Assembly: GCA_021823405.1 (NCBI GenBank)
Contig: JAKAOA010000004.1
Span: 1-53,914, forward strand
Direction of reading: 5' to 3'
From: Bacteroidota bacterium
Lineage (GTDB): Bacteria; Bacteroidota; Bacteroidia; JABEUT01
DNA: 53,914 nucleotides
Under the pieces are notes generated by a model that was not told the origin of the DNA, searched no databases, and saw nothing but the letters and a program-made list of their open reading frames with translations. Made by a program: the position numbers and the translations under genes. Positions 1-53,914 of this stretch are shown here, piece by piece (the first letter of the stretch is position 1; the number at the start of each line of letters is the position of its first letter).

Positions 1-54
1 TTGCCGGGAGGTGTACCGGCCCGGTCGCCGGTGGGTAACTGCTGAATCTTCCAT
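1..54 (-). CDS. Possible 5' end of a gene running off the left edge
   Basis: Reading leftwards from an ATG at 52-54 there are 18 open codons up to the window edge, starting MEDSAVTHRRPG. A good Bacteroidota promoter lies just upstream on the same strand (-7 TACTTTTG at about 72-79, with a CTTG about 20 bases further upstream), which is the main reason to take it seriously. The sequence is GC-rich compared with the HEPN gene next to it. Too little is visible to name a product, and this could be chance. Confidence 0.35.
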   Translation of the reverse strand, partial: MEDSAVTHRRPGRYTSRQ

Positions 55-71
55 TGCCTAAATTTTTGGGC

Positions 72-79
72 AACAAAAG
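72..79 (-). promoter_or_regulatory. Candidate Bacteroidota promoter (-7 element)
   Basis: On the minus strand the sequence TACTTTTG matches the Bacteroidota -7 consensus TAnnTTTG. A CTTG, partly matching the -33 TTTG, ends about 20 bases upstream and overlaps the stop codon of the HEPN gene. It would drive the partial gene at the left edge, giving a very short leader. Confidence 0.4.
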
Positions 80-100
80 TACCTCGTCCCTATGCCTTCG

Positions 101-664
101 TCAAGATGTACTTGGTCGTATGCTTACGTTTATATGCTTAAAAAGTGTTTTGTCAATATGATAAATTAGGTTTTTGATTCCTCGAAGCTTTTTGATTATA
201 TCCCGGTCATTAATACCAACTGGGATTCCATCATGTGCAATTGAAGTCCTAATATCGTTAAATGAAGTCAAAACATTTTCAAGGTCTGCTTTTGCACTTC
301 TATTTACCTGATGGAATATATTATTTATCCCAACTCTTCTAAAAAGTGCTATTATATTATCAGGTGAAGGATATTTTTTTGCATTATAAATCTTTTCAGC
401 GTCCAATATCGGTAGTGGCTTTGAAATATCTGTAAGGTGGAAATACGAATTATTTATCTGTGATGAGATATTATCGAAGTATTTCGCTTCACTTTTTTCT
501 ATTATCAACTGCTTAAATCCACTTGACAAAAATGGTTGATTTAGATACAAAGCTTTCAAATTATTCGGAAGGTGAGCAGATGTTAAGGTCAACGAGTTTA
601 TTTTATTGACCCAAGAATCAAAAAAATCTTCGATATATACTTCAATTTTTGCAGTACCGAGCAT
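101..664 (-). CDS. HEPN-domain protein (MAE_28990/RiboL-PSP-like), probably N-terminally short
   Basis: About 187 residues from the ATG at 664; a TTG at 688 would add eight residues (MYILSCCI), and an in-frame stop lies directly before it. The C-terminal half has the HEPN signature: a helix with FNDIRTSIAHDG, where Arg and His sit in the R-x4-H spacing used by HEPN ribonucleases. The preceding segment (PSPDNIIALFRRVGI) resembles the same regions of MAE_28990/RiboL-PSP HEPN families. Those families usually have 20-40 residues ahead of the segment that starts this protein (AKIEVYIEDFF), so the gene may be cut at its 5' end. HEPN proteins are commonly toxins or RNases in defence and toxin-antitoxin modules, but no nucleotidyltransferase antitoxin is visible next to it. 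RNase activity is inference; the domain call is moderately secure. Confidence 0.6.
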   Translation of the reverse strand: MLGTAKIEVYIEDFFDSWVNKINSLTLTSAHLPNNLKALYLNQPFLSSGFKQLIIEKSEAKYFDNISSQINNSYFHLTDISKPLPILDAEKIYNAKKYPSPDNIIALFRRVGINNIFHQVNRSAKADLENVLTSFNDIRTSIAHDGIPVGINDRDIIKKLRGIKNLIYHIDKTLFKHINVSIRPSTS

Positions 665-828
665 AATACAACAACTTAAGATGTACAATTAAATCCTTTC
701 ATCTAATTTTATTGGCTTTATTCATTTGCGCTGCCTAACACCAATTACAGCAGCATTTTAGCATTAAAATTAAGCACAAGATAAAATGACAAAATCTGCA
801 ATAAGCTAAAGTTAATCTTTTTAACTTT

Positions 829-1018
829 CACCCTCTTCTTGCACGAGGAGAGGGCAGGGTGAGGTAGAGTAATGGTCGTTTGAGTTCAAGTGAACCCTCT
901 CCTTACTCAAGGAGAGGGCAGGGTGAGGCAGAGTAATGGTCGTTTGAGTTCAAGTGAACACTCTCCTTACTCAAGGAGAGGGCAGGGTGAGGTAGAGTAA
1001 TGGCTGGGTGAGGCAGAT
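829..1018. repeat. Tandem 64-bp palindromic repeat array
   Basis: Two full units start at 848 and 912 and a third, truncated unit at 976, so the period is exactly 64. Each unit contains a near-perfect hairpin (CCCTCTCCTT, short loop, AAGGAGAGGG) followed by GCAGGGTGAGG and AGTAATGG. Units differ by only a few substitutions. A more diverged hairpin half precedes the array from 829. This type of dispersed 'CTCTCC...GGAGAGGG' palindrome is known from many bacterial genomes. A degenerate relative occurs at 10482-10516. Confidence 0.85.
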
Positions 1019-1032
1019 TGTTATTAAATAAA

Positions 1033-1080
1033 TTATCAATATATGTATTATGTAATAATAAATGTATATATTTGCGTTCT
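1033..1080 (+). promoter_or_regulatory. Promoter-like leader element, copy 1
   Basis: A 48-base element identical at 42 positions, without gaps, to the one at 41910-41957. It contains TATGTATTATGTAA and ends in TATATTTG, a match to the -7 consensus TAnnTTTG at 1067-1074. In both copies it is followed by GATAAGCTA-type words and then a TATAAAATGAT start context. This looks like a shared promoter/operator, possibly bound by a small HTH regulator, but no regulator gene lies beside either copy. Confidence 0.5.
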
Positions 1081-1134
1081 TTAGCAATAAGCTATAAACG
1101 ATAAGCTATGAGATAAACTTCTAACTGCTATAAA

Positions 1135-1362
1135 ATGATATTGAGAACAGAAAAAATAGTGCCCGTAAATGATTTTATGAACGTAAAATACCTTTACCGG
1201 CAGCTATGCCGATGTTTTGAATTTGTGCATTTTAACAACCCGATAGCTATCGGGTTCAATTCTGGTCGGAATAACGTCAATTTTTCAAATCTTTATAAAA
1301 TGATTGGATATCAATATATTTCATTAAAAATATCTGAAGTACATCCGCACCCCAATCTTTAA
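1135..1362 (+). CDS. Doubtful short ORF behind the leader element (75 residues)
   Basis: An ATG in the same TATAAAATGAT context as the ORF at 42039 opens 75 codons. The product is not recognisable. It is interrupted by repeats: the 20-base palindrome at 1237-1256 encodes part of it, and its last codons come from a 20-base direct repeat (ACATCCGCACCCCAATCTT) that recurs at 1380-1399. This makes real protein function unlikely. It may be an expressed leader transcript or a decayed gene. Confidence 0.25.
   Translation: MILRTEKIVPVNDFMNVKYLYRQLCRCFEFVHFNNPIAIGFNSGRNNVNFSNLYKMIGYQYISLKISEVHPHPNL
1237..1256. repeat. Dispersed palindrome AACCCGATAGCTATCGGGTT, copy 1
   Basis: A perfect 20-base palindrome. 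An identical copy lies at 40310-40329, a copy with two changes at 1622-1641, and a shorter core at 1551-1564. All are outside confident genes. Confidence 0.8.
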
Positions 1363-1399
1363 AAAACCGACAACAACCGACATCCGCACCCCAATCTTC
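1341..1399 (+). repeat. Short direct repeat pair, period 39
   Basis: The sequence ACATCCGCACCCCAATCTT occurs at 1341-1359 and again at 1380-1398, separated by an A-rich spacer with ACCGACA words. The first copy ends the doubtful ORF at 1135-1362. Confidence 0.7.
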
Positions 1400-1775
1400 A
1401 ACAACCCTACCGGCAATATGAAAAAATACGCATTTTCCGACAAAAAACGACAGAATTCAGTCGGTGATTTATAGTTCTAAATTCTATACTTGATGACAAA
1501 AACACAGATAGCAAGATATGTCCGCCAAATGAGTTTGCGCTTTTCGCATACCGATAGCTATTGGGACGCCCAACTCCCACTCTCCACTAAACTATGCTTA
1601 ACCGGGTTTGCGAATTTTGACAACCCGATAGATATCAGGTTCAATTGTGGTTGGTTTATGCATACACTATCTATGTGGATGGGTATGATAAACAAATTGG
1701 CATGCTCCAGCCGGCGGACTATTTTTGGCGCTTTAGTATTGGAACGGAATTTAACTAATTTTGATACTTTATCTT
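1363..1775. other. Repeat-bearing spacer before the GT87 gene
   Basis: An open frame exists from 1490 to 1813, but it contains the degenerate palindromes at 1551-1564 and 1622-1641, runs into the glycosyltransferase gene in another frame, and resembles no known family. The region 1606-1655 is similar to 1225-1265 (the palindrome plus GGTTCAATTnTGGT), so it looks like a duplicated non-coding block. Confidence 0.5.
1622..1641. repeat. Dispersed palindrome, degenerate copy 2
   Basis: AACCCGATAGATATCAGGTT differs at two positions from the perfect palindrome at 1237-1256. The flank TCAATTnTGGT is shared as well, so a longer unit was duplicated. Confidence 0.65.
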
Positions 1776-3092
1776 ATGTGGTTCGAACGTATAAAGAAAT
1801 ATCTCTTAATTGATGTAAAACGACTGAAAGACAAAAGGTATCTATTCTTCTGGTTCGCTTGTTTATTTTTCATCATTGTCTATTCCCTTTATATAAGTGA
1901 AAAAATCCGTATAGATAACGACTTTACAGTGTTCTGGATGGCGGGACATAATTTTGCTACCGGCGCCGAACTATATAACCGGACGGGAGGTGCTTCAAGA
2001 TATATTTATCCTCCGTTCGCCGCCATGTTGTTTCAATTCTTCTCGCTATTTCCTTTAAAAACAGCCGCCTTTATTTTTATGTTCGTTAATTTTTGTCTCC
2101 TTTTACTAATTATAGGGCTAACCCGTCAGATACTTTCTCATTTTGCCATTGATGGTAAAAAAGCGACCATCGCCCTAATTTCCGGCGTGTTTTTATCCTT
2201 CCGGTTCATCTTGTATCACATACAGTTTATTCAGATGAATGAACTAATGTTAGTCCTTTGTCTTGCCGGAATAAATGCTTCCCTTAATGGTAAAACTTGG
2301 CTATCAGGCATTCTAATCGTATTAGGTGTTTTTATTAAAATTCTTCCAATTTTTTTTATACCATGGTTGGTTCTTAGGAGCGGATATAAAATGATATTTG
2401 TCTTAGTTTCATGCTGCTTGCTTTGCATTTTGGCACCCCTATTGTGGCGTGGGGAGGTAGCAGGATTTGCCGATATTCATAATTATTATACAGCTTTTCT
2501 CGCCCCTTTTCAGCATGGCAAGGTAGAGGCAGAGTTTCACAACCAGAGTTTAGGCGCTGTTCTTTATCGCATATTCCTTCCGACAGAGAATGGTGCTGGT
2601 TATAATTATCAGTTATGGAACCTGTCGCCGTTATCTGTCTCATGGCTGTATAAAATCACCTTATTGATACTTGCAGGACTATCGGCGGGTTATCTTCTTT
2701 GGGAACGCTTCATTTTGCATGGTAATACATTACGCGGACTGGCTTTGATTTTTCTATGCATGCACCTTCTGTCGGGTATTACATGGGAATACCATCTTAT
2801 CTCGCTACTATTTGTCTATGCTGTATTCATGCTTTACTACCAAAACACTGAAGCTATAATTCTAAAAGTAATATTCTATTCCCTTTTAGGACTCATTATT
2901 TTTATCTCAATAGTCGGTGAAGATACGGTAGGAGTAGTACTTTATCATTATATTGAGGGCTATGGAATAATAACATGGTCCATGCTACTGCTTTTCTTAT
3001 TTATATATGTAGTAAAACTACCAAACGAAAGGGTAGTCGCACTGCCTATAAAAATGACAGAAAATAGCAAGAAGAAGTTCGCTAATAGCTAA
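1776..3092 (+). CDS. GT87-family (DUF2029) membrane glycosyltransferase
   Basis: A polytopic protein of 438 residues from the ATG at 1776 (a TTG at 1761 is the only earlier start). After a first membrane helix comes DNDFTVFWMAGHNFATGAELY and then YIYPPFAAMLF, the typical first-loop signature of GT87 polyprenol-phosphate-dependent mannosyltransferases, with an acidic residue near the membrane. A lysine-proline segment (IKILPIFFIPWL) and NQSLGAVLYR further along are also typical, and about ten hydrophobic segments follow. Such GT-C enzymes move a sugar from a lipid-phosphate carrier onto an envelope glycan on the outer face of the inner membrane. The donor and acceptor cannot be read from the sequence. 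It stands alone ahead of sucD. Confidence 0.8.
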   Translation: MWFERIKKYLLIDVKRLKDKRYLFFWFACLFFIIVYSLYISEKIRIDNDFTVFWMAGHNFATGAELYNRTGGASRYIYPPFAAMLFQFFSLFPLKTAAFIFMFVNFCLLLLIIGLTRQILSHFAIDGKKATIALISGVFLSFRFILYHIQFIQMNELMLVLCLAGINASLNGKTWLSGILIVLGVFIKILPIFFIPWLVLRSGYKMIFVLVSCCLLCILAPLLWRGEVAGFADIHNYYTAFLAPFQHGKVEAEFHNQSLGAVLYRIFLPTENGAGYNYQLWNLSPLSVSWLYKITLLILAGLSAGYLLWERFILHGNTLRGLALIFLCMHLLSGITWEYHLISLLFVYAVFMLYYQNTEAIILKVIFYSLLGLIIFISIVGEDTVGVVLYHYIEGYGIITWSMLLLFLFIYVVKLPNERVVALPIKMTENSKKKFANS

Positions 3093-3165
3093 AAAACCAT
3101 CTACAGCATTAATTAAAATCCTAATATTGCATTTCAATACGTACTTATTTTAACATACATAGTTT

Positions 3166-4053
3166 ATGAGCATATTGGTTAACAAGAAATCGAAGGTATT
3201 AGTGCAGGGATTTACCGGCAGTGAAGGTACTTTTCATGCAGGTGAAATGATTGCTTACGGAACTAATGTTGTTGGCGGTGTAACGCCCGGTAAAGGAGGA
3301 ACCTGCCATCTTGAGCGGCCAGTTTTTAATACAGTAGCTGACGCAGTAAAACAGACGCAGGCAGATGTCTCAATAATTTTTGTACCCCCCGCGTTTGCAG
3401 CTGATGCTGTAATGGAAGCCGCCGAAGCGGGCATTAAACTTATCGTTTGTATTACAGAGAGTATTCCGGTGAAGGATATGGTGCAAGTGAAGTCATATTT
3501 ATCGGATAAAAACTGCCGTCTTATCGGTCCTAATTGTCCGGGAATAATTACACCGGGAGAAGCCAAGGTAGGAATAATGCCGGGATTCATACATAAACCG
3601 GGAACAATAGGCATTGTTTCACGTTCGGGCACATTAACTTATGAGGCGGTGGACCAGGTAACCAAAGCTGGTTTAGGACAGTCCACCTGTATCGGTATTG
3701 GAGGAGATCCGATAATTGGTACAACTACCAGAGAAGCGGTTGAACTGCTTATGAATGATCCTGATACCGAAGGTATAGTAATGATAGGCGAAATAGGCGG
3801 TACAATGGAAGCCGAAGCCGGTGAATACATAAAGAAAAATAGAAAAAAACCGGTAGTCGGTTTTATCGCAGGTCAAACGGCTCCTCCAGGACGCACTATG
3901 GGGCATGCCGGAGCTATAGTAGGTGGTGCTGAAGACACCGCTGCCGCAAAAATGAGGATATTACGTGAATGTGGTATTACCGTGGTTGATTCGCCGGCTG
4001 TAATTGGGAAAACTATAGCGGGCTTGGTTCAGGCGAAAGTTGCCGTCCGATAA
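3166..4053 (+). CDS. sucD: Succinyl-CoA synthetase (succinate-CoA ligase) alpha subunit
   Basis: 295 residues, the normal length. The N-terminal CoA-binding domain shows [20 protein letters not shown] and the loop VTPGKGG. The ligase domain has [21 protein letters not shown], and the phosphorylated active-site histidine sits in [13 protein letters not shown] at about residue 247. It interconverts succinyl-CoA and succinate with nucleotide triphosphate synthesis in the TCA cycle. The beta subunit gene (sucC) is not in the window, so the two subunits are encoded apart, which is common in this phylum. Confidence 0.96.
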
Positions 4054-4065
4054 AATCTGTCAGCC

Positions 4066-4120
4066 GCCGGGGTAGGGAAATAAAATTGTAAAATCTTCGT
4101 TATAAAATCAAAACCCCGGC
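4066..4120 (+). other. Long-loop inverted repeat between sucD and porQ
   Basis: GCCGGGGT at 4066-4073 pairs perfectly with ACCCCGGC at 4113-4120 across an AT-rich loop of 39 bases. There is no T run after it, so it does not look like a simple terminator. It ends 10 bases before the porQ start codon and could structure the porQ leader. Confidence 0.4.
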
Positions 4121-4130
4121 ATATTACGGC

Positions 4131-5249
4131 ATGATACAAAAAAAAGTACTGGTCTTATTTTTTTTTACGCAAATAACTGTATTTCAATCTTTTAGCCAGA
4201 TTGGTGGCACAGCTACAGACATGTTCATGCAGATGCCGGTATCCGCAAGGGCTGCGGCGCTAGGTGGTTATGCCATATCATCGCGAGACGGCGACCTCGC
4301 AACAGCGGTGGACAACCCGTCATTTTTAGATAGCAGCGTCAGTAATCAGCTTTTATTAACCTATATTCCATACTTTACCGGTGTTAGTTACTCCTGCGCT
4401 TCTTATGCACAAACTCTTGGTCAGATAGGTACTTTTGAAGCCGGAGTCAAATACCTTGATTATGGCACTTTTACAGCAGCCGACCAAGCCGGTAATATTA
4501 CAGGTTCTTTCGGAGCGAGTGAGACACTGTTTAACCTTGGCTACGGCAAAGCAGTCCTCGATTCGACGATTTCAGTAGGTGCAAATCTTGAATTTGCGTC
4601 ATCGCGGCTTATGCAATGGGTCTCCAATGCCGTTGCACTTAACCTTGGCGGCTCTTATGTCAGCCGCAATCATCTTTTTTTTGCCGGATTGGTTATTCAA
4701 AATATTGGCGGTCAAATTACTGATTACATACCCGGCAATCCGGAACCGCTGCCCTTTGATGTAGATGCCGGCATCGCAGCAAAGCTAAAACATGCACCCT
4801 TTCGGTTCAACCTTACCTTTCAGCACCTTCAGCGCTGGGACCTTACTTACTTAGACCCTACGGATACCCAAACAGTAAACCCCCTTACCGGACAACCAAT
4901 AAATCAGACGAGCGCTATCGGTTCTTTTGCCGATAAACTTATGCGTCATATTGTACCCGGAGTAGAACTGCTTGCCGGAAAGAATTTCTGGCTAAGTTTC
5001 GCCTATAACTATGAATTACGAAAGGAATTAGAACTTGCCGGAGTTCCTGCCCTGACCGGCTTTTCTGCCGGTTTTGGAATGAGGATTTACAGGTTTGAGT
5101 TAAGCTATTCGATTTGTGAAGAAAATCTTGCAGGTGTTGCCAATACGTTTTCAATATGTATGAGTTTGGGTGATTTTAAACCACATAGATTAGAGAATCC
5201 TTGGAAACCGCCGGTTGCTCCGGCACCGCCATTGCTACCTGTTCAATAA
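4131..5249 (+). CDS. porQ: Type IX secretion system protein PorQ
   Basis: 372 residues with an N-terminal signal peptide ending near FQSFSQIGG. The mature start (TATDMFMQMPVSARAAALGG) and a C-terminal half rich in alternating hydrophobic residues fit the PorV/PorQ family of outer-membrane 14-stranded barrels. The stretch HAPFRFNLTFQHLQRWDLTY is characteristic of PorQ. In T9SS organisms PorQ works with PorU, PorV and PorZ in the attachment complex that handles secreted cargo at the cell surface. The cmk gene follows 31 bases downstream, a neighbourhood often seen in this phylum. Cargo proteins with T9SS tails are encoded at 15000-20310 and 23119-25710, supporting an active system. Confidence 0.85.
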   Translation: MIQKKVLVLFFFTQITVFQSFSQIGGTATDMFMQMPVSARAAALGGYAISSRDGDLATAVDNPSFLDSSVSNQLLLTYIPYFTGVSYSCASYAQTLGQIGTFEAGVKYLDYGTFTAADQAGNITGSFGASETLFNLGYGKAVLDSTISVGANLEFASSRLMQWVSNAVALNLGGSYVSRNHLFFAGLVIQNIGGQITDYIPGNPEPLPFDVDAGIAAKLKHAPFRFNLTFQHLQRWDLTYLDPTDTQTVNPLTGQPINQTSAIGSFADKLMRHIVPGVELLAGKNFWLSFAYNYELRKELELAGVPALTGFSAGFGMRIYRFELSYSICEENLAGVANTFSICMSLGDFKPHRLENPWKPPVAPAPPLLPVQ

Positions 5250-5280
5250 ATTTGATATTACTACTTGGAAAATTAAGCAA

Positions 5281-5988
5281 ATGAGACAGATAACTATAGC
5301 AATAGACGGTTATTCATCGTGTGGAAAAAGTACTCTTGCGCGCGAACTTGCCCATGAACTCGGCTATGCCTATATAGATACTGGAGCGATGTACAGAGCC
5401 GTTACATTATACTGTCTTGAAAAGGGGATAATTGAAAAGGGTAGGGCGGTAGATGCATTTAAAGTAATCAAAGAGTTATTACATATAAAAATAGAGTTCC
5501 GTTATTCGGATAATTCAGGTAAATCGGAAACTTATCTAAACGGGAAAAATGTGGAAGGCGAGATTAGAGGGATGGAGGTATCTGAATTGGTGAGCCCGGT
5601 AAGCGCTATTCATGAGGTACGGAAGATGATGGTCTATTTACAGCGACAATTAGCAAAAGATGGAGGTGTGGTGATGGATGGTCGTGACATAGGCACTACC
5701 GTTTTTCCGCATGCCGAATTGAAACTTTTTATGACTGCTGATATCAATGTCCGGGTTGAAAGAAGAAAACAGGAGTTGCTGTCAAAAGGAATAGCAGTAA
5801 AGGATTCTGAAATTAAAAGAAACCTTCAACGAAGGGACGAGGAAGATAGTACACGGGCTATCAGTCCACTTAAACAAGCGCCTGATGCAGTATTGCTTGA
5901 TAACACAAAAATAACCCGAGAGGAGCAATTGAAAATAGCTCTACGCTGGGCAAAGGAGCGAATAGTTAATTCGGCACCCGAAAGATAG
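5281..5988 (+). CDS. cmk: Cytidylate kinase
   Basis: 235 residues from the ATG at 5281; a longer frame from 5215 would overlap porQ and adds no family sequence. The P-loop GYSSCGKST covers residues 10-18. DTGAMYRAV (33-41) is the NMP-binding signature and GRDIGTTVFPHAELKLFMTA the conserved central part, followed by the arginine-rich lid (RRDEEDSTRAISPL). It phosphorylates CMP and dCMP with ATP. It is probably co-transcribed with porQ and converges on mdh 18 bases away. Confidence 0.95.
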   Translation: MRQITIAIDGYSSCGKSTLARELAHELGYAYIDTGAMYRAVTLYCLEKGIIEKGRAVDAFKVIKELLHIKIEFRYSDNSGKSETYLNGKNVEGEIRGMEVSELVSPVSAIHEVRKMMVYLQRQLAKDGGVVMDGRDIGTTVFPHAELKLFMTADINVRVERRKQELLSKGIAVKDSEIKRNLQRRDEEDSTRAISPLKQAPDAVLLDNTKITREEQLKIALRWAKERIVNSAPER

Positions 5989-6006
5989 TTCCTCTCAAAA
6001 GAGCGC

Positions 6007-6957
6007 CTATTTAGTTGCAGGCATTGCAGCGACCTGCTTATCAAGTACGTCCATTACTGAACGTACTGCCTTAGCCGATGCATTTAGTAACTCTTTTTCG
6101 GCGGCATTTAGCTTTAGCTCTATAATTTCTGCTATACCGTTTTTACCAAGTTTTACAGGCACGCCGAGAAATATATTTTTATGTCCGTATTCACCATTCA
6201 ACATTGCACAACATGGGAATACCCGTTTTTCATCTTTTATAATAGATTCAACCATTTGTGCTGCTGCGGCGCCGGGTGCGTACCACGCTGAAGTCCCGAG
6301 GATATTTACAATTTCACCGCCGCCATTTTTCGTTCTTTCAATAATGGCGTTTAATTTATCGGCAGGCATTAGTTCTGTAACCGGTATTCCTGCAACAGTT
6401 GTATAACGCGGCAGAGGCACCATAGTATCGCCGTGTCCCCCCAGAAGCATACCTTGTATTTCCTTCGGTGAAATATCTAGTGCTTCGGCGATGAACGCTC
6501 TGTAGCGTGCGGTGTCAAGAATACCGGCCATTCCAAATACCTTTCGCGAATCAACTTTTGCCGTAAGATATGCACAATAGGTCATTACATCAAGCGGATT
6601 GGAAACGACTATAATTACCGCTTCAGGGGAATGTTTGATAACATTCTGGGTAACCCCTCTGACAATACCTGCATTGGTAGCAATTAAATCGTCACGGCTC
6701 ATACCTGGCTTTCTCGGCAACCCTGAAGTAATAACTACAACGTCAGAATTTTTGGTTTGAGCATAATCGTTAGTATAACCTAACACCCTAGTACTGTAGT
6801 TGTTTATTGGTGCCGCTTCCCAGATGTCAAGAGATTTACCTTCGGAGACACCTTCCTTAATGTCGAGAAGGACTACTTTATTTACTATATCCTTTTGGGC
6901 GATTACGTTAGCGCAGGTTGCGCCTACATTTCCTGCACCTATTACAGTCACTTTCAT
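6007..6957 (-). CDS. mdh: Malate dehydrogenase (LDH-like, NAD-dependent)
   Basis: 316 residues. The Rossmann motif VIGAGNVGATCAN lies at 5-17, with Asp32 at the end of the second strand indicating NAD preference. The mobile loop is GLPRKPGMSRDDL with the substrate arginines near 82 and 88; the arginine at 82 is the malate/oxaloacetate-specific residue. Asp148 and Arg151 sit in GILDTARYR, and the catalytic His175 in LLGGHGDTMVPL. It oxidises malate to oxaloacetate in the TCA cycle, alongside sucD in the same window but transcribed in the opposite direction. Confidence 0.96.
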   Translation of the reverse strand: MKVTVIGAGNVGATCANVIAQKDIVNKVVLLDIKEGVSEGKSLDIWEAAPINNYSTRVLGYTNDYAQTKNSDVVVITSGLPRKPGMSRDDLIATNAGIVRGVTQNVIKHSPEAVIIVVSNPLDVMTYCAYLTAKVDSRKVFGMAGILDTARYRAFIAEALDISPKEIQGMLLGGHGDTMVPLPRYTTVAGIPVTELMPADKLNAIIERTKNGGGEIVNILGTSAWYAPGAAAAQMVESIIKDEKRVFPCCAMLNGEYGHKNIFLGVPVKLGKNGIAEIIELKLNAAEKELLNASAKAVRSVMDVLDKQVAAMPATK

Positions 6958-7154
6958 AGTTTTAGTGTTTTTTTTGGTTCAATAATGATGGTAAAATTAG
7001 TAAAGAATATAATAGGCGGTGGATGATATTTATCAACTATTGACTTAGTAAACATAGTTTCTAATGTTTTCCGCCTGTTACTTCAGAACAGAGAGTAGCA
7101 GATAAACTAATTCAAGTTCCCATATTTTACTACTCTAAATATAACAATATAATC

Positions 7155-7162
7155 TATCTTTG
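7155..7162 (+). promoter_or_regulatory. -7 element of the tRNA-Leu(UAG) gene
   Basis: TATCTTTG matches TAnnTTTG exactly and ends 20 bases before the mature tRNA. No good -33 TTTG is visible at the usual spacing. Confidence 0.5.
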
Positions 7163-7182
7163 TTCGCTCTATAATAATGTAT

Positions 7183-7267
7183 GCGGATGTGGCGGAATTG
7201 GTATACGCGCTGGTCTTAGGAGCCAGTGCCGCAAGGCGTATGGGTTCGAGTCCCTTCATCCGCACCA
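7183..7267 (+). tRNA. tRNA-Leu (anticodon UAG), CCA encoded
   Basis: The acceptor stem GCGGATG pairs with CATCCGC, followed by the discriminator A and an encoded CCA. The anticodon stem CTGGT/GCCAG encloses the loop CTTAGGA, so the anticodon is TAG. A long variable arm (TGCCGCAAGGCGT) is typical of tRNA-Leu, and the T arm GGGTTCGAGTCCC is intact. Confidence 0.97.
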
Positions 7268-7327
7268 ATAAAGAATCTTACTAATGGAAATGGTTTTCTT
7301 GATTATTTTTGTAATAAACTTTCTAAA

Positions 7328-7987
7328 ATGAAAGAACAAGAAAAAGTTATGACGCCGTCTTTTAGGGAAAAACATTCAATAGCCATACGTATCTGGCATT
7401 GGTGTACTTTCATTACTATAGCTGGCTCGTTATTAACTGTATTACTGGCTAAAACAGTTTTAAATAAAGAGGATAATACCATACTGGTTCAACAAAATCT
7501 CCAAGCCAGTAATGTAACAGTAACTACCAGTGTGGCACGGCAGGTAGCCCATGAATTCAGCGATAAGGCATGGAACCTTCACAAATATTTTGGCTATATA
7601 CTGGCTTCTTTGTTACTTTTTCGTTTAATCATAGAGTTTTTCCAGCCGGGCGAGCGAAAACTTTTACCTTTAATTAAAAAGTCAGTTAAATACCTGAAAC
7701 AACCTGATAGCAATAAACCATTAGCTAAGCATTATCTTTTTACAAAATATGTTTATCTGATATTTTATATATCATTATTGATTCAAGCAAGTACAGGTTT
7801 ATTTATGGCATATTCTGACGACATTGAGACATTAAAATCCTTAAGACATACCGCAAGCGATATTCACTCTGTATTTATGTGGGTATTAATTTCGTACATA
7901 ATAATTCACATAGGGGGGGTTATCCTTGCAGAAATCGGAGGTGAGTATAAAGGGATAGTTTCAGATATGTTGAATGGCGGGGAATAA
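7328..7987 (+). CDS. Cytochrome b561-like membrane protein
   Basis: 219 residues from the ATG at 7328; the longer frame from 7226 runs through the tRNA gene and is not real. Four hydrophobic segments are visible. Histidines in or next to them fit haem b ligands: His24 (IRIWHW), His85 (NLHKYFGY), His180 (DIHSVFMW) and His194 (IIIHIGG). The layout matches the bacterial/Ni-hydrogenase-type cytochrome b561 fold, which passes electrons between the quinone pool and a partner. No partner oxidoreductase or cytochrome c gene is adjacent, so its donor and acceptor are unknown. The hydrophilic loop at 43-80 is long and lacks recognisable motifs. Confidence 0.8.
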   Translation: MKEQEKVMTPSFREKHSIAIRIWHWCTFITIAGSLLTVLLAKTVLNKEDNTILVQQNLQASNVTVTTSVARQVAHEFSDKAWNLHKYFGYILASLLLFRLIIEFFQPGERKLLPLIKKSVKYLKQPDSNKPLAKHYLFTKYVYLIFYISLLIQASTGLFMAYSDDIETLKSLRHTASDIHSVFMWVLISYIIIHIGGVILAEIGGEYKGIVSDMLNGGE

Positions 7988-8124
7988 AGATGTTTACTAA
8001 ATTATATTGAATTTTTTAATACACAGCATTTCTGTCCTATAATATGTATTATGTTAAATAAACTTCTAATCCTTTTTTTCATTCCTATGGTTCCTTTCAG
8101 GAACATTGACTAAGTTTGTATAAT

Positions 8125-8478
8125 ATGAAATGGGAAAAAGACATTGTAGAATATTTAAAGCCTACTCTAAAAAGTAATGCTCCGATAAGCATTGAATCAT
8201 TCCCGTTATATAAATCCAATCCAGATGCAACCATTAAACAATTTCAAAATCTTCACCGAAGAAACTGGATTATTTATAACGATAATGATAAAACCGCCAT
8301 ATTAGACCCAGGAGGGGAGTCAGAAATCGAGAAATTAAAAAAAGGACGAACATCAAATGTTCTTTCAATAATAGCCCTTATAATAGCAACTGGTTCTTTT
8401 ATTATTGCCCTACTTCAATATATGGGAAATAGCAGAAATGCAGAAGGCAATAAGCAATACACAAAATGCAATAAGTAA
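8125..8478 (+). CDS. Small membrane-anchored protein of unknown function
   Basis: 117 residues from the ATG at 8125 (a TTG at 8116 is less likely). The first 70 residues look like a compact helical/winged-helix-type domain (KWEKDIVEYLKPTLK, then FQNLHRRNWIIYND); a single helix (VLSIIALIIATGSFIIALLQ) follows near residues 78-99. The last codons (GNKQYTKCNK) arise from a low-complexity CAATAAGCAATA-type tract, so the C-terminus may be extended by repeat sequence. I do not recognise the family. TATGTATTATGT upstream at 8044-8055 resembles the leader elements at 1033 and 41910. Confidence 0.6.
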   Translation: MKWEKDIVEYLKPTLKSNAPISIESFPLYKSNPDATIKQFQNLHRRNWIIYNDNDKTAILDPGGESEIEKLKKGRTSNVLSIIALIIATGSFIIALLQYMGNSRNAEGNKQYTKCNK

Positions 8479-8559
8479 CTGGTCAAAATCCGAATACGGA
8501 ATTTTATGTTAAATATTGAGCCGAGCGGAAATGCAGTCCGATTAACGAAGATTGACCCA

Positions 8560-9501
8560 TTACCTGAATATAGCAATGTGTTTTTGCCCTGTGGCATCCA
8601 TCCATCCCCTGAACATGGAAGATGTATTAAAAGGCGTTACAATTGTTCCGTGGTTATCGACTGCAATAAGCCCGCCTTCTCCACCAAGTTGGGCGACTTT
8701 TTTTATAACTTCTGTAGTTGCTTGAACAAGTGAATACCCTTTATATTCGATAAGAGCAGATACATCGTACGCAGAAACATTTCGTATAAAATATTCTCCT
8801 TCGCCGGTACAGGAAACCGCACATGTTTTATTGTTTGCATAAGTGCCTGCACCAATTATAGGTGAATCTCCAATACGTCCGAATTTTTTATTGTTAATAC
8901 CGCCCGTTGAGGTTGCTGCTGCAAGGTTTCCGGCGGAATCAAGCGCTACTGCTCCTACCGTACCAAATTTTTTCCCTTTTATGTCAGAAGGCAGAGCAAT
9001 TTCGTCGCCAGCCCATGAACTGTCTTTGTCTTTGGTCAAAAGCCATTGTTTATGACGCTGTTCATCGTAAAAATAGGAAGTATCAACGATATCAAGTCCC
9101 TGTTCTCCCGCAAATTTCTCCGCACCGGCAGAAGCAAGAAGGATATGCGGGGAGTTATTCATAACTGCTTTTGCTGCAGAAATTGGATTTCGTATTATAT
9201 GGACTTCGGCAACTGCTCCTGCCTTTAAATTCATGCCATTCATTATTGCAGCATCCATCTCATTGATTCCATCCGAGTTAAAGACAGAACCTTTTCCAGC
9301 GTTGAATAATGGACAATCCTCCATGAGCCGCACCGCTGTTTCTACTGCATCTATAGCAGTCCCCCCATGGCTCAATACATGATATCCCGACAAAAGCGAC
9401 TCCGATAATGCGTCATGGTATGCTTTTTCAATTTCAGCAGGTATAGTTCCACTCATAAGAGTACCAGCTCCACCATGAATTGCAATCGCTATATTTCCCA
9501 T
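8560..9501 (-). CDS. Isoaspartyl peptidase / plant-type L-asparaginase (Ntn hydrolase)
   Basis: 313 residues beginning with the family start IAIHGGAGTL. The nucleophile threonine, exposed by autoproteolysis, is Thr181 in KKFGTVGAVALD. Downstream are TSTGGINNKKFGRIGDSPIIGAGTYA and CTGEGEYFIR, which form the substrate pocket. It cleaves isoaspartyl dipeptides and asparagine in the cytoplasm, recycling damaged peptides. The length and lack of a signal peptide fit the E. coli IaaA type. The methyltransferase gene at 9672 is divergent. Confidence 0.93.
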   Translation of the reverse strand: MGNIAIAIHGGAGTLMSGTIPAEIEKAYHDALSESLLSGYHVLSHGGTAIDAVETAVRLMEDCPLFNAGKGSVFNSDGINEMDAAIMNGMNLKAGAVAEVHIIRNPISAAKAVMNNSPHILLASAGAEKFAGEQGLDIVDTSYFYDEQRHKQWLLTKDKDSSWAGDEIALPSDIKGKKFGTVGAVALDSAGNLAAATSTGGINNKKFGRIGDSPIIGAGTYANNKTCAVSCTGEGEYFIRNVSAYDVSALIEYKGYSLVQATTEVIKKVAQLGGEGGLIAVDNHGTIVTPFNTSSMFRGWMDATGQKHIAIFR

Positions 9502-9583
9502 TATAATTTAAAATACGATTTTTACGAACTTTGTTAATTAGGATTACAAAAAAAAGTATAATTTTTTTAATGATAAAATTTGC

Positions 9584-9591
9584 CAAAAGTA
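9584..9591 (-). promoter_or_regulatory. Candidate -7 element for the isoaspartyl peptidase gene
   Basis: On the minus strand TACTTTTG matches TAnnTTTG, about 80 bases before the start codon in the AT-rich divergent spacer. No clear -33 element is visible. Confidence 0.3.
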
Positions 9592-9671
9592 GAAAATTTA
9601 TTAGTTGCTTTGTTGTCAGAAAAGCGAAAATGAGTTAAACATCCATCGTCGTTAATTGATAGATTGTAAAA

Positions 9672-10475
9672 ATGCAGCCATTATTTCTAATAAACGAGTA
9701 TATACTTTACCTACTAAAGGCGAAGAACGGCGGACATGGTGTTCACTCGGATTTTGTTTTTAAAATTTATGAAAGAGTAATTCGCGAGAACAAGAACTAC
9801 TATGAGTTTCAACCCATTGAACTATTGCGCCTTTCAATGTTAAATTCCGATAATACCATTGAAGTGATTGATTATGGAGCCAAGGGAGGAAATAAAAAAT
9901 TGAATCATGAGAATATAATAAGACGAAAAATAAAGGATATCGCCCGACTCTCATCTGTGACACCTAAGAAAGGTAGACTACTATTCCGACTGGTTAATTT
10001 TATACAACCCAAAGTTATGGTAGAACTTGGCACCTCGCTTGGAATAAGTACTCTATACCAAAGAAAGGCGTGTCCTGAAGCATTATTTTATACTCTGGAA
10101 GGCAGTCCCAGGACGTCGGAAACGGCGGCTGAAAACTTCAACAAGATGAAGGCATCCGGTATCATTCAGATTGTTGGAAACTTTGAGCATACTTTGACGG
10201 AGTTAATTGAGTTGAATCACTCGGTCGATTATGTCTTTTTTGATGGGAATCATCGACTTGAAGCTACTATTGATTATTTTCGGCGATTAATGACTATAGC
10301 ATCAGAAAATACGGTATTCGTTTTCGATGATATACGCTGGAGCCCCGAAATGTATGACGCTTGGAAGATTATTATAAATGAGAACAAAGCTACAGTTACA
10401 GTTGATTTATTTTCAATTGGACTGGTTTTTTTCAGGAAGTTTCAGGAAAAGGAACATTTTGTTCTTCGATTTTGA
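9672..10475 (+). CDS. Class I SAM-dependent methyltransferase (Methyltransf_24-like)
   Basis: 267 residues. Motif I is VELGTSLGISTLY at about 117-129, followed by the acidic residue of motif II in LEGSPRT (Glu143). VDYVFFDGNH (185-194) and VFDDIRW (217-223) are typical of the O-methyltransferase-like Methyltransf_24 group with its metal-binding acidic pair. The N-terminal 100 residues (GGHGVHSDFVFKIYERVI) belong to a Bacteroidota subfamily of this type. The acceptor is unknown. It converges on the dedA gene with only 12 bases between the stop codons. Confidence 0.85.
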   Translation: MQPLFLINEYILYLLKAKNGGHGVHSDFVFKIYERVIRENKNYYEFQPIELLRLSMLNSDNTIEVIDYGAKGGNKKLNHENIIRRKIKDIARLSSVTPKKGRLLFRLVNFIQPKVMVELGTSLGISTLYQRKACPEALFYTLEGSPRTSETAAENFNKMKASGIIQIVGNFEHTLTELIELNHSVDYVFFDGNHRLEATIDYFRRLMTIASENTVFVFDDIRWSPEMYDAWKIIINENKATVTVDLFSIGLVFFRKFQEKEHFVLRF

Positions 10476-10481
10476 TAGTGA

Positions 10482-10516
10482 GCCCCCCTACTCTAACTCT
10501 AAACTTGGAGAGGGCT
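10482..10516. repeat. Degenerate dispersed palindrome at the convergent gene ends
   Basis: AGCCCCCCTACTC and GGAGAGGGCT form an imperfect hairpin related to the 64-bp repeat at 829-1018. It encodes the last residues of the DedA protein (KPSPSLELE), so the repeat has been absorbed into that gene's 3' end. It could act as a two-way terminator. Confidence 0.5.
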
Positions 10517-11144
10517 TTGTGGTACCTATATCGGTCTTGCCTGACTTGTTCCGTAACACATAAATGCCTGAAAACGTAATAATAGCGGCTACAAGTAGCA
10601 GAAGAACGATATTCTGAACAATTCCCAGATTATCAATTGCGATATTCCAATAGGGAGCAATAAGCCAACCAAAGGTGACTAATCCGCCGCTCCAGGTAAG
10701 AGCAGAAAATGTAACGATTGTTACAAATTTTCGTGGGGTAAACCTTACTATTCCTGCCGCTACTGATACATAACCGCGCAGAAAGGGAGTGAGCCGCCCA
10801 AGAAAAATTCCTAAATACCCACGCCTTTCAACAAGGCGTTTTAACCGAAAAATTGCACCGGATTTAAGCGGAAGCCACTTGGGTTTATGGTTAAAAAGCC
10901 AATTTCCAAAAAAGTAAAACGAGAAAAAAAGGAGGCATGTACCGCTGACATCTGCTATAATAACTGTAATAACAACCCTTATTAGCGAAAGAGAATGGAA
11001 ATATGATAAATATCCCCCGAACATTAATACAAGTTCATTGGTTACTGGATTCGGGACGCCTATTTCTTGTAGGAATACGAGTATAAAAATGGCAATATAA
11101 CCATAGTGTGATACAAATTGGGCAACTTCGTTCAGTTTATCCAT
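10488..11144 (-). CDS. DedA/VTT-family membrane protein
   Basis: 218 residues. The N-terminal half-helix region reads FLQEIGVPNPVTNELVLMFGGYL, and the later part contains the conserved FLGRLTPFLRGYVSVAAGI, where the arginines and the phenylalanine-rich re-entrant loop are the DedA signature. Four to five membrane segments follow. Proteins of this family work as lipid scramblases or in undecaprenyl-phosphate recycling. The C-terminal tail is derived from a dispersed palindrome. The glycosyltransferase gene lies 50 bases upstream on the same strand, which fits an envelope-related pair. Confidence 0.85.
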   Translation of the reverse strand: MDKLNEVAQFVSHYGYIAIFILVFLQEIGVPNPVTNELVLMFGGYLSYFHSLSLIRVVITVIIADVSGTCLLFFSFYFFGNWLFNHKPKWLPLKSGAIFRLKRLVERRGYLGIFLGRLTPFLRGYVSVAAGIVRFTPRKFVTIVTFSALTWSGGLVTFGWLIAPYWNIAIDNLGIVQNIVLLLLVAAIITFSGIYVLRNKSGKTDIGTTKPSPSLELE

Positions 11145-11194
11145 TTAAATATTCTGCGGTTTTGCATTAATAAGAATCAGATGAAACTTTTGTG

Positions 11195-12367
11195 CTATAA
11201 ATTCTTTATCTTTAATCTTTCTTTATCAGACCTATGTTTTGGGTATAACTGCTTTACATTGTCTCCTTTATTGATCAAGCTGTAAAGATTTCTTATCATA
11301 TATTCACTCGACTTCATTACCCACTCCGAATATGAAGAGTTTTCTCCATCAAAATTTTCGATATAATTGAGGAACCTGCTCATATCGAATTTCTTACCAT
11401 ATAGTCCAAGGTTCGTTCTGATTGCGTCCTGTGAATTGCAGAATTGTTCATAATGACCTTCTACTGGCACCATAAATACCGGTTTGCCCATGTACATTGC
11501 CTCGTTAACGGACTCGAAACCGGATGTAGTGACTACGCCCTTCGCGTTAGCCATCAGAGATAAGAATTTTTTATCATTCAAACGGTGAAAGGTCAAAGTA
11601 TTGTCGAACTGTTCCGACTCATTTAAGTCCTTCTTGTCCGTAAAGCAATGTAATTCCGTTTCGGGATGTCGCTTATGCCATTCGATAATGTCTTCCATAT
11701 AACCGCTGTTGAGCAAATAAATGAGCAGATAATTTTCCTTCCCAGTATGGTAGTTCAACACTTCCTTGCGCAGGAGAGGCGGCACCACATAAATTGCTTT
11801 GCGGGTATCGTCGTTGAAAGGATAAAATGATAAAGCCAGGCGTTTGGTTGAACCGATTGATGTAAGCCAAATATAAAATTTAAGACTTGCCCGTGAAATG
11901 AGATGTCCTTTCGGCATTTTAAAATCTGAATGGAGGAACATATAATGGTGAGCCACAGAAACTATTGGTATCTTCGGGTTAAAAGCCATAAAGTAAAAGC
12001 CGCAAAGAGGTTCAAAAAAATTGATTATAATATCAGGTTTATGCTCTTTGACTTTTTGGTGAATTATACTTAAACTCCTAAAATACTTGGGCAACATGTA
12101 AGTGCTCTTAATTGAGGTCGCTAGTGGTTTAACTTTTTTATTTTTTCTATCCAAAGCCATGTTCGGGCTGTGAACACTTGTAACTGGTACGTTCATTCTT
12201 TCAGCATAAAATGAAGGGATGTCACGGTGACCGCTTTTTCCTATAATCACTTCGCACACCTTCATGCCCACATCTTCCAGAACTTGCTTCATGGAGATGG
12301 ATTGGGTCATGTGCCCGCGTCCTTCACCTTGCACAAGGAAAAGGCACTTTTTATTTTGCAAGTCCAT
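11195..12367 (-). CDS. GT-B glycosyltransferase of the MurG-like/MJ1255 type
   Basis: 390 residues. The glycine-rich N-terminal loop LVQGEGRGHMTQS (11-23) and the donor-site segment TTSGFESVNEAMYMGKPVFMVP (280-301) followed by a glutamate and EQ pair (GHYEQF) match the GT28/MJ1255-type glycosyltransferases that use nucleotide sugars. There is no signal peptide or membrane helix; it probably works at the inner face of the inner membrane. The product is unknown. It lies upstream of and co-directional with dedA. Confidence 0.8.
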   Translation of the reverse strand: MDLQNKKCLFLVQGEGRGHMTQSISMKQVLEDVGMKVCEVIIGKSGHRDIPSFYAERMNVPVTSVHSPNMALDRKNKKVKPLATSIKSTYMLPKYFRSLSIIHQKVKEHKPDIIINFFEPLCGFYFMAFNPKIPIVSVAHHYMFLHSDFKMPKGHLISRASLKFYIWLTSIGSTKRLALSFYPFNDDTRKAIYVVPPLLRKEVLNYHTGKENYLLIYLLNSGYMEDIIEWHKRHPETELHCFTDKKDLNESEQFDNTLTFHRLNDKKFLSLMANAKGVVTTSGFESVNEAMYMGKPVFMVPVEGHYEQFCNSQDAIRTNLGLYGKKFDMSRFLNYIENFDGENSSYSEWVMKSSEYMIRNLYSLINKGDNVKQLYPKHRSDKERLKIKNL

Positions 12368-12625
12368 TATTTCGCTTCTATTTCAGGTTTACCGGAATAT
12401 TCTTTATCAATTAAGACGAACAAAGATAATAAAAGGTTCGGCGTGACCTATCCTAATTAACAAAAACGTAATAAATATTTCATAATGTATAGATGAAGGA
12501 TGGTTGGTATAATCTATAATTACCGTATGTTAGAAATTAATGCCATAGAGAGAAATAACAACACCCAATCTGTTCTATTATTAATAGCTTACAATTTCCT
12601 TTCCTGCTCCTTATTTTGCATTATA

Positions 12626-14122
12626 CTAGAGGTGATATGTGATTCCAGCAATAACTGAATAAAAGTATGGGTAGGTAATAACAGGGGTGTTCGAGTTTAT
12701 GGGCGTTATGGCTCCTTCTATTTCCGGTTCAGCTAATATTGAAAAACCTCTTCCTAAAGAATAATTTATGCCAACGCCAAACGAATACCCGAGTTGAATA
12801 GAATTTAATCCTTGCATGCCCTGTACATTTGATTCACCATCCTGCAGCATAGTATTTTGCCAATACATTTCAGTACTTTGATAAACAGCCAGATTTGCAG
12901 ATACCCCGCCAATAATGAACATTTTCATTTTCCGTTTCGAATATAAATCGTATGCCAATTGCAGCGGAATACATAGATACCCCCTTGCTGAACTACCTCT
13001 TATTTTTATACTGTCTCCAAGTCGTGGGGTATTCACGGGATATGGGCAATTCACTAATCCGGTACTCGTTTCAACAGAGTATCCGATTGTACCGTTTTCC
13101 TGTTGGGATGCGTATACCACAATTTGCTTAATATTATAAGTGAATAGATTATAATATGCTCCCGTATAAACAGTAAATTTAGGCGAAATATCCAATCCTA
13201 ATCTAAAACCTGTACTGCATGCGAAGGGGTCGCTTTCCATAGCACTTACATTCCTTGGGTTCCCTTTAATCTCCATCTCGGCGTTTCCGTCATTTAGATA
13301 ATCGTCTGCAATGGCGGGCGCAAAATATGCAGAAATTGATAACTTATGTATGAGTTGAATTTTATGTCCCGGCTCCTTGGAAATGGGAGCTATTGTAGTT
13401 GAATCTGTTAAACTTCTTTTGGAATAAACTTTAATCGACGATTCCGAATTTGTCATTTTATTTAGCGGAGTTGTATCGTTTATAACAAGAGCCGACACAG
13501 TATCACTTAGATTCCTGTTGTCCCGGACGACATTTTTCACAGTACTGTTAAGTTGAGAGGTTTTATAGTCGTTTGCATTTAAATTAGCAAGAGTATTATT
13601 TAACTGGTCATTGTTACCGTTATTTCCCGATAATAGAATAAATGGTTTGAAAGAAGACATCGTATTTTTTTGCATGATTTTGTATGTTGTCCCGGGTGTG
13701 CTTATGGCAGTAGTTTCTTCAATAAGCTTATTTATTCCAACGGAATGCGAGATTTTACTACTTTTAATCATACCATTGTTTGCGGGATAATGGATACTAT
13801 TTTGAGATTGCGGTGAGGTGACTTCATTTTGACGTTGCTGTTTACTCTGGAGTATATTAAGTTCCGCCAGTCCATTTTCCAAATTCCGAATTTTTGAATC
13901 AGAAATGTATTGATGTAAAATTGAAAATGCAAGGATTACACCTAAAAAAACTGCGACAGACCTCCAGAGAATCACTTGCCGCCTGTTAATGCTCCTTTCC
14001 TTATCAATTATGTTATTCAGTGCGGAATTCCAGAATTTTCCGGAAGGTTCAATTTCAAAAGAATTGAACGCAGCGCCAAATATTTCCTTTTCAGGGTCGG
14101 TATCAGGAAAATTTTCTTTCAC
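12626..14122 (-). CDS. Sigma-factor partner: single inner-membrane helix plus C-terminal outer-membrane-barrel-like domain
   Basis: About 498-505 residues. No ATG start is possible: TTG at 14143 (41-base overlap with the sigma gene) or GTG at 14122 (20-base overlap); a stop precedes the TTG. The N-terminal 55 residues are hydrophilic and cytoplasmic-like, ending in a basic NRRQ. One helix follows (VILWRSVAVFLGVILAFSIL), then a short coiled coil, a low-complexity Ser/Thr/Asn-rich linker of about 180 residues, and from about residue 283 a domain of alternating strands ending in YPYFYSVIAGITYHL, like small outer-membrane beta-barrels. By position it should be the anti-sigma factor for the gene upstream, but no classic zinc anti-sigma motif is seen. 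Its function is inference; the topology is directly readable. Confidence 0.75.
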   Translation of the reverse strand: MKENFPDTDPEKEIFGAAFNSFEIEPSGKFWNSALNNIIDKERSINRRQVILWRSVAVFLGVILAFSILHQYISDSKIRNLENGLAELNILQSKQQRQNEVTSPQSQNSIHYPANNGMIKSSKISHSVGINKLIEETTAISTPGTTYKIMQKNTMSSFKPFILLSGNNGNNDQLNNTLANLNANDYKTSQLNSTVKNVVRDNRNLSDTVSALVINDTTPLNKMTNSESSIKVYSKRSLTDSTTIAPISKEPGHKIQLIHKLSISAYFAPAIADDYLNDGNAEMEIKGNPRNVSAMESDPFACSTGFRLGLDISPKFTVYTGAYYNLFTYNIKQIVVYASQQENGTIGYSVETSTGLVNCPYPVNTPRLGDSIKIRGSSARGYLCIPLQLAYDLYSKRKMKMFIIGGVSANLAVYQSTEMYWQNTMLQDGESNVQGMQGLNSIQLGYSFGVGINYSLGRGFSILAEPEIEGAITPINSNTPVITYPYFYSVIAGITYHL

Positions 14123-14684
14123 GGGATTCGTTCTTTTGTGCAACTAACATGCTTTGATTTATTTTTCTCCGGAGAGTCAATCGGGCGTAATAAAGGGTTG
14201 ATTTGGAAGTTCCGACAGGTATGGTTAATTTTTCAGCTATTTCGTTATGGTCCATGTTTTCGAAAATATAAAGGTTGAAGACAATTCTGTGCATTGTTGG
14301 GAGTTCGTCTATAAATGCAAGCAGGTCTTTTACAGAAAGGGTAGCCAAAACGTCATCTGTAGATGGTAATTTTTCCGCAAGGTCTTCAATATCGGTGACC
14401 GGAAAAATACGCATTTCTTTTCTGCAACTTTCTATTGCCCTGCTCACCATAATGCGTCTTACCCATCCTTCAAAGGAGCCCTTATGGCTAAACTGCGATA
14501 TTTTGGTAAAAACAGTTAAAAATCCCTCTTGTAAAATATCCTCCGCATCTTCTATATTTTTTGCGTAACGGCGGCACACCCCAAGCATTTTTGCAGCATA
14601 ACGCCTGTATAGCAGACGCTGTGCTACCGGATCGCCCTGAAGACACCCATTAATTATTTCACTTTCTGAATATTCGGATGACAT
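14103..14684 (-). CDS. ECF-type RNA polymerase sigma factor
   Basis: 193 residues. Region 2 (about 17-90) shows LLYRRYAAKMLGVCRRYAK and AEDILQEGFLTVF for core and -10 recognition. Region 4 (about 121-178) shows LPTMHRIVFNLYIFENMDHNEIA and VGTSKSTLYYARLTLRRKI, a helix-turn-helix for the -35-like element. This is the usual sigma-70 ECF form of Bacteroidota. The downstream gene overlaps its 3' end, so the two are translationally coupled. A -7 element lies 35 bases upstream. Its regulon is unknown; the divergent neighbour encodes a T9SS cargo protein. Confidence 0.93.
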   Translation of the reverse strand: MSSEYSESEIINGCLQGDPVAQRLLYRRYAAKMLGVCRRYAKNIEDAEDILQEGFLTVFTKISQFSHKGSFEGWVRRIMVSRAIESCRKEMRIFPVTDIEDLAEKLPSTDDVLATLSVKDLLAFIDELPTMHRIVFNLYIFENMDHNEIAEKLTIPVGTSKSTLYYARLTLRRKINQSMLVAQKNESRERKFS

Positions 14685-14999
14685 TATATATGTAGACGTA
14701 TTTTTTAACTCAACGGTTCAAAGCTACCTAATAAAATGTTTTCCCTGATAAAGTTTGAAATAGGTTTAGCAATAACTTGAATAACTTACGGCTAATTTTA
14801 CAAACTAATAAACTATTGTTAAAAAAGAGCGATTTTTATATGGTTAATTCTATTTTGTTGTATATTAGCACTTTAGTTTGTACGCGTTGCATTTGCAGAA
14901 TACGGTTAATACCTGTAATACTTACAAAAAACGCTCTGTAAAATAGAATTCAGAGTAAAAAATATAACTCATCTATTCTCATAAACTTAGCGGTTGAAA
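14685..14999. other. Divergent regulatory spacer between sigma gene and NIDO protein gene
   Basis: An AT-rich spacer of 315 bases between divergent starts. It holds the sigma-gene promoter and about 150 bases of leader before the adhesin-like gene. I see no small gene or RNA in it. This is where self-regulation by the sigma factor would act. Confidence 0.5.
14719..14726 (-). promoter_or_regulatory. Candidate -7 element of the sigma-factor gene
   Basis: On the minus strand TAGCTTTG matches TAnnTTTG and lies 35 bases before the ATG. The -33 position is not convincing. Confidence 0.4.
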
Positions 15000-17528
15000 A
15001 TGCGAAAAATTATCCTTTACTTGGTAATCTTTTTCTGTACCGTGGGTTGGAATCGTGCTAGCGCACAGAACATTTGCAGTTGCTGGCAAAACGTAGATAC
15101 CAATAACGGCTGGCATGTTGTACCCTTTGCGTGGGACAGCGACGGTAATTATGCCCCATCTCCTCCACTCTATCAAAATGACGATGGCGTTACAAATGCA
15201 ATCCACCTGCCGTTCAATTTCTGCTATTTCGGGCAAAGTTTTGATTCGGTGTTCATAAATAATAACGGTAATATCTCGTTTCTTCAACCCTATTCAAGCT
15301 TTAACCCTGCCGGATTCCCCCTTGTCGGATGGTTGATGATAGCCCCCTTCTGGGCTGATGTGGATACGCGTAATCCTGTTTCCGGAGTGGTCTATTACAA
15401 AATTACTCCTACCTATATGATTGTACAGTGGGATACAGTTGGATTTTTTAACATGAACGCCTATCGGCGGAACTCCTTTCAGGTAATAATCAGTAATGGA
15501 CACGATCCGATTATTCCCAATGGAAATAATGTTGAATTTTGCTACGATACAATGCAATGGACTACAGGCGATGCCTCCAACGGCGATTCGGGTTTCGATG
15601 GCAACCCCGCCGATCCTGCCACGGTGGGTGCGAATGCCGGTAACGGTATAAACTATATCCAGTTCGGATTGTTCGGGGTTGGCGGCGCCAACTACCTGGG
15701 GCAGTATCCTCCATTACCTTACGATGGCGTTTCATGGCTTAATGGCAGAACCTTTGTTTTTAATGTATGCGGCAGCCCGCCGCCAATAGAATCGGGAGTT
15801 ACTGCCTGCGATACCTTCAAGATATGCATGGGCGATACAGTCGATATACCTCTAATGTTTCTTTCACCCAACCAGAATGATACAACCAGATCCGGCTTAA
15901 GTCCACCCGTTCTCTCGGGAGTAAGTATTATTAAAAATAATCCCGGAATTACAGATTCCCTCGAAATACAGATAGTGGGTAACGCTTTTAATGTCGGAAC
16001 TCACATTATACACCTATACGGTTATGTCTCCAATGTTAATCCGCATGACACTTCTTTTGTACAATTTGTTCTACAAGTGGATTCAGGCGCTACCGGGCAT
16101 ATAGTAGCCAGTGCCGATACCATCTGTACAGGATCGAGCGTAACTATCAAAGCCGTCTCCAACGCCAGCAGTTATTTGTGGAGCAATGGAAGCACCATCG
16201 ACAGCATTGTGGTTTCGCCTCTTGTAACCACAACTTACAGCGTGCAACTTTCAAAAGGAACCTGTCAATCTAACTTACAATTCACAGTAGTGGTTCTCGC
16301 AAGCGTGAGCGGCAGCTTTACTCCGGCGCCGAATCCGCAGTGCGCAGGACGCCTTGTGATTTTTACCAACAACACGGTTGGGGCTAATGCCTACAGATGG
16401 AATTTTGGCGATACCTTATCGGGACCCGCTGACAGCTCATCGCTTCAGAACCCTTCGCACACATTCGACTCCGCAGGTACATATACGGTAACTCTTATTG
16501 CAAGAAATACAGGGGGCGGTTGCAAGATAGATACTGCCGTTCAGGTGGTTACTATCGTTGCCAATCCTAAAGCTGCAATTACGGCAAGTAAAGATTCGAT
16601 TTGTATCGGAGACAGTTCCGTTTTAACAGCAAGCGGCGGCAGCGCCTATTTATGGGAACCCGGTATGCAAAATTCCCAGATTATATCAGTTATGCCTAAT
16701 TCGACCAGCACGTATACCGTAGTAGTAAGCAACGGGAATTGCTCCGACAGCGCGAGAATTACTGTTTTTGCAGAAAAAACGCCCGTGGTAAGCAACCCCG
16801 CCCCTGCCGAACTGTGCCCAGGCGGTAATGTGCAACTTGCGGTAAATGTGCTTTGGGGAACTAACTTTTTGTGGTCGCCAAATCTTGATTTGACTTCGGA
16901 TAGTGTTTCAAATCCGTTTGCCAATCCTCCTTCCACAACAACCTATTCCCTTACCGTTACAAACGGACCCTGCGTGGCTTACGGATATGCTACCGTAATT
17001 GTACTTCCGGGCGCTGCCGGGGTTGCCGGAAACGACACCACTATATTGAGCGGGGGTACGGCGAATCTTTTTGTTAATTCTCCCCAGGGAGGACAAAGGT
17101 ATAAATGGATACCATCCGGCGGTGTTGCCTGCGATACCTGCCCCAACACAACAGCTAACCCCAAAACCACACAGTTATATCTCGTAATTGTTACCGACAC
17201 CGACGGCTGTACAATCACTGACAGTGTGCTTGTTAAGGTTAAGGAAGAATGTCCTGAATTATTCGTGCCCACTGCTTTTTCTCCCACCAGCGGCGCATCT
17301 GCCAATCAATCGGAATGCGTTTTTGGCGGATGTATCCAAAGCTTATATTTTGCCATTTACGACCGTTGGGGCAATAAAGTTTTTGAAACCACCGACCAAA
17401 CAAAATGTTGGGATGGTACCTTCAACGGTACAGCTATGAACACAGGGGAGTTTGTTTACTATCTTAACGCAACTTTAACCAATGGTAAGAACGTTAATCA
17501 GAAAGGGAACATAACCTTAATTAGGTAA
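15000..17528 (+). CDS. NIDO-domain, PKD/Ig-like surface protein with type B T9SS sorting domain
   Basis: 842 residues from the ATG at 15000. A signal peptide ends near RASAQ. Residues about 68-255 form a nidogen-like (NIDO) domain (INNNGNISF, APFWADVDTR, YIQFGLFG). Ig-like/SprB-like repeats follow, each of the type SICIGDSSVLTASGG...YLW..., and one PKD domain (YRWNFGDTLSG...HTFDSAGTYTVTL) near 440-495. The last 92 residues (CPELFVPTAFSP, IYDRWGNKVFE, WDGTFNG, GEFVYYL) are the gliding-motility-associated/CHU_C tail, the type B T9SS signal. It should be exported to the surface and probably acts in adhesion. A paralogue follows directly. Confidence 0.9.
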   Translation: MRKIILYLVIFFCTVGWNRASAQNICSCWQNVDTNNGWHVVPFAWDSDGNYAPSPPLYQNDDGVTNAIHLPFNFCYFGQSFDSVFINNNGNISFLQPYSSFNPAGFPLVGWLMIAPFWADVDTRNPVSGVVYYKITPTYMIVQWDTVGFFNMNAYRRNSFQVIISNGHDPIIPNGNNVEFCYDTMQWTTGDASNGDSGFDGNPADPATVGANAGNGINYIQFGLFGVGGANYLGQYPPLPYDGVSWLNGRTFVFNVCGSPPPIESGVTACDTFKICMGDTVDIPLMFLSPNQNDTTRSGLSPPVLSGVSIIKNNPGITDSLEIQIVGNAFNVGTHIIHLYGYVSNVNPHDTSFVQFVLQVDSGATGHIVASADTICTGSSVTIKAVSNASSYLWSNGSTIDSIVVSPLVTTTYSVQLSKGTCQSNLQFTVVVLASVSGSFTPAPNPQCAGRLVIFTNNTVGANAYRWNFGDTLSGPADSSSLQNPSHTFDSAGTYTVTLIARNTGGGCKIDTAVQVVTIVANPKAAITASKDSICIGDSSVLTASGGSAYLWEPGMQNSQIISVMPNSTSTYTVVVSNGNCSDSARITVFAEKTPVVSNPAPAELCPGGNVQLAVNVLWGTNFLWSPNLDLTSDSVSNPFANPPSTTTYSLTVTNGPCVAYGYATVIVLPGAAGVAGNDTTILSGGTANLFVNSPQGGQRYKWIPSGGVACDTCPNTTANPKTTQLYLVIVTDTDGCTITDSVLVKVKEECPELFVPTAFSPTSGASANQSECVFGGCIQSLYFAIYDRWGNKVFETTDQTKCWDGTFNGTAMNTGEFVYYLNATLTNGKNVNQKGNITLIR

Positions 17529-17592
17529 TTGCTGTATCTAATCCAGCCGATAATATGATATTTGCCTCCTTTAAGAATAAAATGAAACTGAA

Positions 17593-20310
17593 ATGAGAAT
17601 ACAAAACCTGTTTATTTCTGCTCTGATAATTATAACCGTATCAAGGAGTTTAAAACTGAATGCACAGAATAACTGCAGTTGTTGGAAGACAGTGGATACA
17701 ACCAACGGCTGGCATGTAGTTCCTTTTGCATTGGACAGCGATGGCGATCTCGTCCCGTCTCCTCCTTTATATAGAAATGATGATGGAGTTTCAAATCCTA
17801 TAAAACTCCCGTTTAATTTTTGCTTTTGGGGTAAAACAATTGATACAGTATATATAAACAATAACGGTGATATTTCATTCGGTCAATCCTATTCGAGCTA
17901 TAATCCTGCCGGATTCCCTCTTGTTGGATGGGAGATGATTGCCCCGTTCTGGGCGGATGTGGACACACGCAACGCATCGTCGGGGGTGGTGTATTATAAA
18001 CTCACCTCGACTTATCTAATAGTGCAGTGGGATACAGTTGGCTATTATAGCGAACATGTTGATAAACTTAACTCATTTCAGGTAATAATCAGCAACGGTC
18101 ACGACCCCATTATTCCAAATGGTAACAATGTTGAGGTTTGTTATGGATCAATGCAGTGGACAACAGGGGACGCTTCGAATGGTGTAAACGGATTTGACGG
18201 CAGTCCCGCCGACCCTGCTACTGTTGGAGTAAATGCGGGTGACGGACATGATTATATACAATTCGGATTATTCGGTGTCCCGGGTAACAGCTATCTGGGA
18301 CAATACCCACCATTCCCTTACGACGGCGTCTCATGGCTCGACGGAAAATCCTTTATTTTCAATGTCTGTAATAATAATACGCCACCGATTGTATCCGGTA
18401 TTTCACCATGCGATACCCTAATAGTATGCATAGGGGATACGCTTGATGTGCCAGTGCTATTCCTATCTCCCAATCAGAACGATACATCCAAATCTGGGCT
18501 TACCCCTCCTGTGCTATCCGGAGTGAGTATCATACGAAACGTACCCGGCACGACCGATTCTGTACTTTTACAGATAGTCGGTAATGGGCTTAATTATGGG
18601 TTCCATAATATCAATCTCTATGGATATGTTTCTAATGTAAATCCGCATGACACATCGTTCGCCCAATTCGTGCTTGAGGTTATTCCACAACCAAAACCGG
18701 TGATTTCCGGTAATGATTCCGTTTGTATTGGAGGAAATACAATCCTTACCGGTAATGGTGGTTTTGTATCTTATACTTGGAGCAATGGTGCCACCACCTC
18801 ATCTATAAGTGTTAACCCAGTTACCCAAACAACCTATACGCTCACAGTTTCGAATGGTATTTGCCAGCATGATACAACTATTACAATATACATTAAGCCG
18901 AACCCGATACCAACCATTACCGCCAGACCTGACAGCATCTGCGCCGGCGACAGCTCCACACTCACCGCGAATGGCGGCGGAACCTATGCGTGGTCAAACC
19001 CGCCGGGCGGAAGCAGGCAGACCGTTAGAGTGGCGGCAGGTACATACACAGTTGCCGTAACAAAAAACGGCTGCACGCATGATACCACCATCACAGTTGT
19101 ACCTTTGTCAAATACACCGCCATCCATAGGACTTACGCTAAACAACCTCTGCCCGAACGACAGCACCGTTCTGCAAGCCGCCGGCGGAACAAAGTATAAA
19201 TGGATGCCCGGAGGCGACAGCACCGCAAACATTAAAGTTGACCCGGGTACATCAACCATTTATACCTGTACCATTACCACGCCTTGCAGGGTAATAGACA
19301 CCACTATTTCAGTAACCTACAAACCATGGCCCAATGTCGGTATCTCGGGAGATACGAGCATCTGTCTGGGTAATTCCACAACCATTACAGCATCCGGCGG
19401 CGGCACCTACAACTGGAACAACAACCAGTTCACCAGTTCCATCCTTGTGGCGCCTTTGAAAGACAGTGTATTTACCGTACAGGTAACGCTTAACGGTTGC
19501 AGTAAGGATACAAGCATACAGATAAACGTGCATACCGTTCCCCATGTAACCATCACGCCAAGCAATAAGGTATGTATCGGTGTTCCGTTCACACTGACCG
19601 CCAGCGGCGCCTGTGATTATAAGTGGAGCAACGGAGCCACCACAAGTTCCATAACAGTAACCCCCGGCAGCACCACAACCTTCTCCGTAGCAGCATGGTG
19701 TTATAATGACACTACAGGATGCGATACCGCTTTGAGTTCGCAGATAACGGTAGATGCAGCCAAACTGAATGCCTGCTGCGATACCACCATAGTAAGCGGC
19801 GACACGGCATCGCTGACGGGTAACGGGTCGAACAACTATATGTGGTCACCCAATTTCGGGTTAAGCTGCGATAACTGCCCCAATCCAATTGCAACGCCTA
19901 CGGTAACCACTACCTATACAGTAAGTTCAATAGACACATCCAACGGCTGTACGCATGATACGATAATAGTGGTAACGGTAAACCGTCCGTGCAACAATAT
20001 CTATGCGCCCAACGTGTTTACACCCAATAACGACGGTATAAACGATGACTTTGTGGTATCGGTTGATACCTTATCTCCGAGCGGTGAACGTTCCTCGTGG
20101 AGTAATTTTACCTTCTATTCCATAGCGATATTCGACCGGTGGGGCAAGGAAGTATATACCTCCACCGACCCTGCACAGCCATGGAACGGTAGAATCTCAA
20201 ATACACAGGATCTTGTGCCTGACGGGGTTTACTATTATATCATTAAGACCACCTGCGGGGCAAATAACAACGAGAAAAAGGGATTTGTGGAAGTGCTGGG
20301 TGAAAAATAA
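17593..20310 (+). CDS. Second NIDO-domain surface protein with type B T9SS sorting domain
   Basis: 905 residues with a signal peptide ending near LNAQ. The first 370 residues are highly similar to the preceding protein (shared CSCW start, NIDO domain, and HDTSF segment). After that the two diverge: this one carries about seven short Ig-like modules (PDSICAGDSSTLTANGGG, SICLGNSTTITASGGG, KVCIGVPFTLTASG) and a classical tail with FTPNNDGINDDF and AIFDRWGKEVY. No PKD domain is evident. Codon use becomes GC-richer from about 18890, unlike the first third. It is 64 bases behind its paralogue and ends at a strong terminator. Confidence 0.9.
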   Translation: MRIQNLFISALIIITVSRSLKLNAQNNCSCWKTVDTTNGWHVVPFALDSDGDLVPSPPLYRNDDGVSNPIKLPFNFCFWGKTIDTVYINNNGDISFGQSYSSYNPAGFPLVGWEMIAPFWADVDTRNASSGVVYYKLTSTYLIVQWDTVGYYSEHVDKLNSFQVIISNGHDPIIPNGNNVEVCYGSMQWTTGDASNGVNGFDGSPADPATVGVNAGDGHDYIQFGLFGVPGNSYLGQYPPFPYDGVSWLDGKSFIFNVCNNNTPPIVSGISPCDTLIVCIGDTLDVPVLFLSPNQNDTSKSGLTPPVLSGVSIIRNVPGTTDSVLLQIVGNGLNYGFHNINLYGYVSNVNPHDTSFAQFVLEVIPQPKPVISGNDSVCIGGNTILTGNGGFVSYTWSNGATTSSISVNPVTQTTYTLTVSNGICQHDTTITIYIKPNPIPTITARPDSICAGDSSTLTANGGGTYAWSNPPGGSRQTVRVAAGTYTVAVTKNGCTHDTTITVVPLSNTPPSIGLTLNNLCPNDSTVLQAAGGTKYKWMPGGDSTANIKVDPGTSTIYTCTITTPCRVIDTTISVTYKPWPNVGISGDTSICLGNSTTITASGGGTYNWNNNQFTSSILVAPLKDSVFTVQVTLNGCSKDTSIQINVHTVPHVTITPSNKVCIGVPFTLTASGACDYKWSNGATTSSITVTPGSTTTFSVAAWCYNDTTGCDTALSSQITVDAAKLNACCDTTIVSGDTASLTGNGSNNYMWSPNFGLSCDNCPNPIATPTVTTTYTVSSIDTSNGCTHDTIIVVTVNRPCNNIYAPNVFTPNNDGINDDFVVSVDTLSPSGERSSWSNFTFYSIAIFDRWGKEVYTSTDPAQPWNGRISNTQDLVPDGVYYYIIKTTCGANNNEKKGFVEVLGEK

Positions 20311-20331
20311 TAGATGAAATTGCAGACAAGG

Positions 20332-20362
20332 AAGAGGCGTTAATCAGAGCGCCTCTTTTTTA
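20332..20362 (+). terminator. Rho-independent terminator after the second NIDO gene
   Basis: AAGAGGCG at 20332-20339 pairs with CGCCTCTT at 20350-20357 around a 10-base loop and runs into a T tract. It faces the dapD gene coming from the other side. Confidence 0.85.
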
Positions 20363-21178
20363 TTATACCGCAACATTAAATTCCCTCAAAGTATCGTTCA
20401 ATGACGTTTTAATGTCCGTAGAAGCTTTTCTTTTACCGATAATAAGAGCGCAAGGCACAGAATAAACGCCTGCCGGGAATTGTTTGGGCATGGCACCGGG
20501 AATAACCACAGAACGGGGAGGCACTACGCCCCTGTATTCAACAGGTTCGGTGCCGCTTACGTCAATAATTTTAGTGGACTGTGTAAGCACTACATTAGCT
20601 CCTAAAACCGACTCTTTCTGCACCCTTACACCTTCCACTACAATGCACCGTGAGCCGATAAAACAGTTATCTTCAATAATTACCGGCGATGCCTGTAATG
20701 GTTCAAGCACGCCGCCTATGCCAACGCCTCCGCTTAAATGTACATTTTTACCTATCTGGGCGCACGACCCTACGGTAGCCCATGTATCCACCATTGTGCC
20801 GCTGTCCACGTAAGCGCCTATGTTCACATACGAGGGCATCAGAATAACTGAATTTGCAAGGAACGATCCGTAGCGCGCCAAGGCATGGGGTACTGCCCGC
20901 ACGCCTATTGACTGATAATCCTTTTTGAGCGGAATTTTATCGTAAAATTCAATATCGCCTGCCTTTATTACTTCCATCTTTTGTACCTGAAAGTACAGGA
21001 GTATGGCTTTTTTAATCCATTCATTAACCCTCCAGCCGTTACCTACCGGTTGGGCAACGCGCAACGCACCGTTATTAAGTTTCGATATGGTATTGGCAAT
21101 GGCTTCTTTTACCTCGCCATTTTTTATTAACTCGCGGTTTTCAAAAGCATTCAGTATAAATTCTACTTCCTTTTCCAT
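20363..21178 (-). CDS. dapD: Tetrahydrodipicolinate N-succinyltransferase
   Basis: 271 residues from the ATG at 21178; a start at 21211 would add 11 unlike residues. An N-terminal helical domain (GNGWRVNEWIKKAILLYF) is followed by a left-handed beta-helix of hexapeptide repeats, with MPSYVNIGAYVDSGTMVDTWATVGSCAQIGKN split across the active site and GIGGVLEPLQASP the succinyl-CoA-side loop. It acylates tetrahydrodipicolinate in the succinylase route to meso-diaminopimelate and lysine. No other dap gene is in the window. Confidence 0.95.
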   Translation of the reverse strand: MEKEVEFILNAFENRELIKNGEVKEAIANTISKLNNGALRVAQPVGNGWRVNEWIKKAILLYFQVQKMEVIKAGDIEFYDKIPLKKDYQSIGVRAVPHALARYGSFLANSVILMPSYVNIGAYVDSGTMVDTWATVGSCAQIGKNVHLSGGVGIGGVLEPLQASPVIIEDNCFIGSRCIVVEGVRVQKESVLGANVVLTQSTKIIDVSGTEPVEYRGVVPPRSVVIPGAMPKQFPAGVYSVPCALIIGKRKASTDIKTSLNDTLREFNVAV

Positions 21179-21304
21179 AACCTCCGGCGGCAAATATAAC
21201 CTATTCGGCAATATGCAGAATGTGAAGGTACGAGCGCAGATAAAGGAGATGTTATAAAAGGATCCATTATTAAATCTGCCGCTATTTTGAGTAAATTTGC
21301 AGTA

Positions 21305-21730
21305 ATGAGCAGATTTTTATCCATTGACTATGGAACCGTACGAGTAGGATTAGCGGTAACAGACCCGTTGCAGATAATTGCCACCGGGCTTGCTACCGTG
21401 CCTACTAATGACATTTTCAGTTTTTTAACCGATTATATGGCGAAGGAAAAAATTGAGGGAATTGTAGTCGGCGAACCCAGAAATCTGAAAAACAAATTCG
21501 ATGAGATGGCGGCACCCACCATTGCTTTTATAGACAAATTGCAAAAGTTTTTCCCTTCCGTGCCCGTCTATAGAGTGGATGAAAGGTTTACGTCGCGAAT
21601 GGCATTGCGGGCTATGATAGACGGCGGCATGAAAAAAACGAAAAGGCGCGACAAAGGTTTGGTTGATAAAATAAGCGCAACCTTAATCCTGCAAACTTTT
21701 ATGGAAATGAAACTAAAGGGTGAACGGTAA
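21305..21730 (+). CDS. ruvX: Putative pre-16S rRNA nuclease / Holliday-junction resolvase RuvX (YqgF)
   Basis: 141 residues from the ATG at 21305. The RNase H-like fold shows its first acidic residue in SIDYGTVRVGLAVTD (Asp8), then GIVVGEPRNL, the DERFTSRMA motif and a late aspartate in KGLVDKISATLIL. It matures the 5' end of 16S rRNA. It heads a same-strand group with def and a lipoprotein gene, an arrangement frequent in Bacteroidota. Confidence 0.92.
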   Translation: MSRFLSIDYGTVRVGLAVTDPLQIIATGLATVPTNDIFSFLTDYMAKEKIEGIVVGEPRNLKNKFDEMAAPTIAFIDKLQKFFPSVPVYRVDERFTSRMALRAMIDGGMKKTKRRDKGLVDKISATLILQTFMEMKLKGER

Positions 21731-21781
21731 TTGCCTGCACCGCATTGGCTAAAATTATTTATTATTTTTGACTTCTCGATT

Positions 21782-22366
21782 ATGATACTACCGATTGTTG
21801 CATACGGCGATACTGTTTTAAAGAAAACTGCGAAAGAGGTTACCAAAGGATACCCAGAACTGGCGAATATTATAGCGGATATGTACGAGACCATGCACAA
21901 TGCGAAAGGCGTAGGGCTGGCGGCGCCACAAATTGGTCTGTCTATCCGCTTGTTTGTGGTAGATGCTTCAGCGTATGCAGGTGATGACGATGCAGAAGAA
22001 AATAAAGAGAAACAGGATTTGAAAGATTTTAAGAAAGTATTTATAAACGCAAGGATGATTGCCGAAAAGGGGAACAAATGGAAATTCAACGAGGGGTGTT
22101 TGAGTATCCCCACCATCAGAGAGGATGTGGAAAGAATGCCCTCTATAATGCTGCGTTACCTCGACGAACAATTTATGGAGCACGAGGAACACTTCGAGGG
22201 CATTAAGGCGAGAATCATTCAGCACGAATATGACCATATTGACGGTATATTATTTACCGATAGAATAAGTCCCTTACGCAAACAGTTACTTAAAGGCAAA
22301 CTGCGAGATGTATCCCGAGGACTGGTAGATGTTTCTTATAAAATGAAATTCCCTTTAAAAAAATAG
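21782..22366 (+). CDS. def: Peptide deformylase
   Basis: 194 residues from the ATG at 21782; the longer frame from 21731 is unlikely. The three metal-site motifs are present: GVGLAAPQIG (43-52), EGCLSIP with Cys106, and QHEYDHIDG with His148, Glu149 and His152. An acidic, lysine-rich insertion at about 66-82 is typical of this phylum's enzymes. It removes the formyl group from nascent proteins. The next gene begins 4 bases downstream. Confidence 0.96.
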   Translation: MILPIVAYGDTVLKKTAKEVTKGYPELANIIADMYETMHNAKGVGLAAPQIGLSIRLFVVDASAYAGDDDAEENKEKQDLKDFKKVFINARMIAEKGNKWKFNEGCLSIPTIREDVERMPSIMLRYLDEQFMEHEEHFEGIKARIIQHEYDHIDGILFTDRISPLRKQLLKGKLRDVSRGLVDVSYKMKFPLKK

Positions 22367-22370
22367 AAAT

Positions 22371-22943
22371 ATGAATAAAAACGTTCAGCTTAAACCTGTA
22401 TCCAAACGGCTTTTGTCCGCAACCCTTATCTGTATGACAATAACCATTTGGGGCTGCTCTCATGAGAGAGAGAATTGCATAAAAAACATTAAAGCCGCCG
22501 AAAGCAAAATGAAGAACGCCACAAAAGTTGACATTGGCAGCGCAAACAACGCCATTAATTTATATGTGAATTTTACGAACCGTTTTCCCAAGGATTCGTT
22601 AAGCCCGCAGTTTTTATATAAAGCCGCCATGCTTGCCATGAGCGTATCCCAATACAACAGGGCGTTGGCATTATATGATACAATTTATGCGGCATATCCC
22701 GATTTCCGGCAGGCATCGGACTGTATTTTTGTGCAAGGATATATATATGATAACTTTCTGAAAGATACGGCGAAGGCGCATGCTAAATATCAGGAAGTGA
22801 TAAATAAGTTCCCGAATGATAAACTTGCGCAGGATGCTAAAGCCGCTATTTCCGACTTGGGAAAGAGTAATGAGGAAATCATAAAAGAATTCGAGGAAAA
22901 GAATAAGGGTAAAGATACCGCCAAGACAAAGCAATCAATATAA
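22371..22943 (+). CDS. TPR-like lipoprotein
   Basis: 190 residues with a lipoprotein signal (ICMTITIWGC, lipidated Cys29). Two to three TPR-like helix pairs are visible: ANNAINLYVNFTNRFPKDSLSPQ, YNRALALYDTIYAAYPD, and KAHAKYQEVINKFPNDKLA, similar to YfgC/BamD-type repeat proteins. A charged lysine-glutamate tail follows. It probably sits in the periplasm or on the membrane and mediates protein contacts. Its conserved place after def suggests shared expression, not shared function. Confidence 0.8.
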   Translation: MNKNVQLKPVSKRLLSATLICMTITIWGCSHERENCIKNIKAAESKMKNATKVDIGSANNAINLYVNFTNRFPKDSLSPQFLYKAAMLAMSVSQYNRALALYDTIYAAYPDFRQASDCIFVQGYIYDNFLKDTAKAHAKYQEVINKFPNDKLAQDAKAAISDLGKSNEEIIKEFEEKNKGKDTAKTKQSI

Positions 22944-22983
22944 TATAGAGGCAGCGGTAACAGTTCCTTTACGAACATTTTGT

Positions 22984-22991
22984 TATTTTTG
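22984..22991 (+). promoter_or_regulatory. -7 element of the tRNA-Ala gene
   Basis: TATTTTTG matches TAnnTTTG exactly and ends 10 bases before the tRNA. The start of transcription would fall just ahead of the mature 5' end. Confidence 0.5.
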
Positions 22992-23001
22992 CGCCCCCAT
23001 T

Positions 23002-23075
23002 GGGGCATTAGCTCAGCTGGCTAGAGCGTTTGCATGGCATGCAAGAGGTCATCGGTTCGACTCCGATATGCTCCA
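23002..23075 (+). tRNA. tRNA-Ala (anticodon GGC)
   Basis: Acceptor GGGGCAT pairs with ATGCTCC (one G-T pair). The anticodon stem TTTGC/GCAAG encloses ATGGCAT, giving GGC. The D arm GCTCAGCTGGCTAGAGC and T arm with GGTTCGACTCC are intact. After the discriminator A the genome reads CACCA, so the CCA end is not directly encoded. Confidence 0.96.
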
Positions 23076-23092
23076 CACCAATATAATTAAGC

Positions 23093-23120
23093 CCTTCAAG
23101 GAATTGAAGGACTTTTTTTT
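23093..23120 (+). terminator. Rho-independent terminator after tRNA-Ala
   Basis: CCTTCAA, loop GGAA, TTGAAGG (23093-23110), then AC and eight T residues. It also covers the last codons of the convergent T9SS cargo gene. Confidence 0.85.
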
Positions 23121-24210
23121 ATTTTTCAATAATCAGTTTACCTTGACCGACTGTGGTACCATCGGTATTCAAAACCCGGTATAGGTACAATCCATTGGGC
23201 TGCGCCGAAATATTAAGCTGAATTTGGGCGTTGGAGTTCAGGAATTGCATCCGGTACACATCTTGGCCTAACATATTGAACACTTCAACAGTTCCGCCCG
23301 TGGCGGCAGATGATTGATTTCCGAGTTCCATAGTAAATTGTCCGGCTGACGGGTTTGGGTAAACGGTTATAGCGTCAGCGGGTGAGCTAATATTGGTTAC
23401 TCCGGCGGTAACATGATTCAGATAAAAGGCGCCTGTAACCTTTGAACCATTAAGCGAATCCATTGTTACGTCGGCTACGGCTCCCATTCCGTTGGCATAC
23501 CATGTGAAATTTTCAGATTTTGTAAAACCGGTTCTTATTACCTGAAAAAAGGTCCAAGAACTGCCTGACCAAATAAAAACGCTGTCGTATTGAGGTAAAG
23601 TTACCTCTTTTAATCGCAATGAATTATATGAACCGGCGGGCGTTGTTACGCTTCCCCAACCGTCTACGGTATCCAGTTGAGTGCTTACTATTATACTACG
23701 TTCCACCCCGGACATGGTGGTAACTTGCCGAACCGTTTCCGACCAGTTTGACCGGTAATTCAATGGTAAAACCAATTGCTTTTCGTTATCAAACGTATCT
23801 ACCAATACAGTTGGGCTTACTTCATATTCTCCAATTAGCTGGTACACGCTTGAATTGGATATTAAATAGTCGTATCCTACCGACCCTTTAAGGGCGCCAG
23901 GTCCGCCAAGTACTGATTTGTAGGCATCGGTGGCGGAGGGAAACTTACTGTAATAAGGAGTATTATTAGGTGATTGATAGTAGCCGGAATCAATAAAATC
24001 ATTCTTAATGGCGCTTAAATTCCATGTTTGGTTTGCTCCGGCGTTGCCTTGAGATACTGTAGGCAATGTATCCCACGATTCCAGATAAACCTTCCATAAT
24101 TGAGGCATGTCGCTTTGTGTAATTGTAATTTGCGCTTCCGATTTAGGGGCTGCCCATGCAATAAATGCAACAAAGCAGAGTGTCGTTTTTAATAGTTGTT
24201 TTGTTTTCAT
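23119..24210 (-). CDS. Secreted protein with type A T9SS sorting domain
   Basis: 363 residues. The signal peptide ends near PKSEAQ. The body (about 27-280) is a beta-rich domain with no catalytic motif I can name; it contains aromatic and Asp-rich stretches (ESWDTLPTVSQGNAGANQTWN) often seen at the N-terminus of T9SS proteins. The last 80 residues (ITVYPNPSAGQF, TVEVFNMLGQDVYRM, QPNGLYLYRV, GQGKLIIEK) are a typical type A sorting tail. It is exported through T9SS and likely anchored or released at the surface. Function otherwise unknown. Confidence 0.85.
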   Translation of the reverse strand: MKTKQLLKTTLCFVAFIAWAAPKSEAQITITQSDMPQLWKVYLESWDTLPTVSQGNAGANQTWNLSAIKNDFIDSGYYQSPNNTPYYSKFPSATDAYKSVLGGPGALKGSVGYDYLISNSSVYQLIGEYEVSPTVLVDTFDNEKQLVLPLNYRSNWSETVRQVTTMSGVERSIIVSTQLDTVDGWGSVTTPAGSYNSLRLKEVTLPQYDSVFIWSGSSWTFFQVIRTGFTKSENFTWYANGMGAVADVTMDSLNGSKVTGAFYLNHVTAGVTNISSPADAITVYPNPSAGQFTMELGNQSSAATGGTVEVFNMLGQDVYRMQFLNSNAQIQLNISAQPNGLYLYRVLNTDGTTVGQGKLIIEK

Positions 24211-24264
24211 GGCGTTGAGGTGTTAAAGTTGTTATTGTTCTGATTTTATGTGATAATACTAAGT

Positions 24265-25710
24265 TTATTTTAGGATAATTAGCTTTCCTTCTCCAATTAA
24301 ACCGCCGTTAACGTTTTGTACACTATATAGATAAACGCCGTTTGGTTGGCCCGAAAGATTGATTTGAAACTGTTCACCGGTAGTAAAAAATTGTTTGGAA
24401 TATATTTTCACGCCCGATATATTAAACACTTCAACAGTTTCACCGTAGGGATTTATAGGTAGATTATTTAATTGCAAGTTAAATAGCCCCTCGCCCGGAT
24501 TTGGGTAAACATTAATGGCGCGGTTGGTTCTGGTTAAGTTGATAAATGAAGCAATAGCGCCGGTGTCAATTCTGAAGATTACGCCATTGTTCCCAACGCC
24601 GCCATTTTGTGTCATGCCATAAAGGAATTTGCCTGAAAGGGTTAGTTCACCCCATGGATTTGCGCCTTGCGTACCGTTAAAATTATACATAATCCTGAAT
24701 TGCGAACCGTTTGTATCTATAGAAAAGATTGTTCCGGAGCTGCCTGTTCCGCCTTCCGACGTCATTCCGTAAAGAAATCGTCCGGAGCTGATTAACCCAC
24801 TTTCAGGATAGTTACCGCTGGTTGCAGTAAAGTCAAATAAATCTCTAAAATTAGCGCCGTTGGTATCTATAGAAAAGATACAACCTTCATTATTTGCCCC
24901 TGCGCCGTTAGTCATGCCATAAATTTTGCCGCCTAACAATAAAGGTGTAGCTTCGGGTAGAGCGCCATTGCTGTTGCCATTAAAATCAAAGAATTCGTTA
25001 TAACGCGATCCGCTTACGGAGATTGAAAAAATGGAGCCGGCGCTGTAATTTGGTCCCCCATCATCAATGAGTCCGAATAATTGATTTCCTGAAACCGAAG
25101 GCGTTAGCCCGTTTACACCGGGGAGTCCGTTTACAAGGTCAAATATATCCTGAAAGGAACTGCCGTTGGTATTGATAGAAAAGATAACCCCGTTGGCATT
25201 TACACCTCCGCTATTGGTCATTCCAAAAAGCTTACCACTCAAAAGGACTAAGGCGCTTACCGGTTTGTCCGGATTATTGCCCGAACTGCTGAAATCATAA
25301 AGATCCTTATAGCCCGTTCCATTTGTGTTTATTGAGAATATCATTCCCACGCCGTTTCTCCCCCCTCCTCCGGTGTTACCATAGAGGACGCTTCCCGAAA
25401 GGGTTAAGGAAGATTCGGGCGTTTCGCCATTTATGCCGTTCGTGTCGTCGAAATCCCAGAGGTCTTTATACCCGCTTCCATTGGTATCTATTGAAAAGAT
25501 GTTACCCCAATTATTGGAGCCGCCTGCGCTGGTCATCCCATACATTACATTACCTGATATAATTAGATTTATACCAAGCGGACCTCGCCCGTCGGCATTG
25601 CCTGCTTTGCCTGTGTCCTGAAAGTAATGTAAAACTGTAAATTGGGCTTTACAATTAAAAAGCGCTGAAGAACTTACTACCAAAAACAAGGCGAGTAGCT
25701 TTTCTCTCAT
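24265..25710 (-). CDS. Secreted GloVer-repeat (choice-of-anchor) protein with type A T9SS sorting domain
   Basis: 481 residues, signal peptide ending near NCKAQ. The body consists of seven repeats of about 48 residues, each with a GxxLYGMTxxGG...GxIFSIDTNG...F pattern, the 'GloVer' tandem-repeat family that probably forms a beta-propeller. The fourth repeat (LFGLIDDGGPNY) is the most diverged. The C-terminal 75 residues (INVYPNPGEGLFNL, VEVFNISGVKIYSKQ, QPNGVYLYSV, GEGKLIILK) are the type A sorting tail. It shares tail and orientation with the next gene downstream, 54 bases away, so the two may be co-expressed. Confidence 0.88.
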   Translation of the reverse strand: MREKLLALFLVVSSSALFNCKAQFTVLHYFQDTGKAGNADGRGPLGINLIISGNVMYGMTSAGGSNNWGNIFSIDTNGSGYKDLWDFDDTNGINGETPESSLTLSGSVLYGNTGGGGRNGVGMIFSINTNGTGYKDLYDFSSSGNNPDKPVSALVLLSGKLFGMTNSGGVNANGVIFSINTNGSSFQDIFDLVNGLPGVNGLTPSVSGNQLFGLIDDGGPNYSAGSIFSISVSGSRYNEFFDFNGNSNGALPEATPLLLGGKIYGMTNGAGANNEGCIFSIDTNGANFRDLFDFTATSGNYPESGLISSGRFLYGMTSEGGTGSSGTIFSIDTNGSQFRIMYNFNGTQGANPWGELTLSGKFLYGMTQNGGVGNNGVIFRIDTGAIASFINLTRTNRAINVYPNPGEGLFNLQLNNLPINPYGETVEVFNISGVKIYSKQFFTTGEQFQINLSGQPNGVYLYSVQNVNGGLIGEGKLIILK

Positions 25711-25941
25711 AAGGTTTCTTATTTTAGAAATAAAGAACCATGCAAATATAGAAAAATTGTTACATGTTCGAGTTGTTCTATATCATGCAAAGCAATTTGT
25801 TAATAAATAATGTCACGTTCATGAACTTCATTTTAGCCGGGCTTGAAATTGCGGGTTTTTCCATCAAACAGCTGTAAACCAATAGAATCAGTCGCGTTTG
25901 TTCATTATAAATAGCTTTGAATTCCTTTGAACAAAAGCGTT

Positions 25942-26880
25942 TTAATTGGTTGTGAATTCCAATTTCTTCGCCTCTTTATAAACTTCCCGAATGCCGTCCT
26001 TAAGTTCAATGCGGTGTTTCCAGCCGATAGAGTGTATTTTGCTCATATCCAATAGTTTGCGTGGAGTTCCATCGGGTTTGGCAGGGTTGAACCTGACATC
26101 GCCGCGATAATCGGTAATATCCTTTATTAACAAGGCGAGGTCGCGTATTGAAATATCGGTTCCGCTGCCCACATTAACAGGTTCTTTCTCATTATAATTC
26201 TCCATTAAAAAGATAGATGCTTCAGCCAGATCGTCAACGTGCAGAAATTCGCGTAAAGGCGTGCCTGTACCCCATATCTCTACAGCCGGTTCATTCCGCG
26301 CTTTGGCGGTATGAAATTTGCGCAGCATAGCGGGAAGGACGTGTGAATTTTCAAGATCGTAGTTGTCCTTGGGTCCATACAGATTGGTGGGCAATAAAGA
26401 AATAAAATTACAGCCATATTGCAGTCGGTATGACTCGCAAAGTTTTATTCCGGCTATCTTGGCTATGGCATAAGGTTCGTTTGTATATTCAAGAGGACCG
26501 GTAAGCAGATATGACTCCTTAAGAGGTTGGGGAGCGAGTTTGGGGTAGATGCAGGAAGAACCGAGGAAGAGCAATTTCTTCGCCTTATTCTGCCACGAGG
26601 CATGTATTATATTTGATTCAATGGCGAGATTATCGTATATAAATTCGGCGCGATAGAGGTTATTGGCATTTATACCGCCTACTTTAGCAGCGGCGAGAAA
26701 TATATATTCCGGTTTATTCTCTTGAAAAAAATCGAAGACCTGTTGCTGGTTTCGCAGATCGAGTTCTGAAGAGGTGCGTACCGTAATATGGTCGTACCCC
26801 CGTTCATTCAATTTTCGGATTATTGCCGAACCTACCATCCCTTTGTGACCGGCAACGTATATTTTTGAGCGTCTGTCCAT
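25942..26880 (-). CDS. fcl: GDP-L-fucose synthase
   Basis: 312 residues of the short-chain-dehydrogenase family. Nucleotide motif [12 protein letters not shown] near 9-20; the serine in FLGSSCIYP and the YAIAK pair ([11 protein letters not shown]) form the catalytic triad; [22 protein letters not shown] and [10 protein letters not shown] are family hallmarks. It epimerises and reduces GDP-4-keto-6-deoxymannose to GDP-L-fucose with NADPH. It directly follows gmd (29-base gap), so the pair makes GDP-fucose for surface glycans. Confidence 0.95.
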
Positions 26881-26909
26881 AAAATACGGATTTCAGATTT
26901 CAAAATATC

Positions 26910-27998
26910 TCATTCGTTAAAGTTCATGATGTCGTGACCTCCTTCAAGCAGGTATTTGTCTCTCTTGAACAGCTTAACATCGCTTGCAACCATTTCTTTA
27001 ACCATTTCGTCAATATTATATTTGGGTTTCCAACCCAGTTTTTTGAATGCTTTAGTGGCGTCTCCCACAAGCAGGTCGACTTCGGTGGGTCGGAAATAGC
27101 GGTTATCTATTTCAATGACAGTTTTACCGCTCTTTTTGTCTAATCCCTTTTCATTCACTCCCTTACCCTGCCACTCAAGCTCCATGCCTGTTTCCCTGAA
27201 TGCCAGTTCGGCAAAACGCCGTACCGAAATTTTTTTCCCGGTGGCGAGGACAAAGTCCTCCGGTTCGCGCTGCTGCATCATTAGCCACATACCTTCTACA
27301 TAGTCCTTTGCGTGCCCCCAGTCCCTCTCGGCATCAAGATTGCCGAGAAAAAGCTTTTCCTGTAATCCGAGTGATATTTTGGCGGCAGCCCTTGTAATCT
27401 TGCGAGTTACAAAAGTTTCGCCGCGCACAGGGCTTTCGTGGTTAAATAATATCCCGTTTATAGCGTACATGCCATATGCCTCACGGTAATTCCGGGTAAT
27501 CCAAAAGGCGTATAACTTGGCTACTCCATAAGGGCTTCGAGGGTAAAACGGGGTGGTTTCCTTTTGAGGTATTTCCTGCGCATACCCATAAAGTTCGGAA
27601 GTTGACGCTTGATATACCCTCGTTTTCTTTTCCAGTTTCAGTATCCTTACCGCTTCCAGCAGTCGCAGTACACCAATGGCATCGGTATTGGCGGTATATT
27701 CCGGCGTTTCGAATGATACTCTCACATGCGATTGTGCGGCAAGGTTATAGATTTCATCAGGTTGAACCTCCTGCACAATACGTATAAGATTTGAAGAGTC
27801 GGTAAGGTCGCCATAATGCAGAAAAAAATTATTTTTCTTTTCGTGTACGTCCTTATAAAGGTGGTCAATGCGGTGAGTGTTGAACAATGAACTTCGCCGT
27901 TTTACGCCATGAACTTCGTAACCCTTATGAAGCAGCAATTCCGACAAGTACGCTCCATCCTGTCCTGTAATTCCGGTTACCAGCGCCTTTTTAGCCAT
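26910..27998 (-). CDS. gmd: GDP-mannose 4,6-dehydratase
   Basis: 362 residues from the ATG at 27998, where [18 protein letters not shown] begins; a frame from 28082 adds unlike residues. Other landmarks are [28 protein letters not shown], the [14 protein letters not shown] catalytic pair, and [15 protein letters not shown]. It converts GDP-mannose to GDP-4-keto-6-deoxymannose, the substrate of the next gene. Confidence 0.96.
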
Positions 27999-28082
27999 AT
28001 CAGTTAAATTATTCATGCAATAATAGTGAAAAATATGAATAAACAGCATTCCATCCTCTTGGAATCCGAAAAGTATATACAA

Positions 28083-28376
28083 ACCTGCTTTACGTATGAA
28101 GCCCGTATTACTTCATTGTGCAGTTTAACATAAGAATAATTTAAAAATTCGTCACATACGAGAAGTATAAGCGAAGAAAAAACGGAGTTTACTATTATCC
28201 CAAAGCAATAAATTGAATTAAGAATTATAATTTATTTCCGGCTTAACCCATACCTGTCTGTGGGGCGTAAAATCAGTTTCAACCTGTTAACACACTTGTA
28301 GTCAGCCGGTTGGTTTGTTGCTGACGGCTTGTAGTTCGATTGGGAATGCTTTCTGTTATTAAATTATTTTAAACTT
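28083..28376. other. AT-rich spacer between gmd and the efflux operon
   Basis: I see no gene, RNA or repeat here up to the operator at 28377. It should contain the gmd promoter on the minus strand, which I could not place. Confidence 0.5.
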
Positions 28377-28421
28377 TTGATTAAAATCATTGTTTTAATC
28401 AAATGATTAATCATATATTTG
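28377..28421 (+). promoter_or_regulatory. Palindromic operator and promoter of the TetR-efflux operon
   Basis: TTGATTAAAA and TTTTAATCAA (28377-28402) form a perfect 10-base inverted repeat with a 6-base spacer, followed at once by the palindrome ATGATTAATCAT (28403-28414). The -7 element TATATTTG occupies 28414-28421, so a bound dimer would block the promoter. This is the expected layout for a self-regulating TetR repressor. The link to the TetR protein is inference from position. Confidence 0.75.
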
Positions 28422-28439
28422 CTGCCCGAAAGTAAAACG

Positions 28440-29063
28440 ATGAAGCCGATTAAAAAACCTGAACCGACAGAGAGCGCGCGGCAAAAGATAATTGCCGCCG
28501 CTCGTTTGCTTTTCACAAAAAATGCATATACGGCGGTAAAGACCAGGGATATTGCAAAAGAAGCAGGCATCAATTTGGCGCTGTTGAATTATTATTTCGG
28601 CAGCAAGGAGAAGCTTTTTGAAATAGTAATGACTGAAAACATAGGACACTTTTTCAAAGATGTAACGCTTTTATTAAATGATGAACGGACAACTTTCTTT
28701 AGAAAAATTGAATTATTGGTTGACTTCTATATCACACGCCTCACAGATAATCCCGATTTGCCTCTGTTCGTTCTTATCCAGGCAAGGAACAGCGCAAAGA
28801 ATCTTCCAAACAAGGTACACCGACTGGGTTCTTCATTTTTCCTGAAACAGTATCGGGATGAGATGAAAGCGGGCAGGGCGGTAAAAATGGATGAAACCCA
28901 CCTGATGCTGAATCTTCTCGGATTATCGATATTTCCCTTTTCTGCACGGGCAATGGCAAAAAAAATCAGGAGTATTGATGATAAGGAATTCAATAAATTA
29001 ATGCAAGAGCGAAGGAAGCTGGTGCCGATATGGATGAAAGCAATGCTTGAAATTAAAAAGTAG
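28440..29063 (+). CDS. TetR/AcrR-family transcriptional repressor
   Basis: 207 residues from the ATG at 28440; the TTG at 28419 lies in the promoter. The N-terminal HTH is clear: ARQKIIAAARLLFTKNAYTAVKTRDIAKEAGINLALLNYYFGSKEKLF split over residues about 15-62. The rest is the helical ligand-binding domain with no recognisable ligand motif. It is the first gene of the efflux operon and probably binds the palindrome just upstream, releasing it when an exported compound is present. Confidence 0.9.
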   Translation: MKPIKKPEPTESARQKIIAAARLLFTKNAYTAVKTRDIAKEAGINLALLNYYFGSKEKLFEIVMTENIGHFFKDVTLLLNDERTTFFRKIELLVDFYITRLTDNPDLPLFVLIQARNSAKNLPNKVHRLGSSFFLKQYRDEMKAGRAVKMDETHLMLNLLGLSIFPFSARAMAKKIRSIDDKEFNKLMQERRKLVPIWMKAMLEIKK

Positions 29064-29094
29064 ATTGAGTTAATCGTTATAAAAAGACAGGATT

Positions 29095-30435
29095 ATGAAA
29101 CTATTTAAAAATTGCCGCTTATTCCCCCTCATCGGGAGAATATTAATCCTTACCTCATTAAGTTCAGCGATGGCTGATGTTACGGTCTGTGCCCAACAAG
29201 CGAGTCAAAATCAACAGCCCGCAAAAAGCATTAGTTTGGAAGATTGTTATAAACTGGCGAGACAACAATATCCGCTTATTCAGCAGAGCGGGCTGATAGA
29301 TAAAACCAAGGACTTCAGCGTAGAGAATGCCAGCAGGGGCTATCTGCCTCAAGTAAGCTTTAATGGGCAAGGCACCTATCAGTCGGCAGTAACTCAAATA
29401 CCTACCGGGGGTCTTCCGAGACCATTTAATGAAATAAATTTTCCGGTGCTGCCTCTGACGGAATATAACATTCACGGAGAGGTTGACCAGACCATTTATG
29501 ACGGAGGGGTAATTAAACAAACAAAGCTATCCGATATAGCAAATGCTGATATGCAACGACAAAATCTTGAAGTACAATTATATACATTAAAAGAGAGGAT
29601 AAACCAGATTTATTTTGGAGTGCTATTAATGAATGAGCAGATAAAACAGAGCGAACTGACGCAAAAGGATATTCAAACCACAATAGATAAAACTAATGAA
29701 CTGATTAAAAACGGAATGGCTCTGCCAAGCGCTGTGGAAGAACTACAGGCAGAACTAATGCAGCAACAACAGAACGAAATTCAGATGGATGCTAACCGCA
29801 AAGCATATCTTGATATGCTCGGCGTTTTCATTAATATGAAACTGGATGAGAACACTACTCTGGAAGTACCGGCAAGCGTAGCGCCATCCGACAGCATTAC
29901 AAGACCTGAACTCTCCTTCTACGATTACCAGAAGAAAAGCTATGATGTTCAGGAAAAATTAATTAACGCCGGCGACCGTCCCAAACTCTCCTTTTTCTTT
30001 GAAGGCGGCAATGCACTGCCAGGCTTGAATCCGTTTTTAATTACTCCCGCTTGGTTCTATATAACCGGTTTCCGCCTAACCTGGTCGCTTGGAGGATACT
30101 ATACCCTGAAGAATCAAAAAAGTTTACTCGAAATTGACAAACAAACCTCCGACATACAGAAAGAAACTTTCCTGTTCGATACCCATATTACCATGAAACA
30201 GCAAAACTCCCAAATTGCAAATCTGCAAGCGCTGATTAATAAAGACAATGACATAATTGCTAAACGTACCGAAGTGAAGGATGCGGCTTATGCACAATTG
30301 CAGACAGGTACAATTACCGTACACGATTACATAAACCAACTTGATGCAGAAGACCTGGCGAAACAAAGTTTGCTGCTGCATCAGGTTCAATTATTACAAG
30401 CATTCTACGATTATCAAAACACGACAGGCAATTAA
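29095..30435 (+). CDS. TolC-family outer-membrane efflux protein
   Basis: 446 residues with a signal peptide ending near VCAQ. The body shows the duplicated helical-barrel pattern of outer-membrane efflux proteins, with LEDCYKLARQQYPLIQQSGL at the start of repeat one, FNGQGTYQSAV strands, and long alpha-helical stretches (LKERINQIYFGVLLMNEQIKQ). It forms the outer-membrane exit duct of the system encoded by the next five genes. Confidence 0.9.
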   Translation: MKLFKNCRLFPLIGRILILTSLSSAMADVTVCAQQASQNQQPAKSISLEDCYKLARQQYPLIQQSGLIDKTKDFSVENASRGYLPQVSFNGQGTYQSAVTQIPTGGLPRPFNEINFPVLPLTEYNIHGEVDQTIYDGGVIKQTKLSDIANADMQRQNLEVQLYTLKERINQIYFGVLLMNEQIKQSELTQKDIQTTIDKTNELIKNGMALPSAVEELQAELMQQQQNEIQMDANRKAYLDMLGVFINMKLDENTTLEVPASVAPSDSITRPELSFYDYQKKSYDVQEKLINAGDRPKLSFFFEGGNALPGLNPFLITPAWFYITGFRLTWSLGGYYTLKNQKSLLEIDKQTSDIQKETFLFDTHITMKQQNSQIANLQALINKDNDIIAKRTEVKDAAYAQLQTGTITVHDYINQLDAEDLAKQSLLLHQVQLLQAFYDYQNTTGN

Positions 30436-30471
30436 ACAGAATATAGACGAATAGATAAAAAAACAAAAGTT

Positions 30472-31401
30472 ATGAACTCTGAAAAATCATTTACCGGATT
30501 AGCTTCTATTAAGCGTCTTACGGTTCTTATTACAGTAGCCGCTGCACTAACCTCATGCCATAACAGCGATGACGACTGGGATGCCGCAGGAGCATTTGAA
30601 TCAGTAGAGACGATAATTTCTACCGAAGCCAACGGGACTTTAATGGAATTTAATATAGAAGAGGGACAGACAAAAAAAGTCGGCGATTGGATAGGTTATG
30701 TGGATAGCGCACAGCTTTATTTTCATAAAAAGCAGCTCGAAGCGCAAATAGTTTCTACCATAAGCCAGGTACCCAATATACCGGTGCAGGTTGCCTCTCT
30801 GTATGCACAACTTTCCGATGCAGAGATAAACCAGAAGAGGATGGAGAGATTATTAAAGGCAGATGCGGCAACACAGCAGCAGTTAGATGATGCCAATACA
30901 CAAGTGGAAGTATTTAAGAAGCAGATTGACGCCCAAAAGTCGGCTCTTGGTATTACCACCGCCACGCTGGAAAAGGAAGTGGCGCCGCTTCAACGTCAGA
31001 TTGACCAGGTGGACGACCAACTGCAGAAATGTAAAATCATCAACCCGGTAAACGGCACAGTTCTAACAAAATATGCCGAAAACCATGAAGTAGTTACCGA
31101 AGGAAAAGCCCTATATAAGATCGCCCCTACCGATACCCTTATCCTGCGCGCTTATGTTACTGGCAACCAACTCGATATGATTAAACTCGGTCAGACGGTT
31201 ACAGTAAGAACGGATATGGGAGAAAATAAGTACAGGCATTATACCGGCGTTATATACTGGATATCTGACAAATCGGAGTTCACCCCGAAAACCATACCTA
31301 CCAAAGATGAGCGGGCAGACCTGGTATATGCGATAAAGGTGCGAGTTCCGAACGATGGTTACATAAAGATAGGAATGTACGGTGACGTAAAATTTCATTG
31401 A
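30472..31401 (+). CDS. HlyD-type periplasmic adaptor lipoprotein
   Basis: 309 residues with a lipobox LTSC (Cys29). A biotinyl-lipoyl half motif (GTLMEFNIEEGQTKKVGDWIGY) precedes a coiled-coil hairpin at about 88-185 rich in Gln and Leu, and the second half (CKIINPVNGTVLTKYAENHEVV, KIAPTDTLILRAYVTG) closes the lipoyl and barrel domains. It links the inner-membrane ABC pump to TolC. The lipid anchor replaces the usual N-terminal membrane helix. Confidence 0.92.
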   Translation: MNSEKSFTGLASIKRLTVLITVAAALTSCHNSDDDWDAAGAFESVETIISTEANGTLMEFNIEEGQTKKVGDWIGYVDSAQLYFHKKQLEAQIVSTISQVPNIPVQVASLYAQLSDAEINQKRMERLLKADAATQQQLDDANTQVEVFKKQIDAQKSALGITTATLEKEVAPLQRQIDQVDDQLQKCKIINPVNGTVLTKYAENHEVVTEGKALYKIAPTDTLILRAYVTGNQLDMIKLGQTVTVRTDMGENKYRHYTGVIYWISDKSEFTPKTIPTKDERADLVYAIKVRVPNDGYIKIGMYGDVKFH

Positions 31402-31443
31402 GAATAATACCAACTAAATACCGGACAATCAAGTTATAAGCCA

Positions 31444-32382
31444 ATGAACGCCATAACCCTTGAACATATTACTAAAACATACAACAAAGGCGCAGTACTT
31501 GCTGTTGATGATGTGTCGTTTGCTGTAGAAAAAGGAGAAATGTTCGGTATTATCGGACCCGATGGCGCAGGGAAAACAAGCATTTTCAGAATTCTAACAA
31601 CACTTCTGCTCGCGGATAAAGGTACGGCAACGGTGGCAGGATATGATGTTATAAAAGATTTTCAAAAGATAAGGGGAATAATCGGTTACATGCCCGGTAG
31701 ATTCTCTTTATATCAGGACCTCACTGTTGAAGAGAATCTGAATTTTTTTGCTACCGTCTTCGGAACATCTATTGACGAAAATTACGACCAGATAAAAGAT
31801 ATATATGTAATGCTTGAGCCGTTTAAAGACAGACGCGCAGGAAAATTGTCGGGTGGTATGAAACAAAAACTGGCGCTATGCTGCGCCCTTATACATAAAC
31901 CGGAGGTACTTTTTCTAGACGAACCTACCACAGGCGTTGATGTTGTATCGAGAAGAGAATTCTGGGATATTCTAAAACGGCTGAAAGCTGAAGGAATTAC
32001 AATTTTGGTCTCCACATCATATATGGACGAGGCAACGCTATGTGACCGGATCGCCTTAATGCTTGGAGGTAAGATATTGTCTTCCGATACTCCGGAGAGA
32101 GTAATTAAATCATATCCTGAAAAACTTTTCGCGGTGAAATCATCCACCATGCACGCACTGCTTAAGGATTTACGTGCGAACGAGAATGTAGTGCAATGCT
32201 ATGCTGCAGGCGAGTACATACATTTTACTCTAAAAGAAGCCGGAGAAGCGAACGAAAATATATTGTTGAAATTTCTGCGCGATAAGCACGAGAAAGATTT
32301 AATATTCACTGAAACCGTTCCCACAGTGGAAGATTGCTTTATACGATTATTAGGAAAACAAGATGGAGGAGCCGGTAATTAG
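31444..32382 (+). CDS. ABC transporter ATP-binding protein (first half of a YbhF-like pair)
   Basis: 312 residues. Walker A GPDGAGKTS (38-46), signature LSGGMKQ (135-141), Walker B VLFLDEP (155-161), and a C-terminal 80-residue extension. It belongs to the ABC-2 drug/multi-substrate exporters. In E. coli YbhF two such domains are one protein; here they are two genes, and this gene's last 20 bases overlap the start of the next. Confidence 0.93.
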   Translation: MNAITLEHITKTYNKGAVLAVDDVSFAVEKGEMFGIIGPDGAGKTSIFRILTTLLLADKGTATVAGYDVIKDFQKIRGIIGYMPGRFSLYQDLTVEENLNFFATVFGTSIDENYDQIKDIYVMLEPFKDRRAGKLSGGMKQKLALCCALIHKPEVLFLDEPTTGVDVVSRREFWDILKRLKAEGITILVSTSYMDEATLCDRIALMLGGKILSSDTPERVIKSYPEKLFAVKSSTMHALLKDLRANENVVQCYAAGEYIHFTLKEAGEANENILLKFLRDKHEKDLIFTETVPTVEDCFIRLLGKQDGGAGN

Positions 32383-33106
32383 AACAAAAGAACTGACAAA
32401 GCGCTTTGGCGATTTTGTAGCTGTGGACCGAATCACCTTCGATGTTCATAAAGGCGAGATATTCGGATTCCTCGGGGCGAACGGAGCAGGAAAAACAACC
32501 GCTATGCGCATGCTTTGCGGGCTATCTATACCAACATCAGGCGAAGCGATGGTGGCGGGTATTGATGTTTATCATCATCCTGAACAAGTAAAACGGAGCA
32601 TTGGATACATGAGCCAGAAGTTTTCTTTATACGAAGACCTGACCGTACTGGAAAACATCAGGTTTTATGCCGGAATTTATGGACTGACCGATAAACAGAT
32701 AAAAAACAAGAGCGAAGAATTGATTGAAAAACTAGGTCTACAGAAGCAAGCTAAAGTACTGGTTGCAAGCTTGCCGCTCGGTTGGCGACAGAAACTCGCA
32801 TTTTCGGTAGCCATAGTTCACCAGCCGAAAGTTGTTTTTTTAGACGAACCCACCGGCGGAGTTGACCCCTCAATGCGAAAGCAGTTCTGGGATATGATAT
32901 ACGATGCCTCGGCAGACGGGATTACAATTTTCGTAACCACCCACTATCTGGATGAGGCGGAATATTGTGACAGAATCTGCATTATGGTTGACGGGCGGAT
33001 TAAGGCGCTGGACACCCCGTTCTTACTGAAGAAAAATTATGGCGTGGATAATATAACGGAAGTTTTTTACCGGCTGGCGAGAACGGCGCAACGGTCGGGA
33101 GATTGA
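32363..33106 (+). CDS. ABC transporter ATP-binding protein (second half of a YbhF-like pair)
   Basis: 247 residues. Walker A GANGAGKTT (38-46) and Walker B VVFLDEP (157-163) are intact, but the signature motif is SLPLGWRQK (136-144) in place of LSGGQ. The same substitution is seen in the C-terminal domains of YbhF/RbbA-type proteins, so it is a family trait and not decay. It would pair with the preceding ATPase as an asymmetric dimer. Confidence 0.93.
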   Translation: MEEPVIRTKELTKRFGDFVAVDRITFDVHKGEIFGFLGANGAGKTTAMRMLCGLSIPTSGEAMVAGIDVYHHPEQVKRSIGYMSQKFSLYEDLTVLENIRFYAGIYGLTDKQIKNKSEELIEKLGLQKQAKVLVASLPLGWRQKLAFSVAIVHQPKVVFLDEPTGGVDPSMRKQFWDMIYDASADGITIFVTTHYLDEAEYCDRICIMVDGRIKALDTPFLLKKNYGVDNITEVFYRLARTAQRSGD

Positions 33107-33144
33107 TTCAACGATTTAAAGCGGAAACGAATAACAAAAATATA

Positions 33145-34251
33145 ATGAAAGAGTTTTTAGCATTTATAACAAAAGAATTTGCCCACGTTTTCCGCGACAG
33201 AAAGACCTTGCTCATGCTGTTCGGCGTTCCTATTGTTCAGATAATACTTTTCGGTTTTGCGCTTACAAATGAAATAAAGGACTCGAATATTGTAATTGTA
33301 GACAATGCCAAAGATATAGCTACACAGCAGATTATTACAAAAATTGCTTCTACCGACTATTTCAAAATAAAAGGAAACCTTGCAAGCGCCGATGAGATAG
33401 ACAAGGCATTCAAGTCGGGCGACATTAAGTTAGCCATTGTTTTCCCTGTTAATTTCTATACCGACCTGTTACATACAAATAAGGCGCAGGTGCAGATAAT
33501 CGCCGATGCATCGGACCCTAATACGGCAACCACCCTTACTGAATATGTAAAGGGAATAATAGCCGATTACCAGTCGCAACTCTCCGAAACTATGCAGACC
33601 CCCGAACAGATTATTACAAATACCAGAATGCTGTATAACCCCGATCTGAAAGGCGCACCCAATTTTGTACCCGGAGTAATTGCAATGGTAATGCTGCTCG
33701 TATGCGTAATGATGACGTCTATTTCTATTGTTCGCGAAAAAGAGCTGGGCACCATGGAAGTTTTGCTTGTATCTCCATTCAAGCCCATTCTTGTAATCCT
33801 TGCCAAAGCAGTTCCTTACCTTGTAGTTTCCCTTTTGAACCTTACTGTAATACTTTTACTTAGCGTTTATCTGCTCGACCTGCCTATTAAAGGAAACTTG
33901 CTGTTGCTTTATTCTGTAAGCACGCTTTATATTATAACAAGCCTTGCACTAGGATTATTAGTATCCACAGGAGCTAAAACCCAGCAAGGCGCAATGACGC
34001 TGTCACTCGTAGGAATGATGCTGCCAACCATGATGCTTAGCGGCTATATCTATCCGATAGAAAATATGCCGTGGATTCTTCGGTTCATCTCGAACGCAGT
34101 TCCGGCAAAATGGTATTATATAATTGTAAAAGCAGTAATGTTAAAAGGATTAAGTTTTAGTTTTATTTGGCGGGAGACGCTCATACTTTTCGGAATGACG
34201 CTTGTATTTCTCTTTCTTAGTATGCGTAATTTTAAAATAAGGTTGGAATGA
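33145..34251 (+). CDS. ABC-2 type permease (YbhS/YhhJ-like)
   Basis: 368 residues from the ATG at 33145. One N-terminal membrane helix (LLMLFGVPIVQIILFGFAL), a periplasmic domain of about 150 residues, then five C-terminal helices with the conserved REKELGTMEVLLVSPFKP and PIENMPWILRFISNAVPAKW motifs. It forms the membrane channel with the next gene product. Stop and start codons of the two permease genes overlap (ATGA at 34248-34251). Confidence 0.92.
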   Translation: MKEFLAFITKEFAHVFRDRKTLLMLFGVPIVQIILFGFALTNEIKDSNIVIVDNAKDIATQQIITKIASTDYFKIKGNLASADEIDKAFKSGDIKLAIVFPVNFYTDLLHTNKAQVQIIADASDPNTATTLTEYVKGIIADYQSQLSETMQTPEQIITNTRMLYNPDLKGAPNFVPGVIAMVMLLVCVMMTSISIVREKELGTMEVLLVSPFKPILVILAKAVPYLVVSLLNLTVILLLSVYLLDLPIKGNLLLLYSVSTLYIITSLALGLLVSTGAKTQQGAMTLSLVGMMLPTMMLSGYIYPIENMPWILRFISNAVPAKWYYIIVKAVMLKGLSFSFIWRETLILFGMTLVFLFLSMRNFKIRLE

Positions 34252-35366
34252 GAACGCTTAAGTTTTTACTGCAAAAAGAGTTCAAGCAGATATTCCGTGA
34301 CTCGAATCTGCTGCGGATGATGTTTATGACGCCAATCATCCAGCTGATTATTTTGCCGCAAGCAGCCAACTTCACCATCCGAAATATCAATATCGCATTT
34401 GTTGATTTGGATCATTCCGCATATTCCCAGCGATTCGTTAATAAAGTACTTTCATCGGGATATTTTCAGCTTGCGGGTATAGAACCAAGTTATCAAGGCG
34501 CCTATAAACTTATTGAAAAAGACAAGGCAGATATTGTGGTAGAAATTCCAAAGGATTTTGAAAGTAAACTGAATACCGAAGAAAACCAGAAACTTTCAGT
34601 GTCAGTGAATGCGATAAACGGCGTTAAAGCGGCAGTAGGCAGCGGATATCTGACCAATATTATTCAGGATTTTAATCGGAATATTCAACTGGACTGGATA
34701 CAACCCTCGGCCATGAACCCGATGCCCGAAGTAGATGTGGTCTCTTCCAACTGGTACAATCCGACTCTATCCTATTACCTCTTCATGGTTCCCGGCATAT
34801 TGGTATTATTGGTTACCCTTGTTGGCGGAAACATGACCGCGCAGAATATAGTTCGCGAAAAGGAAATCGGAACCATTGAGCAAATTAATGTAACCCCTTT
34901 GAAAAAATACCACTTCATTCTCGGAAAGCTTATTCCCTTCTGGATATTAGGGGTTATTGTATTCACCATAGGGTTGATTATCGCGCGGATTCTTTACGGC
35001 ATCATACCGCTGGGAAGCGTTGCCCTGTTATACTTCTTTGTGTCGGTTTACCTTATAGCTATAATGGGTTTCGGGCTGCTTATTTCCACTTATTCCGATA
35101 CACCGTTGCAGGCGCACTCGCTAACCTTCTTCTTTGTCCAGATTTTCAACATGATGAGCGGCCTGTTCACCCCTATCGACAGCATGCCCGGCTGGGCGAA
35201 GCTCATAACGGATATTATACCTGTTTCCTATTTTATTGAAGTAATGAGAATGATTGTGATAAAAGGAAGCCGGTTTCACGACATCATTCCTCATCTTATA
35301 GCGGTATCAATAATGGGTATAGTGTTAAATGGCTGGGCTATACTTAACTACCGGAAAACGACTTGA
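34248..35366 (+). CDS. ABC-2 type permease (YbhR-like)
   Basis: 372 residues with the same layout as its partner: one N-terminal helix, a periplasmic domain and five C-terminal helices, with REKEIGTIEQINVTPLKKYHF and FTPIDSMPGWAKLITDIIPVSYF. Last gene of the seven-gene operon; it converges on the sugar-kinase gene 8 bases away. Substrate unknown, but the E. coli relatives export cationic drugs and other hydrophobic compounds. Confidence 0.92.
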   Translation: MRTLKFLLQKEFKQIFRDSNLLRMMFMTPIIQLIILPQAANFTIRNINIAFVDLDHSAYSQRFVNKVLSSGYFQLAGIEPSYQGAYKLIEKDKADIVVEIPKDFESKLNTEENQKLSVSVNAINGVKAAVGSGYLTNIIQDFNRNIQLDWIQPSAMNPMPEVDVVSSNWYNPTLSYYLFMVPGILVLLVTLVGGNMTAQNIVREKEIGTIEQINVTPLKKYHFILGKLIPFWILGVIVFTIGLIIARILYGIIPLGSVALLYFFVSVYLIAIMGFGLLISTYSDTPLQAHSLTFFFVQIFNMMSGLFTPIDSMPGWAKLITDIIPVSYFIEVMRMIVIKGSRFHDIIPHLIAVSIMGIVLNGWAILNYRKTT

Positions 35367-35373
35367 ACCGCCG

Positions 35374-36894
35374 TTATTTCAGAAAATGTTGAATAAACCT
35401 TAAAAGATCCTTTTTGTAAACCGGATGTTCGTTGCCGATTATTTCTACAGCAAGTGCGCCGACACAGTTGCCTATAAAACAGAGCGCCTCCGGAGCAATA
35501 CGGTTATATGCGCAGAGCGCAGTTATGGCTAACACAGCATCGCCGGCTCCAACAGAATCTTTAACGGTTCTGGCAAAGGCAGGGGCTTTATAAAACTTAT
35601 TTCTGTTGTAGAGTACGGAACCTTCCTGTCCAAGTGTAATTTGTATCTGTTCCGATTTTACAACCTTTTTCAGCTTCTTTACCAATGTTTCCACATCGGC
35701 GTAATTATCGCCGAACGGCAGGCGCAATTCCTTTTCATCAATTGATATATAGTTGGCTTTCTTGTACTTTGTAATGTAGTTGAACCCATAGTTATTACTG
35801 TTTGTCTGGGCATTCACAGCAATATATTTAGCTGAAGATTCAATGGTTTTTATTATTGCGGGAGTAATAAATCCGTGTCCAAAGTCAGCTACAAGCGTCA
35901 GGTCATATTTCGGTATTTCGGTCTTTAGGTAACTAATAACTTCTTCTTCAAGTTTTGCATTTATGTTGCGGTCGTTCATAAATGTAACTTCAAAAAGCTT
36001 GATGTTCATGTATTTATCAATATATCTTCTTTTAGTATTGGTTGGACCATCATCACGGACAAAAAGGTGCGAATCGACTCCTTTTGAAAGCGTTCTGCCG
36101 ATGAGCTCTTTCTGAAGATTTTTCTTTCCCAAACATGTAATAAGTTTCACCTCACCGGCAAATTGTTCCAGGTGGTTTGCCACGGCAAGAACCCCTCCGG
36201 CAAACACTTCTTCGCGCAGATAAATGCTTGAAATGGTGGGTGACTTTGACGATTTACCGAGAGGCGAACAATAATGATATTCGTCTATAATGGTATCGCC
36301 TATTACCAGAATTTTAAGTTTATTCAGTTTTTCTATTTGAGCAATAAATTCATTGGCAGAATAGCTTTTCTTGAGCCGGGTGATAAACTCACGGGTATTA
36401 GAGCTGTGAGGGCTGAAGAAGGCATTTATAAGGCGGGATGAAGAGAAGGTAATTTCTTCGGTAAAATAAAGTTTTCCGCCTACGCTTTTTACGGCATTTT
36501 CCTCATCATAAATACCCTTGGTTATGTCCTTTTCTTTTTCTTTATAATCCTGCCCTTTAATATAGTAATCCGGTTTAATAAGTTTTATTGTTTCGGTAGC
36601 GGTAGCCCAATGGTTTAAGGCAACGTAATCCACAGAGTCCAGAGCGGCTATGGATTCCATTCGCAACTGTTCGGGAAAAACAGGTCTGCCGGGACCTTTA
36701 TTTACAAAACGGTCGGGTGTAATGGTAACTATTAAAATATCAACTACCTCTTTGGCGGCCTCAAAGTGTTTTATATGACCAGGATGCAGCAAATCGAAAC
36801 AGCCGTGACACTGCCCGATGGTTTTGCCCTGTTTTTTCAGTTTTTTGCAGATTTCCGCAAGCTCTTCGAGGGATACTATTTTGCTCTTTTTCAT
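35374..36894 (-). CDS. Nucleotidyltransferase-PfkB sugar kinase fusion (reversed HldE-like)
   Basis: 506 residues from the ATG at 36894 (the TTG at 36909 is less likely). Residues about 8-160 are a cytidylyltransferase-like domain with GCFDLLHPGHIKHF (the HxGH motif, His37 and His40), GRPVFPEQLRMESI and FSSSRLI. From about 190 to the end is a PfkB/ribokinase domain with VIGDTIIDEYHYC, FAGGVLAVANHL and DSVGAGDAVLA, the latter carrying the catalytic Asp near 452. In HldE the order is kinase then transferase; here it is inverted. It would phosphorylate a sugar phosphate and then activate it with a nucleotide, perhaps ADP-heptose or a related donor. Substrate not known. Confidence 0.85.
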   Translation of the reverse strand: MKKSKIVSLEELAEICKKLKKQGKTIGQCHGCFDLLHPGHIKHFEAAKEVVDILIVTITPDRFVNKGPGRPVFPEQLRMESIAALDSVDYVALNHWATATETIKLIKPDYYIKGQDYKEKEKDITKGIYDEENAVKSVGGKLYFTEEITFSSSRLINAFFSPHSSNTREFITRLKKSYSANEFIAQIEKLNKLKILVIGDTIIDEYHYCSPLGKSSKSPTISSIYLREEVFAGGVLAVANHLEQFAGEVKLITCLGKKNLQKELIGRTLSKGVDSHLFVRDDGPTNTKRRYIDKYMNIKLFEVTFMNDRNINAKLEEEVISYLKTEIPKYDLTLVADFGHGFITPAIIKTIESSAKYIAVNAQTNSNNYGFNYITKYKKANYISIDEKELRLPFGDNYADVETLVKKLKKVVKSEQIQITLGQEGSVLYNRNKFYKAPAFARTVKDSVGAGDAVLAITALCAYNRIAPEALCFIGNCVGALAVEIIGNEHPVYKKDLLRFIQHFLK

Positions 36895-36963
36895 ATTTGA
36901 GTCCGACAAAGGTAAAAAAGTTTGCCGCTATATCTCATGATGTTGTAAGTCGCCGGATGACCG

Positions 36964-37953
36964 TTACTTACCCAAATACTTGAACCAATCCGCCGTCGCC
37001 TTGGCTATAGTTCCGGGTTCCCACAGTGGTGCGTCTCGCCAGTAATCCATATTGGCGAGCATTATCTTAACGCCTTCTTCAAAGGTTACTTTCGGCTTCC
37101 AAGCGGTTTTTCTTAAAATCTTGCTTGTATCGGCGAAGGTGCAATCGGGTTCGCCCGGGCGCTTAGGTATGTAGGTAACGGTTCCGCCAAGAAGCTCTAC
37201 CAGACGGTTTATACTATAGGTGTTTCCGCTTCCTACATTCATAATCTCACCGGCGCAGTCATTGTTGTAAGCTGTGGTAATACAGGCATTTACTATATCG
37301 GTTACATAAGTGAAATCGCGCGTTTGTTTTCCGTCTCCAACAACGGTATACGGTCTTCCGTTTATTTTTTGAGCGAGAAAAACACCGAATACGGCACCAT
37401 AAGTGCCTGATGTTCTTGCTCTGGGACCATAAACATTAAAAAATCGAAGAGAGGTAACGTTCAACCCGTACACTTTGTTCCAGTGCATGCAGTATTCTTC
37501 ACCCAAGTATTTTGTCAGGGCATAAGGATACTGTGGCGAGATGGCTTCATTTTCAGGGGTGGGATATTTTGCGGGTATACCGTAACAAGAGGAGGATGCG
37601 GCGTAGATTACGCGATGTACTTTATGGCGCCGGCATGCTTCGAGCACGCTTATTGTACCGTTCACATTTGAGTGATGATAGCGCATCGGGTGTTCAATGG
37701 AGGGTACTATGTCTGCCAGCGCTGCAAGATGAAATACCATTTCCGTATCCTTAAAGATGGGTAAAATGGCATCGTTATCGGCAATATCGGCGTTATGAAA
37801 TTTAACTTTTGAATTGTTCTTGTGATGTTCAATATTCCTTAATGAACCGCTGCTCAAATTATCTATTATTGTCACATTACAACCATCCTCGACCAGTCGG
37901 TCAACCAGATGGCTTCCGATAAAACCGCATCCGCCGGTTACTATTGCGTTCAT
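36964..37953 (-). CDS. NAD-dependent epimerase/dehydratase (extended SDR, UDP-sugar type)
   Basis: 329 residues. TGGCGFIGSHLVDRL (6-20) is the Rossmann motif; YAASSSCYG and the YPYALTKYLGEEY catalytic pair near 143-147 fit UDP-glucose/UDP-N-acetylglucosamine 4-epimerases of the WbpP/GalE type. RFFNVYGPRA, QTRDFTYVTDIV and MNVGSG are further hallmarks. Acts in the cytoplasm on nucleotide sugars. Its start codon overlaps the stop of the upstream aminotransferase by 4 bases (ATGA). Confidence 0.88.
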   Translation of the reverse strand: MNAIVTGGCGFIGSHLVDRLVEDGCNVTIIDNLSSGSLRNIEHHKNNSKVKFHNADIADNDAILPIFKDTEMVFHLAALADIVPSIEHPMRYHHSNVNGTISVLEACRRHKVHRVIYAASSSCYGIPAKYPTPENEAISPQYPYALTKYLGEEYCMHWNKVYGLNVTSLRFFNVYGPRARTSGTYGAVFGVFLAQKINGRPYTVVGDGKQTRDFTYVTDIVNACITTAYNNDCAGEIMNVGSGNTYSINRLVELLGGTVTYIPKRPGEPDCTFADTSKILRKTAWKPKVTFEEGVKIMLANMDYWRDAPLWEPGTIAKATADWFKYLGK

Positions 37954-39062
37954 TTCAAATTATCTGATTTAAAAAATTCCTTTATTGTACGGACTATATA
38001 AGTTACCTCATCGTTAGTAAGTTCAGGATATACCGGAATGCTTAATATCGTCTCCGACTGCTTTTCGGTTATCGGGAAGTCACCTTTTTTATAGTTCAGG
38101 TATTTAGCCGCTTGTTGCAGATGGATGGGTATCGGATAATGAATTTTGGTTTCAATTCCTTTTCCAGCAAGATATTCCTTAAGCTGATTGCGTTGATCGG
38201 TTTGGATGATGTAAGTGTGATAAACCGATTTTTCGTATTTTTTCTCAACCGGGAGTATCAAATTCAAAGAATTGAGTTCCTTGTGATATAGTTTGGCAAT
38301 TTCCCGTCTTTTGATAGTCGAATTATCTAAATACCTCATTTTTATATTCAGTAATGCAGCTTGAAGGTTGTCGAGGCGTGAATTAAATCCCCAGAATTCA
38401 CATTCGTCCCTGTTCTTTAATCCATGATTACGCGCCTTAAGCAGATAGCGGTAAATCTTTTCATCGTTGGTGGTTATTACACCGCCATCACCTGAAGCGG
38501 CGAGATTTTTCAGAGGGTGAAGGCTGAAACAGCCGGTAATTCCAAAGCCGCCTACTTTTTTACCTTTATATTCGGCGCCTACCGCTTGAGCGCAATCTTC
38601 TATAACTGCTATACCGCGTTTTTTGGCAATTTCAAGCAACTCATCCATAGAAGCCGGACGTCCGGTAAGGTGCACGGCTATTATAGCTTTTGTTCTGGGG
38701 GTAATGGCATTTTCAACTTTGTCAGGGTCAAGGTTAAAGTCCTCCTTAACATCGGCGAATACAGGGACGGCCCCGGTGAGGGCTATTGAAGAAGCGGAGG
38801 CAAGAAACGAATTAGGCGCAGTTATCACTTCATCTCCTTCTTTTATCCCTAAAGATTTTAAAGAAAGTATAAGCGCATCGGTTCCATTGGCTACACCTAA
38901 AGAATATCTGGTTTGGCACAATTCGGCGAATGATTTTTCAAATTTATCAACTTCCTCACCGAGTATGAATTGTCCGCTTCCCAACACCCTTTCGGCAGCG
39001 TTAAGCAATTCCTTCATAATGTTGGCTTGCTGCAATCCGAGATTAATATAAGGAACTTTCAT
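37950..39062 (-). CDS. DegT/DnrJ/EryC1/StrS-family sugar aminotransferase
   Basis: 370 residues. PLP-binding motifs are GVANGTDALILSLKSL, AIIAVHLTGRPASMDEL, EDCAQAVGAEYKGKKVG with Asp156, and FSLHPLKNLAASGDGG with the Schiff-base Lys185. RNHGLKNRDECEFWGFNSRLDNLQAALLN split further on is also typical. It transfers an amino group to a 3- or 4-keto nucleotide sugar. The keto-sugar source is not obvious in the operon; one of the two SDR proteins may provide it. Confidence 0.93.
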   Translation of the reverse strand: MKVPYINLGLQQANIMKELLNAAERVLGSGQFILGEEVDKFEKSFAELCQTRYSLGVANGTDALILSLKSLGIKEGDEVITAPNSFLASASSIALTGAVPVFADVKEDFNLDPDKVENAITPRTKAIIAVHLTGRPASMDELLEIAKKRGIAVIEDCAQAVGAEYKGKKVGGFGITGCFSLHPLKNLAASGDGGVITTNDEKIYRYLLKARNHGLKNRDECEFWGFNSRLDNLQAALLNIKMRYLDNSTIKRREIAKLYHKELNSLNLILPVEKKYEKSVYHTYIIQTDQRNQLKEYLAGKGIETKIHYPIPIHLQQAAKYLNYKKGDFPITEKQSETILSIPVYPELTNDEVTYIVRTIKEFFKSDNLK

Positions 39063-39138
39063 TAGGTAGGATTGATTTGCGGATAACCAATGAGTTTGGC
39101 ACGCGATGTCACCTGATGTGAGGTTTTGATATTTTTGA

Positions 39139-40119
39139 TTACGCTAAATTAATCTTCTGCATTAATTTCACATTGAAGTATTTCGGGTTAGTCAGCGAAT
39201 CCGGAATGTGTCCGGCTAAAAATTCGCGTTTCAAATCAGCAACGGCATCTTCAATGGTATGGCGCGGTTCGAAGCCGAGTTCCCGTTTTATTTTTTGTGA
39301 TGATATATGGTATGAACGGTGATCGTTTGTAGGCGTGGTGATAATCTTAACCTTATCGCCGATGACATTTTTTACCATCCGGGCAATTTCAGCGACAGTA
39401 TGATTTTCGTACCCTGCATTGAATATTTTCCCCGCGATTTGCTTTGCAGGGAGTTCGAGGAGTACGCAGTAGAGGTCGGTCATATCTTCAATATGGATGT
39501 TCGGACGCTTCTGCTCGCCACCGAATACGGTAATTTCACCTTTGTTAATGGCTAAGTTGGTGAGTATATTTACTGTTAGGTCTAACCGCAGACGGGGGCT
39601 GTATCCGCAAACTGTGGCAGGGCGAATGGTAAGCGTAGTAAAATCGGGACTCTGATATTTTGACAAAATGGTTTCGCACTTTGCTTTAAATTTAGAGTAA
39701 TCGGTAAGCGGTTCCAGCGGCATCTCCTCATTTACATCGGGGCTATCCTTTATTCCATATACGCTGGATGATGAGGCATAGATAAAACGTTCTACTCCGT
39801 TCTCCTTTGCAATTTTAACAAGGGGTTCAAACGCATCAAGGTTAATAGATTTGCCAAGTGAAGGGTTTAATTCAAAACTGGGATCATTGGAGATGCACGC
39901 CAGATGAATAACAGCATTATTGCCGGGTAATAGTTCGTTAAGCAACTTTTGGTCGCGGATATCGCCTTTCACCGCTTTCAGATGCGGGTGCTTAGGCAAA
40001 ACGTCTTCGCCATAAATCATAAGGTCGAGAACGGTTACATGATATCCTTTATTTAGTAATTTTGGAACCAGTATAGCGCCTACATATCCGGCACCCCCTG
40101 TAATAAATATATTCTTCAT
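39139..40119 (-). CDS. NAD-dependent epimerase/dehydratase (extended SDR)
   Basis: 326 residues. FITGGAGYVGAILVPKLL (4-21) binds NAD. YASSSSVYGIKDSPDVNE and the DYSKFK catalytic pair are present, as are TIRPATVCGYSPRLRLDL and NIHIEDMTDLY. This subgroup often sits in O-antigen and sugar-nucleotide clusters. It is probably the first gene of the four-gene minus-strand operon; 76 bases separate it from the aminotransferase gene. Confidence 0.88.
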   Translation of the reverse strand: MKNIFITGGAGYVGAILVPKLLNKGYHVTVLDLMIYGEDVLPKHPHLKAVKGDIRDQKLLNELLPGNNAVIHLACISNDPSFELNPSLGKSINLDAFEPLVKIAKENGVERFIYASSSSVYGIKDSPDVNEEMPLEPLTDYSKFKAKCETILSKYQSPDFTTLTIRPATVCGYSPRLRLDLTVNILTNLAINKGEITVFGGEQKRPNIHIEDMTDLYCVLLELPAKQIAGKIFNAGYENHTVAEIARMVKNVIGDKVKIITTPTNDHRSYHISSQKIKRELGFEPRHTIEDAVADLKREFLAGHIPDSLTNPKYFNVKLMQKINLA

Positions 40120-40309
40120 AGTTGCCTTTTATTAACAAGTAAAAAGGTTTGCAAAGATACACAATAAAGCTATTCGGAACAGGAACTATTGCTTTGGGGG
40201 GTATGGTATGGTTCCCATATTACAGGTTAATGAAGCTTTGAAAATATAAGATACTGCTAAATCTTATTTACATATTATACCGACAATGAATGGATGCCGA
40301 CTACAGTTG

Positions 40310-40329
40310 AACCCGATAGCTATCGGGTT
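40310..40329. repeat. Dispersed palindrome AACCCGATAGCTATCGGGTT, copy 3
   Basis: Identical to the copy at 1237-1256. It lies in the spacer between the sugar operon and tRNA-Leu(CAA). Confidence 0.8.
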
Positions 40330-40412
40330 CAAAAACAGGTTGGAAAATACTCCAAATAGAACTGGTGATTACCTATTTTAAAATATTGCCTATTTTCGCA
40401 AACCCTAATCAC

Positions 40413-40496
40413 GCCCGGATGGCGGAACAGGTAGACGCGCTGGTCTCAAAAACCAGTTCAGGCAACTGAATGCCGGTTCGATTCCGGCTCCGGGTA
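40413..40496 (+). tRNA. tRNA-Leu (anticodon CAA)
   Basis: Acceptor GCCCGGA pairs with TCCGGGT (first pair G-T). The anticodon stem CTGGT/ACCAG encloses CTCAAAA, giving CAA. A long variable arm (TTCAGGCAACTGAA) and T arm (CCGGTTCGATTCCGG) are present. The CCA end is not encoded; the genome reads A then CTTT. The last 5 bases belong to an 18-base direct repeat found again at 41641. Confidence 0.96.
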
Positions 40497-40524
40497 CTTT
40501 GATAATCAATGGCTTGAGAGCCCA
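40492..40524 (+). repeat. Direct repeat at tRNA-Leu 3' end, left copy
   Basis: GGGTACTTTGATAATCAA (40492-40509) is identical to 41641-41658; across 33 bases 28 match. The left copy starts inside the tRNA acceptor stem. It looks like an att-type duplication, though the shared tRNA part is only 5 bases. Confidence 0.5.
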
Positions 40525-40865
40525 CTGTCTATGGGCGACCACCGCCAGAAAAACGCAGGTGTGCAATATTTTTTTCTTTTGGGGTTCCGGTTTTGGCTGT
40601 AAGAAATGAACGAAGTATCTGGTTAGACTGGGCTGCGCTAAGTCAGGGCGGAAAGGGAAAGAATTAAATTTTTAACCATTAAAAAAAGAAAAGAGGAGTA
40701 CCAAAAACTGAAAGCAAAAAAGCCAATTATGAATTTATCCATAACTTCGTAATCATTGATTAAAACTCCACCTAAGAGTAAATGCTAAACTGTCTAAATT
40801 ATGCTGAAGACATACAGTCAGACGATAAAGCAAGCATCGTGACTTTAACTAATTCCTGTACTATA
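40525..40865. other. Non-coding stretch after tRNA-Leu(CAA)
   Basis: About 340 bases with no convincing gene. A small hairpin (GCCCA, loop, TGGGC) lies right after the direct repeat, and two A/T-rich runs follow (40568-40577 and 40678-40700). The part 40580-40672 is GC-richer than its surroundings and could be an RNA, but I could not fit it to a known family. Confidence 0.35.
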
Positions 40866-41396
40866 ATGAGGCTAACTATTTTACACCGGATTTTTAGATT
40901 TTCTCTGGATTTTCAACAATCTTTCTTGCTATTAACCCATACCATTAGAGTATTCTTCGCAATCCTTTTATTCCCCATCGTTCCCATAGTGTCATATGGC
41001 CAAAACCACATTGAAGTTAACGAATTCTATGAAGGCATGAAAACGGGCACCTTGTATGATTCTGGTGGGGTTGCAATTTTTATAGACGAGGAAGAGTACG
41101 ATGGATGCCCTGATTTAGGTATTGAAATTTATAGTTGCGGATTTACATTTAGGAATTTCAATCCATATCCCATAGTTCTGAAAACTTACAAATTGTATGC
41201 GGAAGTAATTGAAACGCAAGGTGGCCATATCGCATGTAATTTACGCTCTGGTAGTTTCATGTCAGTAGGAAATATGGACACAATTCAAGCACAATCAAAG
41301 AAAACAATAACAATTTATGGAGAAAATACAGATAATAGTGATGCATGCAGATTTAAGGTAATATTTGACGGGTTCATACCATTGAAATACCATTAG
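40866..41396 (+). CDS. Secreted protein of unknown function (orphan in tRNA-linked island)
   Basis: 176 residues from the ATG at 40866, which gives an N-region, a hydrophobic core (VFFAILLFPIVPIV) and a cleavage site near SYGQ; an ATG at 40782 would place 28 odd residues before it. The mature part is about 130 residues, beta-rich and contains four cysteines (CPDLG, YSCGF, IACNL, DACRF) that could form two disulphides. It resembles no family I can name. It lies between the two copies of the 33-base direct repeat. Confidence 0.6.
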   Translation: MRLTILHRIFRFSLDFQQSFLLLTHTIRVFFAILLFPIVPIVSYGQNHIEVNEFYEGMKTGTLYDSGGVAIFIDEEEYDGCPDLGIEIYSCGFTFRNFNPYPIVLKTYKLYAEVIETQGGHIACNLRSGSFMSVGNMDTIQAQSKKTITIYGENTDNSDACRFKVIFDGFIPLKYH

Positions 41397-41415
41397 GTCT
41401 GTCATTTTCTTTGAT

Positions 41416-41556
41416 TTAAAAGATTAACTTGGCACCAATTTGTTCCTTTATTCTTTTCAAAGTGTCTAATTTTGAGTGAATTACGAGTTTAAGTGATTTG
41501 CCACGATTGGGATACCATAAGCGATGTGGTTCTATTGCAATGGATTTCGTCTTATC
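41416..41556 (-). pseudogene. Protein-like fragment without a start codon
   Basis: A 46-codon open stretch on the minus strand begins right after a stop codon and has no ATG. Its translation is protein-like (IAIEPHRLWYPNRG, then KLDTLKRIKEQIGAKL) and ends in a normal stop. It follows the small lipoprotein gene in another frame, so it is either the tail of that gene after a frameshift or the remnant of a different gene. Confidence 0.35.
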
Positions 41557-41806
41557 CTATTTTGTATTTTTGATTACCGTCTTCAGGTCCCATAGAACCT
41601 TCAAACCCCTGTAAATATGGTTCAATCTGTATCCCGTAAGGGGTACTTTGATAATCAAGAATTTGCGAGCCCAACGCTTTAGACGCATCCGCATAATTGT
41701 TTGAGCAGTTTTCGAGCGGAATTGTGGAAGCGCAGCTACAGAAGAAGGCAGCGGTGATGGCGACAAGAATTAATTGTTTTGTTTTGAATAAAGGATTCCT
41801 TTTCAT
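41552..41806 (-). CDS. Small lipoprotein of unknown function
   Basis: 84 residues with a good lipoprotein signal: basic start MKRNPLFKTKQ, hydrophobic core LILVAITAAFF and lipobox CSCAS. The mature part has two cysteines beyond the lipidated one and no recognised domain. Part of its coding sequence (41641-41673) is the right copy of the tRNA-linked direct repeat. Function unknown; probably anchored to a membrane. Confidence 0.6.
   Translation of the reverse strand: MKRNPLFKTKQLILVAITAAFFCSCASTIPLENCSNNYADASKALGSQILDYQSTPYGIQIEPYLQGFEGSMGPEDGNQKYKIG
41641..41673 (+). repeat. Direct repeat, right copy (inside small lipoprotein gene)
   Basis: Its first 18 bases are identical to 40492-40509. 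The copy lies in the middle of the small lipoprotein gene, where it encodes ALGSQILDYQSTP on the minus strand. Confidence 0.5.
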
Positions 41807-41909
41807 AGTGTTTAATCTTTCAATTGAGCTGCAGAAACACGCAAAGGTTTAATATTTCGTTTAGTGGCAGAACAGTTTCCTCTCAAATTCATAATTGTTA
41901 ATAACTTAT

Positions 41910-41957
41910 TTATCATTATATGTATTATGTAACATATAATGTATATATTTGCATTCT
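41910..41957 (+). promoter_or_regulatory. Promoter-like leader element, copy 2
   Basis: 42 of 48 bases match the element at 1033-1080, with TATGTATTATGTAA and the -7-like TATATTTG (41944-41951). It is followed by the same GATAAGCTA words and the same TATAAAATGAT start context as copy 1. Confidence 0.5.
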
Positions 41958-42038
41958 GTAACTATGAACTATGAGTGATAAGCTAAGAACGATAAGAGAG
42001 AGCGATGAATTATAAGGTAAATAACTAAAAAGTATAAA

Positions 42039-42338
42039 ATGATTTTGGCAAGAGGGCAGTCGGTAAAAATTGGTTTAGGGGTTTACCCGGTTGTGGTATC
42101 CGTTTTGCAACGCGGTAGGGGATTAAACTTTACCAAATTATCAGAACAAAACAGAAATTTGGACACTTTTTACCCCGAACCTGTGCCATTGTGTGCCATT
42201 TTTAACCACACACGATATATGAAAGCGGATATGAAAATAACAAATTTGGACACTTTTTATAGGGAACCTGTGCCATTGTGTGCAATTTTTCAGGAGAATA
42301 GTCAAAGCGATGAGAACACCTTAACCCTAATTCCGTGA
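42039..42338 (+). CDS. Short ORF with duplicated 29-residue unit behind the leader element
   Basis: 99 codons from an ATG placed as in the ORF at 1135. It contains NLDTFYPEPVPLCAIF and NLDTFYREPVPLCAIF 29 residues apart (period 87 bases at DNA level). The copies differ at a few bases but keep the frame, which slightly favours coding. There is no signal peptide or known domain. It may equally be a repeat-containing non-coding transcript. Confidence 0.35.
   Translation: MILARGQSVKIGLGVYPVVVSVLQRGRGLNFTKLSEQNRNLDTFYPEPVPLCAIFNHTRYMKADMKITNLDTFYREPVPLCAIFQENSQSDENTLTLIP
42155..42291 (+). repeat. Duplicated 50-base unit, period 87
   Basis: AAATTTGGACACTTTTTA followed, after five or so variable bases, by GAACCTGTGCCATTGTGTGC occurs from 42155 and again from 42242. 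The two copies differ at few positions in the shared part; the spacers between are unrelated. Confidence 0.7.
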
Positions 42339-42421
42339 TGCGTTTTATTAACACCTTGCGTTTCAAAATTTCCCTGTTTCGGGTGACCTGAAAGAGTAAG
42401 CCCGTTATAACTTTGTTTTCA

Positions 42422-42979
42422 ATGAGGAAGAGATTATATCCGTTGATTTATATATGCCTTGCATTGTATCTTTTTCTGCTAAGTTCATGCAGCGGTAACC
42501 GTAGGATTACAAAGACCGAACCGCCTGTCCGCCGTAATAACGAAAAGGAGCTTAAGGAGAAATATGCCAGTTTGTTACAGGTTCCTGCCGGAAGCATATC
42601 GAACTATGCCCTCTATTCATTTATAGATGAATGGTATGGGACACCATACAAATATGCAGGGCGCTCCAGAGCAGGGATAGATTGTTCGGACTTTGTTTCA
42701 TTGCTCTACGAAAAGGCATTCGGTATGAATATTTCAGGCACAAGTTCCGATATGTTTGAACATTGCAAACCCATTAAGGAATCGGACCTAAAAGAAGGCG
42801 ACCTGGTTTTTTTCAGAATAAACAGTAAGCATATATCGCATGTAGGCGTTTACCTGCAAAACAACAGGTTTGTGCATGCAAGCGTACATGCCGGGGTAGT
42901 AATATCACAACTTGATGAGCCCTACTATAAAAAATACTTCTATAAAGGAGGGAAGGTGGTGAAGAATAACGCTCCATAA
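42422..42979 (+). CDS. NlpC/P60-family lipoprotein (peptidoglycan endopeptidase)
   Basis: 185 residues from the ATG at 42422. The lipoprotein signal ends at LSSC (Cys23). The NlpC/P60 domain runs from about 62 to the end: catalytic Cys88 in GIDCSDFVSLLY, His140 in KHISHVGVYL and a third polar residue His152 in RFVHAS. GDLVFFRI is the usual strand before the histidine. It cuts peptide stems of peptidoglycan, probably at the D-Glu-diaminopimelate bond, from the outer membrane's inner face. It stands alone. Confidence 0.92.
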   Translation: MRKRLYPLIYICLALYLFLLSSCSGNRRITKTEPPVRRNNEKELKEKYASLLQVPAGSISNYALYSFIDEWYGTPYKYAGRSRAGIDCSDFVSLLYEKAFGMNISGTSSDMFEHCKPIKESDLKEGDLVFFRINSKHISHVGVYLQNNRFVHASVHAGVVISQLDEPYYKKYFYKGGKVVKNNAP

Positions 42980-42995
42980 TTCAATTTGTCAGCTG

Positions 42996-45227
42996 TTACT
43001 CGCCTAACTCTTTCTCCAGGGCGTTATTGTAGGTTGCTTTTAATTCTTCAATTGTTCCGAACGACTCTTCATCAATTACGGCTTCGTTGCCTATTACTAT
43101 GCCCAGCAAACTGAACTCCGTATCCGTATTCATCATGAATTCCAGAAAGGCATCTTCACTATTCTTGCTAACCGAAACCACGACCCTGCTTTGCGCTTCA
43201 CCGAAGAGAAATGCATCCTTTCGTATAGTACTGTCGCATGTTATATCGAAGCCAAGGTCCCCCGGTATTGCCGATTCTATGAGGGTTGTAATCAATCCTC
43301 CATCGGAACAATCGTGTGCCGAAACAATAAGCCCATTCTTAACCAGACCCTTCACCGTTGTTTGTACGTCAAATTCCTCCTCAAGGTTAAAATGAGGCGC
43401 CGGTGATGCCTTAATCTTATGATATGAATAAAGGTATTCTGAACAGTTTATATCCTCTTTTGATTCGCCGATAAGATATATCAGGTCGCCTTCTTCCTTA
43501 AATTCAAGTGTCATCGATTTATGTTTATCCTTTAATATCCCAAGCATCCCTATTGCAGGTGTGGGGAATACAGGACCTTCATAAGATGATTGATTATAGA
43601 AACTAACGTTGCCTCCGGTTACCGGTGTTTTAAACATACGACAAGCCTCACCAATACCCAGGATTGCCTGCTCAAATTGCCAGTAAACTTCAGGATTATA
43701 TGGGTTGCCGAAGTTCAGGCAATTGGTGATGGCACAGGGTTCGGCTCCGGAGCAAACGATATTTCTCGCCGCTTCCGCTACTGCGATAGCAGCCCCAGTT
43801 CGAGGGTCTGCATAAACAAAGCGTGCATTACAATCAACTTTAAGCGCCAGAGCGGCATTGCTTTTCTTTACGTCGATAATTGCGGCATCCGATTGACAAT
43901 TTGCACGCATATTTACGGTACCTACCATGGAGTCATATTGATTATAAACCCATCTTTTCGAAGCGATATTCGGATGGGAGATAAGAAATTTGGCTACAGT
44001 TTTATAATCCGATGGTTCATTAACGGAATCTAAATGAAACTTGCGATATTCCTTAAAATATGCCGGCTCTTTAACCTCGCGCTTATATACAGGAGCTCCG
44101 CCTCCCAAGACAAGAGATTCCGCCGGAACATCGGCAACAAGTTCACCATTCATATAGTAGTGCAGCCGGTCGCCATCGGTGACTTTACCTATTATCGCAT
44201 ATTTCAGGTCCCATTTATCGAGTATCGTTTCCACTTCTTTTTCCCTGCCTTTTTGCACAATAACCAACATCCGTTCCTGTGATTCTGATAACAGTATCTC
44301 AAATGGCTGCATGTTCTGCTGCCGAAGCGGTACTTTATCAAGGTGGATTATCATGCCGCTCTCTCCTTTTGCCGACATTTCGGAAGTAGAGCAAGTAATT
44401 CCGGCAGCGCCCATATCCTGCATGCCTATTACCGCCCCGGTTTCGATAATTTCAAGTGACGCTTCAAGCAATAATTTTTCCATGAAAGGGTCGCCCACCT
44501 GAACAGAGGGTAAGTCATCTGCGGAATCTTCGGTTAGGTCGGCAGAAGCAAAGGTGGCACCGTGAATGCCGTCCTTCCCGGTATAGGAACCGATGATATA
44601 AATCGGATTGCCTTCTCCTTTGGCAATGGCCGAAACTGATTTTCCGATTTTAACTATCCCAGCCGACATTGCATTTACCAGTGGATTTACATTATAGCAA
44701 TCATCGAAAAATACCTCGCCACCTACGGTAGGCACTCCGAAGGCGTTACCATAATCGCCAATGCCTTTAACAATGCCCTTCATAAGCCATTTGGTACGCT
44801 CATTGCTTAAATTGCCAAAGCGAAGGGAATTAAGCTGTGCAACAGGACGCGCTCCCATTGTAAATATATCGCGGTTTATGCCGCCTACGCCGGTAGCTGC
44901 GCCCTGATATGGTTCAACGGCTGAAGGATGGTTGTGTGATTCTATCTTAAAAGCGCAGGCATATCCCTCGCCAATATCCACCAATCCTGCATTTTCCTCA
45001 CCTGCTTTTGCCAGCAGATGCGGACCTTCCCGTGGAAGTGTTTTAATAAGGGCAATTGAGTTTTTGTATGAACAATGCTCACTCCACATTACTGAATAAA
45101 TGCTCAATTCGGTAAAATTGGGCGTTCTTCCCAAAATCATCTTCACTTTCGCAAATTCTTCTGCCGATAATCCCAATTGTTTCGCAGTAATTTCGGTAAC
45201 TTCCTCCGTTTTTTCTTTCACATCCAT
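42996..45227 (-). CDS. purL: Phosphoribosylformylglycinamidine synthase subunit PurL (small form)
   Basis: 743 residues from the ATG at 45227. This is the small, PurS/PurQ-dependent type by length. Landmarks are [11 protein letters not shown] near the N-terminus, [22 protein letters not shown] (two parts), [49 protein letters not shown], and [10 protein letters not shown] in the second half. It makes formylglycinamidine ribonucleotide with ammonia supplied by PurQ in purine synthesis. PurQ and PurS are not in the window. Confidence 0.96.
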
Positions 45228-45669
45228 TTGCACAATAATTTGTTATCTTAAAAGCATTTTGTTTTAGCGTTAAATACTGGTTGTCAATATATATTAATAG
45301 AATTGAATGATTATATGGGAAAATTTAATTTCAGGTTCTAACAGAGACGAATTCAGCCGTAAATTTACGTTTACTTTTAGATATACAATACAATAATTTT
45401 AGATAATTTACCGTTGTCCTGATATAAATATCAGTATCAAACTGCATTGTTTTCTCTTTAATACTTATCTTTGATTTATTTATACCGCTAGTAAGTGATT
45501 TTGTGAAAGTATACTGCCCTTAGAGATATTTTGCCTTGCACCAACGTTCTAACTAAGACGGCATGAAGTCGTAAAATCAAATTCAGGCAGCGTATTGTAT
45601 GCAATTTCCTAAATGATATTATATATTTTATGTTTTATTGTAAATTTTAGCTAAAAGGCATAGGTTGGT
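45228..45669. other. AT-rich divergent spacer between purL and the 231-residue lipoprotein gene
   Basis: About 440 bases, strongly AT-rich, carrying the promoters of two divergent genes. No riboswitch, small gene or repeat is visible. A weak inverted pair GATATAAATATC occurs near 45420. Confidence 0.5.
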
Positions 45670-46365
45670 ATGAAAATAAAGATTACTGCCGAATTACGGA
45701 AAACGTTGCGATTGCTCATTTTCTTTTCCGGAATAATAGTTATCTCGCAATGTAATACGTCGAATAAAGTCGCCTCGTCTTTCGATAAAAGAAAATATAC
45801 GCCCGGTCATTTTAGCGACCTGACTGCAAAAGTGAACGATATTTCCACTCCTTCCGGTACTGCCGGCAGCATTCAAAGTATGGATGAATCTGTCATAAAT
45901 CAAGACGGTAATAAACCCCCTTCTGCCGACATTACAAATTTGGACAAGAAGGATATGACCCGTACTTCGCCTGTTATTCCTCAATTTATAATCGCAATCC
46001 AGAAGAGGTTAGGCATGAATTTTTTAATAAATGGCGCGGAGGTAAATTCAAAAAGCGCCAATTCCACACTTAAAGCAAGCGCTTCATCACAGCTGCTGAC
46101 TCCTCACGACCCCCATGATGACTATAGTCGGGGTGGTAATCATATAAACGGGAACGCTAATTCATACTTAACCGCCTGGCTGGTTTGTCTTGGTGTTGCT
46201 CTAATTTGCTGGCTTCTATTACTTTCATGGATAAATCAAAGTATTAACGGTACAACTAACACGAACTATGGTTCGGGTTGCGCTTTTTTGTTAATCGGCG
46301 CCTTAGCATCAATCGCCGCAGTTGTTCTGTTTATCCTCTGGATCGTAGCGCTGGCATCCAATTGA
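45670..46365 (+). CDS. Lipoprotein-like protein with two C-terminal membrane helices
   Basis: 231 residues. The N-terminus has a lipobox-like end (IIVISQC, Cys28). Immediately after comes SSFDKRKYTPGHF, a motif of the kind 'KR-x-Y-x-x-G' shared by a group of Bacteroidota lipoproteins. A low-complexity Ser/Thr/Asn region follows to about 165, then two membrane helices (AWLVCLGVALICWLLLLSW and AFLLIGALASIAAVVLFILW). An outer-membrane lipoprotein with inner-membrane helices is odd, so it is likely retained in the inner membrane. Function unknown. Confidence 0.65.
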   Translation: MKIKITAELRKTLRLLIFFSGIIVISQCNTSNKVASSFDKRKYTPGHFSDLTAKVNDISTPSGTAGSIQSMDESVINQDGNKPPSADITNLDKKDMTRTSPVIPQFIIAIQKRLGMNFLINGAEVNSKSANSTLKASASSQLLTPHDPHDDYSRGGNHINGNANSYLTAWLVCLGVALICWLLLLSWINQSINGTTNTNYGSGCAFLLIGALASIAAVVLFILWIVALASN

Positions 46366-46564
46366 ATCGAATATCGCTATTTATTGCTTATTTTTATTCC
46401 TGATATAAAGGCGTGCAACAAGTGTAAATCGGCTTGCTTATCTAAACGGATAAAACCCGCTATTCTAAATCATTCATGCAACTGCCGAACCCTTATTCAT
46501 GTTATATATCACTGCTGACTGAAGGCATAGATTTGCTAAATTTGTATACTGGTTCCCCTAAGAA

Positions 46565-49500
46565 ATGAAAAAAATCATCCGGTATTTATTAGTTCTATTG
46601 ATTCTTATAACTGCTATAATTGCCGTTTTATACCTATCTCTATCCTCAATAGTAAGATATGAAATCAAAAAGAATTCAGTAGCGTGGACCGGTCGCAAGA
46701 TCGACATTAACAAATTAAACTTAGACCTGCGCCATGGGATAATAGATATGAGAGATGTTAAAATTTATGAAGCCGGAAGCGACAGTTTGTTCGTGGACTG
46801 TAAGGATATTTACGTAAAAATGAACTTACGGCAATTATTAAAAAAAAGATATGAAATTAACTGCATTAAAATTGATTCCTCTGTGATACATATAGAACAG
46901 AGCGGCAATAAATTCAGTTTCGACGATATTATCAAACGTTTCTCTTCAGATAAGAAGGATACTGCCAAAAGCCCTGTAGTACAATATTATATCGATAGTA
47001 TTGCAATAAGGGACGGAGCGATAGTTTATAATAACCTGCCAATTCATAACATATTCCGAATTAACGACCTTAATCTTAATATTCCTGAATTTGACTGGGA
47101 TAAGCCCGAGAGCAAACTTCATCTTGATTTTAAATATGGTAAAGACGGCGGACTCTTTACATTTGACCTGGATGCGAATAGAAAAACATTAAATTATAAT
47201 CTTTCGCTATTTATTGATAAATACGATATAAGCCAATATTACGCACCCATTAAAACCATTCTGAATATAGCATCCGTAAGCGGTAAGCTAACTGCCAAAC
47301 TTCGGATACACGGCAAGTTCAACGAGCCGGAGGATATGTCGTTTCACGGCTATCTCGACCTGAATAATGTTGAATTAACAGATTTATATAGCCGAAGATT
47401 CTTTGCCGTACGCGAGCTTTCGCTCGATGTGGATTCAGTTGACCCCCGACATAACCATTTTGACGTGAATCATTTCATATTAGATGATCCTTCCGTAGTG
47501 TATGAAGCTAATAAAGAAGGGAGCAATTTCAGTAACTTAATCAGGCGCAATAATGAAGTTGCTAAGTCGCAACCAGTCGAAGACAAAGGCAAGGGAAAGA
47601 TTGATTATTCTAATATTTTCACGATGATACAATCAAGTGCGAAGGCGATGGCAATCGATTTTTTGCATACCAATTACCATGCCGACAGTATAGCAATACG
47701 CAATGGTACAGTCATTATAAATGATAATACAGCAAATAATAAATTTCATTACAGTATAACAAGATTTAACCTTGTAACCAGTGAGATAAACGATTTAAAC
47801 GAAGGGGTGTTATTTCATGCATCGGCAAAATTGGGTGACAGCGGCAGGTTCATAATGAAAGCAAATCTGAATTTTAACCCTAAGACAAAAAAAATAGAAA
47901 CTAAAGTTGATTCACTTAAGTTTCTGAATATCTCGCCCATAGCCAATTATATACTTAAGGAGTATAGCATGAAATTGATTGGAAGAAAAGTAACCGTGGG
48001 CAGAGTAAATTTAATAGTAAGCAGGGGTGGTATTTTCATTAAGGATTTAAAAATATACGAACCGGACGGTAAAACACTATTCTTCGCTTGTCATTATGTT
48101 TTCGTGAAGATAGACATTTCGCAACTATTGGAAAATAAATATCAGATTGAAAAAATTAAAATAGATAAACCCAAATTGCACATCGTTCAGAATGGTAATA
48201 AGTTCAACTATGATGATATATTACAACGCTTTGCATCTGATTCAAGTAAAAAGAACGATACGACACGTTCCTTTGTGTTTCATTATAGCGTGGACAGTAT
48301 TATGATTGATGGTGCGACAGTCGCCTATACCAATATACCTATGCACCGAACCCTTATGATAACAGACCTCAACTTCCTGCTACCTCAAATAAGTTGGAAC
48401 AATTCGCTTCTTCTGCCGCATCTCGATTTCAGGTTTGGCGCCAATGGTAACGTAAATCTTAATATGGATATTAACCGGAACACTTCTCGTTACCATTCCT
48501 CACTTAATATTAATGATATTGATTTAAGTCAATACTATGCACCGTTGAAGAAATACCTGAATATAACATCGCTCAAAGGTACGTTGTCCGCCTCACTCCG
48601 TTTGCACGGGAAACTGAAAAATCCTGCCTATTTTGCCACATCGGGCAGTGTGGAAATTAAGAATCTGGGAATAACTGATACAGCGAACAGAAAAGTGTTC
48701 GGGCTTGGTGAGTTGAAGATTAATATTGACACCATAAATGTAAAGGATAAGATGTATTATGTGCGGAACATAACATTAAGGAAGCCGTTCATGGTATTTG
48801 ACTACTATACCGAAGGAAATAATTTAAGTAACATGATTTTGAATAATCAATCGGCGTCACCGTCAAAAGGCGGCAATGCTTCGGGACCCGATTATTCAAA
48901 CATCTTTACCCTGCTTACCTCTTCTTTAAATATGCTGGCGGGTGATTTCTTCAATACCGATTTCCATACGGATAGTTTATTAATAGAAAAAGGAGAAGTA
49001 ATTTACAGCGACTATACCCTCAAAAGAGATTTTCATTACGATATATCGGATCTCAATCTTTCCACAGATGAAATAAGCAATTCAAACAACAGTATCAGTT
49101 TCAAAACGTCAGCCCGATTGAATAATTCCGGTACATTCAAACTACAGGCAAACATCGGCTTTCATCTTAAGAATATGCTTTTTGATTATGATGTTTCTAA
49201 TCTTCGTCTGACTGACATCAACCCATATATGGAATACTATACCGGCGTGCCTTTTGTTGAAGGTTATTTAGATTATCATAGCACAGATTCAGTAGTGAAC
49301 CGATATCTGAAAAGTAACAATCAAATCCACATCAAAGGGATAGAGATGGGAAAGAAACTTGACGATAATCCCCAGTATCATCTACCGGTTCGGTTCGCCG
49401 TATCATTGCTAAAAAATGATAAGGACGATATTAATCTTCAAATACCGGCAAGCGGAAACCTAGACGACCCGAACTATAAAATTGGACGTCTTGTCGGGCG

Positions 49501-50137
49501 AATTCTAACTGATCTGGTTGTAAAAGCTGTAGAGTCGCCATTTAAAGACCTTGCAAAACTTTTTAAAAAGGACCCAAATGACATGAAGTATATTGATATT
49601 GAATACTTACACGATAATTTAACCGACAAACAACAATCGAAACTTGACGACATACATGAAGTTCTGAAAAAGAAAAAAGAAATGAACGTGGAGATTGTTC
49701 AAGTAACCGATAGCGATGCCGAGGCAGACGATCTTGCCATTGCAACGGCAAAAGCCATGTATTACCATGATACCAAACACATTGTAAATGATTCTTTACT
49801 TACACACCGGCAGCGGCGCAAGGAAAAGAAAAATGAATTGAAAATATCCTCACAAGATACTCTGTTCAACAATTATCTTAATAAAAAATTGCATCTTACA
49901 GGCAACGAATTGATAGAAGTGCAGGACAAATGCAGAATGTTGGTGGGTGAAAAAATTGTGGAAGGTAAAGTTCATGAATTAATTGAAAAGCGCAATAGTG
50001 CAGTATCTGAATATATGACCCAAAAAAAAGGGTTAGCGCCTGAACGCGTAAAAGTATCGACATCCAAAGATTCCATTAAGATTCAGAATCTTGTACAACC
50101 CGATTTTGAGATAAATTATAATACAGGTGATAAGTAG
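46565..50137 (+). CDS. DUF748/AsmA-like large envelope protein with internal duplication
   Basis: 1190 residues. One N-terminal membrane helix (YLLVLLILITAIIAVLYLSL), then two similar units of about 428 residues: unit one with GRKIDINKLNLDLRHG (about 43) and SGNKFSFDDI (about 117), unit two with GRKVTVGRVNLIVSRGG (about 472) and NGNKFNYDDIL (about 543), each with its own SQYYAP and YSNIF segments. The C-terminal part (VRFAVSLLKNDKDDINLQIPASGNLDDP) is the DUF748/AsmA family core. Such proteins span the periplasm as lipid-transport bridges or affect outer-membrane assembly. A coiled, lysine-rich tail follows. Confidence 0.85.
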   Translation: MKKIIRYLLVLLILITAIIAVLYLSLSSIVRYEIKKNSVAWTGRKIDINKLNLDLRHGIIDMRDVKIYEAGSDSLFVDCKDIYVKMNLRQLLKKRYEINCIKIDSSVIHIEQSGNKFSFDDIIKRFSSDKKDTAKSPVVQYYIDSIAIRDGAIVYNNLPIHNIFRINDLNLNIPEFDWDKPESKLHLDFKYGKDGGLFTFDLDANRKTLNYNLSLFIDKYDISQYYAPIKTILNIASVSGKLTAKLRIHGKFNEPEDMSFHGYLDLNNVELTDLYSRRFFAVRELSLDVDSVDPRHNHFDVNHFILDDPSVVYEANKEGSNFSNLIRRNNEVAKSQPVEDKGKGKIDYSNIFTMIQSSAKAMAIDFLHTNYHADSIAIRNGTVIINDNTANNKFHYSITRFNLVTSEINDLNEGVLFHASAKLGDSGRFIMKANLNFNPKTKKIETKVDSLKFLNISPIANYILKEYSMKLIGRKVTVGRVNLIVSRGGIFIKDLKIYEPDGKTLFFACHYVFVKIDISQLLENKYQIEKIKIDKPKLHIVQNGNKFNYDDILQRFASDSSKKNDTTRSFVFHYSVDSIMIDGATVAYTNIPMHRTLMITDLNFLLPQISWNNSLLLPHLDFRFGANGNVNLNMDINRNTSRYHSSLNINDIDLSQYYAPLKKYLNITSLKGTLSASLRLHGKLKNPAYFATSGSVEIKNLGITDTANRKVFGLGELKINIDTINVKDKMYYVRNITLRKPFMVFDYYTEGNNLSNMILNNQSASPSKGGNASGPDYSNIFTLLTSSLNMLAGDFFNTDFHTDSLLIEKGEVIYSDYTLKRDFHYDISDLNLSTDEISNSNNSISFKTSARLNNSGTFKLQANIGFHLKNMLFDYDVSNLRLTDINPYMEYYTGVPFVEGYLDYHSTDSVVNRYLKSNNQIHIKGIEMGKKLDDNPQYHLPVRFAVSLLKNDKDDINLQIPASGNLDDPNYKIGRLVGRILTDLVVKAVESPFKDLAKLFKKDPNDMKYIDIEYLHDNLTDKQQSKLDDIHEVLKKKKEMNVEIVQVTDSDAEADDLAIATAKAMYYHDTKHIVNDSLLTHRQRRKEKKNELKISSQDTLFNNYLNKKLHLTGNELIEVQDKCRMLVGEKIVEGKVHELIEKRNSAVSEYMTQKKGLAPERVKVSTSKDSIKIQNLVQPDFEINYNTGDK

Positions 50138-50186
50138 ACAATCATTATATCGTCAGAAGAATACAATCTTTATAATACCTGAATTT

Positions 50187-51851
50187 TCAATGTACCGGAG
50201 GGCTTCTTACAAAGAAAACAAAACCATTTTTGCTGTATAATTTATTTAAGGAGGGATACTCTTTCAGGTATTCATCAGCCGATGTAATTTTAGAAGAAAA
50301 ATAGGCGGGTTTGTCTATATTGCCGTCAAGAAGCCACCCTTCATCGTCTCCCTTCGGGTTATGTAACGGCTGTTCGCGGGAGTAAAAGTACTGGACATAA
50401 CTCTTATACCCAAGAGTAGCAACGTAAACATCTTTATTTTGCAGATTCTCATAAAATTCGACAGCCGCTTCCTGTGTGTATTGCTCAATTTTAGGAGTTA
50501 TGAGTACCATAAATGAGAATGTCGTAACGATCGTTGACCCAAATAGCGTCAGCGTTGCGGCTTTATAATTCGACTTCCGAAAGAGCAATAGCGCCGTCGT
50601 AACGGAAGAGATAAAGAATAAACCGACGAGGCAATACCAATAGGACCAATGCACTTCAGCTTGAAGATTAGCCGCTACAAATGGGTCCTTTATTATCCCG
50701 GAAGAAAGGATATAGTTAAGATTCATTCCGGCAACAGGCAGCGCAAAAATGGCAATACCGATGATGAAGCCGATAATGCCTAACCCCCATCCCATCCACC
50801 TATTCCAGGATAAGTGCCCGGAGATAAACCGGTATAGAACAAGAGCAGCAAAATATGATAAAGGATAATAACATAACGAGGAATAATGGATTATCTTGGT
50901 CTTAACCAATGAGAACATTATTAGCACAACCCAGAAAAGGACACGCATCCAACTACTGACTGTCTTTAGCTTCTCGTCATTTTGCGTCATACTGAATATA
51001 CCCCTGATGGCAAGAACAGACGCCGGGAAACAGCCAAAGAGAAGAACTACCAAGTGATAATAAAAAGGACCTCCATGACCGGAATCGCCGGTTTTTAGTA
51101 AACGTATTTGATATTGGATAAATTCCACTATAAGATTCCGGTGTCCTGTTAAAAATTCTAACAAAAACCACGAGCCGCCGGTACCGGTAAAAATCAGGAT
51201 AAACACAGCGCCATGTTTAATATTAAAAAATCTTGCTCCTTTATCCATTACCATATAAACAAGAGCAGAGATAAAAAAAATGAGAAAACCGACTGGTCCT
51301 TTTGTAAGTACCGCTAGTCCGATGCAGAGGGCAGATAAAGTAACCCACTTGTATGGACTAACTTTCGGAATGCCCTTTTGTCCTAGCGTATATCTGATGA
51401 AGAAATAAATTCCTGTAAAAATGAAAAAATTAAACCAAGGGTCAATAATCCCGGACTTAAAATAGAAGAAGGGTAGGAGGGAACCCATATAAGCCAACGC
51501 CCATAATATTCCGAAAGTTCTGTCTTTAAATATTTTGCCCGCATGATAAAGTAGAGGTAAAGCTGCCATTCCGCAAAGCGCATTCGGGAATCTCGCTGCA
51601 TAATCACATACTCCAAATATTTTCATACTTAACGCCTGCATCCAGATAAAAAGTGGCGGTTTCTCCCAAAAAGGAAGATAATTTATGGTAACCAGAAAAT
51701 ATTGCTTAGCAGTTAACATTTCGCGGGCGCATTCGGCAAAATTGATTTCATCCCAGTCGAAAAGATGTACTTTGCCCAGAAATGGCAGGAACAAAATCGC
51801 TCCGGTGATGAGCATCAGCCATGAAACAGGGTCAGTTTTCCGCTTTTTCAT
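50187..51851 (-). CDS. GT39/ArnT-type membrane glycosyltransferase
   Basis: About 554 residues from the ATG at 51851; a longer frame to 51890 overlaps the DUF502 gene more. After helix 1 comes VHLFDWDEINFAECAREM, the acidic catalytic loop typical of GT39/PMT-type enzymes such as ArnT. Then follow 10-12 hydrophobic segments and a C-terminal periplasmic domain (YVATLGYKSYVQYFYSREQPL). It transfers a sugar from an undecaprenyl-phosphate donor to a lipid or protein acceptor. It is the last gene in a three-gene overlapping operon. Confidence 0.85.
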   Translation of the reverse strand: MKKRKTDPVSWLMLITGAILFLPFLGKVHLFDWDEINFAECAREMLTAKQYFLVTINYLPFWEKPPLFIWMQALSMKIFGVCDYAARFPNALCGMAALPLLYHAGKIFKDRTFGILWALAYMGSLLPFFYFKSGIIDPWFNFFIFTGIYFFIRYTLGQKGIPKVSPYKWVTLSALCIGLAVLTKGPVGFLIFFISALVYMVMDKGARFFNIKHGAVFILIFTGTGGSWFLLEFLTGHRNLIVEFIQYQIRLLKTGDSGHGGPFYYHLVVLLFGCFPASVLAIRGIFSMTQNDEKLKTVSSWMRVLFWVVLIMFSLVKTKIIHYSSLCYYPLSYFAALVLYRFISGHLSWNRWMGWGLGIIGFIIGIAIFALPVAGMNLNYILSSGIIKDPFVAANLQAEVHWSYWYCLVGLFFISSVTTALLLFRKSNYKAATLTLFGSTIVTTFSFMVLITPKIEQYTQEAAVEFYENLQNKDVYVATLGYKSYVQYFYSREQPLHNPKGDDEGWLLDGNIDKPAYFSSKITSADEYLKEYPSLNKLYSKNGFVFFVRSPPVH

Positions 51852-52491
51852 TCCCCTCTGCTCTTTTAACTTTAACCTTAAATTCATCATCCACTGTGGT
51901 AACCCCGCCAGATACCACGAATCTCATCATCTCGGATGAGGAAGCATTTATTGGTATTACATTATCCCTGTGAACGATGAGTAGCTTACCATTGAGCCCG
52001 TATGAAAAAGGCAGGTACACCGCTATCAAACCCGATTCGGCAGTTATACCCGTTAAATCTTCCTGTGTGATGAATCCAATTTGCCTGATGTTATTTATCT
52101 TATCTATCATTACAAACACCGGATGGTTAAATTTCTTTTTACTTCCCATAAAAGCGTTCATAAGGTCTTTCACTGATGAATACAATTGCCTTACGAGCGG
52201 TACTTTCTCAATGTCTTTTTCAAACCTTGAGTACATTGGAGTAAAAAGTATAGAAGATGATAACCTGCCGATAAGGTATATCAAAACTATACAGGCCGCA
52301 AGGATAATGAAAGGGTCAAGAAGGGGATGAACAATTCTTGGTATAAAGCCAAGAGTGGAACTTAGAAACTCCATTATCTTAACGATAACTAAAACAGTGA
52401 TAGCGAGAGGGGCGATAATGAGCAGACCTTCAACAAAATGTCCGATGAAGTTTTTAAAACCGTGCGATGAAAATAGCTTCTTTATGTCCAT
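51832..52491 (-). CDS. DUF502-family membrane protein
   Basis: 219 residues. Two membrane helices (LIIAPLAITVLVIVKIM and PFIILAACIVLIYLIGRL) and a soluble part with IEKVPLVRQLYSSVKDL and VYLPFSYGLNGKLLIVHRD, the conserved DUF502 pattern. The biochemical role of the family is not known. It overlaps the FAD-oxidase gene by 10 bases upstream and the glycosyltransferase gene by 20 bases downstream. Confidence 0.88.
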   Translation of the reverse strand: MDIKKLFSSHGFKNFIGHFVEGLLIIAPLAITVLVIVKIMEFLSSTLGFIPRIVHPLLDPFIILAACIVLIYLIGRLSSSILFTPMYSRFEKDIEKVPLVRQLYSSVKDLMNAFMGSKKKFNHPVFVMIDKINNIRQIGFITQEDLTGITAESGLIAVYLPFSYGLNGKLLIVHRDNVIPINASSSEMMRFVVSGGVTTVDDEFKVKVKRAEGNEKAEN

Positions 52492-53909
52492 ATTTTACCG
52501 GGGTTAAGTATGCCATTCGGGTCAAATACCGATTTAATCTGTTTCTGGATGGAGCGTGTGATGTCAGGGAAGACAACATCCATATATTCTTTTTGCACCC
52601 AACCTATACCGTGCTCGCCTGAAATTGTTCCGCCAAGTATATGACATAGTTTGAAAATTTCACGTATTGAATATTTAATTTTATTATTCCAATCTTCGTC
52701 ACTCACGCCTGTTTTAATAATATTAACATGCAGGTTGCCGTCGCCGGCATGTCCATAGCATACGGAATGGAATCCATGTTTTCTGCCTAATTCTTTTACT
52801 CCGGCAAGTAATTTAGGTAGTTCGGCGCGCGGTACCACAGTATCTTCTTCCTTGTAAACGGAATGCGATTTTACCACTTCACCGATACTTCTTCGCATCT
52901 TCCAGATGGAGTTTTTCTGTTCGGTAGTATCGGCAAACAGCGTTTCGCCTATTTTGAAATTTGCCAGCGTCTCCGTTATCTTTTCGCAGTCCTTAATAAG
53001 CGTATCGCGGTCGTTGCCATCCACTTCAATTAGCAAATGAGCTGCTGTTTCGTTTTTTGCGCTAATCTCCAGCAGTTGGCGGCTTACCGTTGATGTATCC
53101 ATATACTTCAATGCCCATTCTATTGCATCTTTTTCCATGAATTCAAGAGCAGAAGGGATTATGCCGGCGCGGAATATCGCGGTTACCGCCTCACATGCCT
53201 CTATTGCCGAGTAAAAGGGGACGAGCATAAGCATATCATACATTGGCAAAGGAAGAAGACGAAAAATAATCTTGGTGATAATACCTAACGTACCTTCGCT
53301 TCCTGTCATTAGTTGCGTAAGGTTATATCCGGTCGAATTTTTTAGCACGTTTGCTCCGGTCTGGATAATCTCGCCGGTAGGCAATACAACTTCCAAATTT
53401 AGCACATAGTCCTTCGTTACACCGTATTTTACAGCTTTTGGACCTCCAGAGTTTTCAGCAATGTTCCCTCCGAGGAAACAACTCCCTCGGCTTGCCGGAT
53501 CTGGCGGATAGAATAGTCCTTTTAGAGCGGCGGCATCACGAAACACCTGATTTATAACGCCCGGTTCCACAGTCGCTTGCAAGTTCCTTTCGTCTATGCT
53601 GATTATTTTATTAAATCTTTCCATCGATATAAGGATACCGCCATATACAGGTAAAGCTCCGCCGCTTAAGCCGGTTCCTGCACCGCGCGGTGTGACTGGT
53701 ATTTTTTCAGCGTTACAAACTTTTAGTACAGCTGAAATTTCTTCCGGGACGCGTGGTTTTATTACAACGTGGGGCGGGAAATTGAGGTCCTCGGTTTCAT
53801 CATGTCCGTAATTACACAGTGTTTCTTTATCAGTAAACACAAATTCCCCGCCGACTATCTCCTTCAGCGAATCAACGATTGCAGATGTAACATGCCTGAA
53901 TTCCATCAT
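52482..53909 (-). CDS. FAD-linked oxidase, glycolate/D-lactate dehydrogenase GlcD type
   Basis: 475 residues visible (ATG at 53909 or 53906); only 5 bases remain before the window edge and no stop is seen, so the true start could lie further out. The PCMH-type FAD-binding domain shows PRGAGTGLSGGALPVYGGI, FYPPDPASRGSCFLGGNIAENSGG and GTLGIITKI; the FAD-oxidase C-terminal domain has CYGHAGDGNLHVNI and SGEHGIGWVQKEYM. It oxidises a 2-hydroxyacid such as glycolate or D-lactate. There is no GlcE/GlcF gene next to it in this window. Confidence 0.92.
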   Translation of the reverse strand: MMEFRHVTSAIVDSLKEIVGGEFVFTDKETLCNYGHDETEDLNFPPHVVIKPRVPEEISAVLKVCNAEKIPVTPRGAGTGLSGGALPVYGGILISMERFNKIISIDERNLQATVEPGVINQVFRDAAALKGLFYPPDPASRGSCFLGGNIAENSGGPKAVKYGVTKDYVLNLEVVLPTGEIIQTGANVLKNSTGYNLTQLMTGSEGTLGIITKIIFRLLPLPMYDMLMLVPFYSAIEACEAVTAIFRAGIIPSALEFMEKDAIEWALKYMDTSTVSRQLLEISAKNETAAHLLIEVDGNDRDTLIKDCEKITETLANFKIGETLFADTTEQKNSIWKMRRSIGEVVKSHSVYKEEDTVVPRAELPKLLAGVKELGRKHGFHSVCYGHAGDGNLHVNIIKTGVSDEDWNNKIKYSIREIFKLCHILGGTISGEHGIGWVQKEYMDVVFPDITRSIQKQIKSVFDPNGILNPGKIWT

Positions 53910-53914
53910 CTGAT

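Follow-up and report, generated by a model that had tools for sequence, protein, structure and literature searches.

The question raised by this locus is whether a single polypeptide could span both membranes of the cell envelope and inform a cytoplasmic sigma factor of the state of the outer membrane. The locus lies in contig JAKAOA010000004.1 of a Bacteroidota bacterium, where an ECF sigma factor gene is followed by a partner gene whose product appears to join an inner-membrane helix to an outer-membrane barrel. The window, meaning the whole stretch of DNA analysed, covers 53,914 nucleotides; related loci are numbered with an L and contigs of the same genome with a C. The features of the pair are as follows.

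14103..14684, minus strand: ECF sigma factor gene (193 aa; Pfam Sigma70_r2 and Sigma70_r4_2, TIGR02937; aligned with 16 relatives)
12626..14122, minus strand: partner gene, probable Dma/Reo-type anti-sigma factor (498 aa from GTG; the reading frame opens at TTG 14143)
13979..14122, minus strand: cytoplasmic head, residues 1-48 (motif resembling D.LF...I...E.EPS..FW; putative sigma-binding part)
13919..13975, minus strand: predicted inner-membrane helix, residues 50-68 (hydropathy; within modelled helix 28-98)
13343..13828, minus strand: predicted disordered linker, residues 99-260 (pLDDT below 50 at 93-254)
12629..13342, minus strand: predicted eight-stranded outer-membrane barrel, residues 261-498 (AlphaFold2 model, Foldseek/VIA-align, PF13568; C-terminus ..GITYHL)

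Sigma factor and partner genes

An earlier note on this DNA had described an ECF sigma factor gene overlapped by a gene without an ATG start or classic anti-sigma motifs, and each of these points holds, the last of them as judged by Pfam and NCBIfam. The sigma factor matches Sigma70_r2 (1.5e-15) and Sigma70_r4_2 (9e-9) in Pfam, and its TIGR02937 score exceeds the NCBIfam cut-off. The open reading frame of the partner (12626-14143, minus strand) encodes 505 aa counted from TTG at 14143, or 498 aa from GTG at 14122, the latter start giving a 20 nt overlap with the sigma gene. Because the nearest relative (L018) has ATG at the residue aligned with this GTG, comparison of the two sequences makes GTG at 14122 the most likely start, rather than TTG at 14143, and the absence of ATG in the window partner would therefore be a local quirk. 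The partner has no FecR domain in Pfam or NCBIfam, no match of any kind in NCBIfam, and 0 matches by sequence in the PDB up to E 5. RsgI_N, the anti-sigma N-terminus of Pfam, was detected in 2 of 74 partners (best E 0.0007).

Predicted architecture of the partner

Hydropathy and AlphaFold2 together uphold the proposed order of parts, in which a cytoplasmic head and one membrane helix are followed by a disordered linker and a C-terminus resembling a barrel. By hydropathy there is a single membrane segment, at residues 50-68 (KD 2.29), and the 20 residues flanking it carry a net charge of +2 before the segment, on the head side, and -1 after it. The head residue W31 is invariant in 16 of 16 aligned partners. 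The AlphaFold2 model, built on 28 sequences (the window protein and 27 hand-chosen barrel relatives) and, like the other AlphaFold2 models used here, of a single chain only, places a helix at residues 10-20, then a long helix at 28-98 that encloses the membrane segment. Residues 93-254 have pLDDT below 50, and eight long strands follow at 261-497, mostly in blocks of pLDDT 83-98, with a long insert between strands three and four (residues 338-370).

The Pfam family PF13568 (OMP_b-brl_2) matches residues 295-463 (505-residue count) with 28.6 bits, barely above its cut-off of 27. The model was compared with the PDB by Foldseek, with VIA-align run on the top chains returned; the top row was a designed transmembrane barrel (Z 18.7), and high scores were also obtained against OprF (Z 18.3, 132 residues, 2.0 A), NspA (Z 16.8), OmpW (Z 16.4) and OmpA (Z 16.1). 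The structure prediction that had been suggested as a check on the C-terminal domain therefore returned a high-confidence barrel and not a non-barrel domain, and the partner C-terminus is confidently predicted, on the strength of this model, to be a transmembrane barrel. Of the 37 complete barrel partners, 31 have F, Y, W or L as C-terminal residue; among the 31 short partners, a class described below, the number is 5. A C-terminal signal of this kind is expected for insertion by BAM, and the C-terminal residues of the barrel partners fit such a route. Linkers in the 27 barrel relatives measure 119-238 residues, and that of the window partner 193. As modelled, the layout would be that of an inner-membrane helix, a disordered linker and an outer-membrane barrel, with both ends embedded at once.

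Distribution and conservation of the pair

Of 60 genomes searched with the window protein, 12, among them the one it comes from, contain relatives, and an ECF sigma gene precedes the partner on the same strand in 14 of 14 loci fetched from those genomes; the survey of sigma-barrel pairs in other Bacteroidota proposed earlier found the pair kept in all of these. Searching 395 genomes of the phylum with a profile of 16 partners gave matches in 124, many of them partial (head or barrel alone) and not individually checked. A sigma profile search yielded 80 named loci, in 79 of which a same-strand ORF directly follows the sigma gene; the eightieth (L078) ends at a contig edge, and 6 of the 79 following ORFs run off the contig. 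The 6 truncated partners and L078 were omitted from one alignment and from the Pfam count, for which 73 of 80 loci were used. Since it is kept in all 14 fetched loci and a same-strand ORF is found in 79 of the 80 named ones, the pairing of sigma factor and partner is more than chance.

Promoter motif and predicted regulon

The predicted promoters of the window and the genes associated with them are listed below.

14694..14719, minus strand: GAACC-N16-CGTCT, predicted promoter of the sigma gene itself (about 10 nt before ATG)
12414..12439, minus strand: GAACC-N16-CGTCT before the glycosyltransferase gene (about 47 nt before ATG; in 4 of 4 syntenic loci)
11195..12367, minus strand: glycosyltransferase family 1 gene, predicted regulon member (PF13528 6e-35)
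10488..11144, minus strand: gene of a DedA/VTT membrane protein, the next one 3' of the glycosyltransferase gene and likewise a predicted regulon member (PF09335 3e-12)

Of 15 homologous sigma genes, 11 are preceded by the pattern AAC[CG]-N14-19-C[AG]TC, with a spacing of 16 in 10 of these, and three others carry the motif with small departures, as seen by eye. The strict form of the pattern, AACC-N16-C[AG]TC, was found at 26 of 76 named sigma loci versus 0 of 76 for a reversed control (3 of 79 loci were skipped, their upstream sequence being too short). Apart from the site of the sigma gene, the only match to GAACC-N15-17-CGTC in the window lies 47 nt before the glycosyltransferase gene; 0.65 matches are expected in the window by chance, and the two matches alone prove little. 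All four syntenic loci (the window, L018, L019 and L020) have the motif 29-48 nt ahead of the glycosyltransferase gene; three of them were inspected only after the window site had been seen, and the four are orthologous DNA, hence not fully independent. Dinucleotide shuffles of the four upstream stretches gave 2, 1, 0 and 0 matches per 5000 each. The glycosyltransferase site is credible because it is kept in these four loci and nearly absent from the shuffles.

Genome-wide, GAACC-N15-17-CGTCT has 14 matches versus 8 for the reversed pattern, which is weak by count alone, and another motif count gave 28 versus 16 reversed; only position upstream of genes separates the two orientations. Four of the 14 matches precede a suitably oriented gene by at most 70 nt; the genes concerned are the sigma, glycosyltransferase, Rieske and DUF5686 genes. 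Independently of these matches, a Rieske gene is found immediately 3' of the anti-sigma gene in four relatives (L022, L024, L026 and L027), and in L018 the sequence GAACT-N15-CGTCT precedes a DUF5686 gene that diverges from the sigma gene. Judged from these sites, the sigma factor would drive its own operon together with the glycosyltransferase-DedA, Rieske and DUF5686 genes. None of these predicted regulon members is a carbohydrate-uptake gene. The motif and the short list of target genes are ready for testing.

The own genome contains three sigma-barrel pairs (contigs C143, C180 and C91) among 10 Sigma70_r2 matches. By eye, the promoters of the two further pairs (L028:6929-9053 on C180 and L051:3829-6071 on C91) depart in the -35 or -10 element, reading CAACT..CATCT and CAACC..CGTAC, and these differing letters suggest that the two pairs govern separate regulons. 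In L024, the sigma, anti-sigma and Rieske genes are followed on their 3' side (8290-11153, plus strand) by four genes sharing one direction, which encode a Por_Secre_tail T9SS type A protein, a 135-residue ORF with no Pfam match, a YceI protein and a DUF5777 barrel. The arrangement in L022 and L026 resembles this one.

Exchangeable tails

Partners of the sigma family differ in what follows the head and helix. The 74 classifiable partners comprise 38 with a barrel (one of which, L114, was called by hand from a Pfam match below cut-off), 31 short proteins without a barrel, and five with the T9SS type B sorting domain CHU_C (E 7e-11 to 7e-17). A head HMM built from the window partner and the 27 barrel relatives matches partners of all three architectures, including 50 of 52 outside the model at E of at most 1e-3 (E-values for a set of 79). 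In a sigma tree of 90 rows, 10 of them extra genome-search loci added by hand, the three tail labels require 8 changes versus 29.8 with shuffled labels, and the five CHU_C rows form one group (88% SH-aLRT).

The T9SS-tailed anti-sigma factors retain this head and helix, with CHU_C in place of the barrel, and several families within the class have them. The five partners of the named set are located at L088:5534-6655, L090:5521-6468, L097:5524-6387, L127:5522-6394 and L129:5521-6366, and 29 more are among L229-L258. The latter come from a CHU_C-type sigma profile run on 395 genomes of the class: of the best 30 loci, which were read, 29 encode a head, a helix and a sorting domain, and the thirtieth is cut by the contig end. 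A looser form of the promoter motif is present at 20 of 28 T9SS-tailed pairs, a count made without a control and omitting 2 of the 30 loci (L249, and L239, which nearly duplicates L238). In the model of one T9SS-tailed partner, confidence is confined to residues 200-290 (block pLDDT 83-92, against an overall mean of 50.8). Compared with the PDB, this model matches several streptococcal proteases and, with lower scores, T9SS proteins that include PorZ, PorU and one chain from the SprA translocon complex. No description of T9SS-tailed anti-sigma factors was found in the open-licence literature searched, going by titles and abstracts. In Flavobacterium psychrophilum, a CGT-box promoter class is reported to be linked to T9SS genes and to one sigma/anti-sigma pair (PMC9723704), making the T9SS-tailed class a good testing ground.

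Proposed mechanism and alternative explanations

The cytoplasmic head of the partner would hold the sigma factor at the inner membrane, and is the likely sigma-holding part because it is common to barrel, short and T9SS-tailed partners. A tether made up of the single helix and some 190 linker residues would connect this head to the barrel, which BAM would insert into the outer membrane, thereby anchoring the far end. If the barrel were uninserted or disturbed, the head would release the sigma factor, probably via loss or cleavage of the tether. The freed sigma factor would then transcribe its own operon and the glycosyltransferase-DedA genes, and elsewhere the Rieske and DUF5686 genes, in a response serving outer-membrane homeostasis. 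In this sentinel client form, an anti-sigma factor with an outer-membrane-protein C-terminus of its own would report the state of the assembly route that it uses.

The antibacterial toxins BcpT and Bd-A are both reported to induce ecfO-reo, the corresponding pair of Phocaeicola vulgatus (PMC13114119). We read Bd-A as bacteroidetocin A, which is reported to bind and inhibit BamA (PMC9308784). The sentinel client form is favoured because a BamA inhibitor appears to induce ecfO-reo, the C-terminus is of BAM type and T9SS-tailed sisters exist, though we put it at slightly under an even chance. The broader proposal is held a little more tentatively still: one anti-sigma head may carry different client tails (a barrel, a T9SS sorting domain or neither), each acting as sentinel of its route, with the sigma factor firing when that route fails. 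Outer-membrane barrel and T9SS sorting domain are alternative attachments to the same head, and if such tails are sentinels, one simple principle would account for the way in which these bacteria gauge both type IX secretion and the assembly of the outer membrane from within the cytoplasm. The T9SS-tailed form, which combines an inner-membrane anchor with a terminal secretion signal, would then be a new way of sensing type IX secretion.

Among the alternatives, a serious rival to the sentinel model would be ligand sensing by the barrel: the protein and its topology would be the same, with the barrel loops binding a glycan or other molecule and signalling via the tether, and assembly state would not be sensed. 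Such a role has been proposed for Dma2, which may sense glycan at the cell surface according to the discussion of its description (PMC13088901), and the insert modelled at residues 338-370 between strands three and four is compatible with it. However, the predicted regulon lacks carbohydrate-uptake genes, and the T9SS-tailed sisters keep the head and promoter yet have no barrel with which to bind a ligand, and we regard ligand sensing as the doubtful, if still appreciable, alternative.

It is improbable that early cleavage of the single chain leaves the barrel free in the outer membrane and the anti-sigma factor on its own in the inner membrane, with nothing spanning the two at steady state. 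The long disordered linker would be an easy target for proteases, but throughout Bacteroidota a single reading frame continues to encode head, helix and barrel, and the shortest linker among 27 relatives still has 119 residues, in keeping with the needs of a tether.

More improbable still is that the divergent T9SS adhesins at 14994-20310 are the regulon, as the earlier note had suggested. These neighbours (14994-17528 and 17593-20310, plus strand) lie in tandem and encode similar proteins, each with a NIDO domain (PF06119) and a T9SS type B sorting domain (PF13585), and another T9SS type B gene of the same genome (L211:701-2761, contig C174; 686 residues) has CAACC-N16-CGTCT 74 nt before its called start, the only one of its kind found behind a candidate site. 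The promoter search proposed for the divergent adhesins was nevertheless negative: neither gene has the motif in the 250 nt before it, a relaxed pattern included, whereas the sigma gene and the glycosyltransferase gene 3' of the pair both have a site. In the closest relative, L018, the place of the adhesins is taken by a DUF5686 gene. That an ordinary outer-membrane protein merely adjoins a sigma gene by chance has a negligible likelihood, since PF13568 proteins are common (9 matches in the own genome) but none of the 14 homologous loci fetched lacks the pair, and an uncleaved-looking helix lies behind a conserved 48-residue head.

Relationship to known systems

An unusual anti-sigma factor of P. 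vulgatus has been predicted to span the periplasm and to end in an outer-membrane barrel (Evans et al. 2022, PMC9308784), and was named Reo in a 2026 paper (PMC13114119). Pardue et al. (2026, PMC13088901) define Dma as a family of dual membrane-spanning anti-sigma factors of Bacteroides thetaiotaomicron, with an N-terminal sigma-binding part, one helix, a long disordered tether and a C-terminal barrel, encoded adjacent to a sigma gene. Further marks of the family are a cognate sigma factor of group ECF21, inhibition of that sigma factor, and induction of the operon on deletion of the anti-sigma gene. By computation, the window pair has the adjacent ECF sigma factor, the helix behind an N-terminal part, the disordered tether and the C-terminal barrel.

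NigD_N, which is tied to the Dma1 and Reo regulons, was used to find Dma-like loci and sought in 295 genomes of the class; it was present in 8, and seven stretches were read from four of these. NigD, a sigma factor and a head-helix-barrel protein are encoded side by side in L222, L226 and L228, two more sigma and barrel pairs occur in L223 and L227, and in L225 the sigma gene is followed by that of a barrel protein without a detected head; the label Dma1/Reo-like is given to these loci on the basis of NigD and layout. In L224 (5763-7406, minus strand), a 547-residue protein consists of an ECF sigma factor fused to a C-terminal outer-membrane barrel, like the published Dma3. The window genome itself has no NigD_N match. 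With hhalign, the barrel profile of the window family matched five Dma-like proteins (99.8%, E 1.2e-30) in an alignment of the barrels only. The sigma profile gave values of 1e-39 to 1e-53 with the Dma-like sigma factors, and 3e-33 with the sigma half of the L224 fusion. The head HMM gave E 2.6e-7, 2.2e-5 and 5.6e-4 for three of the five proteins and was weak for the other two (0.02 and 0.066). The promoter AACC-N16-C[AG]TC was not seen at the Bacteroidaceae-like Dma-like loci; the regulon would therefore not be common to them, nor the motif a family-wide feature of Dma.

Signalling of the TonB-dependent transducer or FecR type likewise has an outer-membrane barrel inform an inner-membrane anti-sigma factor, and relies on two proteins and a signalling-domain contact. 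In contrast, the window system is a single chain with a small eight-stranded barrel. Dma1/Das1, Dma2/Das2 and Dma3 share with the window pair the succession of N-terminal part, helix, disordered tether and barrel, and the neighbouring sigma factor (PMC13088901), whereas the window pair belongs to another lineage and has its own motif and a predicted regulon of glycosyltransferase-DedA, Rieske and DUF5686 genes. Reo, the anti-sigma factor of EcfO (P. vulgatus M0N98_03760), is similarly large, predicted to span the periplasm, equipped with a C-terminal barrel and encoded 3' of its sigma gene; going by its published description, it differs in a regulon with NigD genes and an LPS glycosyltransferase gene (PMC9308784). 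The window partner is thus very probably an anti-sigma factor of the Dma/Reo type. The two-membrane anti-sigma design is already published; the window locus adds a member, with a newly predicted promoter and regulon, and would extend the design from gut Bacteroides to another lineage of Bacteroidota.
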